64,000 bases of DNA from Treponema vincentii (GTDB lineage: Bacteria > Spirochaetota > Spirochaetia > Treponematales > Treponemataceae): NCBI RefSeq assembly GCF_018336815.1, contig NZ_CP050497.1, positions 682,001-746,000 of the forward strand, read 5' to 3'. Within the stretch, counting starts at the first letter, position 1; each line of letters starts with the position of its first letter. The translations under genes and the position numbers were made by a program. Of the stretch, positions 1 through 64,000 are shown piece by piece. Below the pieces are notes generated by a model. That model saw only the letters and a list, made by a program, of their open reading frames with translations. It searched no databases and was not told where the DNA came from.

Positions 1-37
1 TGCCTTTACGGCAATGCAGGTTAAGCGAATGTTATGT
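1..37 (+). repeat. attC-like site (3' part) of the preceding integron cassette
   Basis: The window opens inside what looks like the right half of an integron attC site. A palindromic GGCAATGCAGGTTAAGCGAAT stretch is followed by the core-like GTTATGT at 31-37. The same terminal motif GTTATGTGGAC recurs at the end of the site near 1960. The left half lies outside the window, so only the shared right arm supports the call. Confidence 0.5.
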
Positions 38-88
38 GGACTGCCCTTCGGGCAGCAGTTTAGGAGGAAAAATGTTTGATAGTGATAT

Positions 89-391
89 TTGCAAGAAAAA
101 AGATGGTTCACCCTTAAAGACTATGAATCTGAATATGAAGCTCAAGAAGCTATTGAATATGTGAAAAGACAATATGGGAATGAACAAGTAAGTTATAAAT
201 GCTCACGATGTGGTTACTGGCACCTTTCACCAAAAGAGCGTCAGACACCAAATCATATAAGTTATTGCCTTGATTCTAACGGTAAAACAAAGCAAGGCTA
301 TCCAACTTATGAAGCGACTAAAAGGAGAGCGGAAATAATTTTTGATGAAAAAGGAATAGAACTTTTTGTTTATCATTGTGATCTGGAGTGA
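89..391 (+). CDS. small zinc-ribbon-like cassette protein, probably frameshifted at its start
   Basis: A 100-residue protein of unknown function, the cargo of the first cassette. The visible feature is a Cys-x2-Cys knuckle (YKCSRCGYWHLSP, residues about 36-48) resembling half of a zinc ribbon; the rest is charged and helical. Reading from TTG at 89 leaves it without a ribosome binding site. A good site (AGGAGG, 62-67) instead serves ATG at 72, which is in another frame; one extra A in the A6 run at 96-101 would fuse ATG 72 to this frame and give a 106-residue protein (MFDSDICKKKRW...). The gene is flanked by attC-like sequence on its left and the hicB cassette on its right. No family was recognised, and its role is unknown. 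Confidence 0.55.
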   Translation: MQEKRWFTLKDYESEYEAQEAIEYVKRQYGNEQVSYKCSRCGYWHLSPKERQTPNHISYCLDSNGKTKQGYPTYEATKRRAEIIFDEKGIELFVYHCDLE

Positions 392-470
392 TACAATAAA
401 ATTATTTATGTAAGAATGGTAAAAGAGGTTGTAGAATCAGAAGAGGCACACAAGGGAAAGGAGAACTGAT

Positions 471-860
471 ATGAAAACAATTGATGAATATATGAAAATG
501 CCATATAAACTGGAAATTATTCCGGATTCAGAAGAATCAGGTTTTGTAGCCTCATATCCAGACCTTCCGGGTTGTATAACTTGCGGTTCAACAATTTCTG
601 ATGCAGTTAATAATGCAGAAGATGCAAAAAAGGAGTGGTTCTTGGCTGCCATTGAAGAAAATATTGAAATTGCAGAACCAAAAAGTGCCGATTCTTATTC
701 CGGTCAATTCAAACTACGTATTCCAAAATCTTTGCACAAGACTCTTGCCGAAGATTCTAAAAAGGAAGGAGTAAGTATGAACCAATATTGCGTATATCTT
801 CTTGCAAAGAATTCAGAAAAAGAACATATATTATCGCAAGAACAAGCTGTATTCGTATAA
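471..860 (+). CDS. HicB-family antitoxin (orphan)
   Basis: A 129-residue HicB-like antitoxin. Residues about 12-70 form the HicB fold typical of type II toxin-antitoxin systems, with the diagnostic YPDLPGCITCG stretch and the DAVNNAEDA helix. Residues about 85-120 (KLRIPKSLHKTLAEDSKKE ... MNQYCVYLL) are a ribbon-helix-helix DNA-binding domain, the usual C-terminal autoregulator. AAAGGAG at 456-462 sets the ATG start. No hicA toxin precedes it: the upstream 80 bases are too short, and the neighbouring cassette is not a dsRNA-binding toxin. The TAA stop lies inside the left core of the attC site, a tight fit typical of mobile cassettes. Function as an orphan antitoxin or anti-addiction module is inferred. 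Confidence 0.85.
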   Translation: MKTIDEYMKMPYKLEIIPDSEESGFVASYPDLPGCITCGSTISDAVNNAEDAKKEWFLAAIEENIEIAEPKSADSYSGQFKLRIPKSLHKTLAEDSKKEGVSMNQYCVYLLAKNSEKEHILSQEQAVFV

Positions 861-921
861 CACCGTTTTCAAAGCCGACAACGCAGACAAGCTGCGTTGC
901 GGTTTAAAACGCAAGTTAGAC
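855..921 (+). repeat. attC recombination site of the hicB cassette
   Basis: A 67-bp imperfect palindrome with the architecture of a classical attC site. The left core is GTATAAC (855-861), followed by CGTTTTCAAAGCCGAC, a central stem, then GGTTTAAAACGCAA and the right core GTTAGAC (915-921). The order and spacing match well-known cassette sites such as that of aadA1, where CGTTCAAGCCGAC and GGCTTAACTCAAGCGTTAG occupy the same places. It should be recombined by a tyrosine integrase IntI, which is not in this window. Confidence 0.75.
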
Positions 922-1156
922 GGATGCCTGCGGCACGAATAATAAACAAAATTTGATGATTGATTTTTGAAATAAAAGGGCAGTTATCCTTATTATTAAA
1001 ATTTTTTAATACTGACAGGAAAATTTGATTATTTAAATCTCTCCAATATAGATTTTTGCATAAAATTCAACAAAAATACTGTTATAAATCACGAAAGCAA
1101 AGCTTTTAAATGTTATATATTTTATTTATAATCCAGAAACCCTAACTAAGAACAAC

Positions 1157-1195
1157 TTGACTATGTTGTACATATATATTATGATATACGTATAT
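1157..1195 (+). promoter_or_regulatory. promoter and palindromic operator of the Phd/PIN cassette
   Basis: TTGACT (1157-1162), a 17-base spacer and TATGAT (1180-1185) form a near-consensus sigma-70 promoter. The perfect 12-bp palindrome ATATACGTATAT (1184-1195) overlaps the -10 box and the start codon, as expected for an antitoxin autorepression site. Transcription would start within about two bases of the ATG at 1194, so the message is probably leaderless. The rest of 922-1193 is AT-rich, with no gene seen. Confidence 0.65.
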
Positions 1196-1433
1196 GAAAA
1201 CTTTATCGATAGCTAAAGTAAGAATGAATTTTTCCGCGCTTTTGAAAGAAGTAGAATCAGGTAATGAAATTGGTATTGCCTTTGGTCGAAAACAAGAAAC
1301 GATAGCCGTGATTGTTCCAATTGACGAGTACAAAAGAATCAAAGCGAGAAAGCTTGGCACATTAGAAGGAAAAGTAAAGGTTGAATTCAGTGAGAACTGG
1401 ACAATAACAGATGAAGAGTTTATTAATGTATGA
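1194..1433 (+). CDS. Phd/YefM-family antitoxin
   Basis: A 79-residue antitoxin. The N-terminus (MKTLSIAKVRMNFSALLKEV) is the Phd/YefM DNA-binding fold, and the C-terminus is an acidic toxin-binding tail. It precedes and overlaps the PIN toxin gene by four bases (ATGA), the usual antitoxin-first order with translational coupling. It sits in one integron cassette with its own promoter, which matches the known habit of cassette arrays to carry self-promoted TA modules that stabilise the array. No Shine-Dalgarno sequence is visible. Confidence 0.85.
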   Translation: MKTLSIAKVRMNFSALLKEVESGNEIGIAFGRKQETIAVIVPIDEYKRIKARKLGTLEGKVKVEFSENWTITDEEFINV

Positions 1434-1825
1434 AAATCCTATTAGATACGCACTATTTATTATGGGCATTTATTGATACAAGTAAAATATCTAAATCAGT
1501 TTATAATAAATTATTAGCAGACGAAAATGAAATTTTTTATAGTCAAGCTAGTTTATGGGAAATATCAATAAAATGTAATATGGGCAAATTATCCCTAAAA
1601 GGAATAACTCCTGAAGAATTCTATGAAGAAGTAGAAAATAGTTTTTTTAAATGTAGACCTTTTAAAAATGATGAATTAATTAGTTTTTATAAATTGCCGA
1701 TAGAACACAAAGACCCATTTGATAGAATTATGATTTGGCAATCAATAAACTCTGATTATTATTTTTTATCTGTTGATACACAGGTTATAAAGTATAAAAA
1801 ATATGGCTTAAAAATCTTATCCTAA
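1430..1825 (+). CDS. PIN-domain toxin (VapC-like ribonuclease)
   Basis: A 131-residue PIN-domain protein, probably the RNase toxin of a type II TA pair with the upstream Phd-type antitoxin. Expected acidic metal ligands are visible: Asp6 in LLDTHYLLW, Glu in SLWEISIK (residue about 44), and Asp residues in HKDPFDRIMIWQS (about 96-100) plus FLSVDTQVIKY near 118. The TYLLW/EHxDPFDR pattern is that of the Sll0205-like PIN subgroup usually paired with Phd antitoxins. The codon usage is very AT-rich compared with the chromosomal genes to the right, consistent with transfer. The stop codon lies in the left core of the following attC. Confidence 0.87.
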   Translation: MKILLDTHYLLWAFIDTSKISKSVYNKLLADENEIFYSQASLWEISIKCNMGKLSLKGITPEEFYEEVENSFFKCRPFKNDELISFYKLPIEHKDPFDRIMIWQSINSDYYFLSVDTQVIKYKKYGLKILS

Positions 1826-1966
1826 CACCCGCTTCAACGCTGACAAAAGCCTTTGCCATGGAAATTGCTTATGTCGCTGTGTCACTAAAGTGGCTGCGCT
1901 CTTTTATGCAATTTCCACGCCAAGCCCTATACGGGCACGGCAATGCAGTTTAAAACGATGTTATGT
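1820..1966 (+). repeat. long attC-like site closing the Phd/PIN cassette
   Basis: Left core TCCTAAC (1820-1826) is followed by ACCCGCTTCAACGCTGAC, and the right end GGCAATGCAGTTTAAAACGAT leads to GTTATGT (1960-1966). Inside is a long inverted repeat (GGAAATTGC near 1859 and GCAATTTCC near 1910), making a roughly 147-bp folded site. Length is at the upper end for attC sites, comparable with Vibrio-type repeats. Confidence 0.65.
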
Positions 1967-2004
1967 GGACGGCTCTGCGAGACGCTTTGGGATAGGAGAG
2001 AGCT

Positions 2005-2097
2005 ATGACGCGGGCAAGAAATAAAGATGATTTACTGAAATTCACTACGGAAAATTACTCAAAATTGAGTGGTAAGCTTTTAAAGGATAAAGGATAG
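2005..2097 (+). pseudogene. truncated ClbS/DfsB (DUF1706) family gene start
   Basis: A 30-codon open frame with a good ribosome binding site (GATAGGAGAG) begins MTRARNKDDLLKFTTENYSK and stops at TAG. This resembles the N-terminal helix of ClbS/DfsB four-helix-bundle proteins (typically about 170 residues; ClbS protects against colibactin). Only the first helix remains, directly before the M20 peptidase, so it is read as the remnant of a last cassette, decayed or cut at the array boundary. The assignment rests on one short motif. Confidence 0.45.
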
Positions 2098-2102
2098 TAC
2101 CA

Positions 2103-3267
2103 ATGCAAAACTATTTTGATTATATCGATGATGATGAACTCTGCGCATTTTTTTGCAGGCGCTGTAAAAATTCCCAGTATTAATCCGCCGGGGAACGAAG
2201 CACCGATGGTGAAATATATAGAAGATTTTTTACAAGCGAATAAGATTGAATATGAGCGGATTCCGGTTGAAGGAAGCCGCTGTGATATTGTCGCTCGGGT
2301 GTGCGGGAAAACCCGTGAAAATAGCATCATCTTTACCGGACACATGGATGTCGTACCGGTTTCCGACGAAGAGCGGAAACGATGGAACTTTAACCCGTTC
2401 GGCGCCGAAACACGAGACGGTATTCTTTACGGCCGCGGCAGCAGCGATATGAAAAGCGGACTGACAGCTGCGCTTTATGCAATGTCTGTTTTACAGCGGC
2501 ACGGTATTGTTCCGCCGACTGATATTATCTTTGCCGCGACAATCGATGAAGAAAACTACATGAAAGGCTCGAAGAAGCTTTTATACTCTCCGCTGTTTGA
2601 CGGCGCCCGCTCGTTAGTGGTGTGCGAACCAACCGATTTAAAGCTGTGCATAAAAGGGAAAGGGAGAACATGGGCGGATGTCTGTGTACGGGGTAAAACA
2701 GCTCACGGTTCACAAGCAGGCGCCGGAGATAATGCGATTTACACAGCAATCAATTTAATAGAAAAGATTAAGCATACCGAGTTGTCGGACTATTCTTCGG
2801 CGGAAAACGGGGAGTCCTTTTGGCGGACACTGGCGATACAGGCGGGAGTAGAACCGCAGGTAGTCCCTGATACTTGCATATTTACCGTTGATGCGCGGCT
2901 TGCCGTCGGTCATCCCATCGATGCAGTATGGGCGCAGCTGGATAAACTGATTGCATCATTGCATCAAGAAGTTCCTACCGCTCAAGTGTCGTATACCGTT
3001 ATCGATAGGCGCCCTTCGTGGGCAACGGCGGAAAGCGAACCGTTGGTACAGCGCTGCAAAACAGCGCTGGAAGCCGCCGGCTTACCGTATATCCCGGACA
3101 TCTTTGCGGGTTCTACCGACGGCAGCATACTAGTAAAGCAGGGACTCGTTCCCGTTATCATCGGCCCAGGCGATCTTGCCGTCGTCCACCGCGAAAACGA
3201 GCATATTAAGCTTTCTCAACTTTATCGGGCGGCGAGGTTGTATCTTTCCATAATGCTTACCTTTTGA
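2103..3267 (+). CDS. M20-family metallopeptidase (ArgE/DapE-like), frameshifted near the start
   Basis: A cytosolic zinc hydrolase of the ArgE/DapE/CPG2 family, cleaving an acylated amino acid or small peptide; the exact substrate cannot be read. Zinc-site motifs are intact: GHMDVVP (His, about residue 75), GRGSSDMKSG (Asp, about 111), DEE (catalytic Glu, about 143), CEPTD (about 171) and the C-terminal His in VVHRENEH (about 366). The natural start ATG 2103 (MQNYFDYIDDDELCAFF) leads into T7 at 2148-2154; deleting one T joins it to the long frame and gives 387 residues, normal for the family. As written, translation of the long frame could only begin at 2116 (TTG) or 2128, without a proper ribosome site. 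It is the first apparently chromosomal gene after the cassettes. Confidence 0.85.
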
Positions 3268-3296
3268 AAATATACGGCGTATCTACTTCGTCGCTC

Positions 3297-3387
3297 GTTC
3301 AGCGAAGTACATCCCTGTACTTTGCTGAACACAAGTTTGACCAGTGTCAAACTTGTTTCTGCTTAATACGCGCGGCATCCGTGCCGC
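3297..3387. repeat. cluster of three hairpins with constant-type loops
   Basis: Between the M20 and helicase genes lie three stem-loops: a 15-bp stem (one wobble) 3297-3311/3316-3330 with loop TCCC, a perfect 10-bp stem CAAGTTTGAC/GTCAAACTTG (3332-3355) with loop CAGT, and a 6-bp stem GCGGCA/TGCCGC (3372-3387) with loop TCCG. The same order of hairpins, with different stem sequences, occurs at 42434-42536. The genes are convergent here, so the cluster may terminate transcription, but it lacks a clear T-run. Confidence 0.6.
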
Positions 3388-3407
3388 TACTGAAAATCCT
3401 CAACGTA

Positions 3408-5376
3408 TCATTTCCGCTTTTTATAGGCGGCGGCGGAGCCTGCGCTGACAGGATGTTTCTTTCTCGTGTCTTTGTCGCGGAAAAAGGCTTCGCGCCGGTT
3501 CCCTTCACGCAGTTTTCGTGAAGGGCTTTTTTTTGCATAACCGGCTGTGTGCGAACTCTTTTCGTTTACGGAATCCGATTTTGTGTCGATGTGGATGTGC
3601 GGCATATTTGCTTTTTTCTTTGAAAGCCTCAGTGCCTCGTGAGCAGCGTCGGCCGGTAAATCCGCAAGCGAAAAGCGGTCGAATAATTCGATGCGGTCAA
3701 CTGCGTGTTCGGGGATGGAAAGCAGCGTGCTGAAAAACTGTGCAAGGCTCCGCTTGCTTGTCCCGTCCTTCCTGCCCAATCCGATATAGAGCCTGATGGT
3801 ATTCCCGCCGGATGATTTTCCCCGCTTGTCTTCGGTGCGGGGGATTTTGATATTTCTGTAATGGGAAGCAGACAGCACCGAACCGTAGTGCAACTGCAAC
3901 ACGGCGGCAAGTACTTCGGCTCTGTCGATATTCCCTGCGGCGGGGGCAGCGGCAGCCTCATCACCGAAAGCAACGGCTTCGTCAACGTTTGCAGTATTTG
4001 CGGCCGCGTCTATGTTATCGGCGGCGTTTATGCTATCCGCAGGGCTGTCAATATTCTTGACGTTGCTTTCGGTATTCTCGGTGTAGGACGCAATGGCGTT
4101 TTCCTCAGTGGCGGCGAGGCTTGCTTTATTTCCGGCTAAGAGTTCCCGAGCGAGTTCGATAAAGGGCTTGTTGACCGTATGTTCGGCACGGACGGTGTCC
4201 AGCTGACGCCGCAACTCGGAAAAGAGCCGCTCCTGTTTTTGTGCGAGAACTTTCTCTATTGAAGGAATTTTTCCTTCCTGCAACTCGCCTCGTGCATGAC
4301 GTCGCAAATAGTCAATCCTGCGCCGCTCATTCGGGCGGATAAAGCTTACCGCCGTCCCTTTCGCCCCCGCCCGTCCGGTTCTACCGATACGGTGCGTGTA
4401 CGTGGGGCCGTCATACGGAATGGAATAGTTGACAACGTGCGTAATCCCCTCGATATCGATACCGCGGGCGGCGACATCGGTTGCAACGAGAATACGGGTT
4501 TTCCCCGCCCGAAACCGGCTCAAGATTTTTTTCGCGCTGCCCCTGCGGGATGTCTCCATGTAGAGCGGCGGCTTCGTAATGCCGCTCATCAAGCTCTTTC
4601 GCAACCGCATCGGCGTCAACCTTAGTTTGGCAAAAGACCAGCCCGTAAAAGTTTTCGGCGGTGTCGATCAGGCGAACCAATGCCTCGGTTTTATCTTCTT
4701 CCCTCACCATCCAAAAAAACTGTTCGGTAAGCGGCAGCGGTTCTTCCGACGCCTCTTCTTCTACAATTTCATATTCGCCCATAAAGTCGGCAGCGATTTT
4801 CAAAATCTGCTTGGGCATCGTTGCCGAGAACATCAGCACCCGCGAATCGGGATTTGCCTTTTTGAATATCGTTTCGATATCTTCGATAAAGCCCATGTTC
4901 AGCATTTCATCAGCTTCATCTAAAATAAAATATTCGATACTGTCCAAATTCAGTGAGCCGCGCTCCAAATGATCGATAACACGGCCGGGGGTTCCGGCAA
5001 CAATTTCGCATCCGCGCTTTAAGTTTCGTAATTGTTCGACAATCGACGCGCCGCCGTATACGGTGGTGATACGGGGATGGGGTCCTTCCTTAAACGATTC
5101 TATTTCCGAAGCGACTTGCAGCGCAAGTTCGCGAGTAGGTACCAGTACTAACGCACGCGGTTTTTCCCGCGGTTCCCTCAATTCCTGTACAAGCGGCAAT
5201 CCGTAGGCGGCGGTTTTACCGGTACCCGTTCTCGCCTTTGCAATAACGTTCGCATCGCCGTTTAAGAGGCGCGGAATTGCCAACACTTGAATGGGAGTCG
5301 GCTCTTCAAATCCTTTTGCCGCTACCGCATTCAACACGGACTCATCGAGTCCCAAATCTCTAAAAGATATATCCAT
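3408..5376 (-). CDS. DEAD-box ATP-dependent RNA helicase with DbpA-type RNA-binding tail (frameshifted)
   Basis: An RNA helicase for ribosome assembly or mRNA remodelling, of the DeaD/CsdA type. All core motifs are present: ARTGTGKT (I), PTRELALQ (Ia), TPGRVID (Ib), DEADEM (II), FSATMP (III), [10 protein letters not shown] (V) and [10 protein letters not shown] (VI). A low-complexity Ala/Asp/Asn linker follows, then a DbpA-like RNA-binding domain ([14 protein letters not shown] ... [13 protein letters not shown]) and a basic tail. The frame breaks after QREK where the coding strand has A7 (T7 at 4526-4532 on the plus strand); with A6 the two halves join into 655 residues. Start is ATG 5376 ([12 protein letters not shown]); no Shine-Dalgarno is seen, but TATACT (complement of 5387-5392) lies 10 bases upstream, hinting at a leaderless message. 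Confidence 0.9.
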
Positions 5377-5462
5377 AATCGGTGCGAGTATATCAGATAC
5401 GACGATAAGTTCATAGCCTACTTTACAAAAGAAACTTAATATGCTAAAGTATCCCCTCGAAA

Positions 5463-5546
5463 GCCGGCGTGGTGAAATTGGTATACACGATAGACTCAAA
5501 ATCTATTGGGGGCAACTCCGTAAGGGTTCAAGTCCCTTCGCCGGCA
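5463..5546 (+). tRNA. tRNA-Leu (anticodon CAA)
   Basis: An 84-nt class II tRNA. Acceptor GCCGGCG pairs with CGCCGGC (5539-5545), and the discriminator is A5546. The anticodon stem ATAGA/TCTAT encloses CTCAAAA, giving anticodon CAA for TTG codons. A long variable arm (TGGGGGCAACTCC) and GGTTCAAGTCC T-arm are present. No CCA is encoded. It lies between divergent genes, immediately upstream of the isomerase-like gene. Confidence 0.95.
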
Positions 5547-5612
5547 TGTTCTTCAATTCACCACTTGTTAATCCACCGGTCTTCAATCTATCAAAACTAC
5601 TAAAAATGAAAT

Positions 5613-6665
5613 ATGGAACGAAAAGACGCAGAACTTGCATTTTTATTGCAATACGAAAATGTCGCATGGTATGAAAAAGGACGTGTCAGAATCCTTGACC
5701 GGCGCATCTATCCCGAAAAAATAACGTATGTTGAATGTTCTTCGTGGGATGAAGTCCGACAGGCGATTGCCGATATGGTAACCCAGAGCGCCGGACCGTA
5801 CACGGCTGCCGCTATGGGGATGGCGCTTGCCGCATATCAAGTACGGAATGAAGGGGCGGAAAAGCAGCGGCACTTTCTTGAAGAGGCGGCGCAGGGGTTG
5901 GCTCATGCCCGACCGACGACGGCAAACAGAATGGGGCAAATTACTGCAGGCAGTCTTGCTGTGGCTGAAAATGCCTTGAATGCGGGGCAAGATGTAGTAA
6001 CCGCCCTTTTTAACACTGCAATAGATTCGCTGAATCGGCGTTACGGTATAATGGAAAAGGTTGGAAACTACCTTGCAGAGCTTTTCCCGCAAGGGGGTGG
6101 CGTTCTTACCCAGTGTTTTGGAGAAACGATTGTCGGGATGATGCTGAAGGCAGCCCGCGCGCACAATAATCCCGTTAGAATAATCTGTGCCGAAACGCGG
6201 CCGTTTCTGCAAGGCGCCCGCTTAACTGCAAGCTGCGCCGCCGATATGGGGTTTGATACCACCGTTATTACCGACAATATGGTTGCATATACGATGCAGC
6301 AAGGGCAAGTCGATCTTTTTACCTCGGCAGCGGATACCATTACGCGGGACGGGCATATCGCGAATAAAATCGGCACGTTTCAGATAGCCCTGCTTGCAGA
6401 ACGGTTCGATATACCGTACTATGTAACCGGCATACCGGATGCAGATAAGAAAAGCGCCGCCGATATCCGCATCGAACAGCGTAACCCTGAAGAAACGCTT
6501 TCGTGCCATGGAGTACGGCATACTCATCCTGCGGTAAAAGGGATATATCCCTCGTTTGACATTACTCCGCCTCAGCTTATCCGTGGGGTTGTAACCGATA
6601 AGGGGATATACCGTTCCCAAGAACTTGGTGCGTATTTTGATACGCCGCAGGATCGATTCTATTAG
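5613..6665 (+). CDS. MtnA/eIF2B-type sugar-phosphate isomerase
   Basis: A 350-residue protein of the eIF-2B alpha/beta/delta family, closest in motif content to S-methyl-5-thioribose-1-phosphate isomerase (methionine salvage) or ribose-1,5-bisphosphate isomerase. Signature regions: ARPTTANRMGQITAG in place of the usual substrate loop, VLTQCFGETIVG with the catalytic-type Cys (about residue 166), AETRPFLQGARLTA (about 192-205), VITDNM, and TSAADTITRDGHIANKIGT with the catalytic-type Asp (about 242). The first 60 residues are unlike MtnA and may be a family-specific extension. No other methionine-salvage gene is nearby, so the substrate stays open. ATG 5613 has no strong ribosome site. Confidence 0.8.
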   Translation: MERKDAELAFLLQYENVAWYEKGRVRILDRRIYPEKITYVECSSWDEVRQAIADMVTQSAGPYTAAAMGMALAAYQVRNEGAEKQRHFLEEAAQGLAHARPTTANRMGQITAGSLAVAENALNAGQDVVTALFNTAIDSLNRRYGIMEKVGNYLAELFPQGGGVLTQCFGETIVGMMLKAARAHNNPVRIICAETRPFLQGARLTASCAADMGFDTTVITDNMVAYTMQQGQVDLFTSAADTITRDGHIANKIGTFQIALLAERFDIPYYVTGIPDADKKSAADIRIEQRNPEETLSCHGVRHTHPAVKGIYPSFDITPPQLIRGVVTDKGIYRSQELGAYFDTPQDRFY

Positions 6666-6693
6666 ATAATTACGAGATTGCTAGGTTATTACT

Positions 6694-7767
6694 ATGGATA
6701 TACAAAAAGTTCCTTATACCCGCATTATTACTCCGGCTCCTCGCCGCCCCATCGAAAATGCAGTACCGCTGTTTGGGTCGTACTCGGGGATGTTCCATAC
6801 CTTTGACATACGAGGCGTCAAGAAGCCGTTTGGCGATTTGCCATTTCCTACTTTTCTTACGGATATCCGCATAACCGACACATTGCGGCTCCTTTTTTGC
6901 GATGATAACCTTATCGGCGAAATTGAATTTTTTTATGGCGGATATTTTGCTTTTATGGAAACAACGCTGTGGAACCGCCAGACGAACCGCTTGCTTGCCT
7001 ACCGGCAACTTTTGCCGCTGGGGTTTGTGCATCTGCCCAAATACATTGCGTACAGCGTTGCAACTTGCCGCGTTAAACGGCGATATGTTCGCATTTTTTC
7101 CCGTCTTTCCAAAGGGATGCTCTATGCCGATTTCGATTTTCTTGCTGCCAACGACCGGCCGTCATGCGAGGGCAGGCTTGATTTTGATTCGCGTTCGCCG
7201 CAATGCACCGACTATTCTGCTGTCATTCCTGCTTTTGTGAGCCGCCGGTGCCAAGCCGTGTATTTCCGATCATTTGCCGTAAACGGTTGGGTTACGTTTG
7301 GACATAATCAAGATATACAATTAAATAAAACAACCGCGGTCGGCTTTTTGGATTTTAGAAAAACCTATACGCCTCCCCGCACAAAGCGGAGTGTTGTTAT
7401 CGGGCTGGGTATTATTGATGGCACCCAAGTTTCCTTCCATTTAAGTAATTCCATCGCTCCCGACAGCTACAGCTATAACGACAATATTTTATTTTACGGT
7501 GGAAAACGCATCCCGTTGCCGCCGGTACGTATTACATACCCGTTCGGTTCTTCTAAAAATTGGATTATCCAAGATACCGAAAGCATGGTCGATTTAACCT
7601 TTACCCCAAGCGCAATCTCTCAGCGGAATCTGAATATCCTCGTTTGGCGGCGGGACTATAAGACCATCTGCGGCACTTTTGAAGGCTCTTTTTTAATTGA
7701 AGACGGTGTAGAGCTCAAATTAAAAGGGTTCCCCGGCATCGCAAAAAAAGTTAGGATGAGAATGTAA
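6694..7767 (+). CDS. DUF2804 family protein
   Basis: A 357-residue protein that I assign to the DUF2804 family from overall pattern: an N-terminal segment beginning VPYTRIITPAPRRPI, a mid-region rich in aromatic beta-strands (YGGYFAFMETTLWNRQTNRLLAYRQ), the block VIGLGIIDGTQVSFHLSN and the C-terminal GTFEGSFLIEDGVELKLKGF. The family has no established activity; the strand pattern suggests a lipocalin-like or carotenoid-hydratase-like beta fold. No signal peptide or membrane helix is visible. It follows the isomerase gene by 28 bases in the same direction, so the two may be co-transcribed. Confidence 0.65.
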   Translation: MDIQKVPYTRIITPAPRRPIENAVPLFGSYSGMFHTFDIRGVKKPFGDLPFPTFLTDIRITDTLRLLFCDDNLIGEIEFFYGGYFAFMETTLWNRQTNRLLAYRQLLPLGFVHLPKYIAYSVATCRVKRRYVRIFSRLSKGMLYADFDFLAANDRPSCEGRLDFDSRSPQCTDYSAVIPAFVSRRCQAVYFRSFAVNGWVTFGHNQDIQLNKTTAVGFLDFRKTYTPPRTKRSVVIGLGIIDGTQVSFHLSNSIAPDSYSYNDNILFYGGKRIPLPPVRITYPFGSSKNWIIQDTESMVDLTFTPSAISQRNLNILVWRRDYKTICGTFEGSFLIEDGVELKLKGFPGIAKKVRMRM

Positions 7768-7815
7768 AGGACATCGGCAGGTGTCTACCGCAGTTTTTCT
7801 CCTTTAGTTTTGTGC

Positions 7816-8964
7816 TTAGCTCTGTACTTCCGGAAAACGATAGATAAAATCGGCAATAGGTTCCAATCCGTTTTGAATATGCATCGTGTCAATTTTCTCT
7901 TCTATAGAATGCAATAAGGAATCGTCGGCGATTATCTCTTTTACTTTTTTTATTATTTTTCGCGGGTGAGGAATATACCAGCCGAGGTTATTGTTTACGA
8001 CGTAGAGCATATTTCCCAGTTCTTGTCCACGCACATAGCTTGCAAGGATTAATGGCTTTCCAACTGACAGTGTTTCCATAACGGTAGCAGGCCCGCCTTT
8101 GGTGATGACACAATCGGATACATTGATTAAGTCGGGCATAAACGAAACAAAACCGAATACCTGAATATTGGTAATGTTCGTAGTTTTAAGCAGAATTTCC
8201 AGTTGCGTTTTTAACACTTTATTCTTGCCGCAGATAACAATTAAATGTGCGGGGCATCGCTGAAAGATAAAAGCGTTGACAATCGCAAGTGTCGATTTTA
8301 AGCCTTCCCCCCCGCCGACAACCATTACGATTTTTTTATCAAGCGGTATGCCATGCCGGTGTTTCGCTGCAATTTTTTCCGCGGCCGTATACCGCCGGTC
8401 AAAATTCCGCGAAAGCATAATAGGAAATTGATGAACCTGTTCCGGTTTAAAGCCATAGTGTGAGATCGCTTCTTTTTGCAATTTCTGGGAAAAAACAATA
8501 AGCTCAGTATTTTTTGCATAAAACCATGACGGATGTGCGGTGAACGGATCCATCACGATGGAAATTAATGGGATACTGGGATTCACCCTATCGATTGCAA
8601 TCCGTGCAAGCGGGATAAGTATTTCGTGCAGGCAAATCAGTTTGGTGATTTTTTCGGCTTTAAGAAATGTTACCAGATTTTTTACAATAAACGGACGCAG
8701 TAGCCATCTACAAAATGTTAAAATCTTTTTCGATTTTGTTAACTGATAAAATGCGACGTAACCGAGTTCAAAGTAGTTTGAAGTTGCGAGATATCCTTTT
8801 TCAAAAAAAATACGCGAAATCCAATTGGAGTTCTTGAAGCCGTTTTGCGGTATATATTCGGCATTATCCGAATATTTTTCTTTTAAGCGTGCAATAAGTG
8901 CATTGGCCCCGGAAACATGTCCACCGCCTGTTTTTAGATATAAAAAGCCGATACGTTGTTCCAT
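7816..8964 (-). CDS. GT28/MGDG-synthase-like glycosyltransferase
   Basis: A 382-residue GT-B glycosyltransferase of the monogalactosyl/diacylglycerol glucosyltransferase and MurG superfamily, probably making a glycolipid of the treponemal envelope. The N-terminal lipid-acceptor domain begins RIGFLYLKTGGGHVSGANAL (Gly-rich GGGH loop). The C-terminal domain has the nucleotide-sugar block VVGGGEGL and VITKGGPATVMETLSVGKPLI. A catalytic-type His and Asp lie in LICLHEILIP and VMDPFTAHPSW. ATG 8964 (MEQRIGF) is preferred to the TTG at 9000 because family members begin at that strand. It is transcribed divergently from the exported-protein pair at 9.1 kb. Confidence 0.82.
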   Translation of the reverse strand: MEQRIGFLYLKTGGGHVSGANALIARLKEKYSDNAEYIPQNGFKNSNWISRIFFEKGYLATSNYFELGYVAFYQLTKSKKILTFCRWLLRPFIVKNLVTFLKAEKITKLICLHEILIPLARIAIDRVNPSIPLISIVMDPFTAHPSWFYAKNTELIVFSQKLQKEAISHYGFKPEQVHQFPIMLSRNFDRRYTAAEKIAAKHRHGIPLDKKIVMVVGGGEGLKSTLAIVNAFIFQRCPAHLIVICGKNKVLKTQLEILLKTTNITNIQVFGFVSFMPDLINVSDCVITKGGPATVMETLSVGKPLILASYVRGQELGNMLYVVNNNLGWYIPHPRKIIKKVKEIIADDSLLHSIEEKIDTMHIQNGLEPIADFIYRFPEVQS

Positions 8965-9013
8965 TGTCAACACTATATCAAAAAGAAACGGCAAATACAA
9001 TCAACACTAAGTC

Positions 9014-9043
9014 TTGACAAACTGCGTATTTTACCGATAGCAT
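9014..9043 (+). promoter_or_regulatory. candidate promoter for the 9.1-13.4 kb exported-protein pair
   Basis: TTGACA (9014-9019) followed after 18 bases by TAGCAT (9038-9043), about 40 bases before ATG 9082, which has the ribosome site GAGGAGAG. The -35 is consensus, the -10 is weak. Confidence 0.4.
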
Positions 9044-9081
9044 TAATAATCTTATGTATTACCTAATATGAGGAGAGAAGT

Positions 9082-9964
9082 ATGAACTTACATAAAAAAA
9101 CAGTTGCAGCGGTACTTTTGGCCGCAGTTGTCGTCCACGCCTATGCATTTGATTCCGGTTTTACGCTGGGACTAAAGGCAAATTTAACCGGCTCTCTTAC
9201 CGATCCCAAGATAAGTAAGAAGGATATGGACTACTTAGGCGGCGATGGTATGAAAGGTACGCTCGGCTATGTTACCACCGGCGAAGCTGATTTAACCTAT
9301 CTTTTTGATTCGATACGCTACTTTCGCTTGCAAGATAACAGCGTATTCGGCGGCTTGGGCTGGAACTTTGCACTTGGGCTTGGGCAAGGCTTTTCGGGAC
9401 AGATTTCGGGGCAGTATAATAAAGAGCTTGGCAAGAAGATCGATGTTTTTTTGCCGTGTGCACATGACTCCGGTGTTGACCCTTACCTCAGGGGTACGTT
9501 CGTACTTTTTACGCAACCGCCTATCCTTAGGGGTTAATACCGGCATCAGGATGCCGCTTGATCCGCAGCCTATCTATGAATTGTACACAAACCTTACTCC
9601 GGATGAAGTGGAACAATTAAAAAGAGAAGCAGGGCTTGATTTTTCCAGCGAAACGGGAACGCTGTTAATTACCGAAAAACAAATGAAGAAAATCAATCCC
9701 GTCGGTTTTACGTTTAAGGGCTTTGTTGAGTACAATCAGCCGTTCCTTTCCAATATGGAAATTGTATTAGGCGGTTTCTTGTCTTATACCATATATAAGC
9801 CGAAATATGTAACCATGCCGCAAAAACTTATCGATGCGGCAAAAGCTGGCGGTAAAGCCAAAAACCCGCCTGTTGACGTTGATGTGGTAAATACCCCCAT
9901 TAAGTCATTTTATATGAACTCGCTCGATTTCGGCGTAACAGTCGGATTGACTTTTAAAGTATAA
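9082..9964 (+). CDS. exported outer-membrane-type protein (frameshifted)
   Basis: A 293-residue protein after correction. A cleavable signal peptide (MNLHKKTVAAVLLAAVVVHAYA) is followed by alternating hydrophobic strands with glycine/aromatic pattern (FTLGLKANLTGSL, SVFGGLGWNFALGLG, GFTFKGFVEYNQPF, IVLGGFLSYTIYKP) and a last strand ending in hydrophobic FGVTVGLTFKV, typical of a small beta-barrel. No named family was recognised. The frame is broken at T7 (9446-9452): with six T, IDVF continues into CRVHMTPVLTLTSGVRSYF in the second frame. Twelve bases separate it from the downstream lipoprotein, so the pair likely functions together at the outer membrane. Confidence 0.75.
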
Positions 9965-9976
9965 GGAGAAGTACTT

Positions 9977-12900
9977 ATGCGTTTGTCTAAAAAGATTATA
10001 AATACGATCACGTTACTATTTTTTTGCTGCAGTATCAGCGTTTATATTTTCAACATGTAAACCGGCAATCGGTACCCCGTGGTATCCGCGGTCAGCATCC
10101 TCCTCTTCCGGCGGTTTTGTTATTACCGGCATACAGGTCAAAGGATTGGATGTCGTCCCTGTTCTGGCGGAAACTCCGGCCGACGATGCGGATAAAATAA
10201 AGAAATTTTCGGAGGCAAACAGCTATGTCGTTACTGTTCCTGCCGATGTTACAGAAATAACGGCCGAGAACATAACGGTTACGGCGATCGCATCTCTTTC
10301 TCGAAAGGACGCTCTTTCAGTAGAGGTAAAGCTGAACGGCGGCAGCGTTCCGTTAAGCGCGGGGCAGACTGTGCCCGTTACCATAAAAATAGCGGATCCT
10401 GACGGGAAATATGCTGTTCAGGAAAAAGTAATAAATATAACACAACACGAACCATACGAATTGGAATTAAAACGCCTTACCGTTTGCGGTATCGACGCAA
10501 TGGCAGGAAGCGTTACGGTTCCTTATAAAGAAAACGTTATTGTTGCTTCCAAAATTCAGGCTGAATTTTTATACGGTGAAACCCAAACCGTAATACCGGT
10601 AGAAGTGAAAGACGCCCCCGTGTCTTTAAAGGAGAACGAAGAAACCGAAATCAAACTGTTTGTTAGGGAACTGAAGGGGCAATATAAAGATTTTGAGCAT
10701 GTTATCAGCGTAACCAGAGCCGAAAAACCGGAGAACGGAGGGGAAGCCTTAGAGCTTGAAGCCGTATATGTACGGGGTGTGCCCGGCAATATCGCCGGTA
10801 GTATAAGCATACCGGAAAATACGGAGAAGCTTACCGCGGACGATATAATCTTATCGTTTAAGACATTCGGCTATATAGCTGCGGAAATGACGCCGCCGGA
10901 ACTGGTATTTAAGGGAAAGACCGCATCCGCAAAATTTAAGATTTCTGCAAAAGAAGGAAAATACGAAGAATGGGAGCGCGAGTTTACATTTAAAAAAGAC
11001 GCTGCGGCGGTATATAATCCGCGGGATAAACACGGCAACAAAAAGTACATTGTAAAGGTTACGACCGTAACCGAAGAAGTCAATCCGTTTGATCATTACG
11101 ATGAAAATTATGAGTTCCCCGCGTCCAAATTCGACGAATGGGTTCTGCATATGCCTTCTATGTCGGGTATTATCGCTTCGTATAAATTCCGCGCGGGCAG
11201 CTGGAGCGGAAGTCCCGAAATGGTTGAAAACATTCCTTCAGGAATCGGTTCGGGGTTTAAAGCAATTTCCAATGTAAAAATCTACCGGTATAAAACTAGA
11301 AAAGACCGAGGGAGTGCACACGGTACTGATAGCGAACTTGCAGCCAATCCTCATGACAACCGATTCTATTTTTACCGGTTTACCGCAGATGCTTCAATGG
11401 GGATAAAAGCCGACAATTCCATGTTCTGTGTAGACCGGTACTCAAAGTTCCTTTTTTATTATAGTGATCCGGCTAAGATAAAAAGTATTGCTGGCAGCAA
11501 GCTCCCTACGGAATGGACTGACTATGCTGCTGCTTCTATAGGTGATCACATCCAATTTGCAGAACCGTTTTATATGAGCGATCCTGTCGGATATGTAAGG
11601 GAAGACGGTTCCGTTGTTATGTATCAATGGATAAAGGATAATATAAATGCAGCGAATTACCATGCACAGAAAAACCCCGCTTACGACAAACCTGCCGGTA
11701 GAAGTCCGGGAAAAGCGGGCTATTCGCCGTATCGAAAGAACATCATAATAAAGAAGACGGAAGTTACGACAGAGGTAAACCCCTATTATACGGTATCGGA
11801 ACCGGTTATCGTAGGGCAGCCTGTTTCCGTTTATGCGCGGGTGGGAGCTGCCGTATTGCTTGAAGTAAAGGTTTTACCTGCTCCGGAAGGAGAGGCGCTT
11901 TCATATCAATGGTATAAAAAAGATAAGGAAAGCGGCAGTGTAGAAGAAATTTCCGGGGCAAATGCAGCCGTTTATACGCCGGATACCTCCTCTGAAATAA
12001 ACGCATATTGTTATTGTACCGTAAAGAATACGAATTCCGCTAACGGACAGATTGCCGAGGTACAATCGGAAGACGCACGGGTGTGTATTTTAAGCGGGAC
12101 GGGACCGATAAGCGTTGATGCCGAACCTCCTAAAATAACAAAGCAGCCGCAGCCTAAGACCAAAACCGTTCCGCTGAACGTCACTACCGAAATAGAGCTC
12201 AGTATGGAAGCGGTTTCGGTAGACGGTGGTGCGCTTTCATATCAGTGGTATAAGACCACAAACCCCGCAGAGGAAGGAGCCGCCGTAAGCGAACCGAGTG
12301 ATCAAGCTGCGTACCTGTGTGAACCCGATACGTCTTCCACCGGTACTGCATATTATTATTGCCTTGTTACGAACACAAACAATAACGCTGACGGAAACAA
12401 AACCGCAACACGGAAAAGCGACGTCGTGACAATTGAAGTTGAAGAAGCGTATAAGGTTACCTTTACTGTAGACGGAAACGGCGGCTCTCTTACTGCCCTT
12501 TATGACGGAAAGGTAATAGATTCGGGTTCTTACGTAAAAAAAGGCGGTGTGGTTAAATTTATCGCAACCCCCAAGCCCCGGTACATTGTCAAAGAATGGA
12601 CGGGCATTACGCCTGTGGCTTCACTGCCGGATAAAACCTTGGCGCAATTAACGGTCGGAAACGAAAATGTCGCCGTTTCCGTCTCTTTTGAGCCGAAGAT
12701 GCGCCTTACCGTAAGACCCAAAATTGAAAATGAAAGTTTACAGTCGTGGTCAACGGCAGGTTTGGCAGATCATGCTAACCATAAATATATTGACGGTGCT
12801 CATTTTGCTCATGATCTTGCCGTTACGGTAAATGCAAATGGCGGTACGGATAACATACAATGGAAATACGACTTTCCTATTGAAGGATCAGATGGCTTGT

Positions 12901-13439
12901 TCACAGGAATCACAAACGGGGGACACGGTGAATATGTGAAAGAGAACGATTACATAAAACTAGAGAAGTATAAGGAAGACAATAATGTTGTTGTGCTAGC
13001 TAAGAATTTCTCTGATTTTTCAGAAATGGATATTGTATTTAAAACCTATCTGATAAAATCAAACAGACATGATTTTTGGCGTACTGAAAAGATATGGGCA
13101 GGCGGTGGACCGGTATACCCCAAGCAGCCCTTAGACAATAACAGCATCATTAAACTTGTCTACAACGAAACTACCGGAACATGGCGTTTAGATGCAACTG
13201 CACTACAACTTAATCAGCCGGAACGTGTAACGATCTCCTATGACGAAAACTTTACCCTTGCCGATGGCGAAGAAAAAGACTTTGTTATTACGTATACGGT
13301 TAATAACAACGGCTATAAACATGACGAAGACAAAAAATATAAAAATATGGACGATGGTGGAGAGAATGAAGCTAGTACAAGATCAAAGGGCACGGTAAAA
13401 GTAATTTACACCATTGGATGGAAGTTAGGTAATAATTAG
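9977..13439 (+). CDS. large Ig-like-repeat lipoprotein (frameshifted in its signal peptide)
   Basis: A predicted surface lipoprotein of 1,153 residues after correction. From ATG 9977 (ribosome site AAGGAGAAG) the signal peptide is MRLSKKIINTITLLFFAAVSAFIF with lipobox FSTC; T7 at 10019-10025 is one T too long and otherwise stops translation after 27 codons. Domains: repeated beta-sandwich units about residues 45-350 with recurring ELKRLTVCG/ELEAVYVRGV starts; a unique region about 355-610 bearing the VTTVTEEVNPFDHY / VTTEVNPYYTV boundary motif; two Ig-like units with SYQWYKK ... AYCYCTVKN (about 630-830); and a KVTFTVDGNGGSLTA unit ending IVKEWTGI, which resembles the bacterial B-repeat/InlB type. 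It probably acts in adhesion or surface display. A terminator follows. Confidence 0.8.
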
Positions 13440-13470
13440 TGAATTAAGAATTCATAATTAAGAATTGAGG

Positions 13471-13517
13471 AAAAGCCGTTTTATGTTGAAGAAATTCTAC
13501 ATAGAACGGCTTTTTTT
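13471..13517 (+). terminator. rho-independent terminator after the Ig-like lipoprotein
   Basis: AAAAGCCGTTTTATGT (13471-13486) pairs with ACATAGAACGGC TTTT (from 13499), ending in T7 at 13511-13517. It lies 32 bases after the stop codon of the lipoprotein. It is preceded by two near-identical GAATTAAGAATT/AATTAAGAATTG blocks. Confidence 0.8.
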
Positions 13518-13534
13518 AATTAAGAATTAGTAAA

Positions 13535-13720
13535 TCAGTTTATCGCTTCTACCTCTGCTTGGGTAAGACCGGTCGCTTGCGCTATCTTTTCCCGCGAAAG
13601 GCCGAATTGCAAGAGATTTTTTGCCGTTTCGACTATGAAATCGTCACTATGCGTAGCGCAAGCCGCTGTAACAGTGACAAATTCAGTGGCTGCCTGAGCA
13701 TTCTGCAAGATTCCTGATTG
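13535..13720 (-). pseudogene. C-terminal fragment of an Rpn/PD-(D/E)XK-transposase-type gene
   Basis: A minus-strand frame ends IVETAKNLLQFGLSREKIA, then QATGLTQAEVEAIN-stop at 13535. This is the hallmark C-terminus of Rpn-family recombination-promoting nucleases / putative transposases (helix plus helix-turn-helix-like LSxExIAxxTGLSxxEI). No catalytic domain remains; upstream the frame runs into repetitive sequence that includes CATHSDDF and a near-copy at 13750. It is read as a decayed fragment. The family call rests on the last 30 residues. Confidence 0.45.
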
Positions 13721-13734
13721 GTAGTCATGAGAAG

Positions 13735-14034
13735 TTACACAATTTCCGAAATCTCTGAAATTGTCGCTATGCGTAGCACACCCCCCCCCATAACGCCGAT
13801 ACCTTCACCAACCGCCTGAGCATTCTTCATGTTGCCGATAATTTGATTACCTGCTTCAATAACCGGCTGAAGATTTTTATCCTTACTCAGAGCATTTTTC
13901 TTAATTTTTTTATTCATATTCTCATGCTCTTTCCAGATTTTTGATTGATCTTCACAAGAAGCATCAGTTGCATCTGCAAATCCAAAGCAGATAAATGCGG
14001 TAAGCACCACAAGCCCCATAAACATCTTTTTCAT
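13735..14034 (-). CDS. small exported protein of unknown function with a G9 tract near its end
   Basis: A 99-residue protein with an evident signal peptide (MKKMFMGLVVLTAFICFGFADA) and a Lys/Asn-rich mature part. No family was recognised. ATG 14034 follows a good AAGGAG site. The coding strand has G9 at 13781-13789 (C9 on the plus strand) encoding Gly-Gly-Gly in VMGGGVLRIA, and the last 20 residues therefore depend on tract length. Changing the tract by one or two bases would extend translation into the frame of the adjacent Rpn-like fragment or stop at once. Confidence 0.55.
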   Translation of the reverse strand: MKKMFMGLVVLTAFICFGFADATDASCEDQSKIWKEHENMNKKIKKNALSKDKNLQPVIEAGNQIIGNMKNAQAVGEGIGVMGGGVLRIATISEISEIV

Positions 14035-14186
14035 AAGATTCTCCTTAAAATACTATTGGTAATCGCTAAAAAACGAAGCTTTTAGAGATTCCTTGTTATC
14101 TTCAATACTGAAGACTAATTAATAATAATACACAACACTTACTATTGTCAAGTTGATAATACCTACTTTTATCGTAATATTTTACT

Positions 14187-14522
14187 ATGACTCAAATAGA
14201 ATTACGGGGATATCTTTCACAAAATATAAAAACATACAGAAAACGACTTGCATTAACGCAAGAAAAATTAGCTGAAAAAACGGGGCTTTCTACGCAAACT
14301 ATTAATGATATAGAAGGATGCAGAACGTGGGTAAGCGATAAGTCTCTTATAAAAATAGCAGAGATATTGCATACCACGCCTGCTGTGTTACTTTTCCCGA
14401 AACAAGAATCCGCACGTACAACATTTAGTGAAAACGATATAGAAATAGCAAAAATAAAAGCAGAGCTGACCGCAGCGATTAATGCGCAAATTCAAGAGGT
14501 GTTTTTACCGTATCAAAAATGA
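14187..14522 (+). CDS. XRE-family helix-turn-helix regulator
   Basis: A 111-residue Cro/C1-type transcriptional regulator. Residues about 9-65 form the five-helix XRE domain (IKTYRKRLALTQEKLAEKTG ... STQTINDIEGCRTWVSDKSLIKIAEIL), with the recognition helix around STQTINDIE. The C-terminal 40 residues (FSENDIEIAKIKAELTAAIN) form an amphipathic helix likely for dimerisation. It is divergent from the small exported protein and lies 200 bases before the MacA-like gene, so it could control either; no operator was identified. Confidence 0.8.
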   Translation: MTQIELRGYLSQNIKTYRKRLALTQEKLAEKTGLSTQTINDIEGCRTWVSDKSLIKIAEILHTTPAVLLFPKQESARTTFSENDIEIAKIKAELTAAINAQIQEVFLPYQK

Positions 14523-14579
14523 ACCTTTGCGACATTATACTTACTGCGCCAAACGTCTTACACCCGTTCTGTATCTTTT

Positions 14580-14715
14580 TTGATGCAGTTGTCTTGCTAA
14601 TAATATAATTGGAGATTTGTTAAAAAATAAGATAGCAAAAATTGATTCCGATTCATTCGCACTCGGTGTGATCAATATTTTCTATACGCCCGAATCGAAT
14701 TTTTATACGAACTAA
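14580..14715 (+). pseudogene. possible C-terminal gene remnant before the efflux operon
   Basis: After a TGA, one frame stays open to TAA at 14713-14715 and reads ANNIIGDLLKNKIAKIDSDS, then FALGVINIFYTPESNFYTN. The composition is protein-like, and such a tail might belong to a TetR-type regulator, as often found before MacAB-like operons. No start or DNA-binding domain is present. This is a tentative call. Confidence 0.25.
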
Positions 14716-14728
14716 TTTGGAGGACACG

Positions 14729-15727
14729 ATGAGTCTCAATAAACAGCCGCTGACGGCACGGCAGCAGAAATCGCGGAAAACGAGAATTATTGTTATTGTA
14801 TGCATAGCGGCGTTGGTAGGCGGCTGGTATGTTTTTATGAAGCCTAAAAATACAAAAACAGGTGATTTGCCGCCTTTAACGGTAAAAAAGGAAATCGAAC
14901 ATAATCAAATTGAGGTGTCCGGTTATATCGAAGCGGCACAAACGCAGGTTTTAGAAGCGCCCGGCGAGGGGTTTATCGAACAGGTTCTGGTAAAAGAAGG
15001 CGACAGGGTGAAAAAAGGCGCATTGCTTTTTGCGCTTGATACCGACAAACAGAGTTATGCTGTTGCAGAACATGCTTTTGCGATAAAACGGGAGCAAATT
15101 AACGGCGCCTCGCAAAAGCTGAGCTTGATGGAACAGGAACAGCGGCTTTTGGAAAAACAGCTCGCCGACCGCAAAGTGTATGCCAAATTCGACGGCATCG
15201 TTGCGGCTTTCACGATTTCGCAAGGGCAATACGCCAAGGCAAAAGATACCTTCGGCACACTGATTGACCGCAGTTTTCTTAAAGCCACGGTCGAAATTGC
15301 CGAAAGCGATGCGTCCCGCCTTGCAGTCGGACAAAAGGTTGATATGACATTCCCCGCCGAACCGGATATTAAAGTGCAGGCGGAGGTTATCTCCTATCCG
15401 GCAATCGCACGCTTAACCAGCCTTGGGCGGACGGTTGTCGATACGCTGATCCGGCTGGATAATCCGCCGGAAAAAATTCTTCCCGGTTATTCTTTTAATG
15501 GAACCATCGTAACCGGCGCCGACTCCGAAGTGCTTATAGTAGAGCAAGATGCCATCCGTTATGTGGAAGGGAAGCCGTTTGTCGATAAAATCGATGGCAA
15601 TACCACACAGGAAATTCCGGTAACCGTCGAACCGTATATTAAAGGCTTTGTGAAGATTCTCTCCGGTGTGCAAGAAAACGATGTGCTGAAAAATCAAGCA
15701 AAACTGAACAACGATAGAGATTTCTAG
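14729..15727 (+). CDS. MacA-type periplasmic adaptor (HlyD/RND-MFP family)
   Basis: A 332-residue membrane-fusion protein that would link the inner-membrane ABC permeases to an outer-membrane channel. An N-terminal anchor (TRIIVIVCIAALVGGWYVFM, about residues 18-37) is followed by a beta-barrel/lipoyl half (EVSGYIEAAQTQVLEAPGEG, VKEGDRVKKGALLFALD), a short helical hairpin (about 105-150), the second lipoyl half (DRKVYAKFDGIVAAFTISQGQ) and the beta-domain (TVEIAESDASRLAVGQKVDM). It is shorter than MacA of E. coli (371). ATG 14729 follows GGAGGACACG. It leads an operon with the ATPase 10 bases downstream. No TolC partner is present in the window. Confidence 0.87.
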   Translation: MSLNKQPLTARQQKSRKTRIIVIVCIAALVGGWYVFMKPKNTKTGDLPPLTVKKEIEHNQIEVSGYIEAAQTQVLEAPGEGFIEQVLVKEGDRVKKGALLFALDTDKQSYAVAEHAFAIKREQINGASQKLSLMEQEQRLLEKQLADRKVYAKFDGIVAAFTISQGQYAKAKDTFGTLIDRSFLKATVEIAESDASRLAVGQKVDMTFPAEPDIKVQAEVISYPAIARLTSLGRTVVDTLIRLDNPPEKILPGYSFNGTIVTGADSEVLIVEQDAIRYVEGKPFVDKIDGNTTQEIPVTVEPYIKGFVKILSGVQENDVLKNQAKLNNDRDF

Positions 15728-15737
15728 GAGACGCATA

Positions 15738-16434
15738 GTGAAAACAGGGATGATTGTCTCCCTTGATTCGGTGGTAAAAACCTTTTTTATGGGAGAAAAC
15801 GAAGTACATGCCTTGCGCAGCGTCTCGTTCGATATACCGGAAGGGAGCTTTGTTTCGCTTATGGGGCCGTCCGGTTCAGGTAAAACGACGTGTATGAATA
15901 TGATCGGCTGCCTTGACCGCCCGACGGCAGGGGCAATCTATGTTGACGGAGAAAACACTGCCGAAATGACCGAAAAAGATTTGGCATTTTTGCGGAATAG
16001 AACGATCGGGTTTGTCTTTCAGCAGTATTTTCTTCTGCCCACGCTTACCATTCTTGAAAACGTGATGCTACCGCTTCGGTATCAGGGGCTGCCTGCCTCC
16101 GAACGGAAGAAGCTTGCCGCCGAAGAGCTGGACAAAGTAGGATTGAGCAACCGCCTCAAGCACCGTCCGAGCGAGCTGTCGGGCGGACAAAAACAACGTG
16201 TCGCTATTGCCCGCGCCCTTGTAACCCGTCCTAAACTGATTCTTGCCGACGAGCCGACCGGAGCGCTCGATTCCGAAACGGGTCAGTCCGTACTCGATCT
16301 TTTTTTTTGACATAAACCGGCAAGGCACGGCGGTTATCATTGTTACCCATGATCCGGACATCGGTGCAATGGCGCCGCGCTCCATTCACCTTAAAGACGG
16401 AAAAATCATTTCCGACACGGCGGATAATTTTTGA
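15738..16434 (+). CDS. MacB/LolD-type ABC transporter ATP-binding protein (frameshifted)
   Basis: The ATPase of the efflux operon, 231 residues after correction. Walker A GPSGSGKT (about residue 42), Q-loop [12 protein letters not shown], signature LSGGQKQR, Walker [13 protein letters not shown] and the H-loop IIVTHD are all present, and the overall pattern is that of the LolD/MacB/FtsE subfamily. The frame breaks at T9 (16300-16308); with eight T, SVLDLFF continues [19 protein letters not shown]. As written, the product lacks the switch histidine and would be inactive. GTG 15738 follows AGGAGACGCATA. In an intact operon the permease would follow directly; here about 1.1 kb of cassette DNA intervenes. 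Confidence 0.88.
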
Positions 16435-16460
16435 GAAATGGACAAGGGAAGAATTATATC

Positions 16461-16535
16461 GTGTCTAAAATATTTATTGATACAAATATACTCGTTTATA
16501 CCCTTGCTTCAACTTGGCCTTGCTATGCACTTTAA
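16461..16535 (+). pseudogene. remnant of a PIN-domain toxin fused to attC-like DNA
   Basis: GTG 16461 starts MSKIFIDTNILVYTLA, the canonical first strand of a VapC-type PIN toxin with its first catalytic Asp, but after 16 codons the frame runs into CTTCAACTTGGCCTTGC, which resembles the left arm of the attC sites in this window, and stops at 16535. It is probably a cassette that was truncated by recombination into the attC. Confidence 0.5.
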
Positions 16536-16599
16536 CCGCTTCCTGTAACGCTATTTTTCCTTTAGCAAAGAATTTGACCGATAGATATTACGAATTTTT

Positions 16600-16776
16600 T
16601 AGGAGAACCTATGAGATTACATATACAACACATACGGGACGGAGCCCATGTTTGAAGATATCCTCTCAGCCTTGCAAAATTTCCGGCACAATAAGATGCG
16701 CACGCTCCGATGCTCATATTGTTATGGGTATTATCATCAAGTAAAGAAAGTTTTACAAAAACGCTTGATTTTGTAA
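16600..16776 (+). pseudogene. duplicated 5' end of the MacB-like permease gene
   Basis: Bases 16600-16707 match 17557-17664 (leader, ribosome site AGGAGAACC and first 20 codons of the permease) with only a handful of differences. From ATG 16648 it reads MFEDILSALQNFRHNKMRTL as in the intact gene, then diverges into unrelated sequence and stops at 16776. The substitutions between copies show that the duplication is not brand-new. The two copies bracket the TA cassette. Confidence 0.75.
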
Positions 16777-16792
16777 CAATATACTGTTACAA
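16771..16792 (+). promoter_or_regulatory. candidate operator/promoter of the HigBA-like cassette
   Basis: TTGTAAC (16771-16777) and GTTACAA (16786-16792) are a perfect inverted repeat around an 8-base spacer, and TATACT (16780-16785) within it is a plausible -10 box. The toxin ATG is at 16800, so repression by the downstream XRE antitoxin at this site is likely. No convincing -35 was found. Confidence 0.5.
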
Positions 16793-16799
16793 TTTAACC

Positions 16800-17192
16800 A
16801 TGAATAAAAAAGAATACGTTTTATATACGGGAGAAAAATTCACTGTAGAATGGTATTTTACAATAGAAGGTAAAAGTCAGCCCTTTGATTATTTCAATGA
16901 ACTTGATTCCCAGCAGCAAATGAAATTGTTATATTTGGTAAAACGTATGGGCGATTTTGGAAAAATTGCAGATAAAACGAAATTCAATTTTGAGCATGAT
17001 GGAATTTGGGCATTTAAACTCAATCCGGACAGATTTCTTTCATTTTTCACAAGCGGAAAGAAAATCATTATAACAAATGCTTTTGAAAAGAAATGTGACA
17101 AATTACCACGTACAGAAAAAGCTAAGGCTGAAAAGTGCAGAAAGGATTATGAACTGCGCGTAAAAGGAGGAACTTACTATGACAACATTTGA
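16800..17192 (+). CDS. HigB/RelE-type toxin (Gp49-like)
   Basis: A 130-residue toxin, probably a ribosome-dependent mRNA interferase of the HigB/Gp49 group. Family features: FTVEWYFTIEGKSQPFDYF at the N-terminus, a central GDFGKIADKTKFNFE then HDGIWAFKL stretch, the core strand RFLSFFTSGKKIIITNAFEKK, and a Lys-rich KAKAEKCRKDY tail. The gene comes first and overlaps the antitoxin by 14 bases, the toxin-antitoxin order typical of higBA rather than relBE. ATG 16800 lies directly behind the candidate operator with almost no leader. AT-rich codon use differs from the flanking efflux genes, consistent with acquisition as a cassette. Confidence 0.83.
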   Translation: MNKKEYVLYTGEKFTVEWYFTIEGKSQPFDYFNELDSQQQMKLLYLVKRMGDFGKIADKTKFNFEHDGIWAFKLNPDRFLSFFTSGKKIIITNAFEKKCDKLPRTEKAKAEKCRKDYELRVKGGTYYDNI

Positions 17193-17460
17193 CAGATTAA
17201 TGCAAAACTCAAAATTTAAAGCTGAGTTTGAAAAAGGCTACAATGAGTTTTTAATTTCAGAATTCATGATTGAAAAAATGGAAGAAGAAAATATTTCCGT
17301 CAGAGAATTGGCAAAACAAGCAAAAGTGTCTCCCACCACAATCCAAAACTTACGCAGTGGAAATGCAGAAACAGTAAAATTCAAGACACTTTCAAATATT
17401 ATGCAAAAATTAGGATATGTATTACAACCTGTGAAGGTGGTAACATTACAACAGAAATAA
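17179..17460 (+). CDS. HigA-type XRE antitoxin
   Basis: A 93-residue antitoxin with an XRE helix-turn-helix in its C-terminal half (ENISVRELAKQAKVSPTTIQ ... LRSGNAETVKFKTLSNIMQKLG, residues about 34-78). The N-terminal helix FDRLMQNSKFKAEFEKGYNE probably binds the toxin. It overlaps the toxin gene, with ribosome site AAAGGAGGAAC inside the toxin coding region. It likely represses its own promoter at the palindrome 16771-16792. The attC site begins 24 bases after its stop. Confidence 0.85.
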   Translation: MTTFDRLMQNSKFKAEFEKGYNEFLISEFMIEKMEEENISVRELAKQAKVSPTTIQNLRSGNAETVKFKTLSNIMQKLGYVLQPVKVVTLQQK

Positions 17461-17484
17461 AAGACATAGGAAATAAGCGAAAAC

Positions 17485-17545
17485 AGCTAACGCCCGCTTC
17501 AACATGGCCTTGCCTTTGGCAATGCAGATTATGCAAATATTAGGC
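17485..17545 (+). repeat. attC-like site of the solitary HigBA cassette
   Basis: AGCTAAC (17485-17491), CGCCCGCTTCAACATGGCC, a short stem TTGCCTTTGGCAA, TGCAGATTATGCAAAT and ATTAGGC (17539-17545) form a 61-bp imperfect palindrome matching the sites at 855 and 1820 in order of blocks. The right core begins ATT instead of the invariant GTT, so the site may no longer be recombinable. Confidence 0.65.
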
Positions 17546-17604
17546 GGGACGTTTTCTAGGAGAACCTATGAGATTACATATACAACACATACGGGACGGC
17601 TCTC

Positions 17605-18825
17605 ATGTTTGAAGATATTCTTTCAGCCTTGCAGAACTTCCGGCACAATAAGATGCGCACGCTCCTGTCGCTTTTAGGAATTATGATTGGGGTATGCTCG
17701 GTTGTTATTACGATGAATTTGAGCCGCTCGCTGGAAGCAAGCGTTGCTTTGGTGTTTAAGGATTTAAGCAGTTCGATGGTCGCCGTGTGGCCTTCGTCGT
17801 GGCGGAATGCTGCTATTACATTTAATGACCGTTATGCTGATATGCTGAAAAAAAAGATACCGCAGATAAAACGCGTTTTTTGGTTTGATTCGTTTAATGC
17901 TGCGGTCATGCGCGGCCGACTGAATGCCGGATCTAAAGAATGCTATGGTATAGAATACGGGTACATGGAAGCGCAGAAATGGCATCTTGACTACGGTATG
18001 GGTTTTACCGCTTCGGATTTTATGACCGGTGCGCAGAAGGTTATTATCGGGGAAGATATTGCCAAAGGTTTATTCCCTGAAGGAGGCGCCGTCGGCAAGA
18101 AGCTGACGTTATCGGTAAATAACGGAAATGCTGCGCCGCTGCTTTTTACGTGTACGGTTATCGGTGTGCTTAAAACAAAAGAAACGGCAATGGGACAGAT
18201 GCAGCGGTATGTACTGATACCGCGTTCGTTTATGGCAATGCAGCTTGGCCGCAAGAAAGCTGACTCGGTTGATGTTGAGTTGTACGATACTGTAATGGAT
18301 ATCGAAGCGGTTGAAGAGGCAATTAAAGCAGCATCCGACGAATATGCAAACAGTAAAAATACGGTGCGGATATGGTCGGCACAATCGATGCAAAAGCAGA
18401 TTCAGAGCAGTCTTGCGATGATTGCCGCCGTGCTATCCGGTATTGCAGGGCTTTCGCTGTTGATAGGCGGTGTCGGCATTATGAACATTATGCTCGTAAC
18501 CGTTGCGGAGCGGCGACAGGAAATCGGCATCCGTAAAGCAATCGGCGCTACGACGGGGGCAATCCTTTCGCAGTTCTTAACGGAATCGGCCGCCATCAGT
18601 ATTGTCGGCGGCGGTATCGGTCTTGCAGCAGGTTTTTTAATCAGTCTTGTCGCCGTTACGCCGATTTTATCTCAGTTCTCAGGCGGTAGCGATGTTGTAT
18701 TATCGTTCAATATGCGCGGAGCATTGCTGGCGTTTTTAATTTCCGCAGGAGCAGGTATTTTCTTCGGGCTGTACCCCGCATGGCAGGCCGGCAAACTCGA
18801 TCCCGTCAAGGCGCTGGAGGAATAA
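17605..18825 (+). CDS. MacB-type ABC permease (first of two)
   Basis: A 406-residue permease of the MacB/LolCE type with four membrane helices: one near the N-terminus (LLSLLGIMIGVCSVVITM) and three after residue about 270 (IAAVLSGIAGLSLLIGGVGI; SIVGGGIGLAAGFLISLVAV; LLAFLISAGAGIFFGLYPA). The large periplasmic MacB-core domain lies between. FtsX-type motif MNIMLVTVAERRQEIGIRKA is clear, as is the C-terminal PAWQAGKLDPVKALEE. Unlike E. coli MacB the ATPase is a separate protein. The gene follows AGGAGAACC about 30 bases upstream and TTCTCATG; it is now separated from the ATPase by the TA cassette. Confidence 0.87.
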   Translation: MFEDILSALQNFRHNKMRTLLSLLGIMIGVCSVVITMNLSRSLEASVALVFKDLSSSMVAVWPSSWRNAAITFNDRYADMLKKKIPQIKRVFWFDSFNAAVMRGRLNAGSKECYGIEYGYMEAQKWHLDYGMGFTASDFMTGAQKVIIGEDIAKGLFPEGGAVGKKLTLSVNNGNAAPLLFTCTVIGVLKTKETAMGQMQRYVLIPRSFMAMQLGRKKADSVDVELYDTVMDIEAVEEAIKAASDEYANSKNTVRIWSAQSMQKQIQSSLAMIAAVLSGIAGLSLLIGGVGIMNIMLVTVAERRQEIGIRKAIGATTGAILSQFLTESAAISIVGGGIGLAAGFLISLVAVTPILSQFSGGSDVVLSFNMRGALLAFLISAGAGIFFGLYPAWQAGKLDPVKALEE

Positions 18826-18845
18826 GTGTACATATAATCTACGGT

Positions 18846-18944
18846 GTTTGCCGAACGGCAAACTCGGAATTAAATTAAGACACACTATTTGTGTGGCTTA
18901 ATTTAATATTCCTTTTGTGCAAAATTTTGAATAAAATTTTGCAC
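18846..18944. repeat. three consecutive hairpins between the permease genes
   Basis: GTTTGCC/GGCAAAC (18846-18863, loop GAAC), ATTAAATTAAG/CTTAATTTAAT with inner CACAC/GTGTG around loop TATTT (18869-18907), and a perfect 12-bp stem GTGCAAAATTTT/AAAATTTTGCAC with loop GAAT (18917-18944). They follow the first permease stop. The TATTT loop is shared with hairpins at 44487-44519 and 50414-50449. Confidence 0.6.
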
Positions 18945-18992
18945 TATTTTTAGGGAAGAAGGGTAAACACATCAGAGCAATAAGTTCAAATA

Positions 18993-19073
18993 CCGCAGAA
19001 TAAGGGAGGTTGGACGGCCATTTGAACCGCAAAGAGGTTCAACTCTGGACGGACAGCCTCACTTATTCTGCGG
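18993..19073. repeat. 81-nt structured palindromic element
   Basis: CCGCAGAATAAG (18993-19004) pairs perfectly with CTTATTCTGCGG (19062-19073); inside, GAGG/CCTC (19006-19009/19057-19060) and TTGAACC/GGTTCAA (19022-19028/19036-19042) extend the fold with an internal loop. It sits 45 bases before the second permease. It could be a leader RNA structure, a small RNA or a non-autonomous mobile palindrome. Confidence 0.5.
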
Positions 19074-19117
19074 GCGAACACTACTAGAATCTGATGCGTT
19101 TACCCTGAGGATCAGCT

Positions 19118-20341
19118 ATGTTAGAAGATTTTATCAATGCGTTCGGTAATTTCCGCAGTAAGAAATTGCGGACGGTACTGTCGCTTTTAGGTATTGCAAT
19201 CGGTGTTACCGTTGTTACGGTTATCAGCAACATCGGCAGCTCTATGCAGATCAGTATGGCAAAATTATTCAACCTTGATGCGATGAATATGATCCAAATT
19301 GAGCCGCGGTGGGATTTTGATAAACAAAAGAGCCATATCAAACTGACTGAAAAATACCGCGAAGCACTGGAAAAAAATGTACCGCTTGTAAAAAATGTAT
19401 TTTACTCAGGCTTTTTCAGCGCAACGGTTTCGCATAATTCATTTTATCTGAAAAATCAGCGGATAGTCGGCATCGAATACGGTGCGCTTGAGGCAAACGG
19501 GTACGAATGGTCTTATGGGAAGAGCTTTAGCCTTGATGATTTTGCGAACCGACGGCACAAGATTATTCTGGTTGAAGATGAAGCAAAGGTTCTGTTCCCC
19601 GAAGGAAATGCGGTTGGAAAAAGGGTTACACTTACCGTTCCGTATAATCAGGGGCGCCAGTTTATTCCATTTTCATTTGAAGTATGCGGTGTTGTAAAGC
19701 CGCGCAATCGGTTTTCCAATATCGGTTCTTTTATGGTGCCGCGGTCATTTGTTGCAGAGGATATGGGTATCGGCAAAAACAATTCGGATATTGCTTCGGT
19801 GCAGATTTACGATCCGGCATATATTGACGAAGCAACGGCGCAGATAAAGGCATTTTCCGATTCGTTTGCCAAAACAGAAAACGCCTTATGGACGTTTTCG
19901 GAAAAAGATCTGATGAACCGGATCAATTCGCAAATCGGGCTTGTCAGCGTCGTGCTTACGGTGATCGCGGTTATGTCGCTTTTGGTCGGCGGCATCAATA
20001 TTATGAATATTATGCTGGTTACCGTAACAGAGCGGAAAAAGGAAATCGGTATCCGCAAGGCACTTGGAGCAAGCGAAGCGGTTATCCGCAATCAGTTTTT
20101 GGTTGAATCCGCCACGTTGAGCTTGACAGGCGGTATATTCGGGATATTGTTTGGCGGAGGACTGAGCATACTTTTGGTACAGACCGTCTTTCAGTCCGAC
20201 AATTTTAAGATGGTCTTTAGCCCGAATATATCAGGGTCGGTTATTGCATTTGCCGTGTCCATCACCATTGGGATTTTCTTCGGTCTCCGGCCGGCGGTTA
20301 AAGCCGCTCGGCTGGATCCGGTTGTTGCATTGGCGGATTAA
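19118..20341 (+). CDS. MacB-type ABC permease (second of two)
   Basis: A 407-residue paralogue of the preceding permease, same topology: N-terminal helix (VLSLLGIAIGVTVVTVISNI), periplasmic core, then VVLTVIAVMSLLVGGINIMN, TGGIFGILFGGGLSILLV and GSVIAFAVSITIGIFFGLRP. FtsX-type motif MNIMLVTVTERKKEIGIRKA and the C-terminal KAARLDPVVALAD are present. With one ATPase for two different permeases, a heterodimeric LolCE-like or MacB-like complex is possible. ATG 19118 lacks a strong Shine-Dalgarno sequence (TGAGGATCAGCT). Confidence 0.86.
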   Translation: MLEDFINAFGNFRSKKLRTVLSLLGIAIGVTVVTVISNIGSSMQISMAKLFNLDAMNMIQIEPRWDFDKQKSHIKLTEKYREALEKNVPLVKNVFYSGFFSATVSHNSFYLKNQRIVGIEYGALEANGYEWSYGKSFSLDDFANRRHKIILVEDEAKVLFPEGNAVGKRVTLTVPYNQGRQFIPFSFEVCGVVKPRNRFSNIGSFMVPRSFVAEDMGIGKNNSDIASVQIYDPAYIDEATAQIKAFSDSFAKTENALWTFSEKDLMNRINSQIGLVSVVLTVIAVMSLLVGGINIMNIMLVTVTERKKEIGIRKALGASEAVIRNQFLVESATLSLTGGIFGILFGGGLSILLVQTVFQSDNFKMVFSPNISGSVIAFAVSITIGIFFGLRPAVKAARLDPVVALAD

Positions 20342-20343
20342 GG

Positions 20344-22474
20344 CTATATCCGAAACTTTCCCACCTCTTGCGCCAAATGCTCAATACTGGTTCTATTTTG
20401 CGCTGTGATAGACACGACTTCTTCTACCGCATTGGTTATTTGTTCGGCGCCGGAAGCAATTTCGGTCATGCTGTCGGTCGTTTCCCGTGTAATTTCCGCT
20501 AGTTTTTGCATCTCTGCAGCAATTTGTCTACCGCCTTCAAGCATTTCTACGGAAGCGGAACTTACCGCTTTCGTTACCTTATTGATGGTCTCGATGGCCG
20601 ATAAAACTTGCGATCCGTTCTCCTCTTGTTCATGCATCAGATCTACAATAGAATCTTCTTTTCTCGAAATTTGGCTGATAAGTTCGTACACGTCGGTAAA
20701 GGTCTTTTCCGCTTGCATACCGGCCTTGGAAACTTGCTCGATAATTTCCGTCGATTCTTTAATAACTGCGCCTATTTGTTTTCCCTGTACGTTGGATTCT
20801 TCGGCAAGTTTTCTAATCTCATCGGCAACAACGGCAAAGCCTTTGCCTGATTCTCCTGCGTGAGCTGCTTCGATAGCAGCATTCATTGCTAAAAGGTTTG
20901 TTTGACTTGCAATATTCTGAATTACCTGACTCGCTTCGAGCAAGGCTTCGGAGCGTTCTGCAATTTGTTTAACAATCTCATTTGCAGTCCGCGCTCCATC
21001 TTTACCGATTTTCATTTGACCGTATGCGATTTTAATCAATTCATCATTTTGAGCGAGCGCCTTGTTGATATGAGTGATATTCTCAGCGGTCTGTGTTATT
21101 AACGCCGAAGACTGCGCAATGCTTTCCGACTGCGTTGTAATTCCTTCAACGAGCAGGCTTAATTTTCCTTGAATTTGCTCACCGGTCGCAGCCGTTTCCG
21201 TTACACCTGTTGCTTGCATTAAAGCTTTTTCTTTTACCGTTGCAACATTACTGCCGATTTCTTTTACTGCGGCCGCCGTTTCTTCCATATTGCTTGATAA
21301 GTCGGAGCCGATGGCAGTCATTTTATCCGCCTCTTCTGTTAAGACGGTGAGCATACGGTGGGTATGCTCCGTTGCCGTATTCAAATTGATCATCAGCCGT
21401 CCGATTTCATCGTTGCGTTTTATCGTTATGCGGTCGGTAAGATCACCTGCCGCAATCTTTGCAAACATAGCCTCAAGCCGTGCAAAATAACGTCTAAGTG
21501 CCCGGGAGGCAATAATTGCCAAAGTGAAATAAATAACAAACATCAGTAGTCCGATGAGGAGCATAATTCTGACGAGCGCATAAAACAACGAGAGAATTTC
21601 CCTTTGTTCTACAATGATAATAAGTTTCCATCCTAATTCGGGAAGCGGAAAGATATAGGCTTTTCTGTTTTTTTCCATCCACTGTAATAGAAACAGTCCC
21701 TTCCTTTTTTTGAATGATTTCCGAGAAAGCAGCATTGACATCTCTTAGGTTTTTAGAATTGAATGCGCTATGGGTTGCATCCGCTAAAATCATTCCGTCA
21801 TCCTGTACGAGCATACAATATCCCGTATCTCCAATTCTGATACTGCTGATAAACGATGTTAAATCCGTTAAATTGATATCCACACCGACACACCCTAGCA
21901 ATGCACCATTACTGTCTTTTACAGCCTTTGTCACCGCTACGACGGGAGTACCATCTGTGGCAATATATACCGGTGTGATAACTATATCGCCGTTCGCTTC
22001 TGCCGCCTGTTTATACCATGGTCTTTGGCGGGGATCGTACCCTAGCTCATCTTCTCCAGTCCATGAAGATGCTATTCCACCCCATCGGGTTCCCATATAG
22101 ACATCTTGAAACTCGGTAAAACTTTTTTCTATAATTCTAAACAGTGTTACAAGCTCCCGCTCCGATCTTCCGGTATGCGTATATATTATTCCCGATTTTT
22201 GCGCTTCTATCGTATAATTGTAAATAGTTTCATCAGCGCCTTGTACGGCAGGATGGGAAGCAAGCATGGTTACAACGTTTTCGCCTTTTTGAATGAGGAG
22301 TTTGATCGATTTTTCGATATTGAAAAATTGTTGAGCAGTAAACTCATTAAATTGTTCGGTATTTCTCTTATAAAGCTCATAGCCGACAACAGCGCTAATA
22401 AAGCTGATAATCGAAATGATCGTTATAGTGATTGCCCGCAAAAGCCTAAAGCGAATGGAAACAGCCTTTTTCAT
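20344..22474 (-). CDS. methyl-accepting chemotaxis protein with dCache sensor (frameshifted)
   Basis: A transmembrane chemoreceptor, 709 residues after correction. TM1 is near residues 12-31 ([20 protein letters not shown]), followed by a dCache-type ligand domain with the [10 protein letters not shown] motif, [14 protein letters not shown] and [13 protein letters not shown]2 lies near 290-315 ([20 protein letters not shown]), then a HAMP domain ([20 protein letters not shown] region) and the signalling tip ([31 protein letters not shown]). The frame breaks at T7 on the plus strand (21668-21674): with A6 in the coding strand [18 protein letters not shown] joins the halves. ATG 22474 follows AAGGAGATTTACC. 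The ligand is likely a small nutrient, unidentified. Confidence 0.92.
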
Positions 22475-22634
22475 GGTAAATCTCCTTTTATAGGGAATTT
22501 TTTTCGATAAAAAGAAAATCTCATTACTGCTTTTCTTTCATGTTTAAGAATGGACATTTTGATAATATGTTTGAAAATACGAGATGGTATAGATACCTTT
22601 CACTCATATCAAGCTTTCCTTGTTAATTCTTTTT

Positions 22635-22664
22635 ATTATATACCATAGTTAACAATATCGTCAA
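22635..22664 (-). promoter_or_regulatory. promoter of the chemoreceptor gene
   Basis: On the minus strand TTGACG (complement of 22659-22664), an 18-base spacer and TATAAT (complement of 22635-22640) lie about 160 bases upstream of the receptor start. Confidence 0.5.
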
Positions 22665-22685
22665 CTTAAATATTCAGAAAAGTAA

Positions 22686-23382
22686 TTACGGCAGCGGGAG
22701 CGGTGTACTGAGAAAGCCGATCGATTGGTCTGTATTTTCTCCGAAACACTGGATATATCGCGCATCCGTAGGTCTATTTTCGAGCGTTTCAAGCGATCCG
22801 TTTTGCCGGTCGCCACCGTTCGGTTGTAGTTGATACACGGAAAGCGGTTGTAAATCGGCGCTCAGCATAATCAAAGAATAGGATGCGCACGCTGCACTAT
22901 CGGTAATGTGTAACGTCCATTGCTCATTTTCCAGCGTAAATTCAAAGGGTAAGAAAGTGAGTATCTGCGGCGCCGCTTGCAGTGAAAAGGCGGTCTCCGT
23001 TTTATTCCCACCCAAATCGGAAGCGGTAAGCGTATATTGCCCTGCGGGAAAAGAAAAAACGGCGAGGATATTTGAACTTATTTGAACCTATCCATTGAGC
23101 ATTCTTTGAATATGCTGCTTCCTGTAAAAAAACGGTATTTTCCCGATGGCAAGACCATTCAAGACCGGTAGCATCTTCGCGTAACGTCAAGTCTTTATAA
23201 TCGTTTCTTCCATCGCCGTCTTCAAGTAATACAAAAGCAGCCAATCGCTCCGTCACGGTGCCTTGTCGGTTATAGCTGTATATCCGCTGTTTTTTTACAA
23301 GCGTAACGGATGGTGTATTAAATGAACAGGCCGCCGACAATAACACGACAAAGAACAGACACGGAAAAGAAAAGCGCTTCAT
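22686..23382 (-). CDS. lipoprotein broken by a 10-bp tandem duplication
   Basis: A predicted lipoprotein of 228 residues after correction: MKRFSFPCLFFVVLLSAAC has a type II lipobox (LSAAC). The mature part contains short beta-rich segments (VTERLAAFVLLEDGDGRNDYK; LAVFSFPAGQYTLTASDLGG) of the sort seen in treponemal surface proteins. No family was recognised. The break lies at TTTGAACTTA/TTTGAACCTA (23071-23090); deleting one 10-bp copy restores AQWIGSNILAVFSFPAGQY and an uninterrupted gene. It starts 5 bases after the stop of the upstream gene and is therefore the last gene of the TPR-protein operon. Confidence 0.7.
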
Positions 23383-23386
23383 CGGC

Positions 23387-24556
23387 CTAGAACATAAAGG
23401 AAAGATTGACAACCGTCAGATCGGAAGCGGCTTTGTTTGCACTGGATTCAAAGTGTACATTTCTACTTTCGCATTGCTCGATTAAATATGAAATATAGTA
23501 CATTCCAAGACTGCAAATATCCGAGCCTTCCGGTAGCGCACGATAAAAATCAATGAGCGAATTTTTATTAATATCCGCTTTCTTCATGTCGTTTATACTT
23601 GCTTTTATTGCTTCCGACGAACTCGCTTTTGCTTTGTTGTACACTGAAATCTGCATCTTTCCCTGTGTCCCGATAGAAGTGGTACTTCCTCCTCCGATTT
23701 TCCATGAAACAAAGACTTTCTCTTCCTTCCTTCTCAGTTCGGCAATAAGTAATTGGCGAACTTTCGGATCGAAAAGCGCGTCTTGAGGATCTTCGATATT
23801 CGGGAAAAGCTGCTTTGCCTCATTTCGCATATTCATGTTTTCTGCGCTTAAAATCAACTCCATCAGCACAAGCGAGATATATTCTGCTATTTTGGTTTTG
23901 TCGATATATTCATTCAAGCTGGTACGGATTGTCCGTATGATGAGGTCAAAATTCGGAGCTGATTTAAACTTGGTAATGATAAACCAAATAAACGGCCGGA
24001 GATTATTGAGGAATTTTTCGCTCAAGAAGAGCTTCATATTTTTATCTGCGGGGGAAAGATCTTCTTTACTGATAAAGGCAGACAGCGGAGCAAGAATTTC
24101 TTTCTTTGTTGTATAGATGAGTTCTTCATTTTTCTTTAAAATCGCCGCCAAATAGTGTTGATTGATGTGCGTTTTTTCATCGATAATATTTGCAGGGTTC
24201 AATCTATTCCATTTTTTTAGTACCGGTGAAGCTAAAATCTGTTTAAATATGAACATATCGTACTGACGGTATAATAGAGAAAATACAATCAATTTTGACA
24301 AGTCCATAATTTCTTGGCGTAAAGAAACCAGTTCAGACTGTGAAATTTCAATCTTTGAAATATAGTTTGCGAGGATGAGGCGTTGAATGTTATCGGGGAC
24401 AAAAGAATCCAAAGAGATTCCATACTCTTCAACATTCCCTGCCAAGGTAAATCGCAGCAGCTTTTTATTTTGCTTAATAAAGAAAGTTGAACCTTCCTGC
24501 GTTAAAACCAACTTAATAGGAAGATTTAATAACCGTTTCTTTTCTCCTGATGCCAT
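23387..24556 (-). CDS. conserved-type cytoplasmic protein of unknown function in the TPR operon
   Basis: A 389-residue protein with no signal peptide or membrane helix and no domain I recognise. It is largely alpha-helical, with a long Leu/Ile-rich central part (residues about 60-260) and a beta-rich tail beginning KVFVSWKIGGGSTTSIGTQG. It sits between the 1,167-residue TPR protein (26 bases upstream) and the lipoprotein. Its position suggests that it works with the membrane-anchored TPR protein, perhaps as a cytoplasmic partner; that is inference from context only. Confidence 0.6.
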   Translation of the reverse strand: MASGEKKRLLNLPIKLVLTQEGSTFFIKQNKKLLRFTLAGNVEEYGISLDSFVPDNIQRLILANYISKIEISQSELVSLRQEIMDLSKLIVFSLLYRQYDMFIFKQILASPVLKKWNRLNPANIIDEKTHINQHYLAAILKKNEELIYTTKKEILAPLSAFISKEDLSPADKNMKLFLSEKFLNNLRPFIWFIITKFKSAPNFDLIIRTIRTSLNEYIDKTKIAEYISLVLMELILSAENMNMRNEAKQLFPNIEDPQDALFDPKVRQLLIAELRRKEEKVFVSWKIGGGSTTSIGTQGKMQISVYNKAKASSSEAIKASINDMKKADINKNSLIDFYRALPEGSDICSLGMYYISYLIEQCESRNVHFESSANKAASDLTVVNLSFMF

Positions 24557-24582
24557 AATCGTTATCCTCGCCTTACTATTTT

Positions 24583-27500
24583 TTAGAGATTAGCCAATAA
24601 CTTTTTAACTTCGGCTGCATTGCGATAATTCGGTTTTTGCTTAAGTAACTGCTCAAAAATCGCCTTTGCCTCCGTTTTATTATCTAGACTAATATACACT
24701 TTTCCAAGCTCATAGTAACTATCCCATGCTTGCGGATTTATTTTGATGATAGCCTGATAGGTGTCGCGCGCATTTTCTTTTAACCCGGCTGATAAGTAGA
24801 CAGCTGCAAGATTTTGCCGTGCATCGATATCTTTCGGCGTAGCTTTTATCGCATTTGTATAATAATCGATAGCTTTTCCGTACTGATTTTTTAGCCCGTA
24901 GAGCTTTCCTAAATTCATATTCACTTCAAAATTTGAAGGCTCCGCCCGATATGCGGCTAATAGATGCTGTTCCGCGCTATCAAGACGCCCTGCTTCAAGC
25001 TGAATCCGCCCAAGGTTGATACGAGGCTTGCTATAGTTTCCGTCAGCTGTAACTGATCTGCTGTAGTAATCCTCGGCTTCGCGCAGCCGATTGTTTTTTT
25101 CGAGCGCTAATCCATACGTGTATAAGAAGCGGGCATCTTTATCGTTAACAGCTAATGCTTTTTGGGCATTTTGCAACGCTTCTGCCGCCTTGCCGAGTTC
25201 AAGTTGTACCGCAGCAAGGTTATAATACGTTACCGGATCGGCATCACCGAGCGTTAACGCTTCTTTAAAATAGCGCTCCGCTTGTTTTGCATCCTTTTGT
25301 TTTGAATACACTTGCGCCATCTCTTTTAAGGCGGAAGTATTTGACGGTTCCAACGCCAGCGCTTTTCGGTAGTTATTAATCGCTTCACCGTAATTGCGCT
25401 TTTTATCCTGCATACGGGCTATTTCAATCCATGCCCGAACGTAATCCGGCTTTAACGCAGCAGCTTTTGAAAAAGCCGTAAGGGCGGCATCATTTGCATT
25501 CATAATCTTATGCGTCATACCGAGATTGAAAAAAGCCGCTTCAAATTGCGGATTTGATTTTACCGCTTGCTCAAAAGCGGTACGTGCCTGCGGATATTTT
25601 TTCTGTGCAAAATACTTTCTGCCCAACTCATAATTGTATTGAGCATTTTGCGGATCAAACCGACGGGCTGCCTCTAATTCCTGCACTGCAAGCGCCGCAT
25701 TGTTTTGGACATCTGCAATTTGAGCATATATATAATGAGCCTTTGCGTCATCGTTTTTAGCTGCTATCGATTTCTTAATATAACCGGATGCCTCGTTCAG
25801 CGCTTGAGTTTTATTAGCCGGCGATGCCTTTGAAAGCGACTGCATAGCCTCCGCCATTTCGCGGTACTGCTCAGCTGCAAAGACCGCATCACCGGAAGGT
25901 ATTTGTCCCGCCGCTTTACTGAAAGCGCTTTGCGCTGCGACAAAATTACCGGCTGCAGCGGCTTTTTTTCCTTGCTGCACCAGTGCGTCTACTTCGCGTT
26001 TTTTAGTTAACAGCTCCGCTTGTGCTTTTTTGGCGGCCGCAGCTTCGGCTGCTGCACGGGCTTGAGCCGCCGCTTGTGTGTTTGCATTATTTGCCGTATT
26101 AGCTTGGTTCGCCTTATTCGCTGCTGCATTGTTTTTTTGCGGTGCAGCTGGTTGTGTTTGCCGTGAAGCAGCCGCATTTGTTTGCTGTGCGGTCTGCGGT
26201 TTTGCAGAGGGGCTTGTTTGCGCTTGCAGCGCCGACTGCGCATCGGCAATTTTTGCAGCTAAGGCTTGTGATTCGGAAGTATTCTTTGCTGCGAGTCCCT
26301 TTTTGATATACTCATCGGCTTTTTTCAATGCACCTGCTTTTGTCTGCTTATCCGTTGAATTTTCCGCCAAGCCAAACATTGCGTCAGCCATTTTGCGGTA
26401 AGATTTTTCTGCAAAATCATTATCTTTAGGCATAAGGCGGCTTGCTCTGTCCAAAGCAAGGATTGCATTATTCAGCTGTTTACGCTGTGCTGCGGCTGTC
26501 CCTTGCGCTATAAGGTTTTCTACCTGTTTGTGTGCAGCGGTTTTAGGCTGCTCTTGCTCTTTGCGCTGCTCTTCGGCTTTTTTCTGAGCAGCGGCTTTAG
26601 CAGCCTGTTCCTGCTGTTTACGCTGCGCCTCGGCTCTTGCCTGTGCAAGCCGCTCCTGCTCTTTGCGCTGTTCTTCGGCTTTTTTCTGAGCAGCGGCTTT
26701 AGCAGCTTGTTCCTGCTGTTTACGCTGCGCCTCGGCTCTTGCCTGTGCAAGCCGCTCCTGCTCTTTGCGTTGTTCTTCGGCTTTTTTCTGCGCGGCAGCT
26801 TGGGCAGCCTGTTCCTGCTGTTTACGCTGCGCCTCGGCTCTTGCCTGTGCAAGCCGCTCCTGCTCTTTGCGCTGTTCTTCAGCTTTTTTCTGCGCGGCAG
26901 CTTGGGCAGCCTGTTCTTGCTGTTTACGCTGCGCCTCAGCTCTTGCCTGCGCAAGCCGCTCCTGCTCTTTGCGTGCATCGAGTATTTTAGCGTACAGATT
27001 GCGGGCGCCGGAGTTGTTCTGTGCGGCGAGCGCTTCTTTAATATAGCTTTCGGCTTTATTTAGCGACGTCTGTAAATCATTCGGATTTGACAGGCGCTGT
27101 GCAAGATTGAGCATTGCATCAGCCATATCCATGTATGAATCGCTTGCGAACTGTTTATTGTCCGGCATCGCGGCTGCCGCTTTATCGAAAGCGGATATAG
27201 CGCCATTCAGCTGCCGCTTGTTTACGGCATTCTTCCCTTGTCCGATCAGTTCCACAACCTGCCTTCGCTGCTGTTCCGCTCGATCCTCTTTGCGTGCGCG
27301 TTCTGCCGCTTGTTGTTGGGCTAACAGCGCCTGCTGCCGTTTTGCTTCGGCCGCTTTTTGGTACTCGTCTATAATATTACTATAAAGCGCACGGGCATCC
27401 GTATTGTTACGAGCTGCAAGAGACTTCTTTATATACCGCTCCGCCTCATCGCGGGCTTTTTGAACGGTTTGAGCATCAGGCGCTGTTTTCGATAATAAAA

Positions 27501-28086
27501 AGAGTGATGATGCCATATCGTAATACGAGACCGCTTCAAAATCTTTGTCATCAGGCATCGCTTCATCAGCATGTTCAAAAGCGGTAAGCGCATTGTCCAG
27601 CTGATTTTTTTGAGCGGCGCTTTTCCCTTGCACAATGTAGTCGCGTACTCTATTGCGCTCTTCTTCAAGCTTTTGATTTCCGGTTGCCTGTCCCGTTTCC
27701 TGCTCCTGTATTCCGCGGTTAAGCGCAAGCGCATCATCACCGAACACTCCCGGATAGGGCTTGCCTCTTCCGTCGTTACTTCCGTCTTGAGCGCCGTATT
27801 GTTTTGCAAGACTTTCATTGGCAGCTTGTGCCGCCAAAAGCCGTTCCTGTTGTTCCGGAGTGAGCTCATTGCCGTCATTTTCGGATACAAAAAAATCGTT
27901 ATTTCCTAAAATATCGGAGGATTGCCCGGAAGCTGCTCCCATACTGCCGCCGTTCAGTTCATTTTTTGAAATCGGTACATTATTTGTCCCTTTTCCGCCG
28001 AAAATAAGAGAGTACCCGCCCCAAATTAAAAGACATAGAACAATACCTGCTGCCGTTCCGATTAAATATTTGTGTAAATCATTCAA
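24583..28086 (-). CDS. membrane-anchored TPR/coiled-coil protein with four 34-residue repeats
   Basis: A 1,167-residue protein. One N-terminal helix (IGTAAGIVLCLLIWGGYSLI, about residues 8-27) anchors it. Then come three Ala/Gln-rich TPR-like modules of similar sequence (KNQLDNALTAFEHADEAMPD, KRQLNGAISAFDKAAAAMPD, KQLNNAILALDRASRLMPKD), a highly charged coiled coil made of four exact 34-residue repeats beginning KEQERLAQARAEAQRKQQEQ, an Ala/Gln/Asn linker, and about ten canonical TPRs in the C-terminal 450 residues (NAQYNYELGRKYFAQKKYPQ-type). The start is TTG 28086 with GGAGGA eight bases upstream, overlapping the stop of the preceding TPR gene; earlier in-frame starts lack a ribosome site. 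A scaffold for a membrane complex is likely; the partner is unknown. Confidence 0.8.
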   Translation of the reverse strand: MNDLHKYLIGTAAGIVLCLLIWGGYSLIFGGKGTNNVPISKNELNGGSMGAASGQSSDILGNNDFFVSENDGNELTPEQQERLLAAQAANESLAKQYGAQDGSNDGRGKPYPGVFGDDALALNRGIQEQETGQATGNQKLEEERNRVRDYIVQGKSAAQKNQLDNALTAFEHADEAMPDDKDFEAVSYYDMASSLFLLSKTAPDAQTVQKARDEAERYIKKSLAARNNTDARALYSNIIDEYQKAAEAKRQQALLAQQQAAERARKEDRAEQQRRQVVELIGQGKNAVNKRQLNGAISAFDKAAAAMPDNKQFASDSYMDMADAMLNLAQRLSNPNDLQTSLNKAESYIKEALAAQNNSGARNLYAKILDARKEQERLAQARAEAQRKQQEQAAQAAAQKKAEEQRKEQERLAQARAEAQRKQQEQAAQAAAQKKAEEQRKEQERLAQARAEAQRKQQEQAAKAAAQKKAEEQRKEQERLAQARAEAQRKQQEQAAKAAAQKKAEEQRKEQEQPKTAAHKQVENLIAQGTAAAQRKQLNNAILALDRASRLMPKDNDFAEKSYRKMADAMFGLAENSTDKQTKAGALKKADEYIKKGLAAKNTSESQALAAKIADAQSALQAQTSPSAKPQTAQQTNAAASRQTQPAAPQKNNAAANKANQANTANNANTQAAAQARAAAEAAAAKKAQAELLTKKREVDALVQQGKKAAAAGNFVAAQSAFSKAAGQIPSGDAVFAAEQYREMAEAMQSLSKASPANKTQALNEASGYIKKSIAAKNDDAKAHYIYAQIADVQNNAALAVQELEAARRFDPQNAQYNYELGRKYFAQKKYPQARTAFEQAVKSNPQFEAAFFNLGMTHKIMNANDAALTAFSKAAALKPDYVRAWIEIARMQDKKRNYGEAINNYRKALALEPSNTSALKEMAQVYSKQKDAKQAERYFKEALTLGDADPVTYYNLAAVQLELGKAAEALQNAQKALAVNDKDARFLYTYGLALEKNNRLREAEDYYSRSVTADGNYSKPRINLGRIQLEAGRLDSAEQHLLAAYRAEPSNFEVNMNLGKLYGLKNQYGKAIDYYTNAIKATPKDIDARQNLAAVYLSAGLKENARDTYQAIIKINPQAWDSYYELGKVYISLDNKTEAKAIFEQLLKQKPNYRNAAEVKKLLANL
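26561..26968 (-). repeat. four tandem 102-bp repeats inside the TPR/coiled-coil gene
   Basis: The hexamer-rich start TTGCGCTG/TTGCGTTG recurs at 26561, 26663, 26765, 26867 and (partially) 26969, exactly 102 bases apart. Each unit encodes 34 residues of coiled coil. The copies are almost identical, so copy-number change by recombination would keep the reading frame. Confidence 0.85.
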
Positions 28087-28822
28087 GATTATAGTCCTCC
28101 GAATAGTCAAGCGTTTCATCCGAACCGACGGAAAGAGAAGAAGCATTATCTACCGATTGTAAATTTGCATTTATTTCATCTTGTAGCTTTTTATACCGAT
28201 CCTCTGCAGCCTTTCGCTCCGCTTCTTCCGCCAGCTTCCGCGCTTCTTCTTGCATTCGAATCATTTCCGCTTCACGCTGTTCCGATTCCAAAAGAGATAC
28301 CATACGCTGAATTGCCTGTCTTTGGGAAGTAGCGGGGTCGAGATTTAAATAAAATTTATAATCTTCCAATGCTTGCGGATATTGTTCCAATTTAATATAG
28401 GTATTCGCTCTATTCAATACTGCCGGCGGATAGGCGCGGCGTGCTGCCAGCGCTGCGGTATAAGCCTCTTCCGCTTCGGTAAACCGGCTCTGTAAAAAGT
28501 AGACATTTCCCAGATTATAGGAGTAGAGATAGGCTCCCGCCGTATCTTTACTTTTGCCGGCCAACAGCTGCTGTTCGGCCTCAGCATATTTACCGAGGCT
28601 GATATAGCATACACCCAAATACAGATTGATTTTAGGATCGTTCTTTCCTTCCGCCGCCGCCTTATAGAAAAGCGGAACAGCCTTATCCGGTTGATTATTC
28701 AGCAGCAATTTCTTTCCCTGCGTTAAAGCATCCTCCGTAAAGCCTGATGTGAGAGCTGTTAACAGATACATAATGATCGGAATTAACTGCCGAGCCGATA
28801 GTATACGGCAAATACGCTTCAT
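28079..28822 (-). CDS. exported TPR-repeat protein
   Basis: A 247-residue protein. The N-terminus MKRICRILSARQLIPIIMYL, followed by LTALTSGFTE, looks like a signal peptide or anchor. Four TPR units follow (QGKKLLLNNQPDKAVPLFYK; LYLGVCYISLGKYAEAEQQL; YNLGNVYFLQSRFTEAEEAY; LNRANTYIKLEQYPQALEDY), then a charged helix (RMQEEARKLAEEAERKAAED) and an acidic tail. ATG 28822 is preferred because GAGAGG lies eight bases upstream. It is the first gene of a four-gene minus-strand operon and overlaps the next start. Only 34 bases separate it from the divergent TPR-Mrr gene, so their promoters must overlap; TATAAT on the minus strand (28841-28846) is a candidate -10. Confidence 0.75.
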   Translation of the reverse strand: MKRICRILSARQLIPIIMYLLTALTSGFTEDALTQGKKLLLNNQPDKAVPLFYKAAAEGKNDPKINLYLGVCYISLGKYAEAEQQLLAGKSKDTAGAYLYSYNLGNVYFLQSRFTEAEEAYTAALAARRAYPPAVLNRANTYIKLEQYPQALEDYKFYLNLDPATSQRQAIQRMVSLLESEQREAEMIRMQEEARKLAEEAERKAAEDRYKKLQDEINANLQSVDNASSLSVGSDETLDYSEDYNLE

Positions 28823-28856
28823 TGACATTACCTCTCAAAAATTATACCATAAAATT

Positions 28857-30227
28857 ATGTCTTTGTACCTTATTAGTTTCATTAGTGTTCTTGCTTTTTT
28901 CATTCTATTACTCGCTTTTTTACTGATACGTTCGATTATTTCACCGAAAAAAACAGCTATAATAGAAAAATATATCAATGCCGGCAAGTATGCGACAGCA
29001 ATTAAACGGGCAAAAGCTATTATAGCAAAAAACCCGCGTGATACGAAAGCCCATTATCTTCTTGGAAAGGCTTATTTGGCCGACGGTCGTGCCGAACTTG
29101 CATTGATGGAATTTAAAACCATCAGTAAGGCGACCTTTGAATCGAAAGCGCAAGAAAAAGAATTCCGAAATTTAACGGCACAGCTGTATGAACGCTTTCA
29201 ACAACATACCGAAGCCCTTGCCGAATATGCGCTGCTGATAAAACTCGATCCCCAAAATGCGGAATATTATTATGCAATCGGACAGCTTTTTGAACAACTC
29301 AATAAAACAGAACAAGCTATTTTTCATTACCGACAAGTGATTAGCCTTAATCCTAAACATGCTGCGGCTCATGCAGCGCTCGGATTACTTCTGTTCCGCA
29401 ATAAGTTGATGAGCGAGGCAAAACAGGAAATCGCTACCGCATTGAAGCTTGAACCGGATAATACAACTGCGCTGTACTATCAAGGGCGGCTGCTCCGTGA
29501 ATCAAAAGAATATGCGCAAGCGCTGGCTTCATTTGAAAAAGCAGCCCGCAATGCGGATCTTCGACAAAAGTGTTTTACCGAACGCGGTTTATGCTATCTT
29601 GATGCAAACAGCCTCGAGAAAGCCGCTTTTGAATTTGATCGCGCGCTTAAACTTACAACTGCAAAAAATACGAATCCCGATACGTTGCGGCTCCGTTATG
29701 CGGCTGCGGCATGCTACGAAAAAATGAGAGACCTTGACAGGGCTATTGAACAATGGGAGATAATCCACACGGTAACGCCGAAGTATAAAGATGTTGCGGA
29801 CAAACTGAACCAGTATCGGGATCTCCGTTCAAATGATTATATGAAGGAATATCTTACCGTCAGCGCGGAAGCGTTCCTCAAACTCTGTAAAGCGGTTACG
29901 GAACAAGCCTTTGCGCTTTCGGTTCAGTCTCAAAAAGAGATTAAACAAGGCTGTGCGATTATCGCATTGGAAGATAACTCCGAAAAATGGATGAATGTAC
30001 GCAAGCAGCCCAAACTCTTTATTTATTCGCGGGATAGCGACATCATCGGTGATTCTTTTTTACGCTCGCTGCATGAACAGATGAAAACTCAAGGGTTGGT
30101 GCGAGGTGTCGTTATTACCTCAAGCGGTTTTTCGCGAGCTGCATTGAGTTTTGCAGAAAATCGGCCGTTTGAATTAATCGATAAAGACAAACTGGAGTCA
30201 ATCCTCAAAACAATAAAAGGCATATAG
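28857..30227 (+). CDS. membrane-anchored TPR protein with C-terminal Mrr-like domain
   Basis: A 456-residue protein. TM helix at residues about 3-24 (LYLISFISVLAFFILLLAFL), then about seven TPR units (TKAHYLLGKAYLADGRAELA ... AEYYYAIGQLFEQLNKTEQA ... TALYYQGRLLRESKEYAQAL). The last 120 residues resemble the restriction-endonuclease (Mrr/PD-(D/E)XK) fold as used in non-restriction proteins: VVITSSGFSRAALSFAENRP then FELIDKDKLESIL is the typical end of an Mrr_cat domain. The preceding strand lacks an obvious D-(E/Q)xK pair, so it may be a nuclease-dead binding domain. ATG 28857 begins the family-like helix. It is first in an operon with the phosphoesterase, nrdB and MATE genes. Confidence 0.75.
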   Translation: MSLYLISFISVLAFFILLLAFLLIRSIISPKKTAIIEKYINAGKYATAIKRAKAIIAKNPRDTKAHYLLGKAYLADGRAELALMEFKTISKATFESKAQEKEFRNLTAQLYERFQQHTEALAEYALLIKLDPQNAEYYYAIGQLFEQLNKTEQAIFHYRQVISLNPKHAAAHAALGLLLFRNKLMSEAKQEIATALKLEPDNTTALYYQGRLLRESKEYAQALASFEKAARNADLRQKCFTERGLCYLDANSLEKAAFEFDRALKLTTAKNTNPDTLRLRYAAAACYEKMRDLDRAIEQWEIIHTVTPKYKDVADKLNQYRDLRSNDYMKEYLTVSAEAFLKLCKAVTEQAFALSVQSQKEIKQGCAIIALEDNSEKWMNVRKQPKLFIYSRDSDIIGDSFLRSLHEQMKTQGLVRGVVITSSGFSRAALSFAENRPFELIDKDKLESILKTIKGI

Positions 30228-30228
30228 C

Positions 30229-30906
30229 ATGAAGATCCTCTGTGTTTCCGATCAAATTGATCCGCTCATTTACAGTGTCAATATCAAAGAGCGGTATCAA
30301 GATGTCGATCTGGTGATTTCGGCAGGGGATTTACCGATGGAGTATTTGGAATTTATCGTTTCATCGTTGAATAAACCGCTCTTCTTTGTGTTCGGAAACC
30401 ATAATCTTAACGCATTGCCCTATTATCACAAAAAGTTTAGGACGAATGCAACGCTGCAATCCATTGCGGAAGAGCGGACTGAAGGATACGGTTCAACCTA
30501 TCTCGGTTTTACCACACGCCGAGAGGGCAATGTGCTTTTTGCAGGAGTTTCGGGAAGTATCCGGTACAATAGCGATATCGGGCAGTACACCGAACATCAA
30601 ATGAAGATGCAGTTGCTTGCATTGGTGCCGCGCCTCATTTACAACAAGCTGCGTTACGGACGGTATTTAGATGTGTTTGTCGCTCATGCGGCGCCCTTCG
30701 GTATTCACGACCGTCCCGATCCGTGCCATGTAGGGTTTAAATGCTTTTTATGGTTCATAAAAAAGTTTAAGCCGCGCTACTTTTTACACGGGCATATTCA
30801 TCTTTACGACTTACAGGCGCCGCGGGTAACCGTCTATGAAAACACAACGGTTATCAATGTGTTCAGCAATTACCTGTTGGAAATAGGAGATTATCATGAT
30901 AGATAA
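30229..30906 (+). CDS. calcineurin-like metallophosphoesterase
   Basis: A 225-residue cytosolic metallophosphoesterase. Metal-binding motifs in order: CVSDQIDP (Asp; the usual Asp-x-His is replaced by Asp-Gln), ISAGDLPMEYLEF (GD), FFVFGNHN (GNH-N), FVAHAAPFGIHD (His) and YFLHGHIH (GH-x-H). The first motif variant may alter metal preference. It starts one base after the upstream stop and overlaps nrdB by 11 bases, so the operon is tightly coupled. The substrate is unknown. Confidence 0.82.
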   Translation: MKILCVSDQIDPLIYSVNIKERYQDVDLVISAGDLPMEYLEFIVSSLNKPLFFVFGNHNLNALPYYHKKFRTNATLQSIAEERTEGYGSTYLGFTTRREGNVLFAGVSGSIRYNSDIGQYTEHQMKMQLLALVPRLIYNKLRYGRYLDVFVAHAAPFGIHDRPDPCHVGFKCFLWFIKKFKPRYFLHGHIHLYDLQAPRVTVYENTTVINVFSNYLLEIGDYHDR

Positions 30907-31951
30907 CAAAACCGTACTTGCCCGTAAAAAACTTTTTAACGAAACAGGTGACATCGAAGTCCATTTACGGAAGATGATAGGCGGTAACACTACCAACCTC
31001 AACGATTTTAATAATATGAAATATACATGGGCGAGCGAGTGGTACCGGCAAGCGATGAATAACTTCTGGATACCGGAAGAAATCAATATGAATACCGATG
31101 TGCAGGATTACCGCAAGCTGAGTCCCGCGGAAAAAACTGCCTACGATAAAATCCTGTCCTTCCTCATTTTTTTGGACAGCATCCAAACGGCAAACTTGCC
31201 GAATGTCGGGCAATACATCACCGCAAACGAGGTGAATCTCTGCCTTACCATTCAAGCGTTTCAGGAAGCAGTGCATTCGCAGAGCTACAGCTATATGCTG
31301 GACACTATCTGCTCCCCCGACGAGCGGACAGCCATCCTCTATCAATGGAAGGATGATGAACATCTGCTCAAGCGGAACAAGTTTATCGGAGACTTATACA
31401 ATGAATTTCAGGATGATAAAAGCGCGCTGGCTCTTTTGAAGGTTGCCGTCGCCAATTATATTCTGGAAGGGGTGTACTTTTATTCCGGCTTTATGTTTTT
31501 CTATAACCTTGGGCGCAACAACAAGATGCCTGGCTCCGTGCAGGAAATCCGCTACATCAACCGCGACGAAAACACACACCTGTGGTTGTTCCGCTCGATT
31601 ATCCACGAGCTGCAAAAGGAAGAGCCGCAGCTGTTCACTCCGGAAAACAACGAGCTGTTCCGCAGCATGATCCGCGAAGGCTGCGAGCAGGAAATTGCGT
31701 GGGGGCATTACGTTATCGGGGATGACATTCCCGGCCTGACCCGCGGCATGGTTACCGACTACATTCAATACCTCGGCAATCTCCGCTGCGAAAACCTCGG
31801 CTTTGAACCCTTATACGAAGGGCACCGCGAAGAACCCGTCTCCATGAGCTGGGTAAGCCAATACAGCAACGCGAACCTCATCAAAACGGACTTCTTCGAA
31901 GCAAAGTCTACGGCTTATGCAAAATCTTCCGCGTTAAAGGATGATTTATAG
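30896..31951 (+). CDS. nrdB: class I ribonucleotide reductase, beta subunit
   Basis: The radical-generating small subunit, 351 residues. The metal site is complete: Asp in IFLDSIQTAN, Glu and His in QEAVHSQSYSYM with the radical Tyr four residues after His (HSQSY), Glu in YILEGVYFYSG, and Glu/His in RDENTHLWL. The C-terminal tail that docks into the alpha subunit is FEAKSTAYAKSSALKDDL. It makes deoxyribonucleotides with NrdA, which is not in the window; the gene is instead embedded between the phosphoesterase and MATE genes. ATG 30896 follows GGAAATAGGAGAT. Confidence 0.93.
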   Translation: MIDNKTVLARKKLFNETGDIEVHLRKMIGGNTTNLNDFNNMKYTWASEWYRQAMNNFWIPEEINMNTDVQDYRKLSPAEKTAYDKILSFLIFLDSIQTANLPNVGQYITANEVNLCLTIQAFQEAVHSQSYSYMLDTICSPDERTAILYQWKDDEHLLKRNKFIGDLYNEFQDDKSALALLKVAVANYILEGVYFYSGFMFFYNLGRNNKMPGSVQEIRYINRDENTHLWLFRSIIHELQKEEPQLFTPENNELFRSMIREGCEQEIAWGHYVIGDDIPGLTRGMVTDYIQYLGNLRCENLGFEPLYEGHREEPVSMSWVSQYSNANLIKTDFFEAKSTAYAKSSALKDDL

Positions 31952-31959
31952 AGCAGAAA

Positions 31960-33339
31960 ATGCAATTTAAAAGATTTTCGCTTGGGCCGACTCATTTTTA
32001 TCGGCGAGCGCTTGGATTTGCCATACCGGTAATGATTCAGACCTTTGTGCAGAGTCTCGTTTCGCTGATTGATAATTTTATGGTTGGCGGGCTGGGCGAT
32101 ATAAAAATGAGCGCGGTCAATATCACCAATCAATTTACCTTCCTCTTTTTGACGACGATCAGCACCTTTTCCGAAACAGGCGGTATGTTTATGTCCCAGT
32201 TTAACGGAGCGAAGGATACCGGCGGAATGCAACAGGCGTATCGATTCAAGCAGATTATGATGCTGATCTGCGCCGCGCTCTTTACGGTTCTCTCATTCTT
32301 TTTTTCGGGATATATCCTCGGTTTTTTGGTACACGGAAACCAGCAGGCGCCCGAAATTGTAGCCGAAGGGCAGCGGTATCTCCATGTTATCCTTCTAACC
32401 TTTATTCCGATAGCTTTTTCAACCGCGATTACCTCTTCCCTGCGCGATATTGGCATGGTAAAGATCATTATGTACAGCGCGATTATCTCTACTTTGATCA
32501 ACACGTGCGGGAACTATATTTTGATTTACGGAAATTTCGGTGCGCCGCGGCTAGAGGTAAAAGGTGCGGCTTATGCGACGCTGATAGCCCGCTGTTTTGA
32601 AGTTATACTCCTGCTTATCTACGTGCATATTAAAAAGCCTGCGTTCTACGTGCGGATTACCGCGCTGTGGAAAATACGCTGGGAACTGTTTATGCAGATG
32701 TTTAAAAAACTCGGATTGGTGTTTGCCTCCGATATTTCGTGGGTAGGTACCGAAACGATTGTCGCGGCGCTGTATAACAGTCGCGGCGGAGCGGAGGTGG
32801 TCGCAGGTATGGCTGCCGGTTGGACGATTGCAAATATCTTCTTTTTAATCTTTCCGGTTATTTTTACCTGTGTGCGTATCATTGTCGGCAGCTCGCTGGG
32901 GCAGAACAAATTAGATGAAGCCCGCAAGCAGGCGCGGTGGTTCCTTTCCGGCTTTTTTATCTTCGGTATTTTTGTCGGCATCTGCGAAGCGCTGACCGTT
33001 TTTATCATTCCCATTGTGTTTATCCGGCTTTCGCCCGCCTCGCATATCATTACGCGGAACCTCGTATGGGTTATCGCGCTTTATATGCCGCTGTGGTCAT
33101 ACCTTAACACGCAGCTCGCAATTTCCCGCGCCGGTGGCGATGCGCAGCTCGGTGCATGGGTGGATATCAGCGTCAACTCAATCGTATTCCTACCGGTGAT
33201 GATTATCTTTACCTACTGTACTGCGCTTTCACCCGTTGCAATGTTCGGCCTTGCAAAGCTCAGTGATTTTTTAAAGCTGCTCATCGCCGGACATCAGTTA
33301 AAAAAAGAACGGTGGGTAAAGAACTTAACCGTCGCGTAA
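31960..33339 (+). CDS. MATE-family multidrug/solute exporter
   Basis: A 459-residue inner-membrane protein with about 12 predicted helices arranged as two six-helix halves, typical length for MATE. Family signatures: AIPVMIQTFVQSLVSLIDNF MVG in TM1 and GAPRLEVKGAAYATLIARCF after TM5, with LAISRAGGDAQLGAWVDIS in the second half. It would exchange cations for an exported drug or metabolite. It starts 8 bases after nrdB and is the last gene of that operon. Confidence 0.88.
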   Translation: MQFKRFSLGPTHFYRRALGFAIPVMIQTFVQSLVSLIDNFMVGGLGDIKMSAVNITNQFTFLFLTTISTFSETGGMFMSQFNGAKDTGGMQQAYRFKQIMMLICAALFTVLSFFFSGYILGFLVHGNQQAPEIVAEGQRYLHVILLTFIPIAFSTAITSSLRDIGMVKIIMYSAIISTLINTCGNYILIYGNFGAPRLEVKGAAYATLIARCFEVILLLIYVHIKKPAFYVRITALWKIRWELFMQMFKKLGLVFASDISWVGTETIVAALYNSRGGAEVVAGMAAGWTIANIFFLIFPVIFTCVRIIVGSSLGQNKLDEARKQARWFLSGFFIFGIFVGICEALTVFIIPIVFIRLSPASHIITRNLVWVIALYMPLWSYLNTQLAISRAGGDAQLGAWVDISVNSIVFLPVMIIFTYCTALSPVAMFGLAKLSDFLKLLIAGHQLKKERWVKNLTVA

Positions 33340-33477
33340 AGGTTCATAAAAAGCAATACGGCGCAGCGCGGAATACAGAGGTATCCACTTTCACACGGAG
33401 CAATTACGTTCTTTCGTTCTGCAGTATGCCTTCTTCTTCTTGCAGGAACTGCATCGAATAGAGTTGATAGTAGTGCC

Positions 33478-33650
33478 TTTTTTTTGCAGCAGCGTCTTTG
33501 TCGTCTTCGCACCTTGAATATCTTCGTTGTATGCAGCCGTGAACTGTGCATTTGCCGCCCGTACTCTCCGCTGTGCCTTTAATATCTTTGTGCGCAGGTA
33601 GATGCCCAATATTCTTTTTGTCAATACCTCTTGCAATTTATATAGAGAAA
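33478..33650 (-). pseudogene. fragment of an ABC exporter membrane domain
   Basis: A minus-strand frame reads KRILGIYLRTKILKAQRRVR AANAQFTAAYNEDIQGAKTTKTLL, the conserved third-to-fourth-helix loop of MsbA/MdlB-type exporters (compare the family pattern KxxRKVRxLNSKITGAYNEGIxGxKTTK). Nothing of the ATPase domain or other helices remains, and the frame decays after QKK. It is a degraded relic between the MATE gene and the tRNAs. Confidence 0.5.
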
Positions 33651-33668
33651 TTTTTTTGTAATTTTCTC

Positions 33669-33697
33669 TTGACTTTTTATTCCAAGCAGTATATTAT
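33669..33697 (+). promoter_or_regulatory. promoter of tRNA-Asp
   Basis: TTGACT (33669-33674), 17-base spacer, TATTAT (33692-33697), 12 bases before the mature tRNA 5' end. Confidence 0.75.
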
Positions 33698-33709
33698 TAC
33701 CGCCATTAC

Positions 33710-33783
33710 GGGGGCGTAGCGAAGCTGGTTATCGCGCTGGCCTGTCACGCCGGAGATCGCGGGTTCGAGCCCCGTCGCTCCCG
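33710..33783 (+). tRNA. tRNA-Asp (anticodon GTC)
   Basis: A 74-nt cloverleaf. Acceptor GGGGGCG pairs with CGCTCCC (one G-T), discriminator G as required for tRNA-Asp. Anticodon arm CTGGC-CTGTCAC-GCCGG gives GTC. T-arm GCGGGTTCGAGCCCCGT is standard. No encoded CCA. Confidence 0.95.
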
Positions 33784-33788
33784 AAGAA

Positions 33789-33818
33789 GCTCACCGCACA
33801 AGTGGTGAGCTTTTATTT
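33789..33818 (+). terminator. terminator between tRNA-Asp and tRNA-Pro
   Basis: GCTCACC (33789-33795) pairs with GGTGAGC (33804-33810), followed by TTTTATTTTA. Confidence 0.8.
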
Positions 33819-33858
33819 TATATTTTATTTTATAATCGTTAAGATATAATCACACAAA

Positions 33859-33930
33859 CGGGCAGTAGCGCAGGGGTAGCGCGCTTGGTTCGGGACCAAG
33901 AAGTCGGGGGTTCAAATCCCCCCTGCCCGA
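33859..33930 (+). tRNA. tRNA-Pro (anticodon CGG)
   Basis: A 72-nt cloverleaf. Acceptor CGGGCAG pairs with CTGCCCG (33923-33929), discriminator A. Anticodon arm CTTGG-TTCGGGA-CCAAG gives CGG (CCG codons). T-arm GGGGGTTCAAATCCCCC. A -10-like TATAAT at 33845-33850 sits 8 bases upstream. Confidence 0.94.
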
Positions 33931-34149
33931 TAATTCCTTCCTGTATATAAACTCGAGTTTTGGGCAAAGGCGGGCACATTTATTACGCCGTAAATGGTGA
34001 ACCGGCATAATATACCTCTATTTCAATACCTTTAATTGTTTCTTTGTCGGTTTCGAGGTTTAATGATCGACTTCTCTATAATTGATTAACGGGACATTAT
34101 TTCTCCTCTCCTCTTTAAAAAAAAGCTAAAATTAGGTATACTCATCCGC

Positions 34150-36555
34150 ATGGAATTAACACAAGAGTTTATTGACGGTCTTGTTGTGAACGAGATCGAC
34201 ATTATGAAAAAGGTTGCGGAAGAGCTGAATATCAGGATGCAGCAGGTTTCCGCAGTTATCACATTGGTCAACGAAGGGTGTACGATTCCTTTTATTTCAC
34301 GGTATCGTAAAGAAATGCACGGTTCGCTCGATGAAGTTCAAGTTCGGGATTCCGATAAATTGTTTAAATCCTACGTCAACTTGGAAACACGGCGGCTTGA
34401 GATTGTGCGGGGTGTGTTTGCGGCAGGAAAGCTGACTGAGCTGCTCTATGACAACATTATGAAGGCATCAACGCTGGCAGAGCTTGAAGATATTTGGGCG
34501 CCCTTTAAAAAGAAGAAAAAGACACGCGGTATGCTGGCTGTTGAACGCGGTTTGCAGGGCTTAGCGGATTTAATGAAGGAATTGGAGGAAGCGGAGCTTG
34601 TAAAACGGGCGCAGGACTTTGTTAAAACCGATTGCGAAGACGAAACGCTCAATGTGCCGACGGTAGAGGAGGCTCTTGCGGGAGCTTCCGATATTATCGC
34701 CGAAGAAACAGCACAGGATACTGAAAACCGGAAAGCGGTACATGATTTCTTTATGGCAACCGGTATGTTTGAAGTGAAGGGTATCGGGGATGAAGAAGCG
34801 CAGAAAACCTCTGTGTATCAGATGTACTGGGATTATTCCGAAGCGCTGAACCAGATTAAACCGCACCGGGTGCTTGCCATCAACCGCGGAGAGCGTGAAG
34901 GTTTTTTGGAAGTAAAAATCAATGTTGATGTAGACGAAGCGGTCGCACGGGTACAGAGCCGTTCGGTGCAGCACAACAAATACCACACTGAAGCGATTGC
35001 GGACGGTATTGTCCGGCTGCTCAGCCCGGCGGTATTGCGCGAAATCCGCAGCAATTTAGGCGAAGACGCCGACACCCACGGCATTACTATTTTTAGCGAA
35101 AACTTAAAACATCTTTTGATGACGCAGCCGATTAAGGGAACCCGCGTACTCGGCGTAGACCCCGGTATCAGAACCGGCACCAAATGCGCCGCCCTAGACG
35201 AAACCGGCAAGTACCTCGGCTCTTTTGTTATTTACCAGCATAAGGCAGAGGAAGCAAAAGCGGCGCTGCTCAAGGCGGTAAAAGACTATAAGGTACAGCT
35301 CATCGCAGTGGGCAACGGGACAGGCTCTCACGAGGTACAAGAAATTGTGTCCGATGTGATTAAAACGCATTGCCCTGATGTCCTGTTTACGGTAGTTGAT
35401 GAGGACGGAGCCTCTGTGTATTCCGCAGGAGATGTGGCGCGCGAGGAATTTCCCGACTTGGATCTGACCATCCGCGGCGCTATCTCCATCGGGCGGCGCT
35501 TGCAGGATCCCCTTGCTGAACTCGTTAAAATCGACCCTAAGTCTATCGGTGTTGGGCTCTATCAGCATGACTTAAACCAGAAAAAACTTTCAGAAGAGCT
35601 GGATGCGGTTGTCGGTTCGGTAGTAAACAATGTCGGTGTGAATTTGAACACCGCAAGTGCCTCGCTGCTCAAATACGTGTCCGGTATTACGAGTGGATTG
35701 GCGAAAAAAATTGTCAGCCACCGCGAAAAAACCGGCATCTTTACCGACCGGGAGCAGCTTCATAATATCAGCGGTTTGGGACCAAAGACCTTTGAACAAT
35801 GCGCCGGTTTTTTGAAGATACCGGAGAGCGCAAATCCGCTGGATAACTCGTGGGTACACCCCGAAAACTATCCTGCAGCGGAGGTTATCTATCAGATTGT
35901 TCGCAAAAATGAACCGGTAACCAAAGAGGTACGAATGGAGCTGCAGGAAAAGTACCGGCTCGGCGAGCAAACAGTTAGCGACATTATCGAAGAACTGAAA
36001 AAACCGAACCGCGACCCTCGTGAGGACTGCCCCAAGCCGATTATGCAGCAGGGCGTTCTCTTGTTTGAAGACCTTAAACTCGGCATGACCGTTAAGGGCA
36101 AGATCAAAAACGTTGTGGACTTCGGCGCCTTTGTTGACCTCGGTATTAAGGAAACCGCCCTGTTGCACATCTCCGAGATGAGCGACAGCTTTGTTTCCGA
36201 TCCGCTTGAGGCAGTAAAAGTCGGCGATATTGTGGAATGCCGGATTATTGCACTTGATGAAGCGCGCCGCCGTATCTCACTTAGCCGGAAAAGCGAAAGC
36301 GGGGTACAGGGGAAGCTAACTGCAAAGCAAAAGGCGGAAGTAAAAAAGATCACCGTAAAAACCAAGGACGGAAAAACCGTTGCGGTTAAAACCGCCAGTG
36401 GCGCCCCTGCCGTACAGGGAGAAAAACACCTAAGCCACCGTGGTGAGCGGCAACCCGCACTCCGTTCGGAGCGGCGCGTTGCAGAAGCCCGCCCACGGAA
36501 GGACGACGACGGTACAAAGTATAATCCCTTTGCAGCATTCTTTAATAAGAAGTAA
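34150..36555 (+). CDS. tex: Tex-family transcription accessory/RNA-binding protein
   Basis: An 801-residue Tex protein, a nucleic-acid-binding factor of transcription and RNA metabolism. Domains in order: N-terminal helical Tex core (ISRYRKEMHGSLDEVQVR), YqgF/RNase-H-like domain beginning VLGVDPGIRTGTKCAAL (about residue 340), helix-hairpin-helix segment (NLNTASASLLKYVSGI ... ISGLGPKTFEQCAGFL), and an S1 domain (LGMTVKGKIKNVVDFGAFVD ... ALLHISEMSD, about 655-725). A basic tail follows. Length is normal (about 770-800). No Shine-Dalgarno precedes ATG 34150; TATACT at 34137-34142 ends 7 bases before it, which suggests a leaderless message. Confidence 0.95.
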   Translation: MELTQEFIDGLVVNEIDIMKKVAEELNIRMQQVSAVITLVNEGCTIPFISRYRKEMHGSLDEVQVRDSDKLFKSYVNLETRRLEIVRGVFAAGKLTELLYDNIMKASTLAELEDIWAPFKKKKKTRGMLAVERGLQGLADLMKELEEAELVKRAQDFVKTDCEDETLNVPTVEEALAGASDIIAEETAQDTENRKAVHDFFMATGMFEVKGIGDEEAQKTSVYQMYWDYSEALNQIKPHRVLAINRGEREGFLEVKINVDVDEAVARVQSRSVQHNKYHTEAIADGIVRLLSPAVLREIRSNLGEDADTHGITIFSENLKHLLMTQPIKGTRVLGVDPGIRTGTKCAALDETGKYLGSFVIYQHKAEEAKAALLKAVKDYKVQLIAVGNGTGSHEVQEIVSDVIKTHCPDVLFTVVDEDGASVYSAGDVAREEFPDLDLTIRGAISIGRRLQDPLAELVKIDPKSIGVGLYQHDLNQKKLSEELDAVVGSVVNNVGVNLNTASASLLKYVSGITSGLAKKIVSHREKTGIFTDREQLHNISGLGPKTFEQCAGFLKIPESANPLDNSWVHPENYPAAEVIYQIVRKNEPVTKEVRMELQEKYRLGEQTVSDIIEELKKPNRDPREDCPKPIMQQGVLLFEDLKLGMTVKGKIKNVVDFGAFVDLGIKETALLHISEMSDSFVSDPLEAVKVGDIVECRIIALDEARRRISLSRKSESGVQGKLTAKQKAEVKKITVKTKDGKTVAVKTASGAPAVQGEKHLSHRGERQPALRSERRVAEARPRKDDDGTKYNPFAAFFNKK

Positions 36556-36563
36556 AACAAAAA

Positions 36564-36598
36564 AATCCCGATAAAAGAGAGTTTCTTTTATCGGGATT
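36564..36598 (-). terminator. bidirectional terminator between tex and the small lipoprotein
   Basis: AATCCCGATAAAAGA (36564-36578) and TCTTTTATCGGGATT (36584-36598) form a perfect 15-bp stem. The T-run lies on the minus strand (A-run before 36566), so it mainly ends the lipoprotein transcript, though it could serve tex as well. Confidence 0.8.
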
Positions 36599-36657
36599 AG
36601 TTCATTAGAAGACACGTACCCTTTAGATATCTAATGAGTACGCGCAAACAGGTGCGC

Positions 36658-37101
36658 TTACTTTGCAGCTTTTTTTATGTCCGCCGCAGAGGGGCTTGAG
36701 ACTTTCTGCAGTTCGAACTTTGCAGCTCCTGCAAGACTGGGAATACTAAGTTTTTTCGCTAAATCTGCAGAGATATCCAATGTCATCTTTTCGCCTTTTA
36801 ATGTATATGGGAAAGATACTGCATCGGTGTCACCTTTGATAGTTATGTCTTTTTTACCGATAGTGTAAGTCCCTAGTTTTGATGCCGTCAATGTGAACAT
36901 TTTCATTGCAGTGTATGCATTACCGTCGGAATGGAAGCAAAAATACATCTCACCGGGAACAGGTATACTTGCCCCCGTTGCCGTTATTTTTTCTACCTTC
37001 CACACGGTATCGGCTTTCGGCTTACTGCCGCATCCGGTTACCATCATTATTGTACCGAACAGTACAACACACAGAGCCATTGCTGAAACAATCTTTTTCA
37101 T
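36658..37101 (-). CDS. small lipoprotein of unknown function
   Basis: A 147-residue lipoprotein: signal peptide MKKIVSAMALCVVLFGTIMM with lipobox VTGC, then a compact beta-rich domain (WKVEKITATGASIPVPGEMY; YTIGKKDITIKGDTDAVSFP; YTLKGEKMTLDIS) similar in style to lipocalin-like small treponemal lipoproteins. No family was assigned. ATG 37101 follows AAGGAGGAAACA. It is convergent with tex; a 9-bp stem TGTATAGCC/GGCTATACA (37155-37183) lies upstream. Confidence 0.7.
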   Translation of the reverse strand: MKKIVSAMALCVVLFGTIMMVTGCGSKPKADTVWKVEKITATGASIPVPGEMYFCFHSDGNAYTAMKMFTLTASKLGTYTIGKKDITIKGDTDAVSFPYTLKGEKMTLDISADLAKKLSIPSLAGAAKFELQKVSSPSAADIKKAAK

Positions 37102-37351
37102 TGTTTCCTCCTTAAAAGTAATATAGTTATCGCCGATTGTACAAACTGATACGTTGTATAGCCGTTACAGTAAAGGCTATACAGCCGTAAAACGCCGGAC
37201 AATTTGCACGGTAACTTTCTTCCATAATACCTCTCCCCCTTTTAAAAAGTCAAGTAACTTTTATAATTTTTCGCTCAATAGCTTTTTGATTTTATCATGC
37301 GCAGTATGTCAGGATATTGAGTAGATTAAAAATTAAGGTTATAGTTTCGTT

Positions 37352-38389
37352 ATGCGGTCGTATCGCTTTTTATTACTACCAGTTATAATCTTTTTCTTAT
37401 TCTCGCACATAGTTTTGGCACAAGATGCAAAACAGCTTGAAGATTCCGAAAAGGTAAAAAAGTTTCCGGTAAGCGGATTTATTGCTTTTTCGGTCAACAC
37501 CATGATTGCCGAAGGTCACGAATATGTTTGCGATTATGATGCAATAGTAAGTGACCTAAAATGGCCGCTTACGCCTTCGGCCTCGTATACGCTCTATGGC
37601 GGGTTATATCTGCCTAAAGGCATTCACATCGAAGGAAATATTTCGTTTATGCAGCCGATGTCTACCTCCTCCATGACCGATTCGGACTTTGAAGGAATAG
37701 ACGCAATACCTCCACAGACAGGTATCACAAAATTTTCAAAACACAACTGTACGATTGTTGGTGGGTTAAACTGGACAGCAAAACTCGGGTTACAGATGCA
37801 GATGCCGCAATCTGCTGCAATGCGGAAAGTCGGCATTGCAGTGACGATAGAACCAATGCTCAGTTTTTACTCCTCAACAATCAGCTGGCATTCCTACGGC
37901 GGCTATTTGCAATACGCGAAATTGAAACCGAACGGAATGTATGAACCGTGGACTGAAGCATTACCTAAAGTACCGCATACCGGACCGGCAGTATCGTATC
38001 AACAACACGTAATGATGCCTGCAATAGGCATCGGTTTTGAAACAACTTTTCCGCATAACCTGACGCTTTTATCGGACTTTCACCTTACTCCTGATATTAT
38101 GGCTTTGGCAGAAGATATCCACCATGGTCGTAATGTACGATTTGTCGATATTTTGGGCGGGGGCTGGGCAATGCACGGCACTATCCGGTTAAATTGGAAT
38201 TGTCTACCGTTCTTTTCAGTATTCGTTAATCTTTTTTATCAATACTGTATTACAATGGAAGGGTACAGCCTTCTTTATGACAGTATCAAAGCGCCTAAAC
38301 CATATTCCTATACACAGCCCAATACTGCAGGCACTTCTTTACACGGCTGCACCTGCTCAATCGGGTGTACCTTTCGAATAGGCCGATAA
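37352..38389 (+). CDS. omptin-like outer-membrane aspartyl protease
   Basis: A 345-residue protein with signal peptide (MRSYRFLLLPVIIFFLFSHI VLAQ). The mature part resembles the omptin (OmpT/Pla) ten-strand barrel: LKWPLTPSASYTLYGGLYLP matches the first-strand LDW pattern; SMTDSDFEG matches the catalytic loop MxDxDW with the Asp pair; ISWHSYGGYLQY corresponds to the ARGGSYIY strand; GPAVSYQQHVMMPAIGIGFE matches GYKQRFKMPYIGL; and AEDIHHGRNV supplies the catalytic Asp-x-His pair. If active, it would cleave between basic residues at the surface. Omptins are best known from proteobacteria, so its presence in a spirochete is notable. It is just upstream of rpoN, 2 bases apart. Confidence 0.7.
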   Translation: MRSYRFLLLPVIIFFLFSHIVLAQDAKQLEDSEKVKKFPVSGFIAFSVNTMIAEGHEYVCDYDAIVSDLKWPLTPSASYTLYGGLYLPKGIHIEGNISFMQPMSTSSMTDSDFEGIDAIPPQTGITKFSKHNCTIVGGLNWTAKLGLQMQMPQSAAMRKVGIAVTIEPMLSFYSSTISWHSYGGYLQYAKLKPNGMYEPWTEALPKVPHTGPAVSYQQHVMMPAIGIGFETTFPHNLTLLSDFHLTPDIMALAEDIHHGRNVRFVDILGGGWAMHGTIRLNWNCLPFFSVFVNLFYQYCITMEGYSLLYDSIKAPKPYSYTQPNTAGTSLHGCTCSIGCTFRIGR

Positions 38390-38391
38390 CG

Positions 38392-39897
38392 ATGCAACAG
38401 ATGGGGCAAACGCTTGGGCAACGGCTTGAGCAGCGGATGAGTCAAAGTCAAATCCAATCACTCGATGTATTGGCAATGCCGACTGCCGAACTCCGTGAAA
38501 GGATTACAGAAGAGCTTGCTGAAAATCCTGCCTTGGAGCTTGTCCGCGGAACACAGCAGCCCTCTGTGCCGTCAACCGGTCAGACAAAATCAATCGAACC
38601 GACAGATTCATATTACCGCAATGAGCGAACATTGTCAGCGTTTTCGACAGAAGCAAGCGATGCGTTCCAAACTTTTTTGGAAAACATTCCGGCGCCTCAG
38701 CATCAGAGTTTGCAAAGCCATCTTTTGGAACAACTGTTTGTTCTCAAGATCGAGCCGCTTACCGCTTCTTTTGCCGAACGGATTATTGAGAATTTGACAA
38801 ATGACGGTTTTCATGTTGTCCCGCTCAACGAACTTTTTAAAGCGGAGCTCTCTAAAAAAGAAAATGAGAAAGAATATTCTTTTACACGGCATAAAATATC
38901 TCATGCATTATCGGTTGTTCGACGGCTTGATCCTATCGGGTGCGCAACGCAGAATTTTAAGCAATCGCTTTTGGTGCAAGCAAAGATTTTATTTCATGAC
39001 AAGATAAAAATCGATCCCGTTTACGCCTATACTATCGATATATTAGCGCATCATTTTGCCTATTTGGAAAAAGCCCGCCCGTACTCCCTTGTTCGTGCCG
39101 TCAATGAGGATTCAACAATCGCTTATAAATTGACCCAAGAAAATGCAGAGGATATTCTTGCATTGATTGCTTCGTTAAATCCTTTTCCAGGAAGGGCATT
39201 GACAATGGATATAACACCGGATGAATATATTATTCCCACAGCCTTCATCGAACAGAATGATCAGGAATTTACTGTAAGAATAAATAATCTTGAAGTGCCG
39301 CTCCTTACCGTCTCACCCGAATTTCAGGACTTAATAAGCCATACCAAAGATACAGCTGCAAAGACCTACATTAAAGAGCAGATACAAAAGGCAAAGGCTT
39401 TTATTGGGAGTTTAAATCAGCGAGAAAAGACAATTATAGAGGTATTGCGTAAAATAGTGTCAGCACAAGAAGCGTTCTTTTTAACCGGAGATAGACGCCG
39501 ATTGGTTCCACTTACTCAACAGCAGATAGCGAGAGAACTGGATATCCATGAATCTACGGTATCGAGGACGGTTGCCGGAAAATATGTGCAATGCCAATGG
39601 GGTACCTTTGAGATACAATACTTTTTTACTAATTCCGTAGCAGTAAAGCTGCAATCGCAGTCCAATGCTTCTTTGCAATCAGATATTTCCGCATCGCCCG
39701 GGATTTTCGCGACGAGGGAAGGGGTTAAAGATTGTATCAAAGAGCTGCTGACCGAACACGCTGCAAAAGGATCAAAGCTATCGGATCAAAAAATTTCCGA
39801 CTTATTACAGGATAAATACGGTATTGCCGTCGCCCGCCGCACGGTTGCAAAATACCGAAAAGAGCTCGATATCGGCTCATCATATAATAGGACATAG
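38392..39897 (+). CDS. rpoN: RNA polymerase sigma-54 factor
   Basis: A 501-residue sigma-54. Region I is Gln-rich (MGQTLGQRLEQRMSQSQIQS LDVLAMP) with the activator-responsive segment; a core-binding central part follows (IEPLTASFAERIIENLTNDG); the helix-turn-helix is LTQQQIARELDIHESTVSRT VAGKYVQC; and the C-terminal RpoN box ARRTVAKYRKEL recognises the -24 element. ATG 38392 follows the omptin stop by two bases; the longer in-frame start at 38365 lies inside that gene. It needs an AAA+ activator, none of which is in the window. A matching -24/-12 promoter stands in front of hsp20 here. Confidence 0.93.
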   Translation: MQQMGQTLGQRLEQRMSQSQIQSLDVLAMPTAELRERITEELAENPALELVRGTQQPSVPSTGQTKSIEPTDSYYRNERTLSAFSTEASDAFQTFLENIPAPQHQSLQSHLLEQLFVLKIEPLTASFAERIIENLTNDGFHVVPLNELFKAELSKKENEKEYSFTRHKISHALSVVRRLDPIGCATQNFKQSLLVQAKILFHDKIKIDPVYAYTIDILAHHFAYLEKARPYSLVRAVNEDSTIAYKLTQENAEDILALIASLNPFPGRALTMDITPDEYIIPTAFIEQNDQEFTVRINNLEVPLLTVSPEFQDLISHTKDTAAKTYIKEQIQKAKAFIGSLNQREKTIIEVLRKIVSAQEAFFLTGDRRRLVPLTQQQIARELDIHESTVSRTVAGKYVQCQWGTFEIQYFFTNSVAVKLQSQSNASLQSDISASPGIFATREGVKDCIKELLTEHAAKGSKLSDQKISDLLQDKYGIAVARRTVAKYRKELDIGSSYNRT

Positions 39898-39900
39898 CAA

Positions 39901-40771
39901 ATGAAACTAAAAACCATCATTTTCTTTTTTTGCGCTATAGTGTTTACGTCTTTTCTTTTTGCTCAGACGGAAAACACAGTTCTTCCCGATCCCAATAATC
40001 CTGATTGCATTTATGAAAAAGCACAGCTGGGCGAATGCTTTATCCACATGGCAAAAATTACCAACCCTTCAAAGGGTTCCGCTCCGGCGGTTGAAGTGCT
40101 TTTTAATTCCGATTTTAGGTGGGAACCCTGCAGCCCCGATGACGGTTGGGGACGGGAAGGTAAAACATATCGCTACCATGAAGAAGAAGTACCCGGTACC
40201 GCTGTCTTTTTTAGCATCACTAATAAGCTAAACGACGTAACCTATTACCGCATAGAGGGTGTTCATCCGTTCGATTTACCTCTGTATGATGCTCCTGCTG
40301 AAGCGGAAACGCTTCAACGGTTTATTTTCTTTAAATTTACCGCCTACGCAGCGAAGGGAAGAAGCTTTGAAAACTATCTTAATAATTTAATGTGGGCGGT
40401 AGACACCAACACGAAGCTGCTTTACTCGTATGGAATGCCGAGTGATTATAAAAAAATAATCGGAAACAATTATATCCCACAAAACTGGCTGCCTTATGAA
40501 ACACATCCGAATACCGTTGATGCAAAGCTAAAATTTTATGAGTACGATCCTATCGGCTTTATTTCTCTTGAAAAAGACTATAATTTTTTAGGGGTAAAAA
40601 ACAAACGTGCATTTATATGATTGGTGGAATGAATCGGTCGGCGCAGGCTCTTCTATGAAAACGGTAAAACAAAAGCGTTTTATGCCGCGTCTTTCGGACG
40701 ATGCGCTTGAAGACTGGACAGTCCGCGATGTCTCCAAGCCGGTGCGCTCACCTTACCGGCGGCCGTCTTGA
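39901..40771 (+). CDS. exported protein of unknown function, frameshifted near the 3' end
   Basis: A 289-residue secreted protein after correction. Signal peptide MKLKTIIFFFCAIVFTSFLF AQ is clear. The mature domain begins DPNNPDCIYEKAQLGECFIH and is rich in aromatic residues and short strands; no family recognised. As written it stops at 40620 in VKNKRAFI, but the A6 run at 40596-40601 minus one A continues VKTNVHLYDWWNESVGAGSS ... RSPYRRPS to TGA 40771, which reads as authentic coding sequence. It directly follows rpoN (3 bases) in what looks like an omptin-rpoN-exported protein operon. Confidence 0.65.
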
Positions 40772-40865
40772 GGGGAGACTCCTCTGAACCGTTGTTCTCT
40801 TTTGCACCGAAAGCAAACATAGACACGTTTAGCAGTACAAACAGACTGACACACATAGCCTTTTT

Positions 40866-42257
40866 TCAGACATCCTCTAATTGTTTTACAACCGATACGG
40901 TCTTGTTAATAAGTTCTTGCAAACTTACCGTTTTATTTCCCCGTAAATAGGTTATAATTTCATCATCAAAAGGATCCGTCCAGTGCTCTTCGATTCCTCG
41001 TGTGCCTAACTTTGCACCAAGCGCAGCTCCCAGCTGTGCGGCGTTACAATCGACATCTTGACCGCACATTGCAATATAGTGCATAACATCGTTAAAATTA
41101 TCTTTGCCGAAATACAACGCAACCACCTCTGCCGCCGCATTCGGATACGCATGGATCCAGTTATACCGCTTATATTTTTCTTCGCATGCGGCCCATGCCT
41201 CATAAAAATCATTTTTTTTCATACACTGTGCTAATGCAAAGTGAAGCACGGAAGCATATTCCGAATCCTTAGGGATACAGGAGACTGCTTTTTCCAAACA
41301 TCTCCGCATAGGCTCTTCCCCGTATGAAAGGCTGACCAAAACGGCATTAAACACCTCTCCGAGGATTCCATTCCCGTGGTGCGAAATTTCCGCATCGCGC
41401 CATGCAAGTAGTGCAGCCTTATGAGGATTTAACGGGGCTACCTGACCGCATACGGCGCCGCGCATCTGTGCGCCTATCCATTCACGGTACGGATTCCTAA
41501 ACATACCGCTTTCAGGGGGATACATCCCTCTGCGTAAATTATCCAATGCAACCTGTTCGGCAGACCAGCCGCAGGGTATTAACTCCAGCCATTGGTCGGC
41601 AATATCGGCGCTTGTCGGTATCCCCTGCACTTTGCAGCACGCCTCCAGAAATGCTATCTCGTATGTTATATCATTGTTGTAAGTATTCGGGGTACGCACA
41701 TAAGTACGGATTTCGCCGAATTTTTTTTGCAGCTGTGCCGTTGTATATCCCTCAAGCGCCGTTCCCAAGCCTCCGCCGCATAAACGACCGAGCCATGCCG
41801 CCTTTGTTTTATCGTACAACACAGCATTTGGTACTGTTTCTGTGGCTGCTTCGGGAAACTCGATTACTTTTTCATATTCACTAAAGTTTTGATACAGCTT
41901 ACTTTTCCAATAGTCGCTTGAAGTATCGCTCGGACACATAAAAAGGATATTAAATATGCGGGCAGTAATCCTTTGCAGCGCCTTCATATCATTCCGCTTT
42001 AGTGCGGAAAGCCCCTCCGGAAACAATTCCTCCGCGGCACTTACATCGCACCCCAGCGCTTCTATGGACTGGACTGCCGCAATCACCAGGCTTTCAGGAG
42101 CATGAGAGCAGGGCGTATGGCTTGCCCAATACATACGAAGTTGATCGTCCGCCTGCTTTTCAGCAGCATTCGAAGCTGCCCATGTTTGCTCGTCTTCTGA
42201 CAATACCACGGGAACAGCATTTTTTGTTAAATCGTAAATATACTCCCACGCTTTCAT
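40866..42257 (-). CDS. ADP-ribosylglycohydrolase-fold protein
   Basis: A 463-residue protein of the ADP-ribosylglycohydrolase (ARH/DraG) fold. Residues about 150-450 hold the family motifs: KAAWLGRLCGGGLGTALEG, TYNNDITYEIAFLEA (metal-binding block, with Asn-Asn-Asp in place of the usual Asp-Asp-Thr region), HHGNGILGEVFNAVLVSLSY and QDVDCNAAQLGAALGAKLG (second metal site). The N-terminal 140 residues are an extra helical domain. The same type of gene is often placed beside sugar ABC transporters, as here, where it follows lplA after a repeat-rich gap. The altered metal residues leave activity uncertain; a nucleoside or glycoside hydrolase role is possible. ATG 42257 follows GAGGATGAT. Confidence 0.72.
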   Translation of the reverse strand: MKAWEYIYDLTKNAVPVVLSEDEQTWAASNAAEKQADDQLRMYWASHTPCSHAPESLVIAAVQSIEALGCDVSAAEELFPEGLSALKRNDMKALQRITARIFNILFMCPSDTSSDYWKSKLYQNFSEYEKVIEFPEAATETVPNAVLYDKTKAAWLGRLCGGGLGTALEGYTTAQLQKKFGEIRTYVRTPNTYNNDITYEIAFLEACCKVQGIPTSADIADQWLELIPCGWSAEQVALDNLRRGMYPPESGMFRNPYREWIGAQMRGAVCGQVAPLNPHKAALLAWRDAEISHHGNGILGEVFNAVLVSLSYGEEPMRRCLEKAVSCIPKDSEYASVLHFALAQCMKKNDFYEAWAACEEKYKRYNWIHAYPNAAAEVVALYFGKDNFNDVMHYIAMCGQDVDCNAAQLGAALGAKLGTRGIEEHWTDPFDDEIITYLRGNKTVSLQELINKTVSVVKQLEDV

Positions 42258-42420
42258 ATCATCCTCACATCGGCTCTAACTTTATGAAAACATTTTTAGA
42301 AAACATTTTCATAACTCTATATAAAGGATATCCCCGAAATTTCCATCTGTCAAATGTTTTTATCGCCCTTCCAGTTATCGTCCAAACAGCCAAGCCATCC
42401 CTTTTTTCCGTTAGCCCCGC

Positions 42421-42740
42421 AGCCGAAGAATGTACGTCCTGTACTTCTCTGCCGATGTACATCCTTGTTACATCGGCAGAGAACAAGTTTTGTGCCAAAA
42501 CTTGCTACTGATTTATTTCCCGCCCATCCGTGGGCGTTCTGACGACGAGTTCGCGTAGCGAACTCGATACTGCGTGGAACCACCGCCATCCATGGCGGTT
42601 TTGCGCAGCCAACGCTTTTGAAAATAGACGATGCAGATACAAGGAGCCTAGCCGAAATAAAGCGGAGGCGTACTTGTTGTACGTCGAGCATTTATTTCGG
42701 CGTAGCGACAACGCAGATGCGTCGTATATTTTCAAAAGGC
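42421..42740. repeat. dense palindrome cluster in the 480-bp gap after lplA
   Basis: No gene is seen in 42258-42739. The gap holds at least five hairpins: a 16-bp stem with one bulge and loop TCCT (42437-42483), AACAAGTTTTG/AAAACTTG with loop TGCC (42482-42505), CGCCCA-TCCG-TGGGCG (42521-42536), GAGTTCGC-GTA-GCGAACTC (42547-42565) and ACCGCCA-TCCA-TGGCGGT (42582-42599). A larger inverted repeat joins CTTTTGAAAATA (from 42612) to TATTTTCAAAAG (before 42739), enclosing CGAAATAAA/TTTATTTCG. Confidence 0.65.
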
Positions 42741-44422
42741 TACTTGTATTGTCGATTATACGCCCCCTGCATATTCTCAAGAACTGCAGACAGTTGGAGC
42801 TTATCCAAATTCTTTAGATAGTTATCCCATTCCGTATCGCTGTTGATATCCATGGTACCGACCATGAATTTAACGGCGCTCTGGCGGATATAGTTGGCAA
42901 GCTCTTGCTTCACTGTAGAGAATTTTTCAATTTCTTCTGCAGTGTACTTTAACGGCGGCACTTCTTTATTGACATCCGCATAGGGTTTATACAGATTATG
43001 AGTTTCATCGTAGAGAACTTTCTCAAGGTTTTTCGGCGCATAGTAGTCGCCGCTGAGGTCAACAGCCTGCCCGAGCCGGAAGGATGAGATTTCAGCAATG
43101 GTTTGTCCTTGAATAAAGGTTACATTCTGCGGGTCTTTGTCGTTCCACGGTTTCAACTGCTTCCAGATTGCTTTTTGACCGTCCAAACCGACATCACCTT
43201 CTGCTGCCCATGCCCATGCATCCCCTTCATTGCCGTACTTCTGCTTAAGCGTACCTTCGGTACTGTACATATAGTCAAAGTAACGGAGAATTGCCTCGGC
43301 ATGAGGTGTTTTGGCTGAAAGAACGAGCGCGCCGGTTCCCGGTACGGACAAGAAGTTTACGGCTTCGCGTACTCCTTGCGGTCCCTGTAACGGTGCAATA
43401 GCTTGGAAGTGTAAGAAACGTTCTCCGCTTAATGAAGAGAATTGACCTCTCCAGCCGCCGGCGACAAAGCCGACTACCGGTTCTGCAGAGCTTTCAACAA
43501 GCTGTGTCAGTTGACTTGAATCTTGCGTAAAGGAGCCGCTGTAAATCAAGCCTTCTTTATAGAGTTTATTGATAAATTTTAACGCTTCGCGGTATGCGGG
43601 TTTATTTACTGCGGTATCGACTTTTTTATTATCAAGCAAATAACCGGTGTTTAATTCCGCATCGGCAGAAATATTGGTATCAAGGTCGCAGTAGATAAAC
43701 GAGTTGATGATAAAGCGTTCAACCTGATCATTCCAACCGATAATGGAACCGGCAAGCGGTATTTCATCTTTTTTACCGTTACCATTGGGATCGTTATCGC
43801 GGATGGCAACAAGTGTGTCATAAAACTCATCGATGGTTTCCGGCACTTTAAGTCCGAGTTTATCGAGGAAGGGCTTGTACACAAACATCTTCGCTGCATT
43901 CGTACAATGATAGCAAACTTCCAAACGAGGCAGCGAGTAAATATTACCGTCTGTCATGGTCATAAAGCCCATTGCGCCGGGGAAATCCTCTAGGGCTTTC
44001 GTTAAATTGGGCAGCGTACCGTCGGAATAGTATTTATTAAGCGGCATAAATAATTTTTCTTCCGTACCGTAGGTTGTTTCTTCTTTAAAACCGATACCCA
44101 TACCTAAGAAAGCGTCAGGCAAATCGCCGCCTGCAAGGGTAAGCGGGAGTTTTTCCGACGCCGCTTGTTCAGGTACCATAATCCAGTTTACTTTAACGCC
44201 GGTTTTCTCTTCCATAAATTTGGAAAATTCGTTCGTGTTAAAATCTTCAACACAAGGCGGCTGCGCAACCATAATATTCACGGTAATAGGTTCAGTAACA
44301 ATGGGGTATGTTCCTTTAGGCGTATACTTCCCTTTTTCCGCAGTTTCCGATGCCTTGCATCCGCTGATGATAACGCATGCAATAAGCGCCGTAGCGCATA
44401 CAATACCGGTGATCCTTTTCAT
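42740..44422 (-). CDS. sugar ABC transporter substrate-binding lipoprotein (LplA-like)
   Basis: A 560-residue extracellular solute-binding lipoprotein (family 1, LplA/YtcQ group; the group is typically about 500-560 residues). Signal peptide MKRITGIVCATALIACVIIS with lipobox ISGC. Typical features: NIMVAQPPCVEDFNTNEFSK FMEEKTGVKVNW, DLPDAFLGMG, and a calcium-like NDPNGNGKKDEIP loop common to this group. It probably captures an oligosaccharide for the permeases upstream; the divergent fucosidase suggests fucosylated glycans. ATG 44422 follows GAAGGAGGAAAT. The 228-base gap to lplC is filled with hairpins that may set relative expression. Confidence 0.88.
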   Translation of the reverse strand: MKRITGIVCATALIACVIISGCKASETAEKGKYTPKGTYPIVTEPITVNIMVAQPPCVEDFNTNEFSKFMEEKTGVKVNWIMVPEQAASEKLPLTLAGGDLPDAFLGMGIGFKEETTYGTEEKLFMPLNKYYSDGTLPNLTKALEDFPGAMGFMTMTDGNIYSLPRLEVCYHCTNAAKMFVYKPFLDKLGLKVPETIDEFYDTLVAIRDNDPNGNGKKDEIPLAGSIIGWNDQVERFIINSFIYCDLDTNISADAELNTGYLLDNKKVDTAVNKPAYREALKFINKLYKEGLIYSGSFTQDSSQLTQLVESSAEPVVGFVAGGWRGQFSSLSGERFLHFQAIAPLQGPQGVREAVNFLSVPGTGALVLSAKTPHAEAILRYFDYMYSTEGTLKQKYGNEGDAWAWAAEGDVGLDGQKAIWKQLKPWNDKDPQNVTFIQGQTIAEISSFRLGQAVDLSGDYYAPKNLEKVLYDETHNLYKPYADVNKEVPPLKYTAEEIEKFSTVKQELANYIRQSAVKFMVGTMDINSDTEWDNYLKNLDKLQLSAVLENMQGAYNRQYK

Positions 44423-44440
44423 ATTTCCTCCTTCAATAAA

Positions 44441-44558
44441 CCTGTTCGGAAACTTCTGTTTCTGAACAGGTTACCTTGAAATGCGATGTTCTAAATCGTG
44501 CTATTTGTGCGATTTAGAACTCGTCGACCTATTCGAAAACGAAAGTTTCAGAATAGGT
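44441..44558. repeat. three hairpins between the permease and binding-protein genes
   Basis: AACCTGTTCGGAAAC/GTTTCTGAACAGGTT with loop TTCT (44439-44472), TTCTAAATCGTGC/GTGCGATTTAGAA with loop TATTT (44489-44519) and GACCTATTC/GAATAGGTC (44526-44559). The segment around 44458-44490 is present in inverted orientation at about 49165-49197. In the lpl transcript they would lie between lplC and lplA, where they could attenuate or stabilise. Confidence 0.6.
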
Positions 44559-44650
44559 CTAATATCTAAAATCGGCTTTATAGCCTGATTTTTGCTGTTT
44601 TTAAGCGCATGGCGGCCGATTCCTATTATTCGGCTGTATCCTTGAGCCTT

Positions 44651-45580
44651 TTAGCCTTTTACGGAGCCGATCATCACGCCTTTTACAAAATATTTTTGTA
44701 CAAAAGGATAAATAACCAAGAGCGGTAAACTGGCCACCACGATAAGCGCATACTTGACGGTTTCCGCAAGTCCTTGTACGCGGACAGCCGCGCTTACATC
44801 CGACAGCATTGTCGGGTTCGTCTTATTCACGATTAAAATATTGCGCAATACAATCTGCAGCGGGTAGAGCTTTTTATCCTGCAAGAACACTAAGGCGTCA
44901 AAATAGCTGTTCCAAAGGACTACCGCATAAAAGAGCGACAGCACCGCGATAATAGCTCCCGACAACGGAATCACCACTGTAAAGAAGAACCGCAGATCGG
45001 AACATCCGTCTATTTGCGCAGCGTCATACAGCTCATTGGTGATGGTTTCCTGCAAAAATGTGCGCGCGATGATAACGTTCCACACATTGACCGCATTGGG
45101 GAGCACAAGCGCCCAGCGGGTATTGTAAAGTCCGATCCCTTTTACGACAAAATACAGCGGTATCAGTCCGCCGGAAAAGAGCATCGTCGCCATAATAAAC
45201 TTGGTTACGAATTTTCTTCCATAAAATTCTTTGCGCGAAAGCGGATATGCCAGCAGCATCGAAAGAGACACGCTGATAAAAGTTCCCAGCGCCACATAGA
45301 TGACGGAGTTGAGGTATCCCAGCCCGATATCCTTGTTTGCAAACACCGCCTTGTATGCCGTCAAATCGAAATTGACCGGAAAAAACGTAACCCGATGCTC
45401 AATCACTGCCTTAGGATCGCTCAAAGAACAGGCAATAATATACAAGAGCGGATACAAAACGATGATAAAACACAGGCCCAAAAAGACATTGTTTATCCCG
45501 TTAAAGAGATTGTCAAAAGGCGTTTCTCGAATTTTCGACGATTGTTGTTTCTTCCATATAAAGTTCTGAGTTTTTACCAT
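44651..45580 (-). CDS. carbohydrate ABC permease (LplC/YtcP-like)
   Basis: A 309-residue inner-membrane permease with six helices and the binding-protein-dependent EAA-type loop (ELYDAAQIDGCSDLRFFFTV VIPLSGA). First helix NVFLGLCFIIVLYPLLYIIA; the family tail is IYPFVQKYFVKGVMIGSVKG, which is characteristic of the LplC/YtcP group. It overlaps lplB by 7 bases, so the two permeases are co-translated. The energising ATPase is not in the locus and is probably a shared MsmK-type protein. Confidence 0.9.
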   Translation of the reverse strand: MVKTQNFIWKKQQSSKIRETPFDNLFNGINNVFLGLCFIIVLYPLLYIIACSLSDPKAVIEHRVTFFPVNFDLTAYKAVFANKDIGLGYLNSVIYVALGTFISVSLSMLLAYPLSRKEFYGRKFVTKFIMATMLFSGGLIPLYFVVKGIGLYNTRWALVLPNAVNVWNVIIARTFLQETITNELYDAAQIDGCSDLRFFFTVVIPLSGAIIAVLSLFYAVVLWNSYFDALVFLQDKKLYPLQIVLRNILIVNKTNPTMLSDVSAAVRVQGLAETVKYALIVVASLPLLVIYPFVQKYFVKGVMIGSVKG

Positions 45581-46488
45581 AATCCGCCATCCTTTTGCCG
45601 CAACTTCGCCAGATAGTTAAAAAGAAGAATAAGCGCTACATTGATAAGAGAATTGATAACGCCGATGGCGGTTGAGTAGCTGAAATCGTTATTGACCAAT
45701 CCCATCTTATACACATACGTCGACATGATTTCGGCGGTTTCAAGATTGAGCGGATTTTGCATCAAAAAGGCCTTTTCAAAACCTAAGCTCATAACGAACC
45801 CCATGTTCAAAATAAACATGATAACGATCGTGTTTCTGATACAGGGTAAATCGATATACCAAATTTTCTGAAATTTATTTACGCCGTCTACACGCGCGGC
45901 TTCATACAATCCGGGGTCGACGGAGGTAAGCGCCGCAAGATAAATAATGGCATTGTAACCGGTATTCTGCCATAAGGCCGACCACACATAAATATGCCGA
46001 AAAAGTTTCGGTTCCCCCATAAAATTTAAGGGCTCAAGCCCGAATTCCGCCCGTATCACATTGAACAGTCCCAACGCAGGATCCATAAACTGCATCAAAA
46101 TTGAGACCATAACCACTGTCGAAATAAAATACGGCGCATACGTTACCATTTGAACGGATTTACGCCAGAGCTTGCTTTGCGTTTCGTTCAGCGCAAGCGC
46201 CATAATAACCGCAATCGGAATTGAGGCAAAAAGCGCATACATACTCAGGATGAACGTATTCCACATAATCTGCAGCGCAGAAGGATTACTGAAAAATTTA
46301 ACAAACTGCGCCAAACCTACCCACGGACTTCCCCAAATACCTTTCGAAATACGGTATTTTTTAAAGGCGAGTAGGATGCCGTACATCGGCACGTACTTAA
46401 ATATGATAAAATACAGCATCGGTAAGGCGATAATCACATAAAACTGCCAATGTGCAAGCAGTTGCCGCTTTATACTCTTACTTAACAT
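45574..46488 (-). CDS. carbohydrate ABC permease (LplB/YteP-like)
   Basis: A 304-residue permease with six helices: FYVIIALPMLYFIIFKYVPMYG opens the protein as in LplB/YteP homologues, FKKYRISKGIWGSPWVGLAQ follows, and the EAA loop is GLYEAARVDGVNKFQKIWYI DLP. First gene of the lplB-lplC-lplA operon. ATG 46488 has no obvious Shine-Dalgarno; TAATAC (complement of 46496-46501) ends seven bases before it. It is divergent from the fucosidase gene, with about 220 bases between. Confidence 0.9.
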   Translation of the reverse strand: MLSKSIKRQLLAHWQFYVIIALPMLYFIIFKYVPMYGILLAFKKYRISKGIWGSPWVGLAQFVKFFSNPSALQIMWNTFILSMYALFASIPIAVIMALALNETQSKLWRKSVQMVTYAPYFISTVVMVSILMQFMDPALGLFNVIRAEFGLEPLNFMGEPKLFRHIYVWSALWQNTGYNAIIYLAALTSVDPGLYEAARVDGVNKFQKIWYIDLPCIRNTIVIMFILNMGFVMSLGFEKAFLMQNPLNLETAEIMSTYVYKMGLVNNDFSYSTAIGVINSLINVALILLFNYLAKLRQKDGGLW

Positions 46489-46707
46489 ATATACAGTATT
46501 ACACCACTTCTTCCGGTTTGAAAGCGTTGAAATTTTAAAATTAGGTATGCTGATATAAAAATAGGGGGCATTTTATGTAAAAAGGGTCATTTTTTGAACA
46601 CCATCAAAATCGCCCTTTATTTTGCCGGTATATCAAGTACAATAGTTGCACATACACACTATTATTCGTGCGGAGGATTTAATACCCTGACGCTGTCCGG
46701 AGGATAT

Positions 46708-48129
46708 ATGAAAACAAGTTTATATACGGAACATCAATTACAGGCAATACGGAGATGGCAAAACCTGCAATTCGGTATGTTTATCCACTTAGGCCTCTAC
46801 TCGCTTGCGGGAGGTTGTTGGAAGGGCGTTCCCGTCAAAAGAGGCTATTGTGAACAAATACTTTCTCACGGGGAGCTTCCGCAAGCCGACTATGAAGCTT
46901 TACTGCATGAATTTCTCATACCGGATTTCAATGCGGAAGAAATTGTCCGTCTCGCTAAGGCTGCCGGAATGCGCTACATAGTGGTTACCTCAAAGCATCA
47001 TGACGGCTTTTGTCTTTTTAATACAAAGACCACATCTTATAACAGCATGAATGCGGCTTGTAAGCGGGATATCGTTGCCGAACTCAGTGCAGCTTGTAAA
47101 AAAGAAGGGCTTGCGTTCGGCGTATATTTTTCACTCATCGACTGGCACTGCCCTGATGCTCTTCCGATAAGCGCTCATAATTCCGACCGCATTCCGCCGA
47201 AACACCATGAATATAACTGTGCCCAGTTAACCGAACTGCTGACAAATTACGGTGAGATTTGTGAATTATGGCTCGATATGGGGTACCCGACTGCCGAACA
47301 ATCACAAGATATGTATGCGCTTGTACATTCGCTCCAAAAACACATCATGATTAACGGACGTATATGGAACGATATGGGCGACTTTGCTACGCTCCCTGAT
47401 AATGCAATGCCCGAACTGCCGGTAAATGAATACGAATTAAACATTCCATGGCAAACGCCGGCTTCTATTTATAAAGAAACTTGGGGATATAAAAGTTGGC
47501 AGGAACGCGGCAGCATTGATGAAAAAATCACCGAATTAACCGGAAGTTTACGCCGTGTCGTATCCGGCGGCGGTAACTATCTTCTCAATATCGGGCCGGA
47601 TAATACCGGTGAGGTTATTCCTTTTGAAAAAGAAGTCTTAGAGGGGATCGGCCGCAGTTTACGCAAAACCCCTCTTCCGCCTGCCCGTAATTTCGGCAGG
47701 GATGAAACTCAAACGGCAGCGTGTCATGCCCCCCTTATTCAGGCAGAAAAAGACGGATCTTTCCGGTTGACCGCTTGCATAAACCTCTTCCGTTATACGG
47801 GTAGTGAATACTATACTTTGCGGCCGATTATAACGGGAAAGCGCTGGCAGTTAGCCGTTTCGTCCGAGTCCGTTCAAACGGTCTTTAGGTTAGGCTGGAA
47901 GTGTGTTTCTCCTCTAAAAGAAGATATAAAGCTTTGTTTTGAAGATAACGATACGCGGCTGTATTTTTCGCTTCGTAAGGGGAAAACATGGGGCATTATC
48001 AGCTCCTGTTACTGCTTGCCGCAAAATCTCCGTATATGCGTACTGGAGCTTTCCACCGTTGGAAGTCCCCACGTCCGCGGGGAACTCATCCCTGACAGCA
48101 TGGTACTGACCTTGGAAAAAGCCGAGTAA
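46708..48129 (+). CDS. GH29 alpha-L-fucosidase
   Basis: A 473-residue glycoside hydrolase of family 29, releasing L-fucose from glycans. Motifs: RRWQNLQFGMFIHLGLYSLA near the N-terminus, YIVVTSKHHDGFCLFNTKTT (substrate His pair), GVYFSLIDWH, the nucleophile Asp in CELWLDMGYP, and the NYLLNIGPDNTGEV signature near residue 320. No signal peptide, so it probably acts in the cytoplasm on imported oligosaccharide, in line with the divergent sugar ABC operon. ATG 46708 with GGAGGATAT is preferred over the upstream TTG 46594. A C-terminal beta-sandwich (about 380-473) completes it. Confidence 0.9.
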   Translation: MKTSLYTEHQLQAIRRWQNLQFGMFIHLGLYSLAGGCWKGVPVKRGYCEQILSHGELPQADYEALLHEFLIPDFNAEEIVRLAKAAGMRYIVVTSKHHDGFCLFNTKTTSYNSMNAACKRDIVAELSAACKKEGLAFGVYFSLIDWHCPDALPISAHNSDRIPPKHHEYNCAQLTELLTNYGEICELWLDMGYPTAEQSQDMYALVHSLQKHIMINGRIWNDMGDFATLPDNAMPELPVNEYELNIPWQTPASIYKETWGYKSWQERGSIDEKITELTGSLRRVVSGGGNYLLNIGPDNTGEVIPFEKEVLEGIGRSLRKTPLPPARNFGRDETQTAACHAPLIQAEKDGSFRLTACINLFRYTGSEYYTLRPIITGKRWQLAVSSESVQTVFRLGWKCVSPLKEDIKLCFEDNDTRLYFSLRKGKTWGIISSCYCLPQNLRICVLELSTVGSPHVRGELIPDSMVLTLEKAE

Positions 48130-48284
48130 AGCGCGTTTCTGAAACTACACGGGGCAGGAGTTCAGGCACTCCTTGATATTGTCGTTGAATCATAATAAGC
48201 AACTTTTTTGCCTTGAAAATTTATTCTGTTAAATATGGTAAAAATATAATATTTTTTCTTTATAATGTCTGGTTGACGCGGGAA

Positions 48285-48626
48285 TTAGATTTTATTTCCA
48301 TAATAACGAGACAATTTTGAAATTATTATATCTTCAAAATTTCTCCGACCATCAATAATTGTATGAACTATTACTTTATCTTCCGAAATTTCATACACAA
48401 TTCTATAGTACCCTTGAATTAACTCTCTATATTGTGAAATTCCCTGCCGCTCCAATTCAGGAACCATTCTTCCACGTTTCGGATACTGCTGTAAGGACAT
48501 TATATTTGTTTCAAATTCAGAAACTATGTTCTCTACATAATTAGGATTTAAAGAAAAATAATACTCTACAATTTCATTCAAATCATCTTCTGCAAATTGC
48601 GAAACAATAACTTCTTTAATTTCCAA
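48285..48626 (-). CDS. RelE/ParE-family toxin
   Basis: A 113-residue toxin of the RelE/ParE superfamily: IVSQFAEDDLNEIVEYYFSL (helical hairpin), LQQYPKRGRMVPELERQGIS, YRELIQGYYRIVYEISEDKV and VIVHTIIDGRRNFEDII (C-terminal strand). The R-E-L/Y-R-I-V-Y core is typical of the family. It overlaps its antitoxin gene by 11 bases. It could cleave mRNA or poison gyrase; sequence alone does not decide. Confidence 0.87.
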   Translation of the reverse strand: MEIKEVIVSQFAEDDLNEIVEYYFSLNPNYVENIVSEFETNIMSLQQYPKRGRMVPELERQGISQYRELIQGYYRIVYEISEDKVIVHTIIDGRRNFEDIIISKLSRYYGNKI

Positions 48627-48900
48627 GATTATACAGCCTTCGCAAATTTGTAAAAACTTCCGAAGCAGGTTTCGTTTTCCCGGCTTTTACATCCTTTTCA
48701 GAAAGGTGAATTATTTTCAACAAAGTAAACGCATTCTTCATTTCCTGATATGACTCAACATCAATTAAAACTGCCCGTGATTCCCCATTTTGTGTAATGA
48801 TAAGCGGTTCTTTTCTGTCATTCACAAAATTCATCATATCAGCGGCATTTGTCTTTATGTATGAAATCGGTTTTATACATTCCTGAACATTTGTGATCAT
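48616..48900 (-). CDS. Phd/YefM-family antitoxin
   Basis: A 94-residue antitoxin. Residues about 8-60 hold the Phd/YefM fold (KPISYIKTNAADMMNFVNDR KEPLIITQNGESRAVLIDVE), followed by a helix and toxin-binding tail. ATG 48900 with GGAG six bases upstream is preferred to the longer 48948 start. It pairs with the downstream RelE/ParE toxin. Unlike the TA pairs at 1.2 and 16.8 kb, no attC-like site flanks it. Confidence 0.85.
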   Translation of the reverse strand: MITNVQECIKPISYIKTNAADMMNFVNDRKEPLIITQNGESRAVLIDVESYQEMKNAFTLLKIIHLSEKDVKAGKTKPASEVFTNLRRLYNLGN

Positions 48901-48948
48901 ACAAGTCTCCAGTCTTTTTATATTACTATATTTAGACTGATTGTTCAA

Positions 48949-48984
48949 TATCCTATACTCTTAACTTATCCTATACTCTTAACT
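48949..48984. repeat. perfect 18-bp tandem duplication upstream of the TA promoter
   Basis: TATCCTATACTCTTAACT occurs at 48949-48966 and again at 48967-48984. The remaining DNA to 49244 (about 260 bases) has no convincing gene; it holds an inverted copy of the 44458-44490 segment and a 15-bp stem AACCTGTTTGGAAAC/GTTTCTGAACAGGTT (minus strand, loop TTCC, two wobbles), which may end the gapA transcript. Confidence 0.7.
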
Positions 48985-49244
48985 GCAAGCCTTCCCATCA
49001 GGCACAATTAATATATTCCGCGTTTCCGCTTTTACCATTTCGGAATAATAATTTTTGTAGGGGAGATATATCGTATCGATGAGTTCATAACGGGAAGAAC
49101 GGAGATTCCAAATCTCCCCGTAACTTGATAAATAGCATCTATAAGGAAAGGTCAGCGCTGCAAAAACATCGCATTTCAAGGTAACCTGTTCAGAAACGGA
49201 AGTTTCCAAACAGGTTGATTCATTTCTACAGCGCTGCAGGGAAG

Positions 49245-50404
<1,160 letters not shown>

Positions 50405-50413
50405 CAAACTTGG

Positions 50414-50449
50414 GTAAATAAAAGCCGTGCTATTTGTACGGCTTTTATT
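50414..50449 (-). terminator. terminator after xseA (bidirectional)
   Basis: AAATAAAAGCCGT/ACGGCTTTTATTT forms a 13-bp stem with central GC-TATTT-GT, ending in T-runs on both strands. xseA is the nearest upstream gene on the minus strand (stop at 50616). Confidence 0.6.
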
Positions 50450-50615
50450 TTACGCTCCTTAGTAAGAATTTTGAACACACTGAGGGAAAGTCGTTAAACG
50501 ATACAGCGACTTTCTTTGCGTTCTATAAATCTTTTTTTAACTGTAAATAAAAAGGGTTGGGTTGTCAATATCGTGTAATTCAGGGCACCCGCACCGGATT
50601 ATTTTTACGGTCATG

Positions 50616-51803
50616 CTACCCTTCAGTAGAAGCGGTAATTTCACCATCGGCGAGCCTAATGCGGAGTTCGCGGGCAGCTACTGCATCCTGCGCACGGCGG
50701 AGTACGAACCCCGTCTGCCGGTTGTAAACGATAGAATATCCTCTATTGAGAATTTCCTGCGGGTTTGCCCCTTCAATGGTTTGTTTCAATAAAGCAAGCC
50801 GGTGCTTTGTGTCGGTTAGCCGCGCCTGCATCGTGTACAGCAGATTTTCTTTTGCATCGTCAAGGCGCATTAAAAGCGGCTGCTCGATGCGGCGGAATTT
50901 CATCTCAAGCGACTCCGGTGTAAAACCTTTAATCGTAAGCCGTATTCTTTCCACTGCGCGGCCGATACTGTGCAGCATATCGGATTGTATTTGAGTAATG
51001 GTATCGGTGATTTCATCTAAGACCGGTACGGCAAGTTCGGCGGCAGCAGACGGCGTAGGCGCGCGTACATCCGCTGCAAAATCGGTGAGCGCCCAGTCGA
51101 TTTCGTGCCCGACTGCGCTGATGACAGGAATTTCAGAAGCGGCCACAGCGCGGACAACCGCCTCATCGGAGAAGGGCAACAGGTCTTCCAAAGAGCCGCC
51201 GCCTCTTCCGATAATGATAAGCTCCCCGAGCTTATACCGATTGGCGGTTTCCAGCTGCCGTGCCAACACAGGCGCCGCCTCAGCTCCCTGTACGGGAGCG
51301 GGAAGCACGGTAACACTTACCGTGCGGTTCCTGCGCGAAAGTACCGTGAGGATATCGCGCAGGGCGGCACCCGTTGGGCTGGTAATCACAGCGATACGGA
51401 GCGGGAAAAACGGCAGCGGGCGCTTTCTGCTTTGGTCAAAAAGGCCTTCGCGCGCGAGTTTCTGCTTCCGCTCTTCCAGCATTTTCAGGATAGCGCCTTC
51501 TCCGGCAAGCTCCATCGTTTCAACGATTATCTGATATGAACCCCGCTGCTCATATACCGACAGCGAACCTGATACCACAACCTTGAGCCCGTCTTTCGGC
51601 TCAAAGCCGAGCGTCCATGTTCGGCCTTTGAACATAACCGCTTGCAGTGCGGCTTTTTCATCTTTTAGGGTAAAATAGAGGTGTCCGGTGCTTGAAGGGC
51701 GGCAGTTGGAAATCTCCCCCGCGATGCGGAGGGAGGTAAAATTTTGCTCAAAAAGCGACTTGATAATGCCGGTAATCTCTTGTATCGAATATACGTGATC
51801 CAT
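50616..51803 (-). CDS. xseA: exodeoxyribonuclease VII large subunit
   Basis: A 395-residue XseA, catalytic subunit of ExoVII, which degrades single-stranded DNA during repair. N-terminal OB fold (TSLRIAGEISNCRPSSTGHL YFTLKDEKAALQAVMFKGR), then the catalytic core: RIAVITSPTGAALRDILTVL SRR, IIGRGGGSLEDLLPFSDEAV, ISAVGHEIDWALTDFAADVR APTPSAAAELAVP; a helical coil and C-terminal NPQEILNRGYSIVYN. The partner xseB is not adjacent. ATG 51803 has no clear Shine-Dalgarno sequence. Confidence 0.95.
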   Translation of the reverse strand: MDHVYSIQEITGIIKSLFEQNFTSLRIAGEISNCRPSSTGHLYFTLKDEKAALQAVMFKGRTWTLGFEPKDGLKVVVSGSLSVYEQRGSYQIIVETMELAGEGAILKMLEERKQKLAREGLFDQSRKRPLPFFPLRIAVITSPTGAALRDILTVLSRRNRTVSVTVLPAPVQGAEAAPVLARQLETANRYKLGELIIIGRGGGSLEDLLPFSDEAVVRAVAASEIPVISAVGHEIDWALTDFAADVRAPTPSAAAELAVPVLDEITDTITQIQSDMLHSIGRAVERIRLTIKGFTPESLEMKFRRIEQPLLMRLDDAKENLLYTMQARLTDTKHRLALLKQTIEGANPQEILNRGYSIVYNRQTGFVLRRAQDAVAARELRIRLADGEITASTEG

Positions 51804-51891
51804 ACCGGCATCATATCATAATACTATAAAAAATCCATGCCGCCGATCGTATCACGATTGCCGGTGTTCTCCTGAAATTTTCCGCCAAAGC

Positions 51892-54800
51892 TTAATAGCT
51901 TCCGATTCTACTTGCAGGATATTTACACGGCTCGCCGGTTACCAGCGCTTTAATCCGGTCAAAATGAGCGCCGCTCTTTATAAACACTCTTTTGCATGCT
52001 CCAAAGCTCCATGCTGAAATAGGATATCCAAAAGCACCAGAACCTAATTCTATGATACTTTCAGGTAATTTAACAACGGCTTTTCTACAAGCATAAAAAG
52101 CTTCCTCACCGATTGTTGTAAGCCGTGTACATAAAGAAAGATCTACGGGTTGCAGCTCCTCACAGAAATCAAACGCGTGGCTACCGATTTCCGTAAGGTT
52201 TGTACATACTGAAAAATCAAAACTTTGCACTTTTTTGCAGCCGGCAAAAGATGAACTATTGATTTTTTGTAAATTTGCAGGGAAAGATATTATACCTGTC
52301 AATTCCGCACAACCAGAAAAAGCGCTATTACCGATTTTGGTAAGCGCCGTACACGATGAGATGTTTAAGCTTTGAAGCTTTTTACAGCCGTAAAAAGCAT
52401 CTGCTCCGATTGTTGTAAGTGTCGCAGGAAAAACGAGTGTTCCGGTCATTTCTTTACAACCGGAAAAAGCAGCCTCACCGATTTCGGTAAGCGCCGTACA
52501 AGCGGAAAAGTCTATACCCTGAAGTTTTTTGCAGTCTTCAAAGGCACCGAGGTACACCGGTCCATCCTTTTTTCCTTTTATGCTTCTAACATTTGCAGGA
52601 AATACAATGATGCCCATCAAATTTTCACATGATCTAAACGTCTCCGGTGCAATTTCAGTGAGTTCCGTGCAAGCTGAAATATTTATACTTTGAAGCTTTT
52701 TACAGTCTTTAAAAGCCTTCGCACCGATCGTTGTAAGTGTTGCAGGGAAAACGAGTGTTCCCGCCATTTCCTCACACTCGCCAAAAGCGCTCTCACCGAT
52801 TTCGGTAAGCGCCGTACACGATGAGATGTTTAAGCTTTGAAGCTTTTTGCAGTATTTAAAAGCCGCCGCACCGATTGTTGTAAGTGTCGCAGGGAAAACA
52901 AGTGTTCCGGTCATTTTCTCACAGTCGGCAAAAGCGCTCTCTCCGATTTCGGTAAGCGCCGTACACGATGAGATGTTTAAGCTTTGAAGCTTTTTACAGC
53001 CGTAAAAAGCACCTGCTCCGATTGTTGTGAGTGTTGCAGGAAAAACGAGTGTTCCGGTCATTTCCTTACATTCGTAAAAAGCGCTCTCACCAATTTCGGT
53101 AAGCGCCGTACATGCGGAAGTGTCTATACCGGTTAAGCCGGTACAATACATAAAAGCCTCTCTGCCGATTGTTTTAAGTTTTGCAGGAAAAACGAGTGTT
53201 CCGGTCATTTCCTTACATTTGTAAAAAGCGCCCGCACCGATTTCGGTAAGCTCTGTACACGCGGAAAGGTTTATATCTATCTTTATTTTAGTCCACCAAG
53301 TAAAAGGAGTATCGCCTATTTTTTGAAGACTTGTCGGAAGAAAAACCATCCCCTCCATTTCTGTACAGCCCCAAAAAGCACTCGTACCAATTTCGGTAAG
53401 TTCCCTACACGAGGAAGTATTTATTCCGGTTAAGCTAGTACAGTTCTTAAACGCTTCTTTGCCGATTGTTTTAAGTTTTGCAGGGAAAATGAGTGTTCCC
53501 CTTATTCCTGTATGATAGAAAGATTGCTCACCGATTTCGGTAAGCTCGGCACAAGAGGAAAAATCTACCCTTTGAAGATTCTCAAGGTTTGCAAAAGCTT
53601 GCTTACCGACTGTTTTAAGACTTGCAGGGAAAACAATCTCTGTCATATTTATACAACCGGAAAAAGCTTCCTTTCCGATGTCAAGAGGCGCCGTACAGGT
53701 GGAAAAATCTATACTCCGGAGTTTTTTACAATCGAGAAAAGCAGATCTATCAATTTTTTCAAGTTTTGGGGAGAAATTAATAGCGGTCAATCCCTCACAA
53801 CGGGAAAAAGCCTCCTCCTCGATTTCGGTTAGCTCCATACAAGTGGAAAAATCAAGGCTTTGAAGTTTTGAACAGCCTCTAAAAGCCTGTAGATCGATTT
53901 TTTTAAGACTTTTAGGGAAAACTATTGTTGCTAATTCCGTACAGCCAGAAAAAGCCCACATGTCGATTTCGGTAAGTTTCGTACACGATGAGATGTTTAA
54001 ACCTTGCAGCTTTGTACAGCTAGAAAAAGCCCCCGCACCAATTTTGGTAAGCTCCGTGCAAGCTAAAATATTTATACTCTGAAGCTTTGTGCAGTCGTAA
54101 AAAGCATTCGCTCCGATTGTTGTAAGAGTTGCAGGAAAAACGAGTGTTCCCGCCATTTCTTCACACCCGACAAAAGAGTACTCACCGATTTCGATAAGAG
54201 AATCAGCTTGAGAGAGATTAAGCTGTTCTATCGGAGTTTCTGCAAAAGCATTTCGCCCGATTTTTGTAATAATCTCTTCGCCTATTTTGCCGGGGATAAC
54301 CAGCACTTTGGGTAAATCGTTCTTTGCACAGGTATAACCGGTTATGGTGCCTTTTCCGTCCGTTTCAAAAAGAGAAGAATCCGCCGGTACGTCTTTTAAT
54401 TCCTCGGTACCGGCAAAAACGGTTTCGTCTTTTGTAAAGGTTTTTGCACCGGTAAGCATCTCTCCGTCTTTACCGGTAAGTCGCCATTCTTTAACCGCGT
54501 GTTTCTCTTTAACAGTGATTCGAGCCTCTGCTGCGGCTTTAAGGTTTTTCCACATTGCGCCGCTTACAGCACTAAAGGTTACGGGCGAGTTCACCGTTAC
54601 CCCTTCGTCCCCCGTAACGGTGATAGTAATTCTGGCAGGAGCCGGATCGGTGCTCTTGCGGGAAACAGCGCATACGGTTTCATCTTTGGTAAAAGTATCC
54701 GCATCATCCAAATAGGCACCTTCGGAAGTGCCGCGCTTCCAGCCGTCCGTTATACGGCCATCTTTTAACATTACCATGCCTTCTGCCTGCGTTTTTATAT

Positions 54801-55227
54801 CCTTCCAAAGGGAACCTTTCTCTACCGTAAGCGTATGTTCGGGGCGCAGGCCGTAGCCTTCATCGGCATTCACTGTTATCGTAATGGGAGTGTTGATATG
54901 CTTCTGTTTTGAAAGTGCAAAAACCGTTGCGTTTTCGGTAAACCGGTAATCGTCGCTCAATCCCATTCCGTCTTTGCCGCCGAGCTTCCAACCGTCTCCC
55001 TCAAATCCGTCGGCATAGGTAACCCGGATACGTGCTTTCACGTCCTGCCACTGCGTCCCATTATTAACCTGAAAGGTATTCGGTTCCTGTACAACGGTGT
55101 GCTCATCACCTGTTACGGTAACAGTGACGATACTGTTGCGGCTTTCTACATTGGGTTTACACCCGAAAACCGGTACACTTAACAAAGCGACGAATACGGC
55201 GAATGCGAAAACATGGGGACACTTCAT
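51892..55227 (-). CDS. large leucine-rich-repeat (BspA/TpLRR) lipoprotein
   Basis: A 1,111-residue surface lipoprotein. Signal peptide MKCPHVFAFAVFVALLSVPV with lipobox VFGC. Residues about 30-285 are three 80-residue beta units sharing W(K/Q)D(V/I)KxxA, GWKxGxxxG and TxDETVxAxxK motifs, each starting TVTVTGDE-like. Residues about 310-1080 are some thirty BspA/LRR_5 repeats of about 23 residues, pattern LTEIGESAFxxCxxLxxIxF-PxxLxxIG. Some repeats are almost identical in DNA (SSCTALTEIGESAF recurs), so the locus can recombine. Related treponemal and Tannerella proteins bind fibronectin, other bacteria and host cells. ATG 55227 follows AAGGAGCTTACC. Confidence 0.9.
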   Translation of the reverse strand: MKCPHVFAFAVFVALLSVPVFGCKPNVESRNSIVTVTVTGDEHTVVQEPNTFQVNNGTQWQDVKARIRVTYADGFEGDGWKLGGKDGMGLSDDYRFTENATVFALSKQKHINTPITITVNADEGYGLRPEHTLTVEKGSLWKDIKTQAEGMVMLKDGRITDGWKRGTSEGAYLDDADTFTKDETVCAVSRKSTDPAPARITITVTGDEGVTVNSPVTFSAVSGAMWKNLKAAAEARITVKEKHAVKEWRLTGKDGEMLTGAKTFTKDETVFAGTEELKDVPADSSLFETDGKGTITGYTCAKNDLPKVLVIPGKIGEEIITKIGRNAFAETPIEQLNLSQADSLIEIGEYSFVGCEEMAGTLVFPATLTTIGANAFYDCTKLQSINILACTELTKIGAGAFSSCTKLQGLNISSCTKLTEIDMWAFSGCTELATIVFPKSLKKIDLQAFRGCSKLQSLDFSTCMELTEIEEEAFSRCEGLTAINFSPKLEKIDRSAFLDCKKLRSIDFSTCTAPLDIGKEAFSGCINMTEIVFPASLKTVGKQAFANLENLQRVDFSSCAELTEIGEQSFYHTGIRGTLIFPAKLKTIGKEAFKNCTSLTGINTSSCRELTEIGTSAFWGCTEMEGMVFLPTSLQKIGDTPFTWWTKIKIDINLSACTELTEIGAGAFYKCKEMTGTLVFPAKLKTIGREAFMYCTGLTGIDTSACTALTEIGESAFYECKEMTGTLVFPATLTTIGAGAFYGCKKLQSLNISSCTALTEIGESAFADCEKMTGTLVFPATLTTIGAAAFKYCKKLQSLNISSCTALTEIGESAFGECEEMAGTLVFPATLTTIGAKAFKDCKKLQSINISACTELTEIAPETFRSCENLMGIIVFPANVRSIKGKKDGPVYLGAFEDCKKLQGIDFSACTALTEIGEAAFSGCKEMTGTLVFPATLTTIGADAFYGCKKLQSLNISSCTALTKIGNSAFSGCAELTGIISFPANLQKINSSSFAGCKKVQSFDFSVCTNLTEIGSHAFDFCEELQPVDLSLCTRLTTIGEEAFYACRKAVVKLPESIIELGSGAFGYPISAWSFGACKRVFIKSGAHFDRIKALVTGEPCKYPASRIGSY

Positions 55228-55431
55228 GGTAAGCTCCTTTATGATGATGCTTCTTTGTGATTAATTGATAAGAATTTCGTACTTTTGCAAATATACGGGC
55301 ATCTGCGTTGTCTATTTGCAAAAGGCTAATAGCTGAACTTGCTCCGGCTATAGATACGTATTTCATGGGATACGAAAAAAGAGTGTATCCTATGTAGACC
55401 TGAAAACAATAAACAAAGAAAATAATAAGAT

Positions 55432-55482
55432 TTGAATTTATTAAGTCTATACTATATAATGACTTGATATGGGGGGGGGGGG
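55432..55482 (+). promoter_or_regulatory. promoter-like sequence running into a G12 tract
   Basis: In the 549-base gap before the LRR gene, TTGAAT (55432-55437), a 17-base spacer and TATAAT (55455-55460) form a good promoter pointing right. Twelve G follow at 55471-55482, starting about at the +4 position. No convincing gene lies downstream on the plus strand; on the minus strand the tract is C12 about 245 bases upstream of the LRR start. No other feature is seen in 55228-55776. Confidence 0.55.
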
Positions 55483-55776
55483 CAAGCTCAATACGCAATG
55501 CGGCTGCCTGCATTACGCAGAGCTTACGGAAAGAGAAAAGTGAGTTTGCAGCGTATAAACTTTGCAACATAATATGGAGAAGTATACCACGGGTACGGAG
55601 TGGTGTCAAATACAACCGGAAAAAATCCACGGAAATCAGTTTTTGCCATTTTCATAGGTTTTGAGGCCGAAATTACCGGAAAAATACTAAAAAAGCACCT
55701 CATTTTTTCTAAAAACATCATAGAAATGGTTAGATTGCAATATCATTTTTCAAAAACTGAGTTCCATGGAAAACAT

Positions 55777-56454
55777 CTACTTAAACAAGGAGCGGGGAAC
55801 AACAATTTCCGGCATACCCGAAGAATACGGTCCGACTTGATATTGGCTGAAGATAATACGGACGGAATTTTTTTCAAGCTTAAAGATTGCAAAATTTTCT
55901 TTTGTCGGTTCAGTGCCTTTGTTAATCCAATCCTCGTCGGAGGAAAATTTCTGTTTTTTAACTTGAGCATTCAGCTGTTTACGCGCCTCAGTTGAAAGAG
56001 CTGCCAGCCAATCTTTCCGCGCCGGTTGTAAAGCTTCTTCTAATGAGAGCAGTTTTTTGGTTTGCTTGCTGTAGGTTATCGGGATGAGGAAGGTGCTTCC
56101 ATGCGCCCCGCCGGCATATTGATAGACATTCAGCAGAAAACTGATATGATTGGCATCCTCGTATACTGAGCTGCTGTCGATATCGAATTCAAAAACTTGC
56201 GGATAGGCGGGCGCTTCTGCAGAAAAGAATTCGTTATTAAAAGCTTCAAGATTCTTTTGCACGATGTCCGAAACTTGCGCGTTTAGAAGCGGCTCTTTTT
56301 CAAAAACGGGATAGTCGATGTCGGCCTCATAGCTGATTCCCTTTTTCTTGTTTTTATCTTTATCCTTTGCATAGACCGCGAGCGGCAGGCAGCACAGCAT
56401 CAAAATAAAACCGAATGTTGCACTTATACGTAAAGTGCGATGAAAATTTTTCAT
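55777..56454 (-). CDS. exported DUF3298/DUF4163 protein (RsiV-like fold)
   Basis: A 225-residue exported protein. Signal peptide MKNFHRTLRISATFGFILML ... VYA, then a Lys/Asp-rich linker. The mature part matches the DUF4163-DUF3298 pair as in RsiV and PdaC: SYEADIDYPVFEKEPLLNAQ VSDIV, the YQYAGGAHGSTFLIPITYSK signature, and C-terminal VRIIFSQYQVGPYSSGMPEIVVPRSLF. RsiV binds lysozyme and some relatives bind peptidoglycan or deacetylases; here the role is unknown. ATG 56454 follows CAGGAGAATAAT. Confidence 0.82.
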   Translation of the reverse strand: MKNFHRTLRISATFGFILMLCCLPLAVYAKDKDKNKKKGISYEADIDYPVFEKEPLLNAQVSDIVQKNLEAFNNEFFSAEAPAYPQVFEFDIDSSSVYEDANHISFLLNVYQYAGGAHGSTFLIPITYSKQTKKLLSLEEALQPARKDWLAALSTEARKQLNAQVKKQKFSSDEDWINKGTEPTKENFAIFKLEKNSVRIIFSQYQVGPYSSGMPEIVVPRSLFK

Positions 56455-56607
56455 ATTATTCTCCTGTAAAAATATCTAGTCGTGTGTACCGATAACTGAT
56501 AAAACAGCTGCAAAGTCTGAAAGGTTACCGCAGACATGGCATATGCATTGAGAGAACGGCATTATAACTGCTCGATTGTATGATAGTATGATAATAGCTG
56601 CACCCCC

Positions 56608-57348
56608 TTACAGCTTTTGAAGCTGATGCACCGTACTCTTAAAATCCTTCGCGTATTCCGCAGTAAAGGAGAAAGGTTCGCTCGTCCGAGGATGCTTGCC
56701 TTCCAATTGATAGGCATGCAGTGCAAGCCGCCGGATAAGCGGCTGTTCCGTATACACATCACCGCGCCATCGCTGCTTGAGCTTGGAAAGAAGCACCGGT
56801 TTGCCGCTGCCGTAAAGGGAATCGCAGACAATCGGATAACCGGCTGCTGCTAGGTGAGCCCTAATCTGGTGCGTTCTGCCGGTAATGGGACGAGCTTCAA
56901 GCAGGGAGAATTGCCGAAAGGTTTCCAGCACCGTAAAGTGCGTTATCGCATCTTTGCCGCGCCGTTTATCCACAACGGTACGGTGTAGTGCATCCCCGTC
57001 GGCACGCAGCGGCAGGTCAACGGTAAACTGTTCTTCCGGTACCCGCCCGTGAATCAACAGCCGGTAGATTTTCTTTATTTCTCTATCTTGAAATGCGGCG
57101 TTCAACGCACGGTGCGCTTCCGCATTGAGGGCATAGAGCAAGATGCCGGAGGTGTCTTTATCAATCCGGTGCACAGCATAGAGTTTTTGACACAGCGGTG
57201 CAATCTGCGGTAGCTGTTTTTGAATGAGCAGGTCGAGCCGCGGGGCTTCACTATCCCAACGGTCGGCAGCAACTAAAAGACCGGCGGCTTTATTCACCGC
57301 AATCATATCTTCATCGGCATAAATCAGCGTAAAGGGCGTTTTTTTCAT
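56608..57348 (-). CDS. RluA-family pseudouridine synthase
   Basis: A 246-residue pseudouridine synthase modifying rRNA or tRNA uridines. Motifs: IAVNKAAGLLVAADR (motif I), the catalytic HRIDKDTSGILLYA (Asp about residue 66), KIYRLLIHGR, RPITGRTHQIRAHLAAAGYP and CDSLYGSG. There is no N-terminal S4 domain, so it is of the RluA/RluC short type; which nucleotide it modifies cannot be read. ATG 57348 overlaps the upstream stop (TGATG) with GAGAGG eight bases earlier, so translation is coupled to the upstream gene. Confidence 0.9.
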   Translation of the reverse strand: MKKTPFTLIYADEDMIAVNKAAGLLVAADRWDSEAPRLDLLIQKQLPQIAPLCQKLYAVHRIDKDTSGILLYALNAEAHRALNAAFQDREIKKIYRLLIHGRVPEEQFTVDLPLRADGDALHRTVVDKRRGKDAITHFTVLETFRQFSLLEARPITGRTHQIRAHLAAAGYPIVCDSLYGSGKPVLLSKLKQRWRGDVYTEQPLIRRLALHAYQLEGKHPRTSEPFSFTAEYAKDFKSTVHQLQKL

Positions 57349-58265
57349 CAAGCATTCCTCTCATTCCTCAATTTTAAAAATCGGATTAATTCTGCGTAGC
57401 TTTCGCAATCGGGTAAAATGGAAGGGGTGCCGTATTCGGGAGAGATTAATACGTGGGCATCAAGCGCCTGCGAAAAGAGCGCAGGGTATTCGGCTTCGGG
57501 AATATGAGGGAAGAGATACCAGCCTTTTTGTGTCCATATACTGGGGACGAGGCGCACCGCTTCGGCTTTTCGATTGAGCGCCGCCTGCCGTTTCTTTACT
57601 ATTATACGGCTTACCCTTGCGCTGCGTCCTGCCGCCTCCGAATGGTGCTCGTCTGCTAGTTTGAGCTCATCGAGTTTAATTTCTTTGAGTTGAAGTTCTT
57701 CCATCTTACGCTTCAAATCGAAAAATGCCCGCGCAAGGCTGTACGCAAGCGGCGGAAACAGTATATCAGAAGGAGGCAAGCGTTCTTCAAATCGACTTCC
57801 CGCAGCGATAATGCCGCACGGTACCGGATAGGCGGGCGTTACCAGCATGAGACTATCGGCTATCGGCTCCTTAGAATCGGAAGCGGAATCAAAGTCTAAA
57901 AACGGCCGCCATACCGGCAGCGGCTGTACCGCATCGGTTTGACCGGCATATAGCACAGAACCGGCTATCCGTTCCGCCTTATCCTGCGTTTCATACCAGC
58001 GGATAACGGGATAATCCGGCAGCAGGGCTTCCAACGCACGCCGTAGTTGAGCATCGGCCTTGGTCGGCAAAAAGCCGGTGAGTCCCTTATCCAGAAATTG
58101 CTTACAAACCAGATTCGCTTGTCCTGTTCTTCGGCCTAAAATAGCCTTTCCTCCGTCAAGCCACAGGTCGAGCAGCCGGACATTCTTTTCCGTGTATAAA
58201 TAGTAACCGCGGGCGCGCCGAACGTTTCCGTACCGCTTGCGGATTTCAGTATAAATATCGATCAT
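57348..58265 (-). CDS. unknown protein with aminotransferase-like N-terminal segment
   Basis: A protein of about 305 residues from ATG 58265 (longer starts at 58328 and 58355 are possible). The N-terminal block RKRYGNVRRARGYYLYTEKN VRLLDLWLDGGKAILG recalls class III PLP aminotransferases (RGxGxYLYDxDGxRYLDxxxG), but the PLP lysine region and the rest of the fold are not recognisable and the length is short. The central part is helical (LARAFFDLKRKMEELQLKEIKLDELK). It is translationally coupled to the pseudouridine synthase. The function is unknown; a degenerate aminotransferase is one reading. Confidence 0.55.
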   Translation of the reverse strand: MIDIYTEIRKRYGNVRRARGYYLYTEKNVRLLDLWLDGGKAILGRRTGQANLVCKQFLDKGLTGFLPTKADAQLRRALEALLPDYPVIRWYETQDKAERIAGSVLYAGQTDAVQPLPVWRPFLDFDSASDSKEPIADSLMLVTPAYPVPCGIIAAGSRFEERLPPSDILFPPLAYSLARAFFDLKRKMEELQLKEIKLDELKLADEHHSEAAGRSARVSRIIVKKRQAALNRKAEAVRLVPSIWTQKGWYLFPHIPEAEYPALFSQALDAHVLISPEYGTPSILPDCESYAELIRFLKLRNERNA

Positions 58266-58382
58266 TAGGGCGCTATCATCGCATAACGGCAAAAAAACTA
58301 CAAGAGAACAGGTGCTCAGGGAACGCATCAGCTCTCTTTTTAATCTCCCCGCCAAATAAGGAGACCTAATGCGGGTACCCTG

Positions 58383-58793
58383 CTACAAAAACAGCAGGGA
58401 GCCTACGGTGATGAGTACGCTGCCGAGGGCGGTTTTCATCGTTATCTTTTCATGCAAGATAAGGCACGACAGAATCAGCGTAAAGACAACGCTCAGCTTA
58501 TCGATTGGCGCAACGCGCGACACTTCGCCGATTTGTATCGCCTTAAAATAGCATAGCCATGACGCACCGGTTGCAAGCCCCGAAAGAACAAGAAACACCC
58601 AATTAGCGACTGTTAAATCCTTTATACCTTTGATGTTCCCGGTTGCAAAAATAATTCCCCACGCCAGCACAAGCACCACAACGGTTCTTATCGCCGTTGC
58701 AAGCGTTGAGTCGATGCTTTTCATACCATATTTTGCAAAAATCGACGTAAAAGCGGCAAACACCGCCGAAAGGAATGCAAATAATTTCCACAT
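58383..58793 (-). CDS. single-domain EamA-family transporter
   Basis: A 136-residue membrane protein with four or five helices (LFAFLSAVFAAFTSIFAKYG; TVVVLVLAWGIIFATGNI; WVFLVLSGLATGASWLCYF; VVFTLILSCLILHE; ALGSVLITVGSLLFL). It is one EamA repeat, half of the usual DMT exporter, so it probably works as a homodimer like small DMT proteins. Conserved ARIG-like patch SRVAPIDKLSVVFTLI is present. No Shine-Dalgarno; TATACT (complement of 58800-58805) ends six bases before ATG 58793, suggesting a leaderless message. Confidence 0.85.
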   Translation of the reverse strand: MWKLFAFLSAVFAAFTSIFAKYGMKSIDSTLATAIRTVVVLVLAWGIIFATGNIKGIKDLTVANWVFLVLSGLATGASWLCYFKAIQIGEVSRVAPIDKLSVVFTLILSCLILHEKITMKTALGSVLITVGSLLFL

Positions 58794-58933
58794 AAGTTCA
58801 GTATATACTGAAATACATTCAATAATATAGGGCGCTATGGAGCAAAGCAGAGGCGGAGCAGGAATTCATTTACAAAACGATCTACAAAACGTCGGTAAAT
58901 GAGAGCTAAAAGAAACAAAAAGATAGGAAGCGC

Positions 58934-58976
58934 TTGATTTTTTTTAAAAACTATGATATATTAAGAATCATTACTA
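58934..58976 (+). promoter_or_regulatory. peroxiredoxin promoter with PerR/Fur-like box
   Basis: TTGATT (58934-58939), 17-base spacer, TATATT (58957-58962). Directly downstream TAAGAATCATTACTA (58962-58976) agrees with the PerR consensus TTATAATNATTATAA at 10 of 14 defined positions and sits over the likely start site. Peroxide-responsive repression of the peroxiredoxin gene would make sense. Confidence 0.5.
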
Positions 58977-58994
58977 AGATTCAAGGAGATACTT

Positions 58995-59642
58995 ATGGAC
59001 GAAAGAATTAACATGCCGCTCTTAGGCGATGCATTTCCCACTTTACAAGTGCAAACCACACAAGGACCGATGACATTACCGGCAGATATGAAAGGTTCGT
59101 GGTTTATCGTGTTCAGCCATCCTGCCGATTTTACCCCTGTATGCACAACAGAGTTTGTCGGTTTTCAGGAATTGATGCCCGAATTTGAAAAACTCGGCGT
59201 AAAATTAGTCGGTCTTTCCGTCGATCAGGTATTCAGCCATATTAAATGGATTGAATGGATGAAAAACAAGCTCAATGTACAGATTACCTTCCCCGTCATT
59301 GCCGCAAATGATTCTATCGCAAATGCGCTTGGTCTGCTGCATCCCGGTAAAGGAACAAACACCGTTCGTGCCGTATTCATCGTTGATCCCGAGGGAAAAC
59401 TCCGGTTGGTACTGTATTATCCGCAGGAAATCGGCAGAAACATGAAAGAAATCCTGCGCGCGGTAAAGGCTTTGCAGATTTCCGACAAAGAAGATGTAGC
59501 GCTGCCTGCCAACTGGCCTGAAAACGGCTTAATTAAAGATCACGTGATTATACCGCCTGCTTCTAACGTAAAAGACGCCGAAAAGCGGCTCAAGGAATAC
59601 GAGGGCTTTGACTGGTGGTTCTGCCACAAAGCGTTAAAGTAG
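58995..59642 (+). CDS. peroxiredoxin (Prx6-type)
   Basis: A 215-residue thiol peroxidase. Peroxidatic Cys in [16 protein letters not shown] (about residue 48), the catalytic Thr/Arg environment in [22 protein letters not shown], and the longer C-terminus typical of Prx6 ([36 protein letters not shown]). The Cys in WWFCHK is in the position where archaeal Prx6 proteins carry a C-terminal cysteine, so a two-Cys mechanism is possible. It defends this oxygen-sensitive cell against peroxides. ATG 58995 follows CAAGGAGATACTT; regulation probably through the PerR-like box. Confidence 0.92.
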
Positions 59643-59667
59643 CTGATACGTAAAGTAACGAACTAAG

Positions 59668-59750
59668 TGCGGTTATCTGTTAAGGAAACACTGATTAATT
59701 CGAATGCGAATGAATCAGCACTTCCCTAAGGGTAACCGCGTAAGTTAAAA
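59668..59750. repeat. nested palindrome after the peroxiredoxin gene
   Basis: GCGGTTA (near 59670) pairs with TAACCGC (near 59734), and between them CACTGATTAATTCG/CGAATGAATCAG forms a stem with loop AATG. It could end the peroxiredoxin transcript, but there is no T-run; it resembles the other structured intergenic elements here. Confidence 0.4.
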
Positions 59751-59798
59751 ATATTAAACGAAACCTCTAGAAACTTTGAGCAACAGCTCTCAATCCGG

Positions 59799-60314
59799 TT
59801 ATCGTCCTCTAAAGAATAAAACGATGCTGATAATACCGTGATAGATAAAGTCGAAGCCGATCAGGTAGGCGACGAACAGGCTGGTAAAGAGCGGATGCAT
59901 AAGCATAACGATTCCGCAGATGATACCCAGTATGCCGACTAATAGTAAATAAAAACCGCCTCTTCTGGTTATGTAGCGGATTTTAAAACTGATAACAAAA
60001 CGTGTAATACCGCTGAATAATATCCAACAGGCAAAAAGATACGGAATAAATGTTGCAGCTGCAAACAAAGGACTGGACAGTACGAGAATTGAAAGCAGAA
60101 TGGTGAGAATACCGTTCAGCAAAACAATCAAGATATGATCTTCTTTGTCTGCAAAATAATGGATAATTTCATAAACGCCGTTTATAAACATAACCACTGC
60201 GAAAAAAAACGAAAGCGATACCAAGCTGGTAATCGGGCTGACGAACATATAGATACCTGCAATAATAGAAAGGATACCTACTACCAACGCCGTAATACGG
60301 AACTCTTTTCTCAT
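59799..60314 (-). CDS. HdeD-family membrane protein (DUF308)
   Basis: A 171-residue inner-membrane protein with six helices in pairs (ALVVGILSIIAGIYMFVSPI; LVSLSFFFAVVMFINGVYEI; LIVLLNGILTILLSILVLSS; ATFIPYLFACWILFSGITRF; GFYLLLVGILGIICGIVMLM; LFVAYLIGFDFIYHGIISIV). This matches HdeD/DUF308 proteins, linked in E. coli to acid resistance. ATG 60314 is chosen because AAGGAGAAGAT precedes it; the longer frame has no ribosome site. Confidence 0.87.
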   Translation of the reverse strand: MRKEFRITALVVGILSIIAGIYMFVSPITSLVSLSFFFAVVMFINGVYEIIHYFADKEDHILIVLLNGILTILLSILVLSSPLFAAATFIPYLFACWILFSGITRFVISFKIRYITRRGGFYLLLVGILGIICGIVMLMHPLFTSLFVAYLIGFDFIYHGIISIVLFFRGR

Positions 60315-60460
60315 ATCTTCTCCTTTAAGAATTATATTCCTAGTAAAAAGGGTATATGCCGTATCATATTTTGTCAAGCCGGAAGTATGTTAAAGCTAAA
60401 GTTTATAGGACATCCCTAAAACGGTAAATCTAGCTGTCAGGAAGTAATTACCGTATCCGC

Positions 60461-61270
60461 TTAATTCAGTTTTAAATGCAAAATAATAGTTCGGCCTCCA
60501 TCATCGCACACTTTCATCGCGATACGGGTATACAGTTTTAATTTACGTTTCAGCATCTTCCGCGCGGTGGTGTAAAAGGTACGCTGCTCTATAAGTTCCA
60601 TCCCGCATTTTCGCGCAAAGGCAGAACCGTCATCCACATAAAAATACATCTGTGCCGAAGTGTTACCTGTTTTTTGTACATACTTATTGGCATACTTTAT
60701 ACCGATTGCATTTGTCGCATCAAAAATTAATTCACCCTTTGGGAATCGCTCCTTAAGCGCCGATAAAAAGGCAAGAACTTTTTCTTCGCGGAAATACTGA
60801 AAGACGCCGGATACAATCAGCAAGGTCGGGATAGAGCTATCGATACCTTCCATCCACTCCAGTTTAAAAATATCTGCGCCGATCAGTGTTTCGTTTTCTC
60901 GTGTAGCCAAAATATTTTTACGCAAGGTTATCACTTCGGGTAAGTCGATTTCGTAAAAAGGAGCTTTAATTTCAGATAATCTAAACGCAGCCGTTTCCAA
61001 TCCAGCTCCGAGATTGACGATGTTACATTTTTCATGCTTGGCATAAAAATTTTTTATCATTTCGTCAAAATTATAATAGCGGGCGACTGAAGCAAGCATC
61101 GTATATTGGGACGACGATTTCCAAATCCGTTCAAATGTACCTGCCGGAATTTTTGATTCCAACGATAAAGCTGTTTCATCATAAAAATATTCAGGGAACT
61201 GTTTAGATGCATAAATCCGCGCAGCCATCGGTATAAGCATTGTATCGGCTACGCCGTTAAATTCGTTCAT
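60461..61270 (-). CDS. class I SAM-dependent methyltransferase (LCMT/PPM1-like)
   Basis: A 269-residue methyltransferase of the leucine carboxyl methyltransferase (PPM1/TcmP) family. Features: VADTMLIPMAARIYASKQFP EYFYDETA at the N-terminus, SAM motif IVNLGAGLETAAFRLSE (about residue 84), YEIDLPEVITLRK (acidic ribose contact) and LLIVSGVFQYFREEKVLAFL. The substrate is probably a small metabolite; bacteria lack PP2A. ATG 61270 with GGAGGTTGTT is preferred to 61282. Confidence 0.85.
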   Translation of the reverse strand: MNEFNGVADTMLIPMAARIYASKQFPEYFYDETALSLESKIPAGTFERIWKSSSQYTMLASVARYYNFDEMIKNFYAKHEKCNIVNLGAGLETAAFRLSEIKAPFYEIDLPEVITLRKNILATRENETLIGADIFKLEWMEGIDSSIPTLLIVSGVFQYFREEKVLAFLSALKERFPKGELIFDATNAIGIKYANKYVQKTGNTSAQMYFYVDDGSAFARKCGMELIEQRTFYTTARKMLKRKLKLYTRIAMKVCDDGGRTIILHLKLN

Positions 61271-61384
61271 AACAACCTCCAATCAAACTTGTACAGGAAA
61301 TACTGAAAAATTAACAACCCGGTTTTTTACAAATTTACCTATACCATTATATCATTTATTTCTTTTTCCGGCAAACGGACAATA

Positions 61385-61563
61385 AACCTGTTCGATGACT
61401 TCGTTGCCGAACAGGTCGACGAGTTCTAAATCGCACAGATAGCACCTTAAAATGCAACAGTTGAACAAAGTGTGAACTTTGGAAACTGCTGTATTGATGT
61501 ACAGAACGTGCATACGTTAATAAGCGACATCGTCAATTTACATCATCCGTGGTGTAAATTGAC
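61385..61563. repeat. palindromes before the hsp20 terminator
   Basis: ACCTGTTCG/CGAACAGGT (61385-61415), then a half-copy of the 44489 hairpin on the opposite strand (TTCTAAATCGCACAGATAGCA), and TCAATTTACATCA/TGGTGTAAATTGA with loop TCCG (61533-61562; one wobble). No gene is seen in 61283-61596. Confidence 0.55.
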
Positions 61564-61596
61564 TTACGAGATAATATGATGCCACATATTGATAAC

Positions 61597-61635
61597 AAAA
61601 AAGCCCTCCGCATAATTATCATGCAGAGGGCTTTT
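61597..61635 (-). terminator. rho-independent terminator of hsp20
   Basis: On the minus strand AAAAGCCCTCTGCAT pairs with ATGCGGAGGGCTTTT (one G-T pair) and ends in T6. The wobble is only allowed on the minus-strand RNA, matching the direction of hsp20. Confidence 0.85.
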
Positions 61636-61688
61636 CGCTTAGTTTCTGCGACTTCGGTCAATCTTGATTCAGATTGATCGGAAATCTC

Positions 61689-62132
61689 TTAGTTTGACTT
61701 TATGGCAATCTGCCGACGGGGAGCAAGCTCCTTACGAGGTATGGTGACGGTTAATACGCCGTTTTTAAAGGCCGCTTCAACCTTGTCTTGGTCGATATCT
61801 TCAGGCAGGGTAAAACGTCTGACAAAGCGGCGCTGTGTGCGTTCGCGGATAAGGAATTGTTCTCCGTTAGGCTTTTCTTCCGTCTCTTTTGTTTCCTCAT
61901 GATTGGAAGCAACCGTCAAAACACGTTCTTTTAAGTGAATGGTAACATCCTTTTCCGTATAACCGGGAAGATCAATATCCATAATATAGGCGCCGCTTGT
62001 TTCGCGCACATCAACAGTCGGATAATTCGCATTTGCCAACGGACTGAAAACTCCGAAATGAGGGTTGTCGTGATTTAAAGAGTCAAGCACAGAGTCCGCA
62101 AATAAGGGATTAAAAATACTTAATGAGTTCAT
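61689..62132 (-). CDS. Hsp20/alpha-crystallin small heat-shock protein
   Basis: A 147-residue holdase chaperone. The alpha-crystallin domain covers residues about 38-140: YPTVDVRETSGAYIMDIDLP GYTEKDVTIHLKERVLTVAS, then the conserved FVRRFTLPEDIDQDKVEAAF KNGVLTVTIPR (A-x3-NGVL signature), and the C-terminal I-x-I motif (RQIAIKSN). It prevents aggregation of unfolded proteins. ATG 62132 follows TTTGGAGGAAAACT. Its promoter is a clear sigma-54 site about 80 bases upstream, an unusual control for a small Hsp. Confidence 0.95.
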   Translation of the reverse strand: MNSLSIFNPLFADSVLDSLNHDNPHFGVFSPLANANYPTVDVRETSGAYIMDIDLPGYTEKDVTIHLKERVLTVASNHEETKETEEKPNGEQFLIRERTQRRFVRRFTLPEDIDQDKVEAAFKNGVLTVTIPRKELAPRRQIAIKSN

Positions 62133-62208
62133 AGTTTTCCTCCAAAAGGCTTTATAATAGTAGGGCTTTTAGAAAGCCCTTGAAGTTTTTCAACTTCACT
62201 TATTATTA

Positions 62209-62225
62209 AGCAACAAGCGTGCCAA
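62209..62225 (-). promoter_or_regulatory. sigma-54 (-24/-12) promoter of hsp20
   Basis: The minus strand reads TTGGCACGCTTGTTGCT, matching the sigma-54 consensus YTGGCACG-N4-TTGCW at every defined position. It points at hsp20; the start site should fall near 62197, giving a 65-nt leader with two hairpins (TGAAGTT/AACTTCA; AGGGCTTT/AAAGCCCT). rpoN is in the same window. Upstream, to 62663, no gene is convincing; enhancer sites would be expected there. Confidence 0.8.
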
Positions 62226-62569
62226 GTTAGATCCTGAAGAAATTCGGTGTATATGGCTCTTTTTGCTCAATAATTCAGTGTATACCGCGCAATTTTCGGT
62301 TAAAAAAGGTTTAAATCGGATTATTTCCACCGTTTTTTTGGACTAAGGTTCCGGTTGAGCCGCCGCTTAATCTCTTTTCGTGATGCATTGTGTCATTTTA
62401 TATGCCATATTGTATCAATATTTCCAATAAGAAACAAAACATGTGTCATTATGAAACATATTTTAGCTTTGTTGTAAGAATCGCTCTTTTTTTTCGAAAT
62501 TGCCGATAATTTTCGACTTTTTCTCTTTAAAAATAGGAAAAATCGGTTATACTGTTTCTTATTCATTTG

Positions 62570-62598
62570 TTGACAGATAAAAACAATATGATTATGGT
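62570..62598 (+). promoter_or_regulatory. promoter of the decarboxylase gene
   Basis: TTGACA (62570-62575), 17-base spacer, TATGGT (62593-62598); the ATG is at 62664 with CGGAGGCGGAC as ribosome site. Confidence 0.6.
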
Positions 62599-62663
62599 AA
62601 TATTTCTTTATAGCTAAAGCTATCAATACCACCATACTCCCATAGACGCATCCGGAGGCGGAC

Positions 62664-63875
62664 ATGAACGTAACCGATTATCTTAGCGAAACAGAGTGGA
62701 AAAGGTTGCTGCAGTTTTCCGAAAAACTCGAAACACCTTGTGTTGTTATCAATTTGGATCGGATTAAAAAAAATTATCTTGAATTAAAAAAGTTCTTTTC
62801 TGCCGCAGACATTTACTACGCAGTGAAGGCAAATCCGCATGAAGAAATCCTAAAGTTGCTTATCGAGTTAGGGGCTAATTTTGATATTGCTTCGCGGTAT
62901 GAGCTCGATAAGATTCTTGCCTTGGGAATCAATCCTGATCGGCTTACCTACGGAAATACAATTAAAAAAGCAAAAGATATTGCATATTTTTATGAAAAAG
63001 GTATCCGGTTATTCGTTACCGACAGTAAAGAAGATTTAAAAAATATTGCAAAATATGCACCTCAATCGCGTGTCTATGTTCGTATCTTGGTTGAAAACAC
63101 TAATAGTGCCGATTGGCCGCTTTCCCGTAAGTTTGGCTGCCATCCTGATATGGCTTATGATCTTTGTATTTTGGCGAAAGAGCTTGGGCTTGTTCCGTAT
63201 GGAATTTCATTTCATGTCGGCAGTCAACAAAGGGATATTGGGCAATGGGACGATGCTATTGCAAAAACAAAGTATTTAATGCGTTCTCTTGAAGAAGAAG
63301 AAGATATCGAACTCAAGATGATCAATATGGGAGGCGGCTTTCCTGCTTCGTATGTCGTTCCGACCAATGAGCTTTCCGAATATGCAAGTGAAATTAATCG
63401 TTATCTTGACGATGACTTTGGCGATGAACGACCGCGCATCATCCTTGAACCGGGACGGTCTATGGTTGGCGATGCCGGCGTTCTTGTTGCCGAAGTTATC
63501 ACTGTTTCGAGGAAAAATAATACAGCCCTGCATCGCTGGGTCTATGTTGATGCAGGGGTCTTTAACGGATTGGCGGAAACACTCAACGAAAGTATTAAGT
63601 ATCCTATTGTAACGTCAAAGGATTCAAATTGCAGCAAGCGCGGCGAAGTGATTCTTGCGGGGCCGACTTGCGACAGTATGGATATTATGTATGAAAAATA
63701 TAAATATCAACTTCCAATCAATCTCAAGCCGGGAGATAGGGTGTATTTTCTCACTGCAGGCGCCTATACGGCCAGCTATGCATCCGTAGAATTTAACGGC
63801 TTTCCTCCGCTTAAAACCTATATTATGAAATCAACAACCCCGACGCAGAGCGTTGCCGAGGACGGCAGGTATTAA
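62664..63875 (+). CDS. type III PLP-dependent ornithine/lysine decarboxylase-like enzyme
   Basis: A 403-residue alanine-racemase-fold decarboxylase, the eukaryotic-type ODC/LDC family, making putrescine or cadaverine. Motifs: PLP lysine in IYYAVKANPHEEIL (about residue 54), FDIASRYELDKIL, the HVGSQQ loop, INMGGGFPASY, phosphate-binding EPGRSMVGDAG and the GPTCDSMD active-site Cys/Asp of ODC type. The CDSMD/LPxxLxxGD pattern argues for ornithine or lysine rather than diaminopimelate. Promoter and ribosome site are clear. A polyamine role is likely; no other polyamine gene is in the window. Confidence 0.9.
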   Translation: MNVTDYLSETEWKRLLQFSEKLETPCVVINLDRIKKNYLELKKFFSAADIYYAVKANPHEEILKLLIELGANFDIASRYELDKILALGINPDRLTYGNTIKKAKDIAYFYEKGIRLFVTDSKEDLKNIAKYAPQSRVYVRILVENTNSADWPLSRKFGCHPDMAYDLCILAKELGLVPYGISFHVGSQQRDIGQWDDAIAKTKYLMRSLEEEEDIELKMINMGGGFPASYVVPTNELSEYASEINRYLDDDFGDERPRIILEPGRSMVGDAGVLVAEVITVSRKNNTALHRWVYVDAGVFNGLAETLNESIKYPIVTSKDSNCSKRGEVILAGPTCDSMDIMYEKYKYQLPINLKPGDRVYFLTAGAYTASYASVEFNGFPPLKTYIMKSTTPTQSVAEDGRY

Positions 63876-63890
63876 ACTCTCCGCACGAAT

Positions 63891-63924
63891 AAAAAACGGC
63901 ACAAAGATACGTTCTTTGTGCCGT
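63891..63924 (-). terminator. convergent terminator at the right edge
   Basis: ACGGCACAAAG (63896-63906) and CTTTGTGCCGT (63914-63924) form a perfect 11-bp stem; the A6 before it becomes T6 on the minus strand, so it ends the gene entering from the right and may also block read-through from the decarboxylase. Confidence 0.75.
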
Positions 63925-63943
63925 CCATTACCGTGTTTGACGG

Positions 63944-64000
63944 TTATTTTGCGAATCGCTCACCGAATTCTTTACATTTTTTCTGTGCTTCTTCATCGGG
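63944..64000 (-). CDS. C-terminus of a gene continuing beyond the window (flavodoxin-like?)
   Basis: The last 18 residues of a minus-strand protein, PDEEAQKKCKEFGERFAK, end at TAA (63944-63946), followed by a terminator on that strand. The helix resembles the final helix of flavodoxins (xxCxxFGxxxA), but so short a piece cannot settle the family. Confidence 0.6.
   Translation of the reverse strand, partial: PDEEAQKKCKEFGERFAK

Follow-up and report, generated by a model that had tools for sequence, protein, structure and literature searches.

Several palindromes in the window (the whole stretch of DNA that was analysed, 64,000 nucleotides, corresponding to 682001-746000 of one 2,711,688-base contig) combine differing stems with a nearly constant loop, which raises the question of what keeps the loop constant. 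Hairpins with TCCN loops had been described in the first-pass annotation at 42421..42740, 3297-3387 and 61533-61562, and all of them were present at these places, with the loops TCCT, TCCG, TCCA, TCCC and TCCG. The constant part of the loop belongs to the minus strand, where it reads NGGA and not TCCN. On this strand, the chain at 42432-42599 is made up of three hairpins with an ANGGAN loop, one with CAGGACG, and two spacers; folding of 42420-42605 gave -78 kcal/mol as compared to -51 kcal/mol for shuffled sequences (z -7.3). The features are compiled in Table 1. Another GGA hairpin at 51603-51628 was set aside as likely chance and left out, because it lies within ORF 50616-51803 and has a mismatch beside the loop.

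Table 1. Features in the window, and TD-2-bearing sites at which species differ (G0 coordinates)
Feature	Position	Strand	Remark
GGA hairpin H1, ACCGC-CATGGATG-GCGGT	42582..42599	-	first of degenerate TD-2 unit
Spacer hairpin H2, CGAGTTCGC..GCGAACTCG	42546..42566	-	between GGA hairpins
GGA hairpin, CGCC-CACGGATG-GGCG	42521..42536	-	
TD-2 RNA match, 35.4 bits	42517..42599	-	under 48.7 cut-off; part of longer chain
Second spacer hairpin, CAAGTTTTG..CAAAACTTG	42484..42504	-	
Long GGA hairpin, loop AAGGAT	42447..42481	-	one bulge
Short hairpin GTAC-AGGAC-GTAC	42432..42444	-	contains CAGGACG, CsrB-type repeat form CAGGA(U/A/C)G (available text of PMC7652899)
Outer inverted repeat, ends CTTTTGAAA..TTTCAAAAG	42615..42738		no strand; MITE-like, TD-2 often adjoining
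TD-2 RNA unit, 56.9 bits	3293..3388	-	over cut-off
GGA hairpin H1, GCGG-CACGGATG-CCGC	3372..3387	-	of 3293..3388 unit
Spacer hairpin H2	3331..3356	-	of 3293..3388 unit
Long GGA hairpin H3, loop AGGGAT	3296..3331	-	of 3293..3388 unit; one A.C stem mismatch
Solitary long GGA hairpin, loop ACGGAT	61532..61563	-	one C.A mismatch on GGA strand
TD-2 presence/absence site	G0 2569427-2569591		between species
TD-2-bearing insert in G001	at G0 2653094		
TD-2-bearing insert in G005	at G0 1178464		
TD-2-bearing replacement in G001	at G0 2623481		

The excess of TCCN among palindrome tetraloops, proposed earlier as a check against controls, was above chance. In 464 kb (the window plus 20 stretches, of which L006 and L007 lay off the even grid and were chosen after hits were known there), TCCN/NGGA loops accounted for 37 of 253 tetraloop palindromes with stems of at least 6 pairs (4.1 simulated) and for 28 of 106 with stems of at least 7 pairs (0.5 simulated). 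Ten first-order Markov simulated sequences served as controls. Genome-wide, CATCCNTG occurred 520 times as compared to 81 times for the reversed pattern, and GTACANGGANGTAC occurred 118 times with no reversed occurrence. Among 256 CxNxxxNG cores searched in 424 kb (the window plus 18 grid stretches), CANGGANG ranked first with 39 hairpins of at least 4 pairs, at a mean of 1.3 per core. The runner-up CANCCGNG had 16 hairpins, among them opposite-strand readings of CANGGANG hairpins.

According to covariance matches, the palindromes of the window are GGA hairpins of TD-2 RNA (Rfam RF03162), a known RNA family, and the earlier term 'undescribed system' is wrong for the family. Folds and loop tallies gave a layout of three successive hairpins with GGA loops in the outer two. 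At least 147 matches were obtained in the genome at an E-value of up to 0.001, a lower bound with 150 of 699 candidates scored, and 136 were over the membership cut-off of 48.7 bits (covariance score). The unit at 3293-3388 is a member over the cut-off with the three hairpins in the same order, whereas the unit at 42517-42599 is below the cut-off and part of a longer chain. TD-2 was detected in six of seven genomes of the genus, with none in the 1.1-Mb genome G002. A family survey, in which filtering was stricter and 31 candidates were scored per genome, gave a match in 69 of 118 genomes, in 45 of them over the cut-off. In T. lecithinolyticum, the nearest named relative for one window protein (83%), the neighbouring gene was present and TD-2 was not found at an E-value of up to 0.01 in 17.7 kb.

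TD-1 RNA (RF03155), which shares clan CL00124 with TD-2, occurs too; the TD-1 RNA at L006:3306-3430(-) adjoins a TD-2 unit and is, by eye, without an ANGGAN hairpin loop. Both families reportedly stem from surveys of the Weinberg group. A Flavo-1 RNA match (RF01705, 46 bits, cut-off 42) with TD-2 units beside it was observed at L007:893-1029(-). The Rfam entry states only 'TD-2 RNA' of type sRNA; the literature search yielded no described function or binding protein for TD-2 and, among the matches listed, no link between TD-2 and CsrA. TD-1, TD-2 and CsrA are absent from the main text of Weinberg 2010 (PMC2864571), and TD-1 and TD-2 are not named in the available text of a periodontitis metatranscriptome paper (PMC7160235).

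For reading of the loops, centres were placed from the outer stem only, and copies with a fully paired outer stem were kept. The H3 loops (121 of 147 copies) read C119 A120 N(C64 A45 T8 G4) G119 G120 A121 N(T68 C30 A17 G6) G120, and the H1 loops (124 of 147 copies) read C112 A111 N G113 G121 A115 N(T85 C29 G8 A2) G118. ANGGA was present in 117 of 121 H3 loops and 106 of 124 H1 loops, part of the remainder being out-of-register centres, and no common letters were found in the H2 loops (94 of 147 resolved). The loop is a hexaloop ANGGAN with the closing pair C-G. The A and T previously assumed to close a tetraloop do not form a pair: 120 of 121 H3 loops have the A, and its supposed partner takes all four letters in the tally given above. 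Both are regarded as unpaired because paired letters would change together, and these do not. The stems, said to have no sequence in common, do share some, since the long hairpin is mostly GTACA..GTAC-like beside the loop; a typical H3 is GUACANGGANGUAC.

The relatives G005 and G001 (92% and 87% identity, respectively, at one window gene) were used for comparison between species. Copies with their flanks were aligned for 146 of 147 TD-2 matches, resulting in 72 spanning alignments of 50 copies; some of these are alignments of close paralogs, not of orthologs. Among the 26 best (identity of at least 80%), differences were found at 27 of 1338 stem positions (2.0%), 72 of 919 linker positions (7.8%), and 327 of 2858 near (11.4%), 674 of 6538 mid (10.3%) and 811 of 6981 far (11.6%) flank positions. 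For 24 alignments with flanks differing by 11.6%, 607 of 629 stem pairs were unchanged, 16 had single and 6 had double changes, and 7 more had gaps. Of 45 CANGGANG loops, nine had a change at the first N and five at the second (14 of 90 in total); the remaining six positions had each changed in 0 of 45 (0 of 270), with flanks diverged by 10-12%. The reference loops were picked for having CANGGANG and the requirement for spanning the unit favours conserved units; the contrast of N and non-N positions inside the same loop suffers little from paralogs and selection.

As judged by its letters, the GGA loop matches the published CsrA/RsmE recognition element. In the available text of PMC7652899, the SELEX consensus is RUACARGGAUGU, in which ACA and GGA are invariant, 44 of 55 SELEX ligands have a loop of six bases and pair AC with GU, the RsmE hexaloop is ANGGAN with variable N, and the CsrB repeats are CAGGA(U/A/C)G. 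An A-N-G-G-A-N hexaloop closed by C-G, as defined there, is what the TD-2 hairpins contain. The genome encodes a CsrA protein of 73 amino acids (Pfam, 87.2 bits) in a gene (L123:1435-1656) overlapping fliW (L123:1650-2096; Pfam, 138.6 bits). Its sequence has L4 and R44, which are RNA-binding CsrA residues according to the same text (PMC7652899), and matches the RsmE chain of entry 2jpp at 2.2e-13. A motif search for CsrA targets in flagellin leaders found none in the sequence examined. The presence of csrA does not predict that of TD-2, since 37 of 40 family genomes were found to have csrA, as compared to 69 of 118 with TD-2 matches, and G002 has csrA but no TD-2. The constant loop very probably has a protein reader, for which CsrA is the best candidate. 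Of the three ideas in the first-pass annotation, the structure-reading protein is best supported, with CsrA as the specific candidate.

The same loop was encountered in another family of the phylum. Among 247 phylum genomes, TACANGGANGTA was strongly enriched in this genome (146 vs 2) and in G125 of the other family (90 vs 1), and was near control in most others. Milder enrichment was observed in G147 (30 vs 6), G157 (35 vs 8), G221 (25 vs 3) and G267 (27 vs 4), which possibly carry further repeats of this kind. The hairpins of G125 (L183-L212) are located in a different dispersed repeat, TCCCGAGCGCGTACATGGATGTACGCTC.., with the same CANGGANG hexaloop; mostly, 3-5 perfect pairs adjoin CANGGANG, and several other stems occur too. 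Scanning of 20 of the 30 G125 loci gave no TD-2 match at the cut-off. Because the Rfam match is missing and the linkers differ, the two repeats are taken as unrelated by descent. Outside the selection pattern, 28 G125 loci contained 15 CANGGANG hairpins, as compared to an average of 0.4 for the 256 cores, and only the opposite-strand readings CANCCANG (15) and CANCCTNG (14) came near this count.

In 934 kb, 259 hairpins formed 117 GGA clusters, 77 of which had two or more hairpins. These multi-hairpin clusters were on one strand in 53 of 77 cases, and 87 of 142 neighbouring hairpin pairs were on the same strand at a distance of 60-74 nt. By ORF calls, 142 of 147 TD-2 copies are intergenic. A fixed orientation to the neighbouring genes was not found in tandem gaps (36 same, 39 opposite, p 0.82); an mRNA cis-element of fixed orientation is not supported by this result, and TD-2 is not a fixed UTR element because its orientation to genes is random.

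Four picked sites differ between species by TD-2-bearing inserts or replacements (Table 1). At the locus of the long chain, three species share the gene and the outer repeat and differ in the number of units. This genome has a different downstream gene and different stems there, the H1 and H2 stems of G0 being unlike those of G005 and G001 at the same place. In G005, a TD-2 match of 73.2 bits is located beside the same gene as the 42517..42599 unit. Synteny is broken at 42257-42740, where G005 and G001 share another downstream sequence. The arrays seem to exchange whole units and to lie at a synteny break. The ends of the MITE-like repeat, CTTTTGAAA, occur 128 times vs 18 times reversed; an inward end was located within 300 b of 40 of 117 clusters (3% at random places), and both ends at 11 of 117 (0.55% at random places). 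The copy at 42615-42738 has its own variable inner stems, and the terminal core is also found at 3261. In stretches of G000, a unit of 39 bases, TGTACAACAGTTGAAGATGGTTCAAATGGTCTCACAGTC, was noticed; it is composed of 14-mers, of which the commonest occurs 29 times.

Internal stem mismatches were counted as a test for selection on the RNA strand. The strict count, which leaves out 15 duplicate hairpins, gave 28 G.U, 16 A.C and 20 other mismatches in 436 hairpins (p 0.10). At positions 4-6 beside the loop, 18 G.U and 6 A.C mismatches were found, and farther out 10 of each. In the TD-2 copies of this genome alone, G.U vs A.C was 8 vs 2 in H1, 13 vs 9 in H3 and 8 vs 10 in H2. A loose count in three genomes (92 G.U vs 47 A.C) may be inflated by fixed linker letters, and for this reason the strict count was relied upon. 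The wobble test is only suggestive.

The best reading of these data, and probably the correct one, is that of mobile, recombining intergenic repeats which carry paired CsrA-type sites. An RNA copy of the minus strand would form two ANGGAN hexaloop hairpins at a distance of about 65 nt, separated by a spacer hairpin. Each loop would be a site of the CsrA/RsmE type, so that a single CsrA dimer would be expected per unit and several per array; bridging of two sites by one dimer is assumed from the literature. The protein would read the constant loop and the stem would only present it, which would leave the stems free to differ between copies. Arrays, if transcribed, may be sponges for CsrA in the manner of CsrB/RsmZ or may place a host transcript under CsrA control. 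Several observations do not fit this reading well. Strong selection on RNA should give a larger G.U excess than that of the strict count, the orientation to neighbouring genes is random, and the long hairpins far exceed most SELEX ligands in their number of pairs, which is four or fewer for those ligands in the available text of PMC7652899. In addition, G014 (99% complete, 80 contigs) has four TD-2 matches at an E-value of up to 0.001 and no CsrA hit at an E-value of up to 10, and G002 represents the reverse case.

A DNA-level mobile element, in which single-stranded DNA forms the hairpins and the element's own recombinase or transposase reads the loop, as RAYT does with REP, would make the likeness to CsrA sites a matter of chance. 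The occurrence of both orientations (together in 15 of 88 gaps), the presence, absence or replacement of units at the four sites, the nearly perfect Watson-Crick pairing of the stems, in which both kinds of wobble are rare, and the nesting in or beside the MITE-like repeat all speak for such an element. It is nevertheless rather unlikely, since an exact ANGGAN code with free N is not predicted by it, and a lineage-specific transposase would not explain the same loop in a repeat of a distant genome without TD-2 matches. The RAYT-type transposase that had been suggested as a check was not found either: Y1_Tnp (PF01797, RAYT/HUH) was detected in 0 of 7 genus genomes, with 5 of 14 controls positive, and REP/RAYT is not supported. 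From the proposal of REP-like mobile DNA, dispersal, both orientations and presence or absence between species were retained, and the RAYT/Y1 part was lost.

Arrays serving as structural 3' elements, i.e. as terminators or as exonuclease barriers like BIMEs, would need the loop letters for folding only. Convergent gaps are indeed used more often (22 of 88) than in baseline gaps of at least 150 b (15 of 111), and the folds are stable (z -7.3 and -6.0). Divergent gaps are used as well (17 of 88), and a folding role does not explain why A and GGA are invariant when the letters next to them are free, which makes this explanation improbable. The stems differ between copies and still remain Watson-Crick paired, and at the locus of the long chain G0 has other H1 and H2 stems than G005 and G001, as would be expected from the copying mechanism proposed earlier, which rewrites stems and keeps loops. 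Rewriting in place is unsupported within the species compared, with 22 single or double changes (16 and 6) against the large majority of pairs kept; whole units swapped between arrays would account better for the differing locus. With rewriting at duplication as the form left, the copying mechanism is very improbable.

If CsrA-type sites are indeed carried by these repeats, a testable function and a named protein would be available for TD-2, a family for which no function was found. It is conceivable, although doubtful, that repeats have seeded genomes with hundreds of CsrA sites, that at least two repeat families of the phylum have converged on one loop (in at least this genome together with FliW), and that the CsrA regulon is being rewired or buffered as the repeats transpose and recombine. 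A global regulator would then be titrated or redirected by mobile repeats. Cooperation of FliW and GGA RNA on CsrA would also become directly testable; in the available text of a 2020 review, joint action of FliW and GGA sRNA on CsrA is still open for any species (PMC7652899). In the available text of a Leptospira CsrA paper, an ncRNA related to CsrA is mentioned for L. biflexa, a species with fliW beside csrA (PMC8668096), which is a hint toward such joint action. The test for changes at only the two N positions could serve as an inexpensive way of screening other repeats for CsrA sites.

Among known systems, REP/BIME elements with RAYT share with the TD-2 arrays the dispersed intergenic palindromes, both orientations and the arrangement in arrays. 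They have a GTAG-type tetranucleotide before the hairpin; the repeats described here differ from them by the absence of RAYT/Y1 from all seven genomes and by the constant loop on a variable stem. Integron attC sites, which were considered too, are marked by R' and R'' boxes with an integron integrase in the vicinity. Modular repeats of the MITE and BOX type resemble TD-2 in mosaic nesting with a terminal-inverted-repeat element and in insertion polymorphism; unlike these, TD-2 itself had no visible terminal inverted repeats, and its loop letters are constrained. With the sponges CsrB/CsrC and RsmY/RsmZ, which are best known in gammaproteobacteria, TD-2 shares several GGA-loop hairpins with an ANGGAN hexaloop closed by C-G on one strand. 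These sponges are encoded by one or few dedicated genes, whereas well over a hundred dispersed units, known from DNA, are present here, and the genome contains fliW as well.
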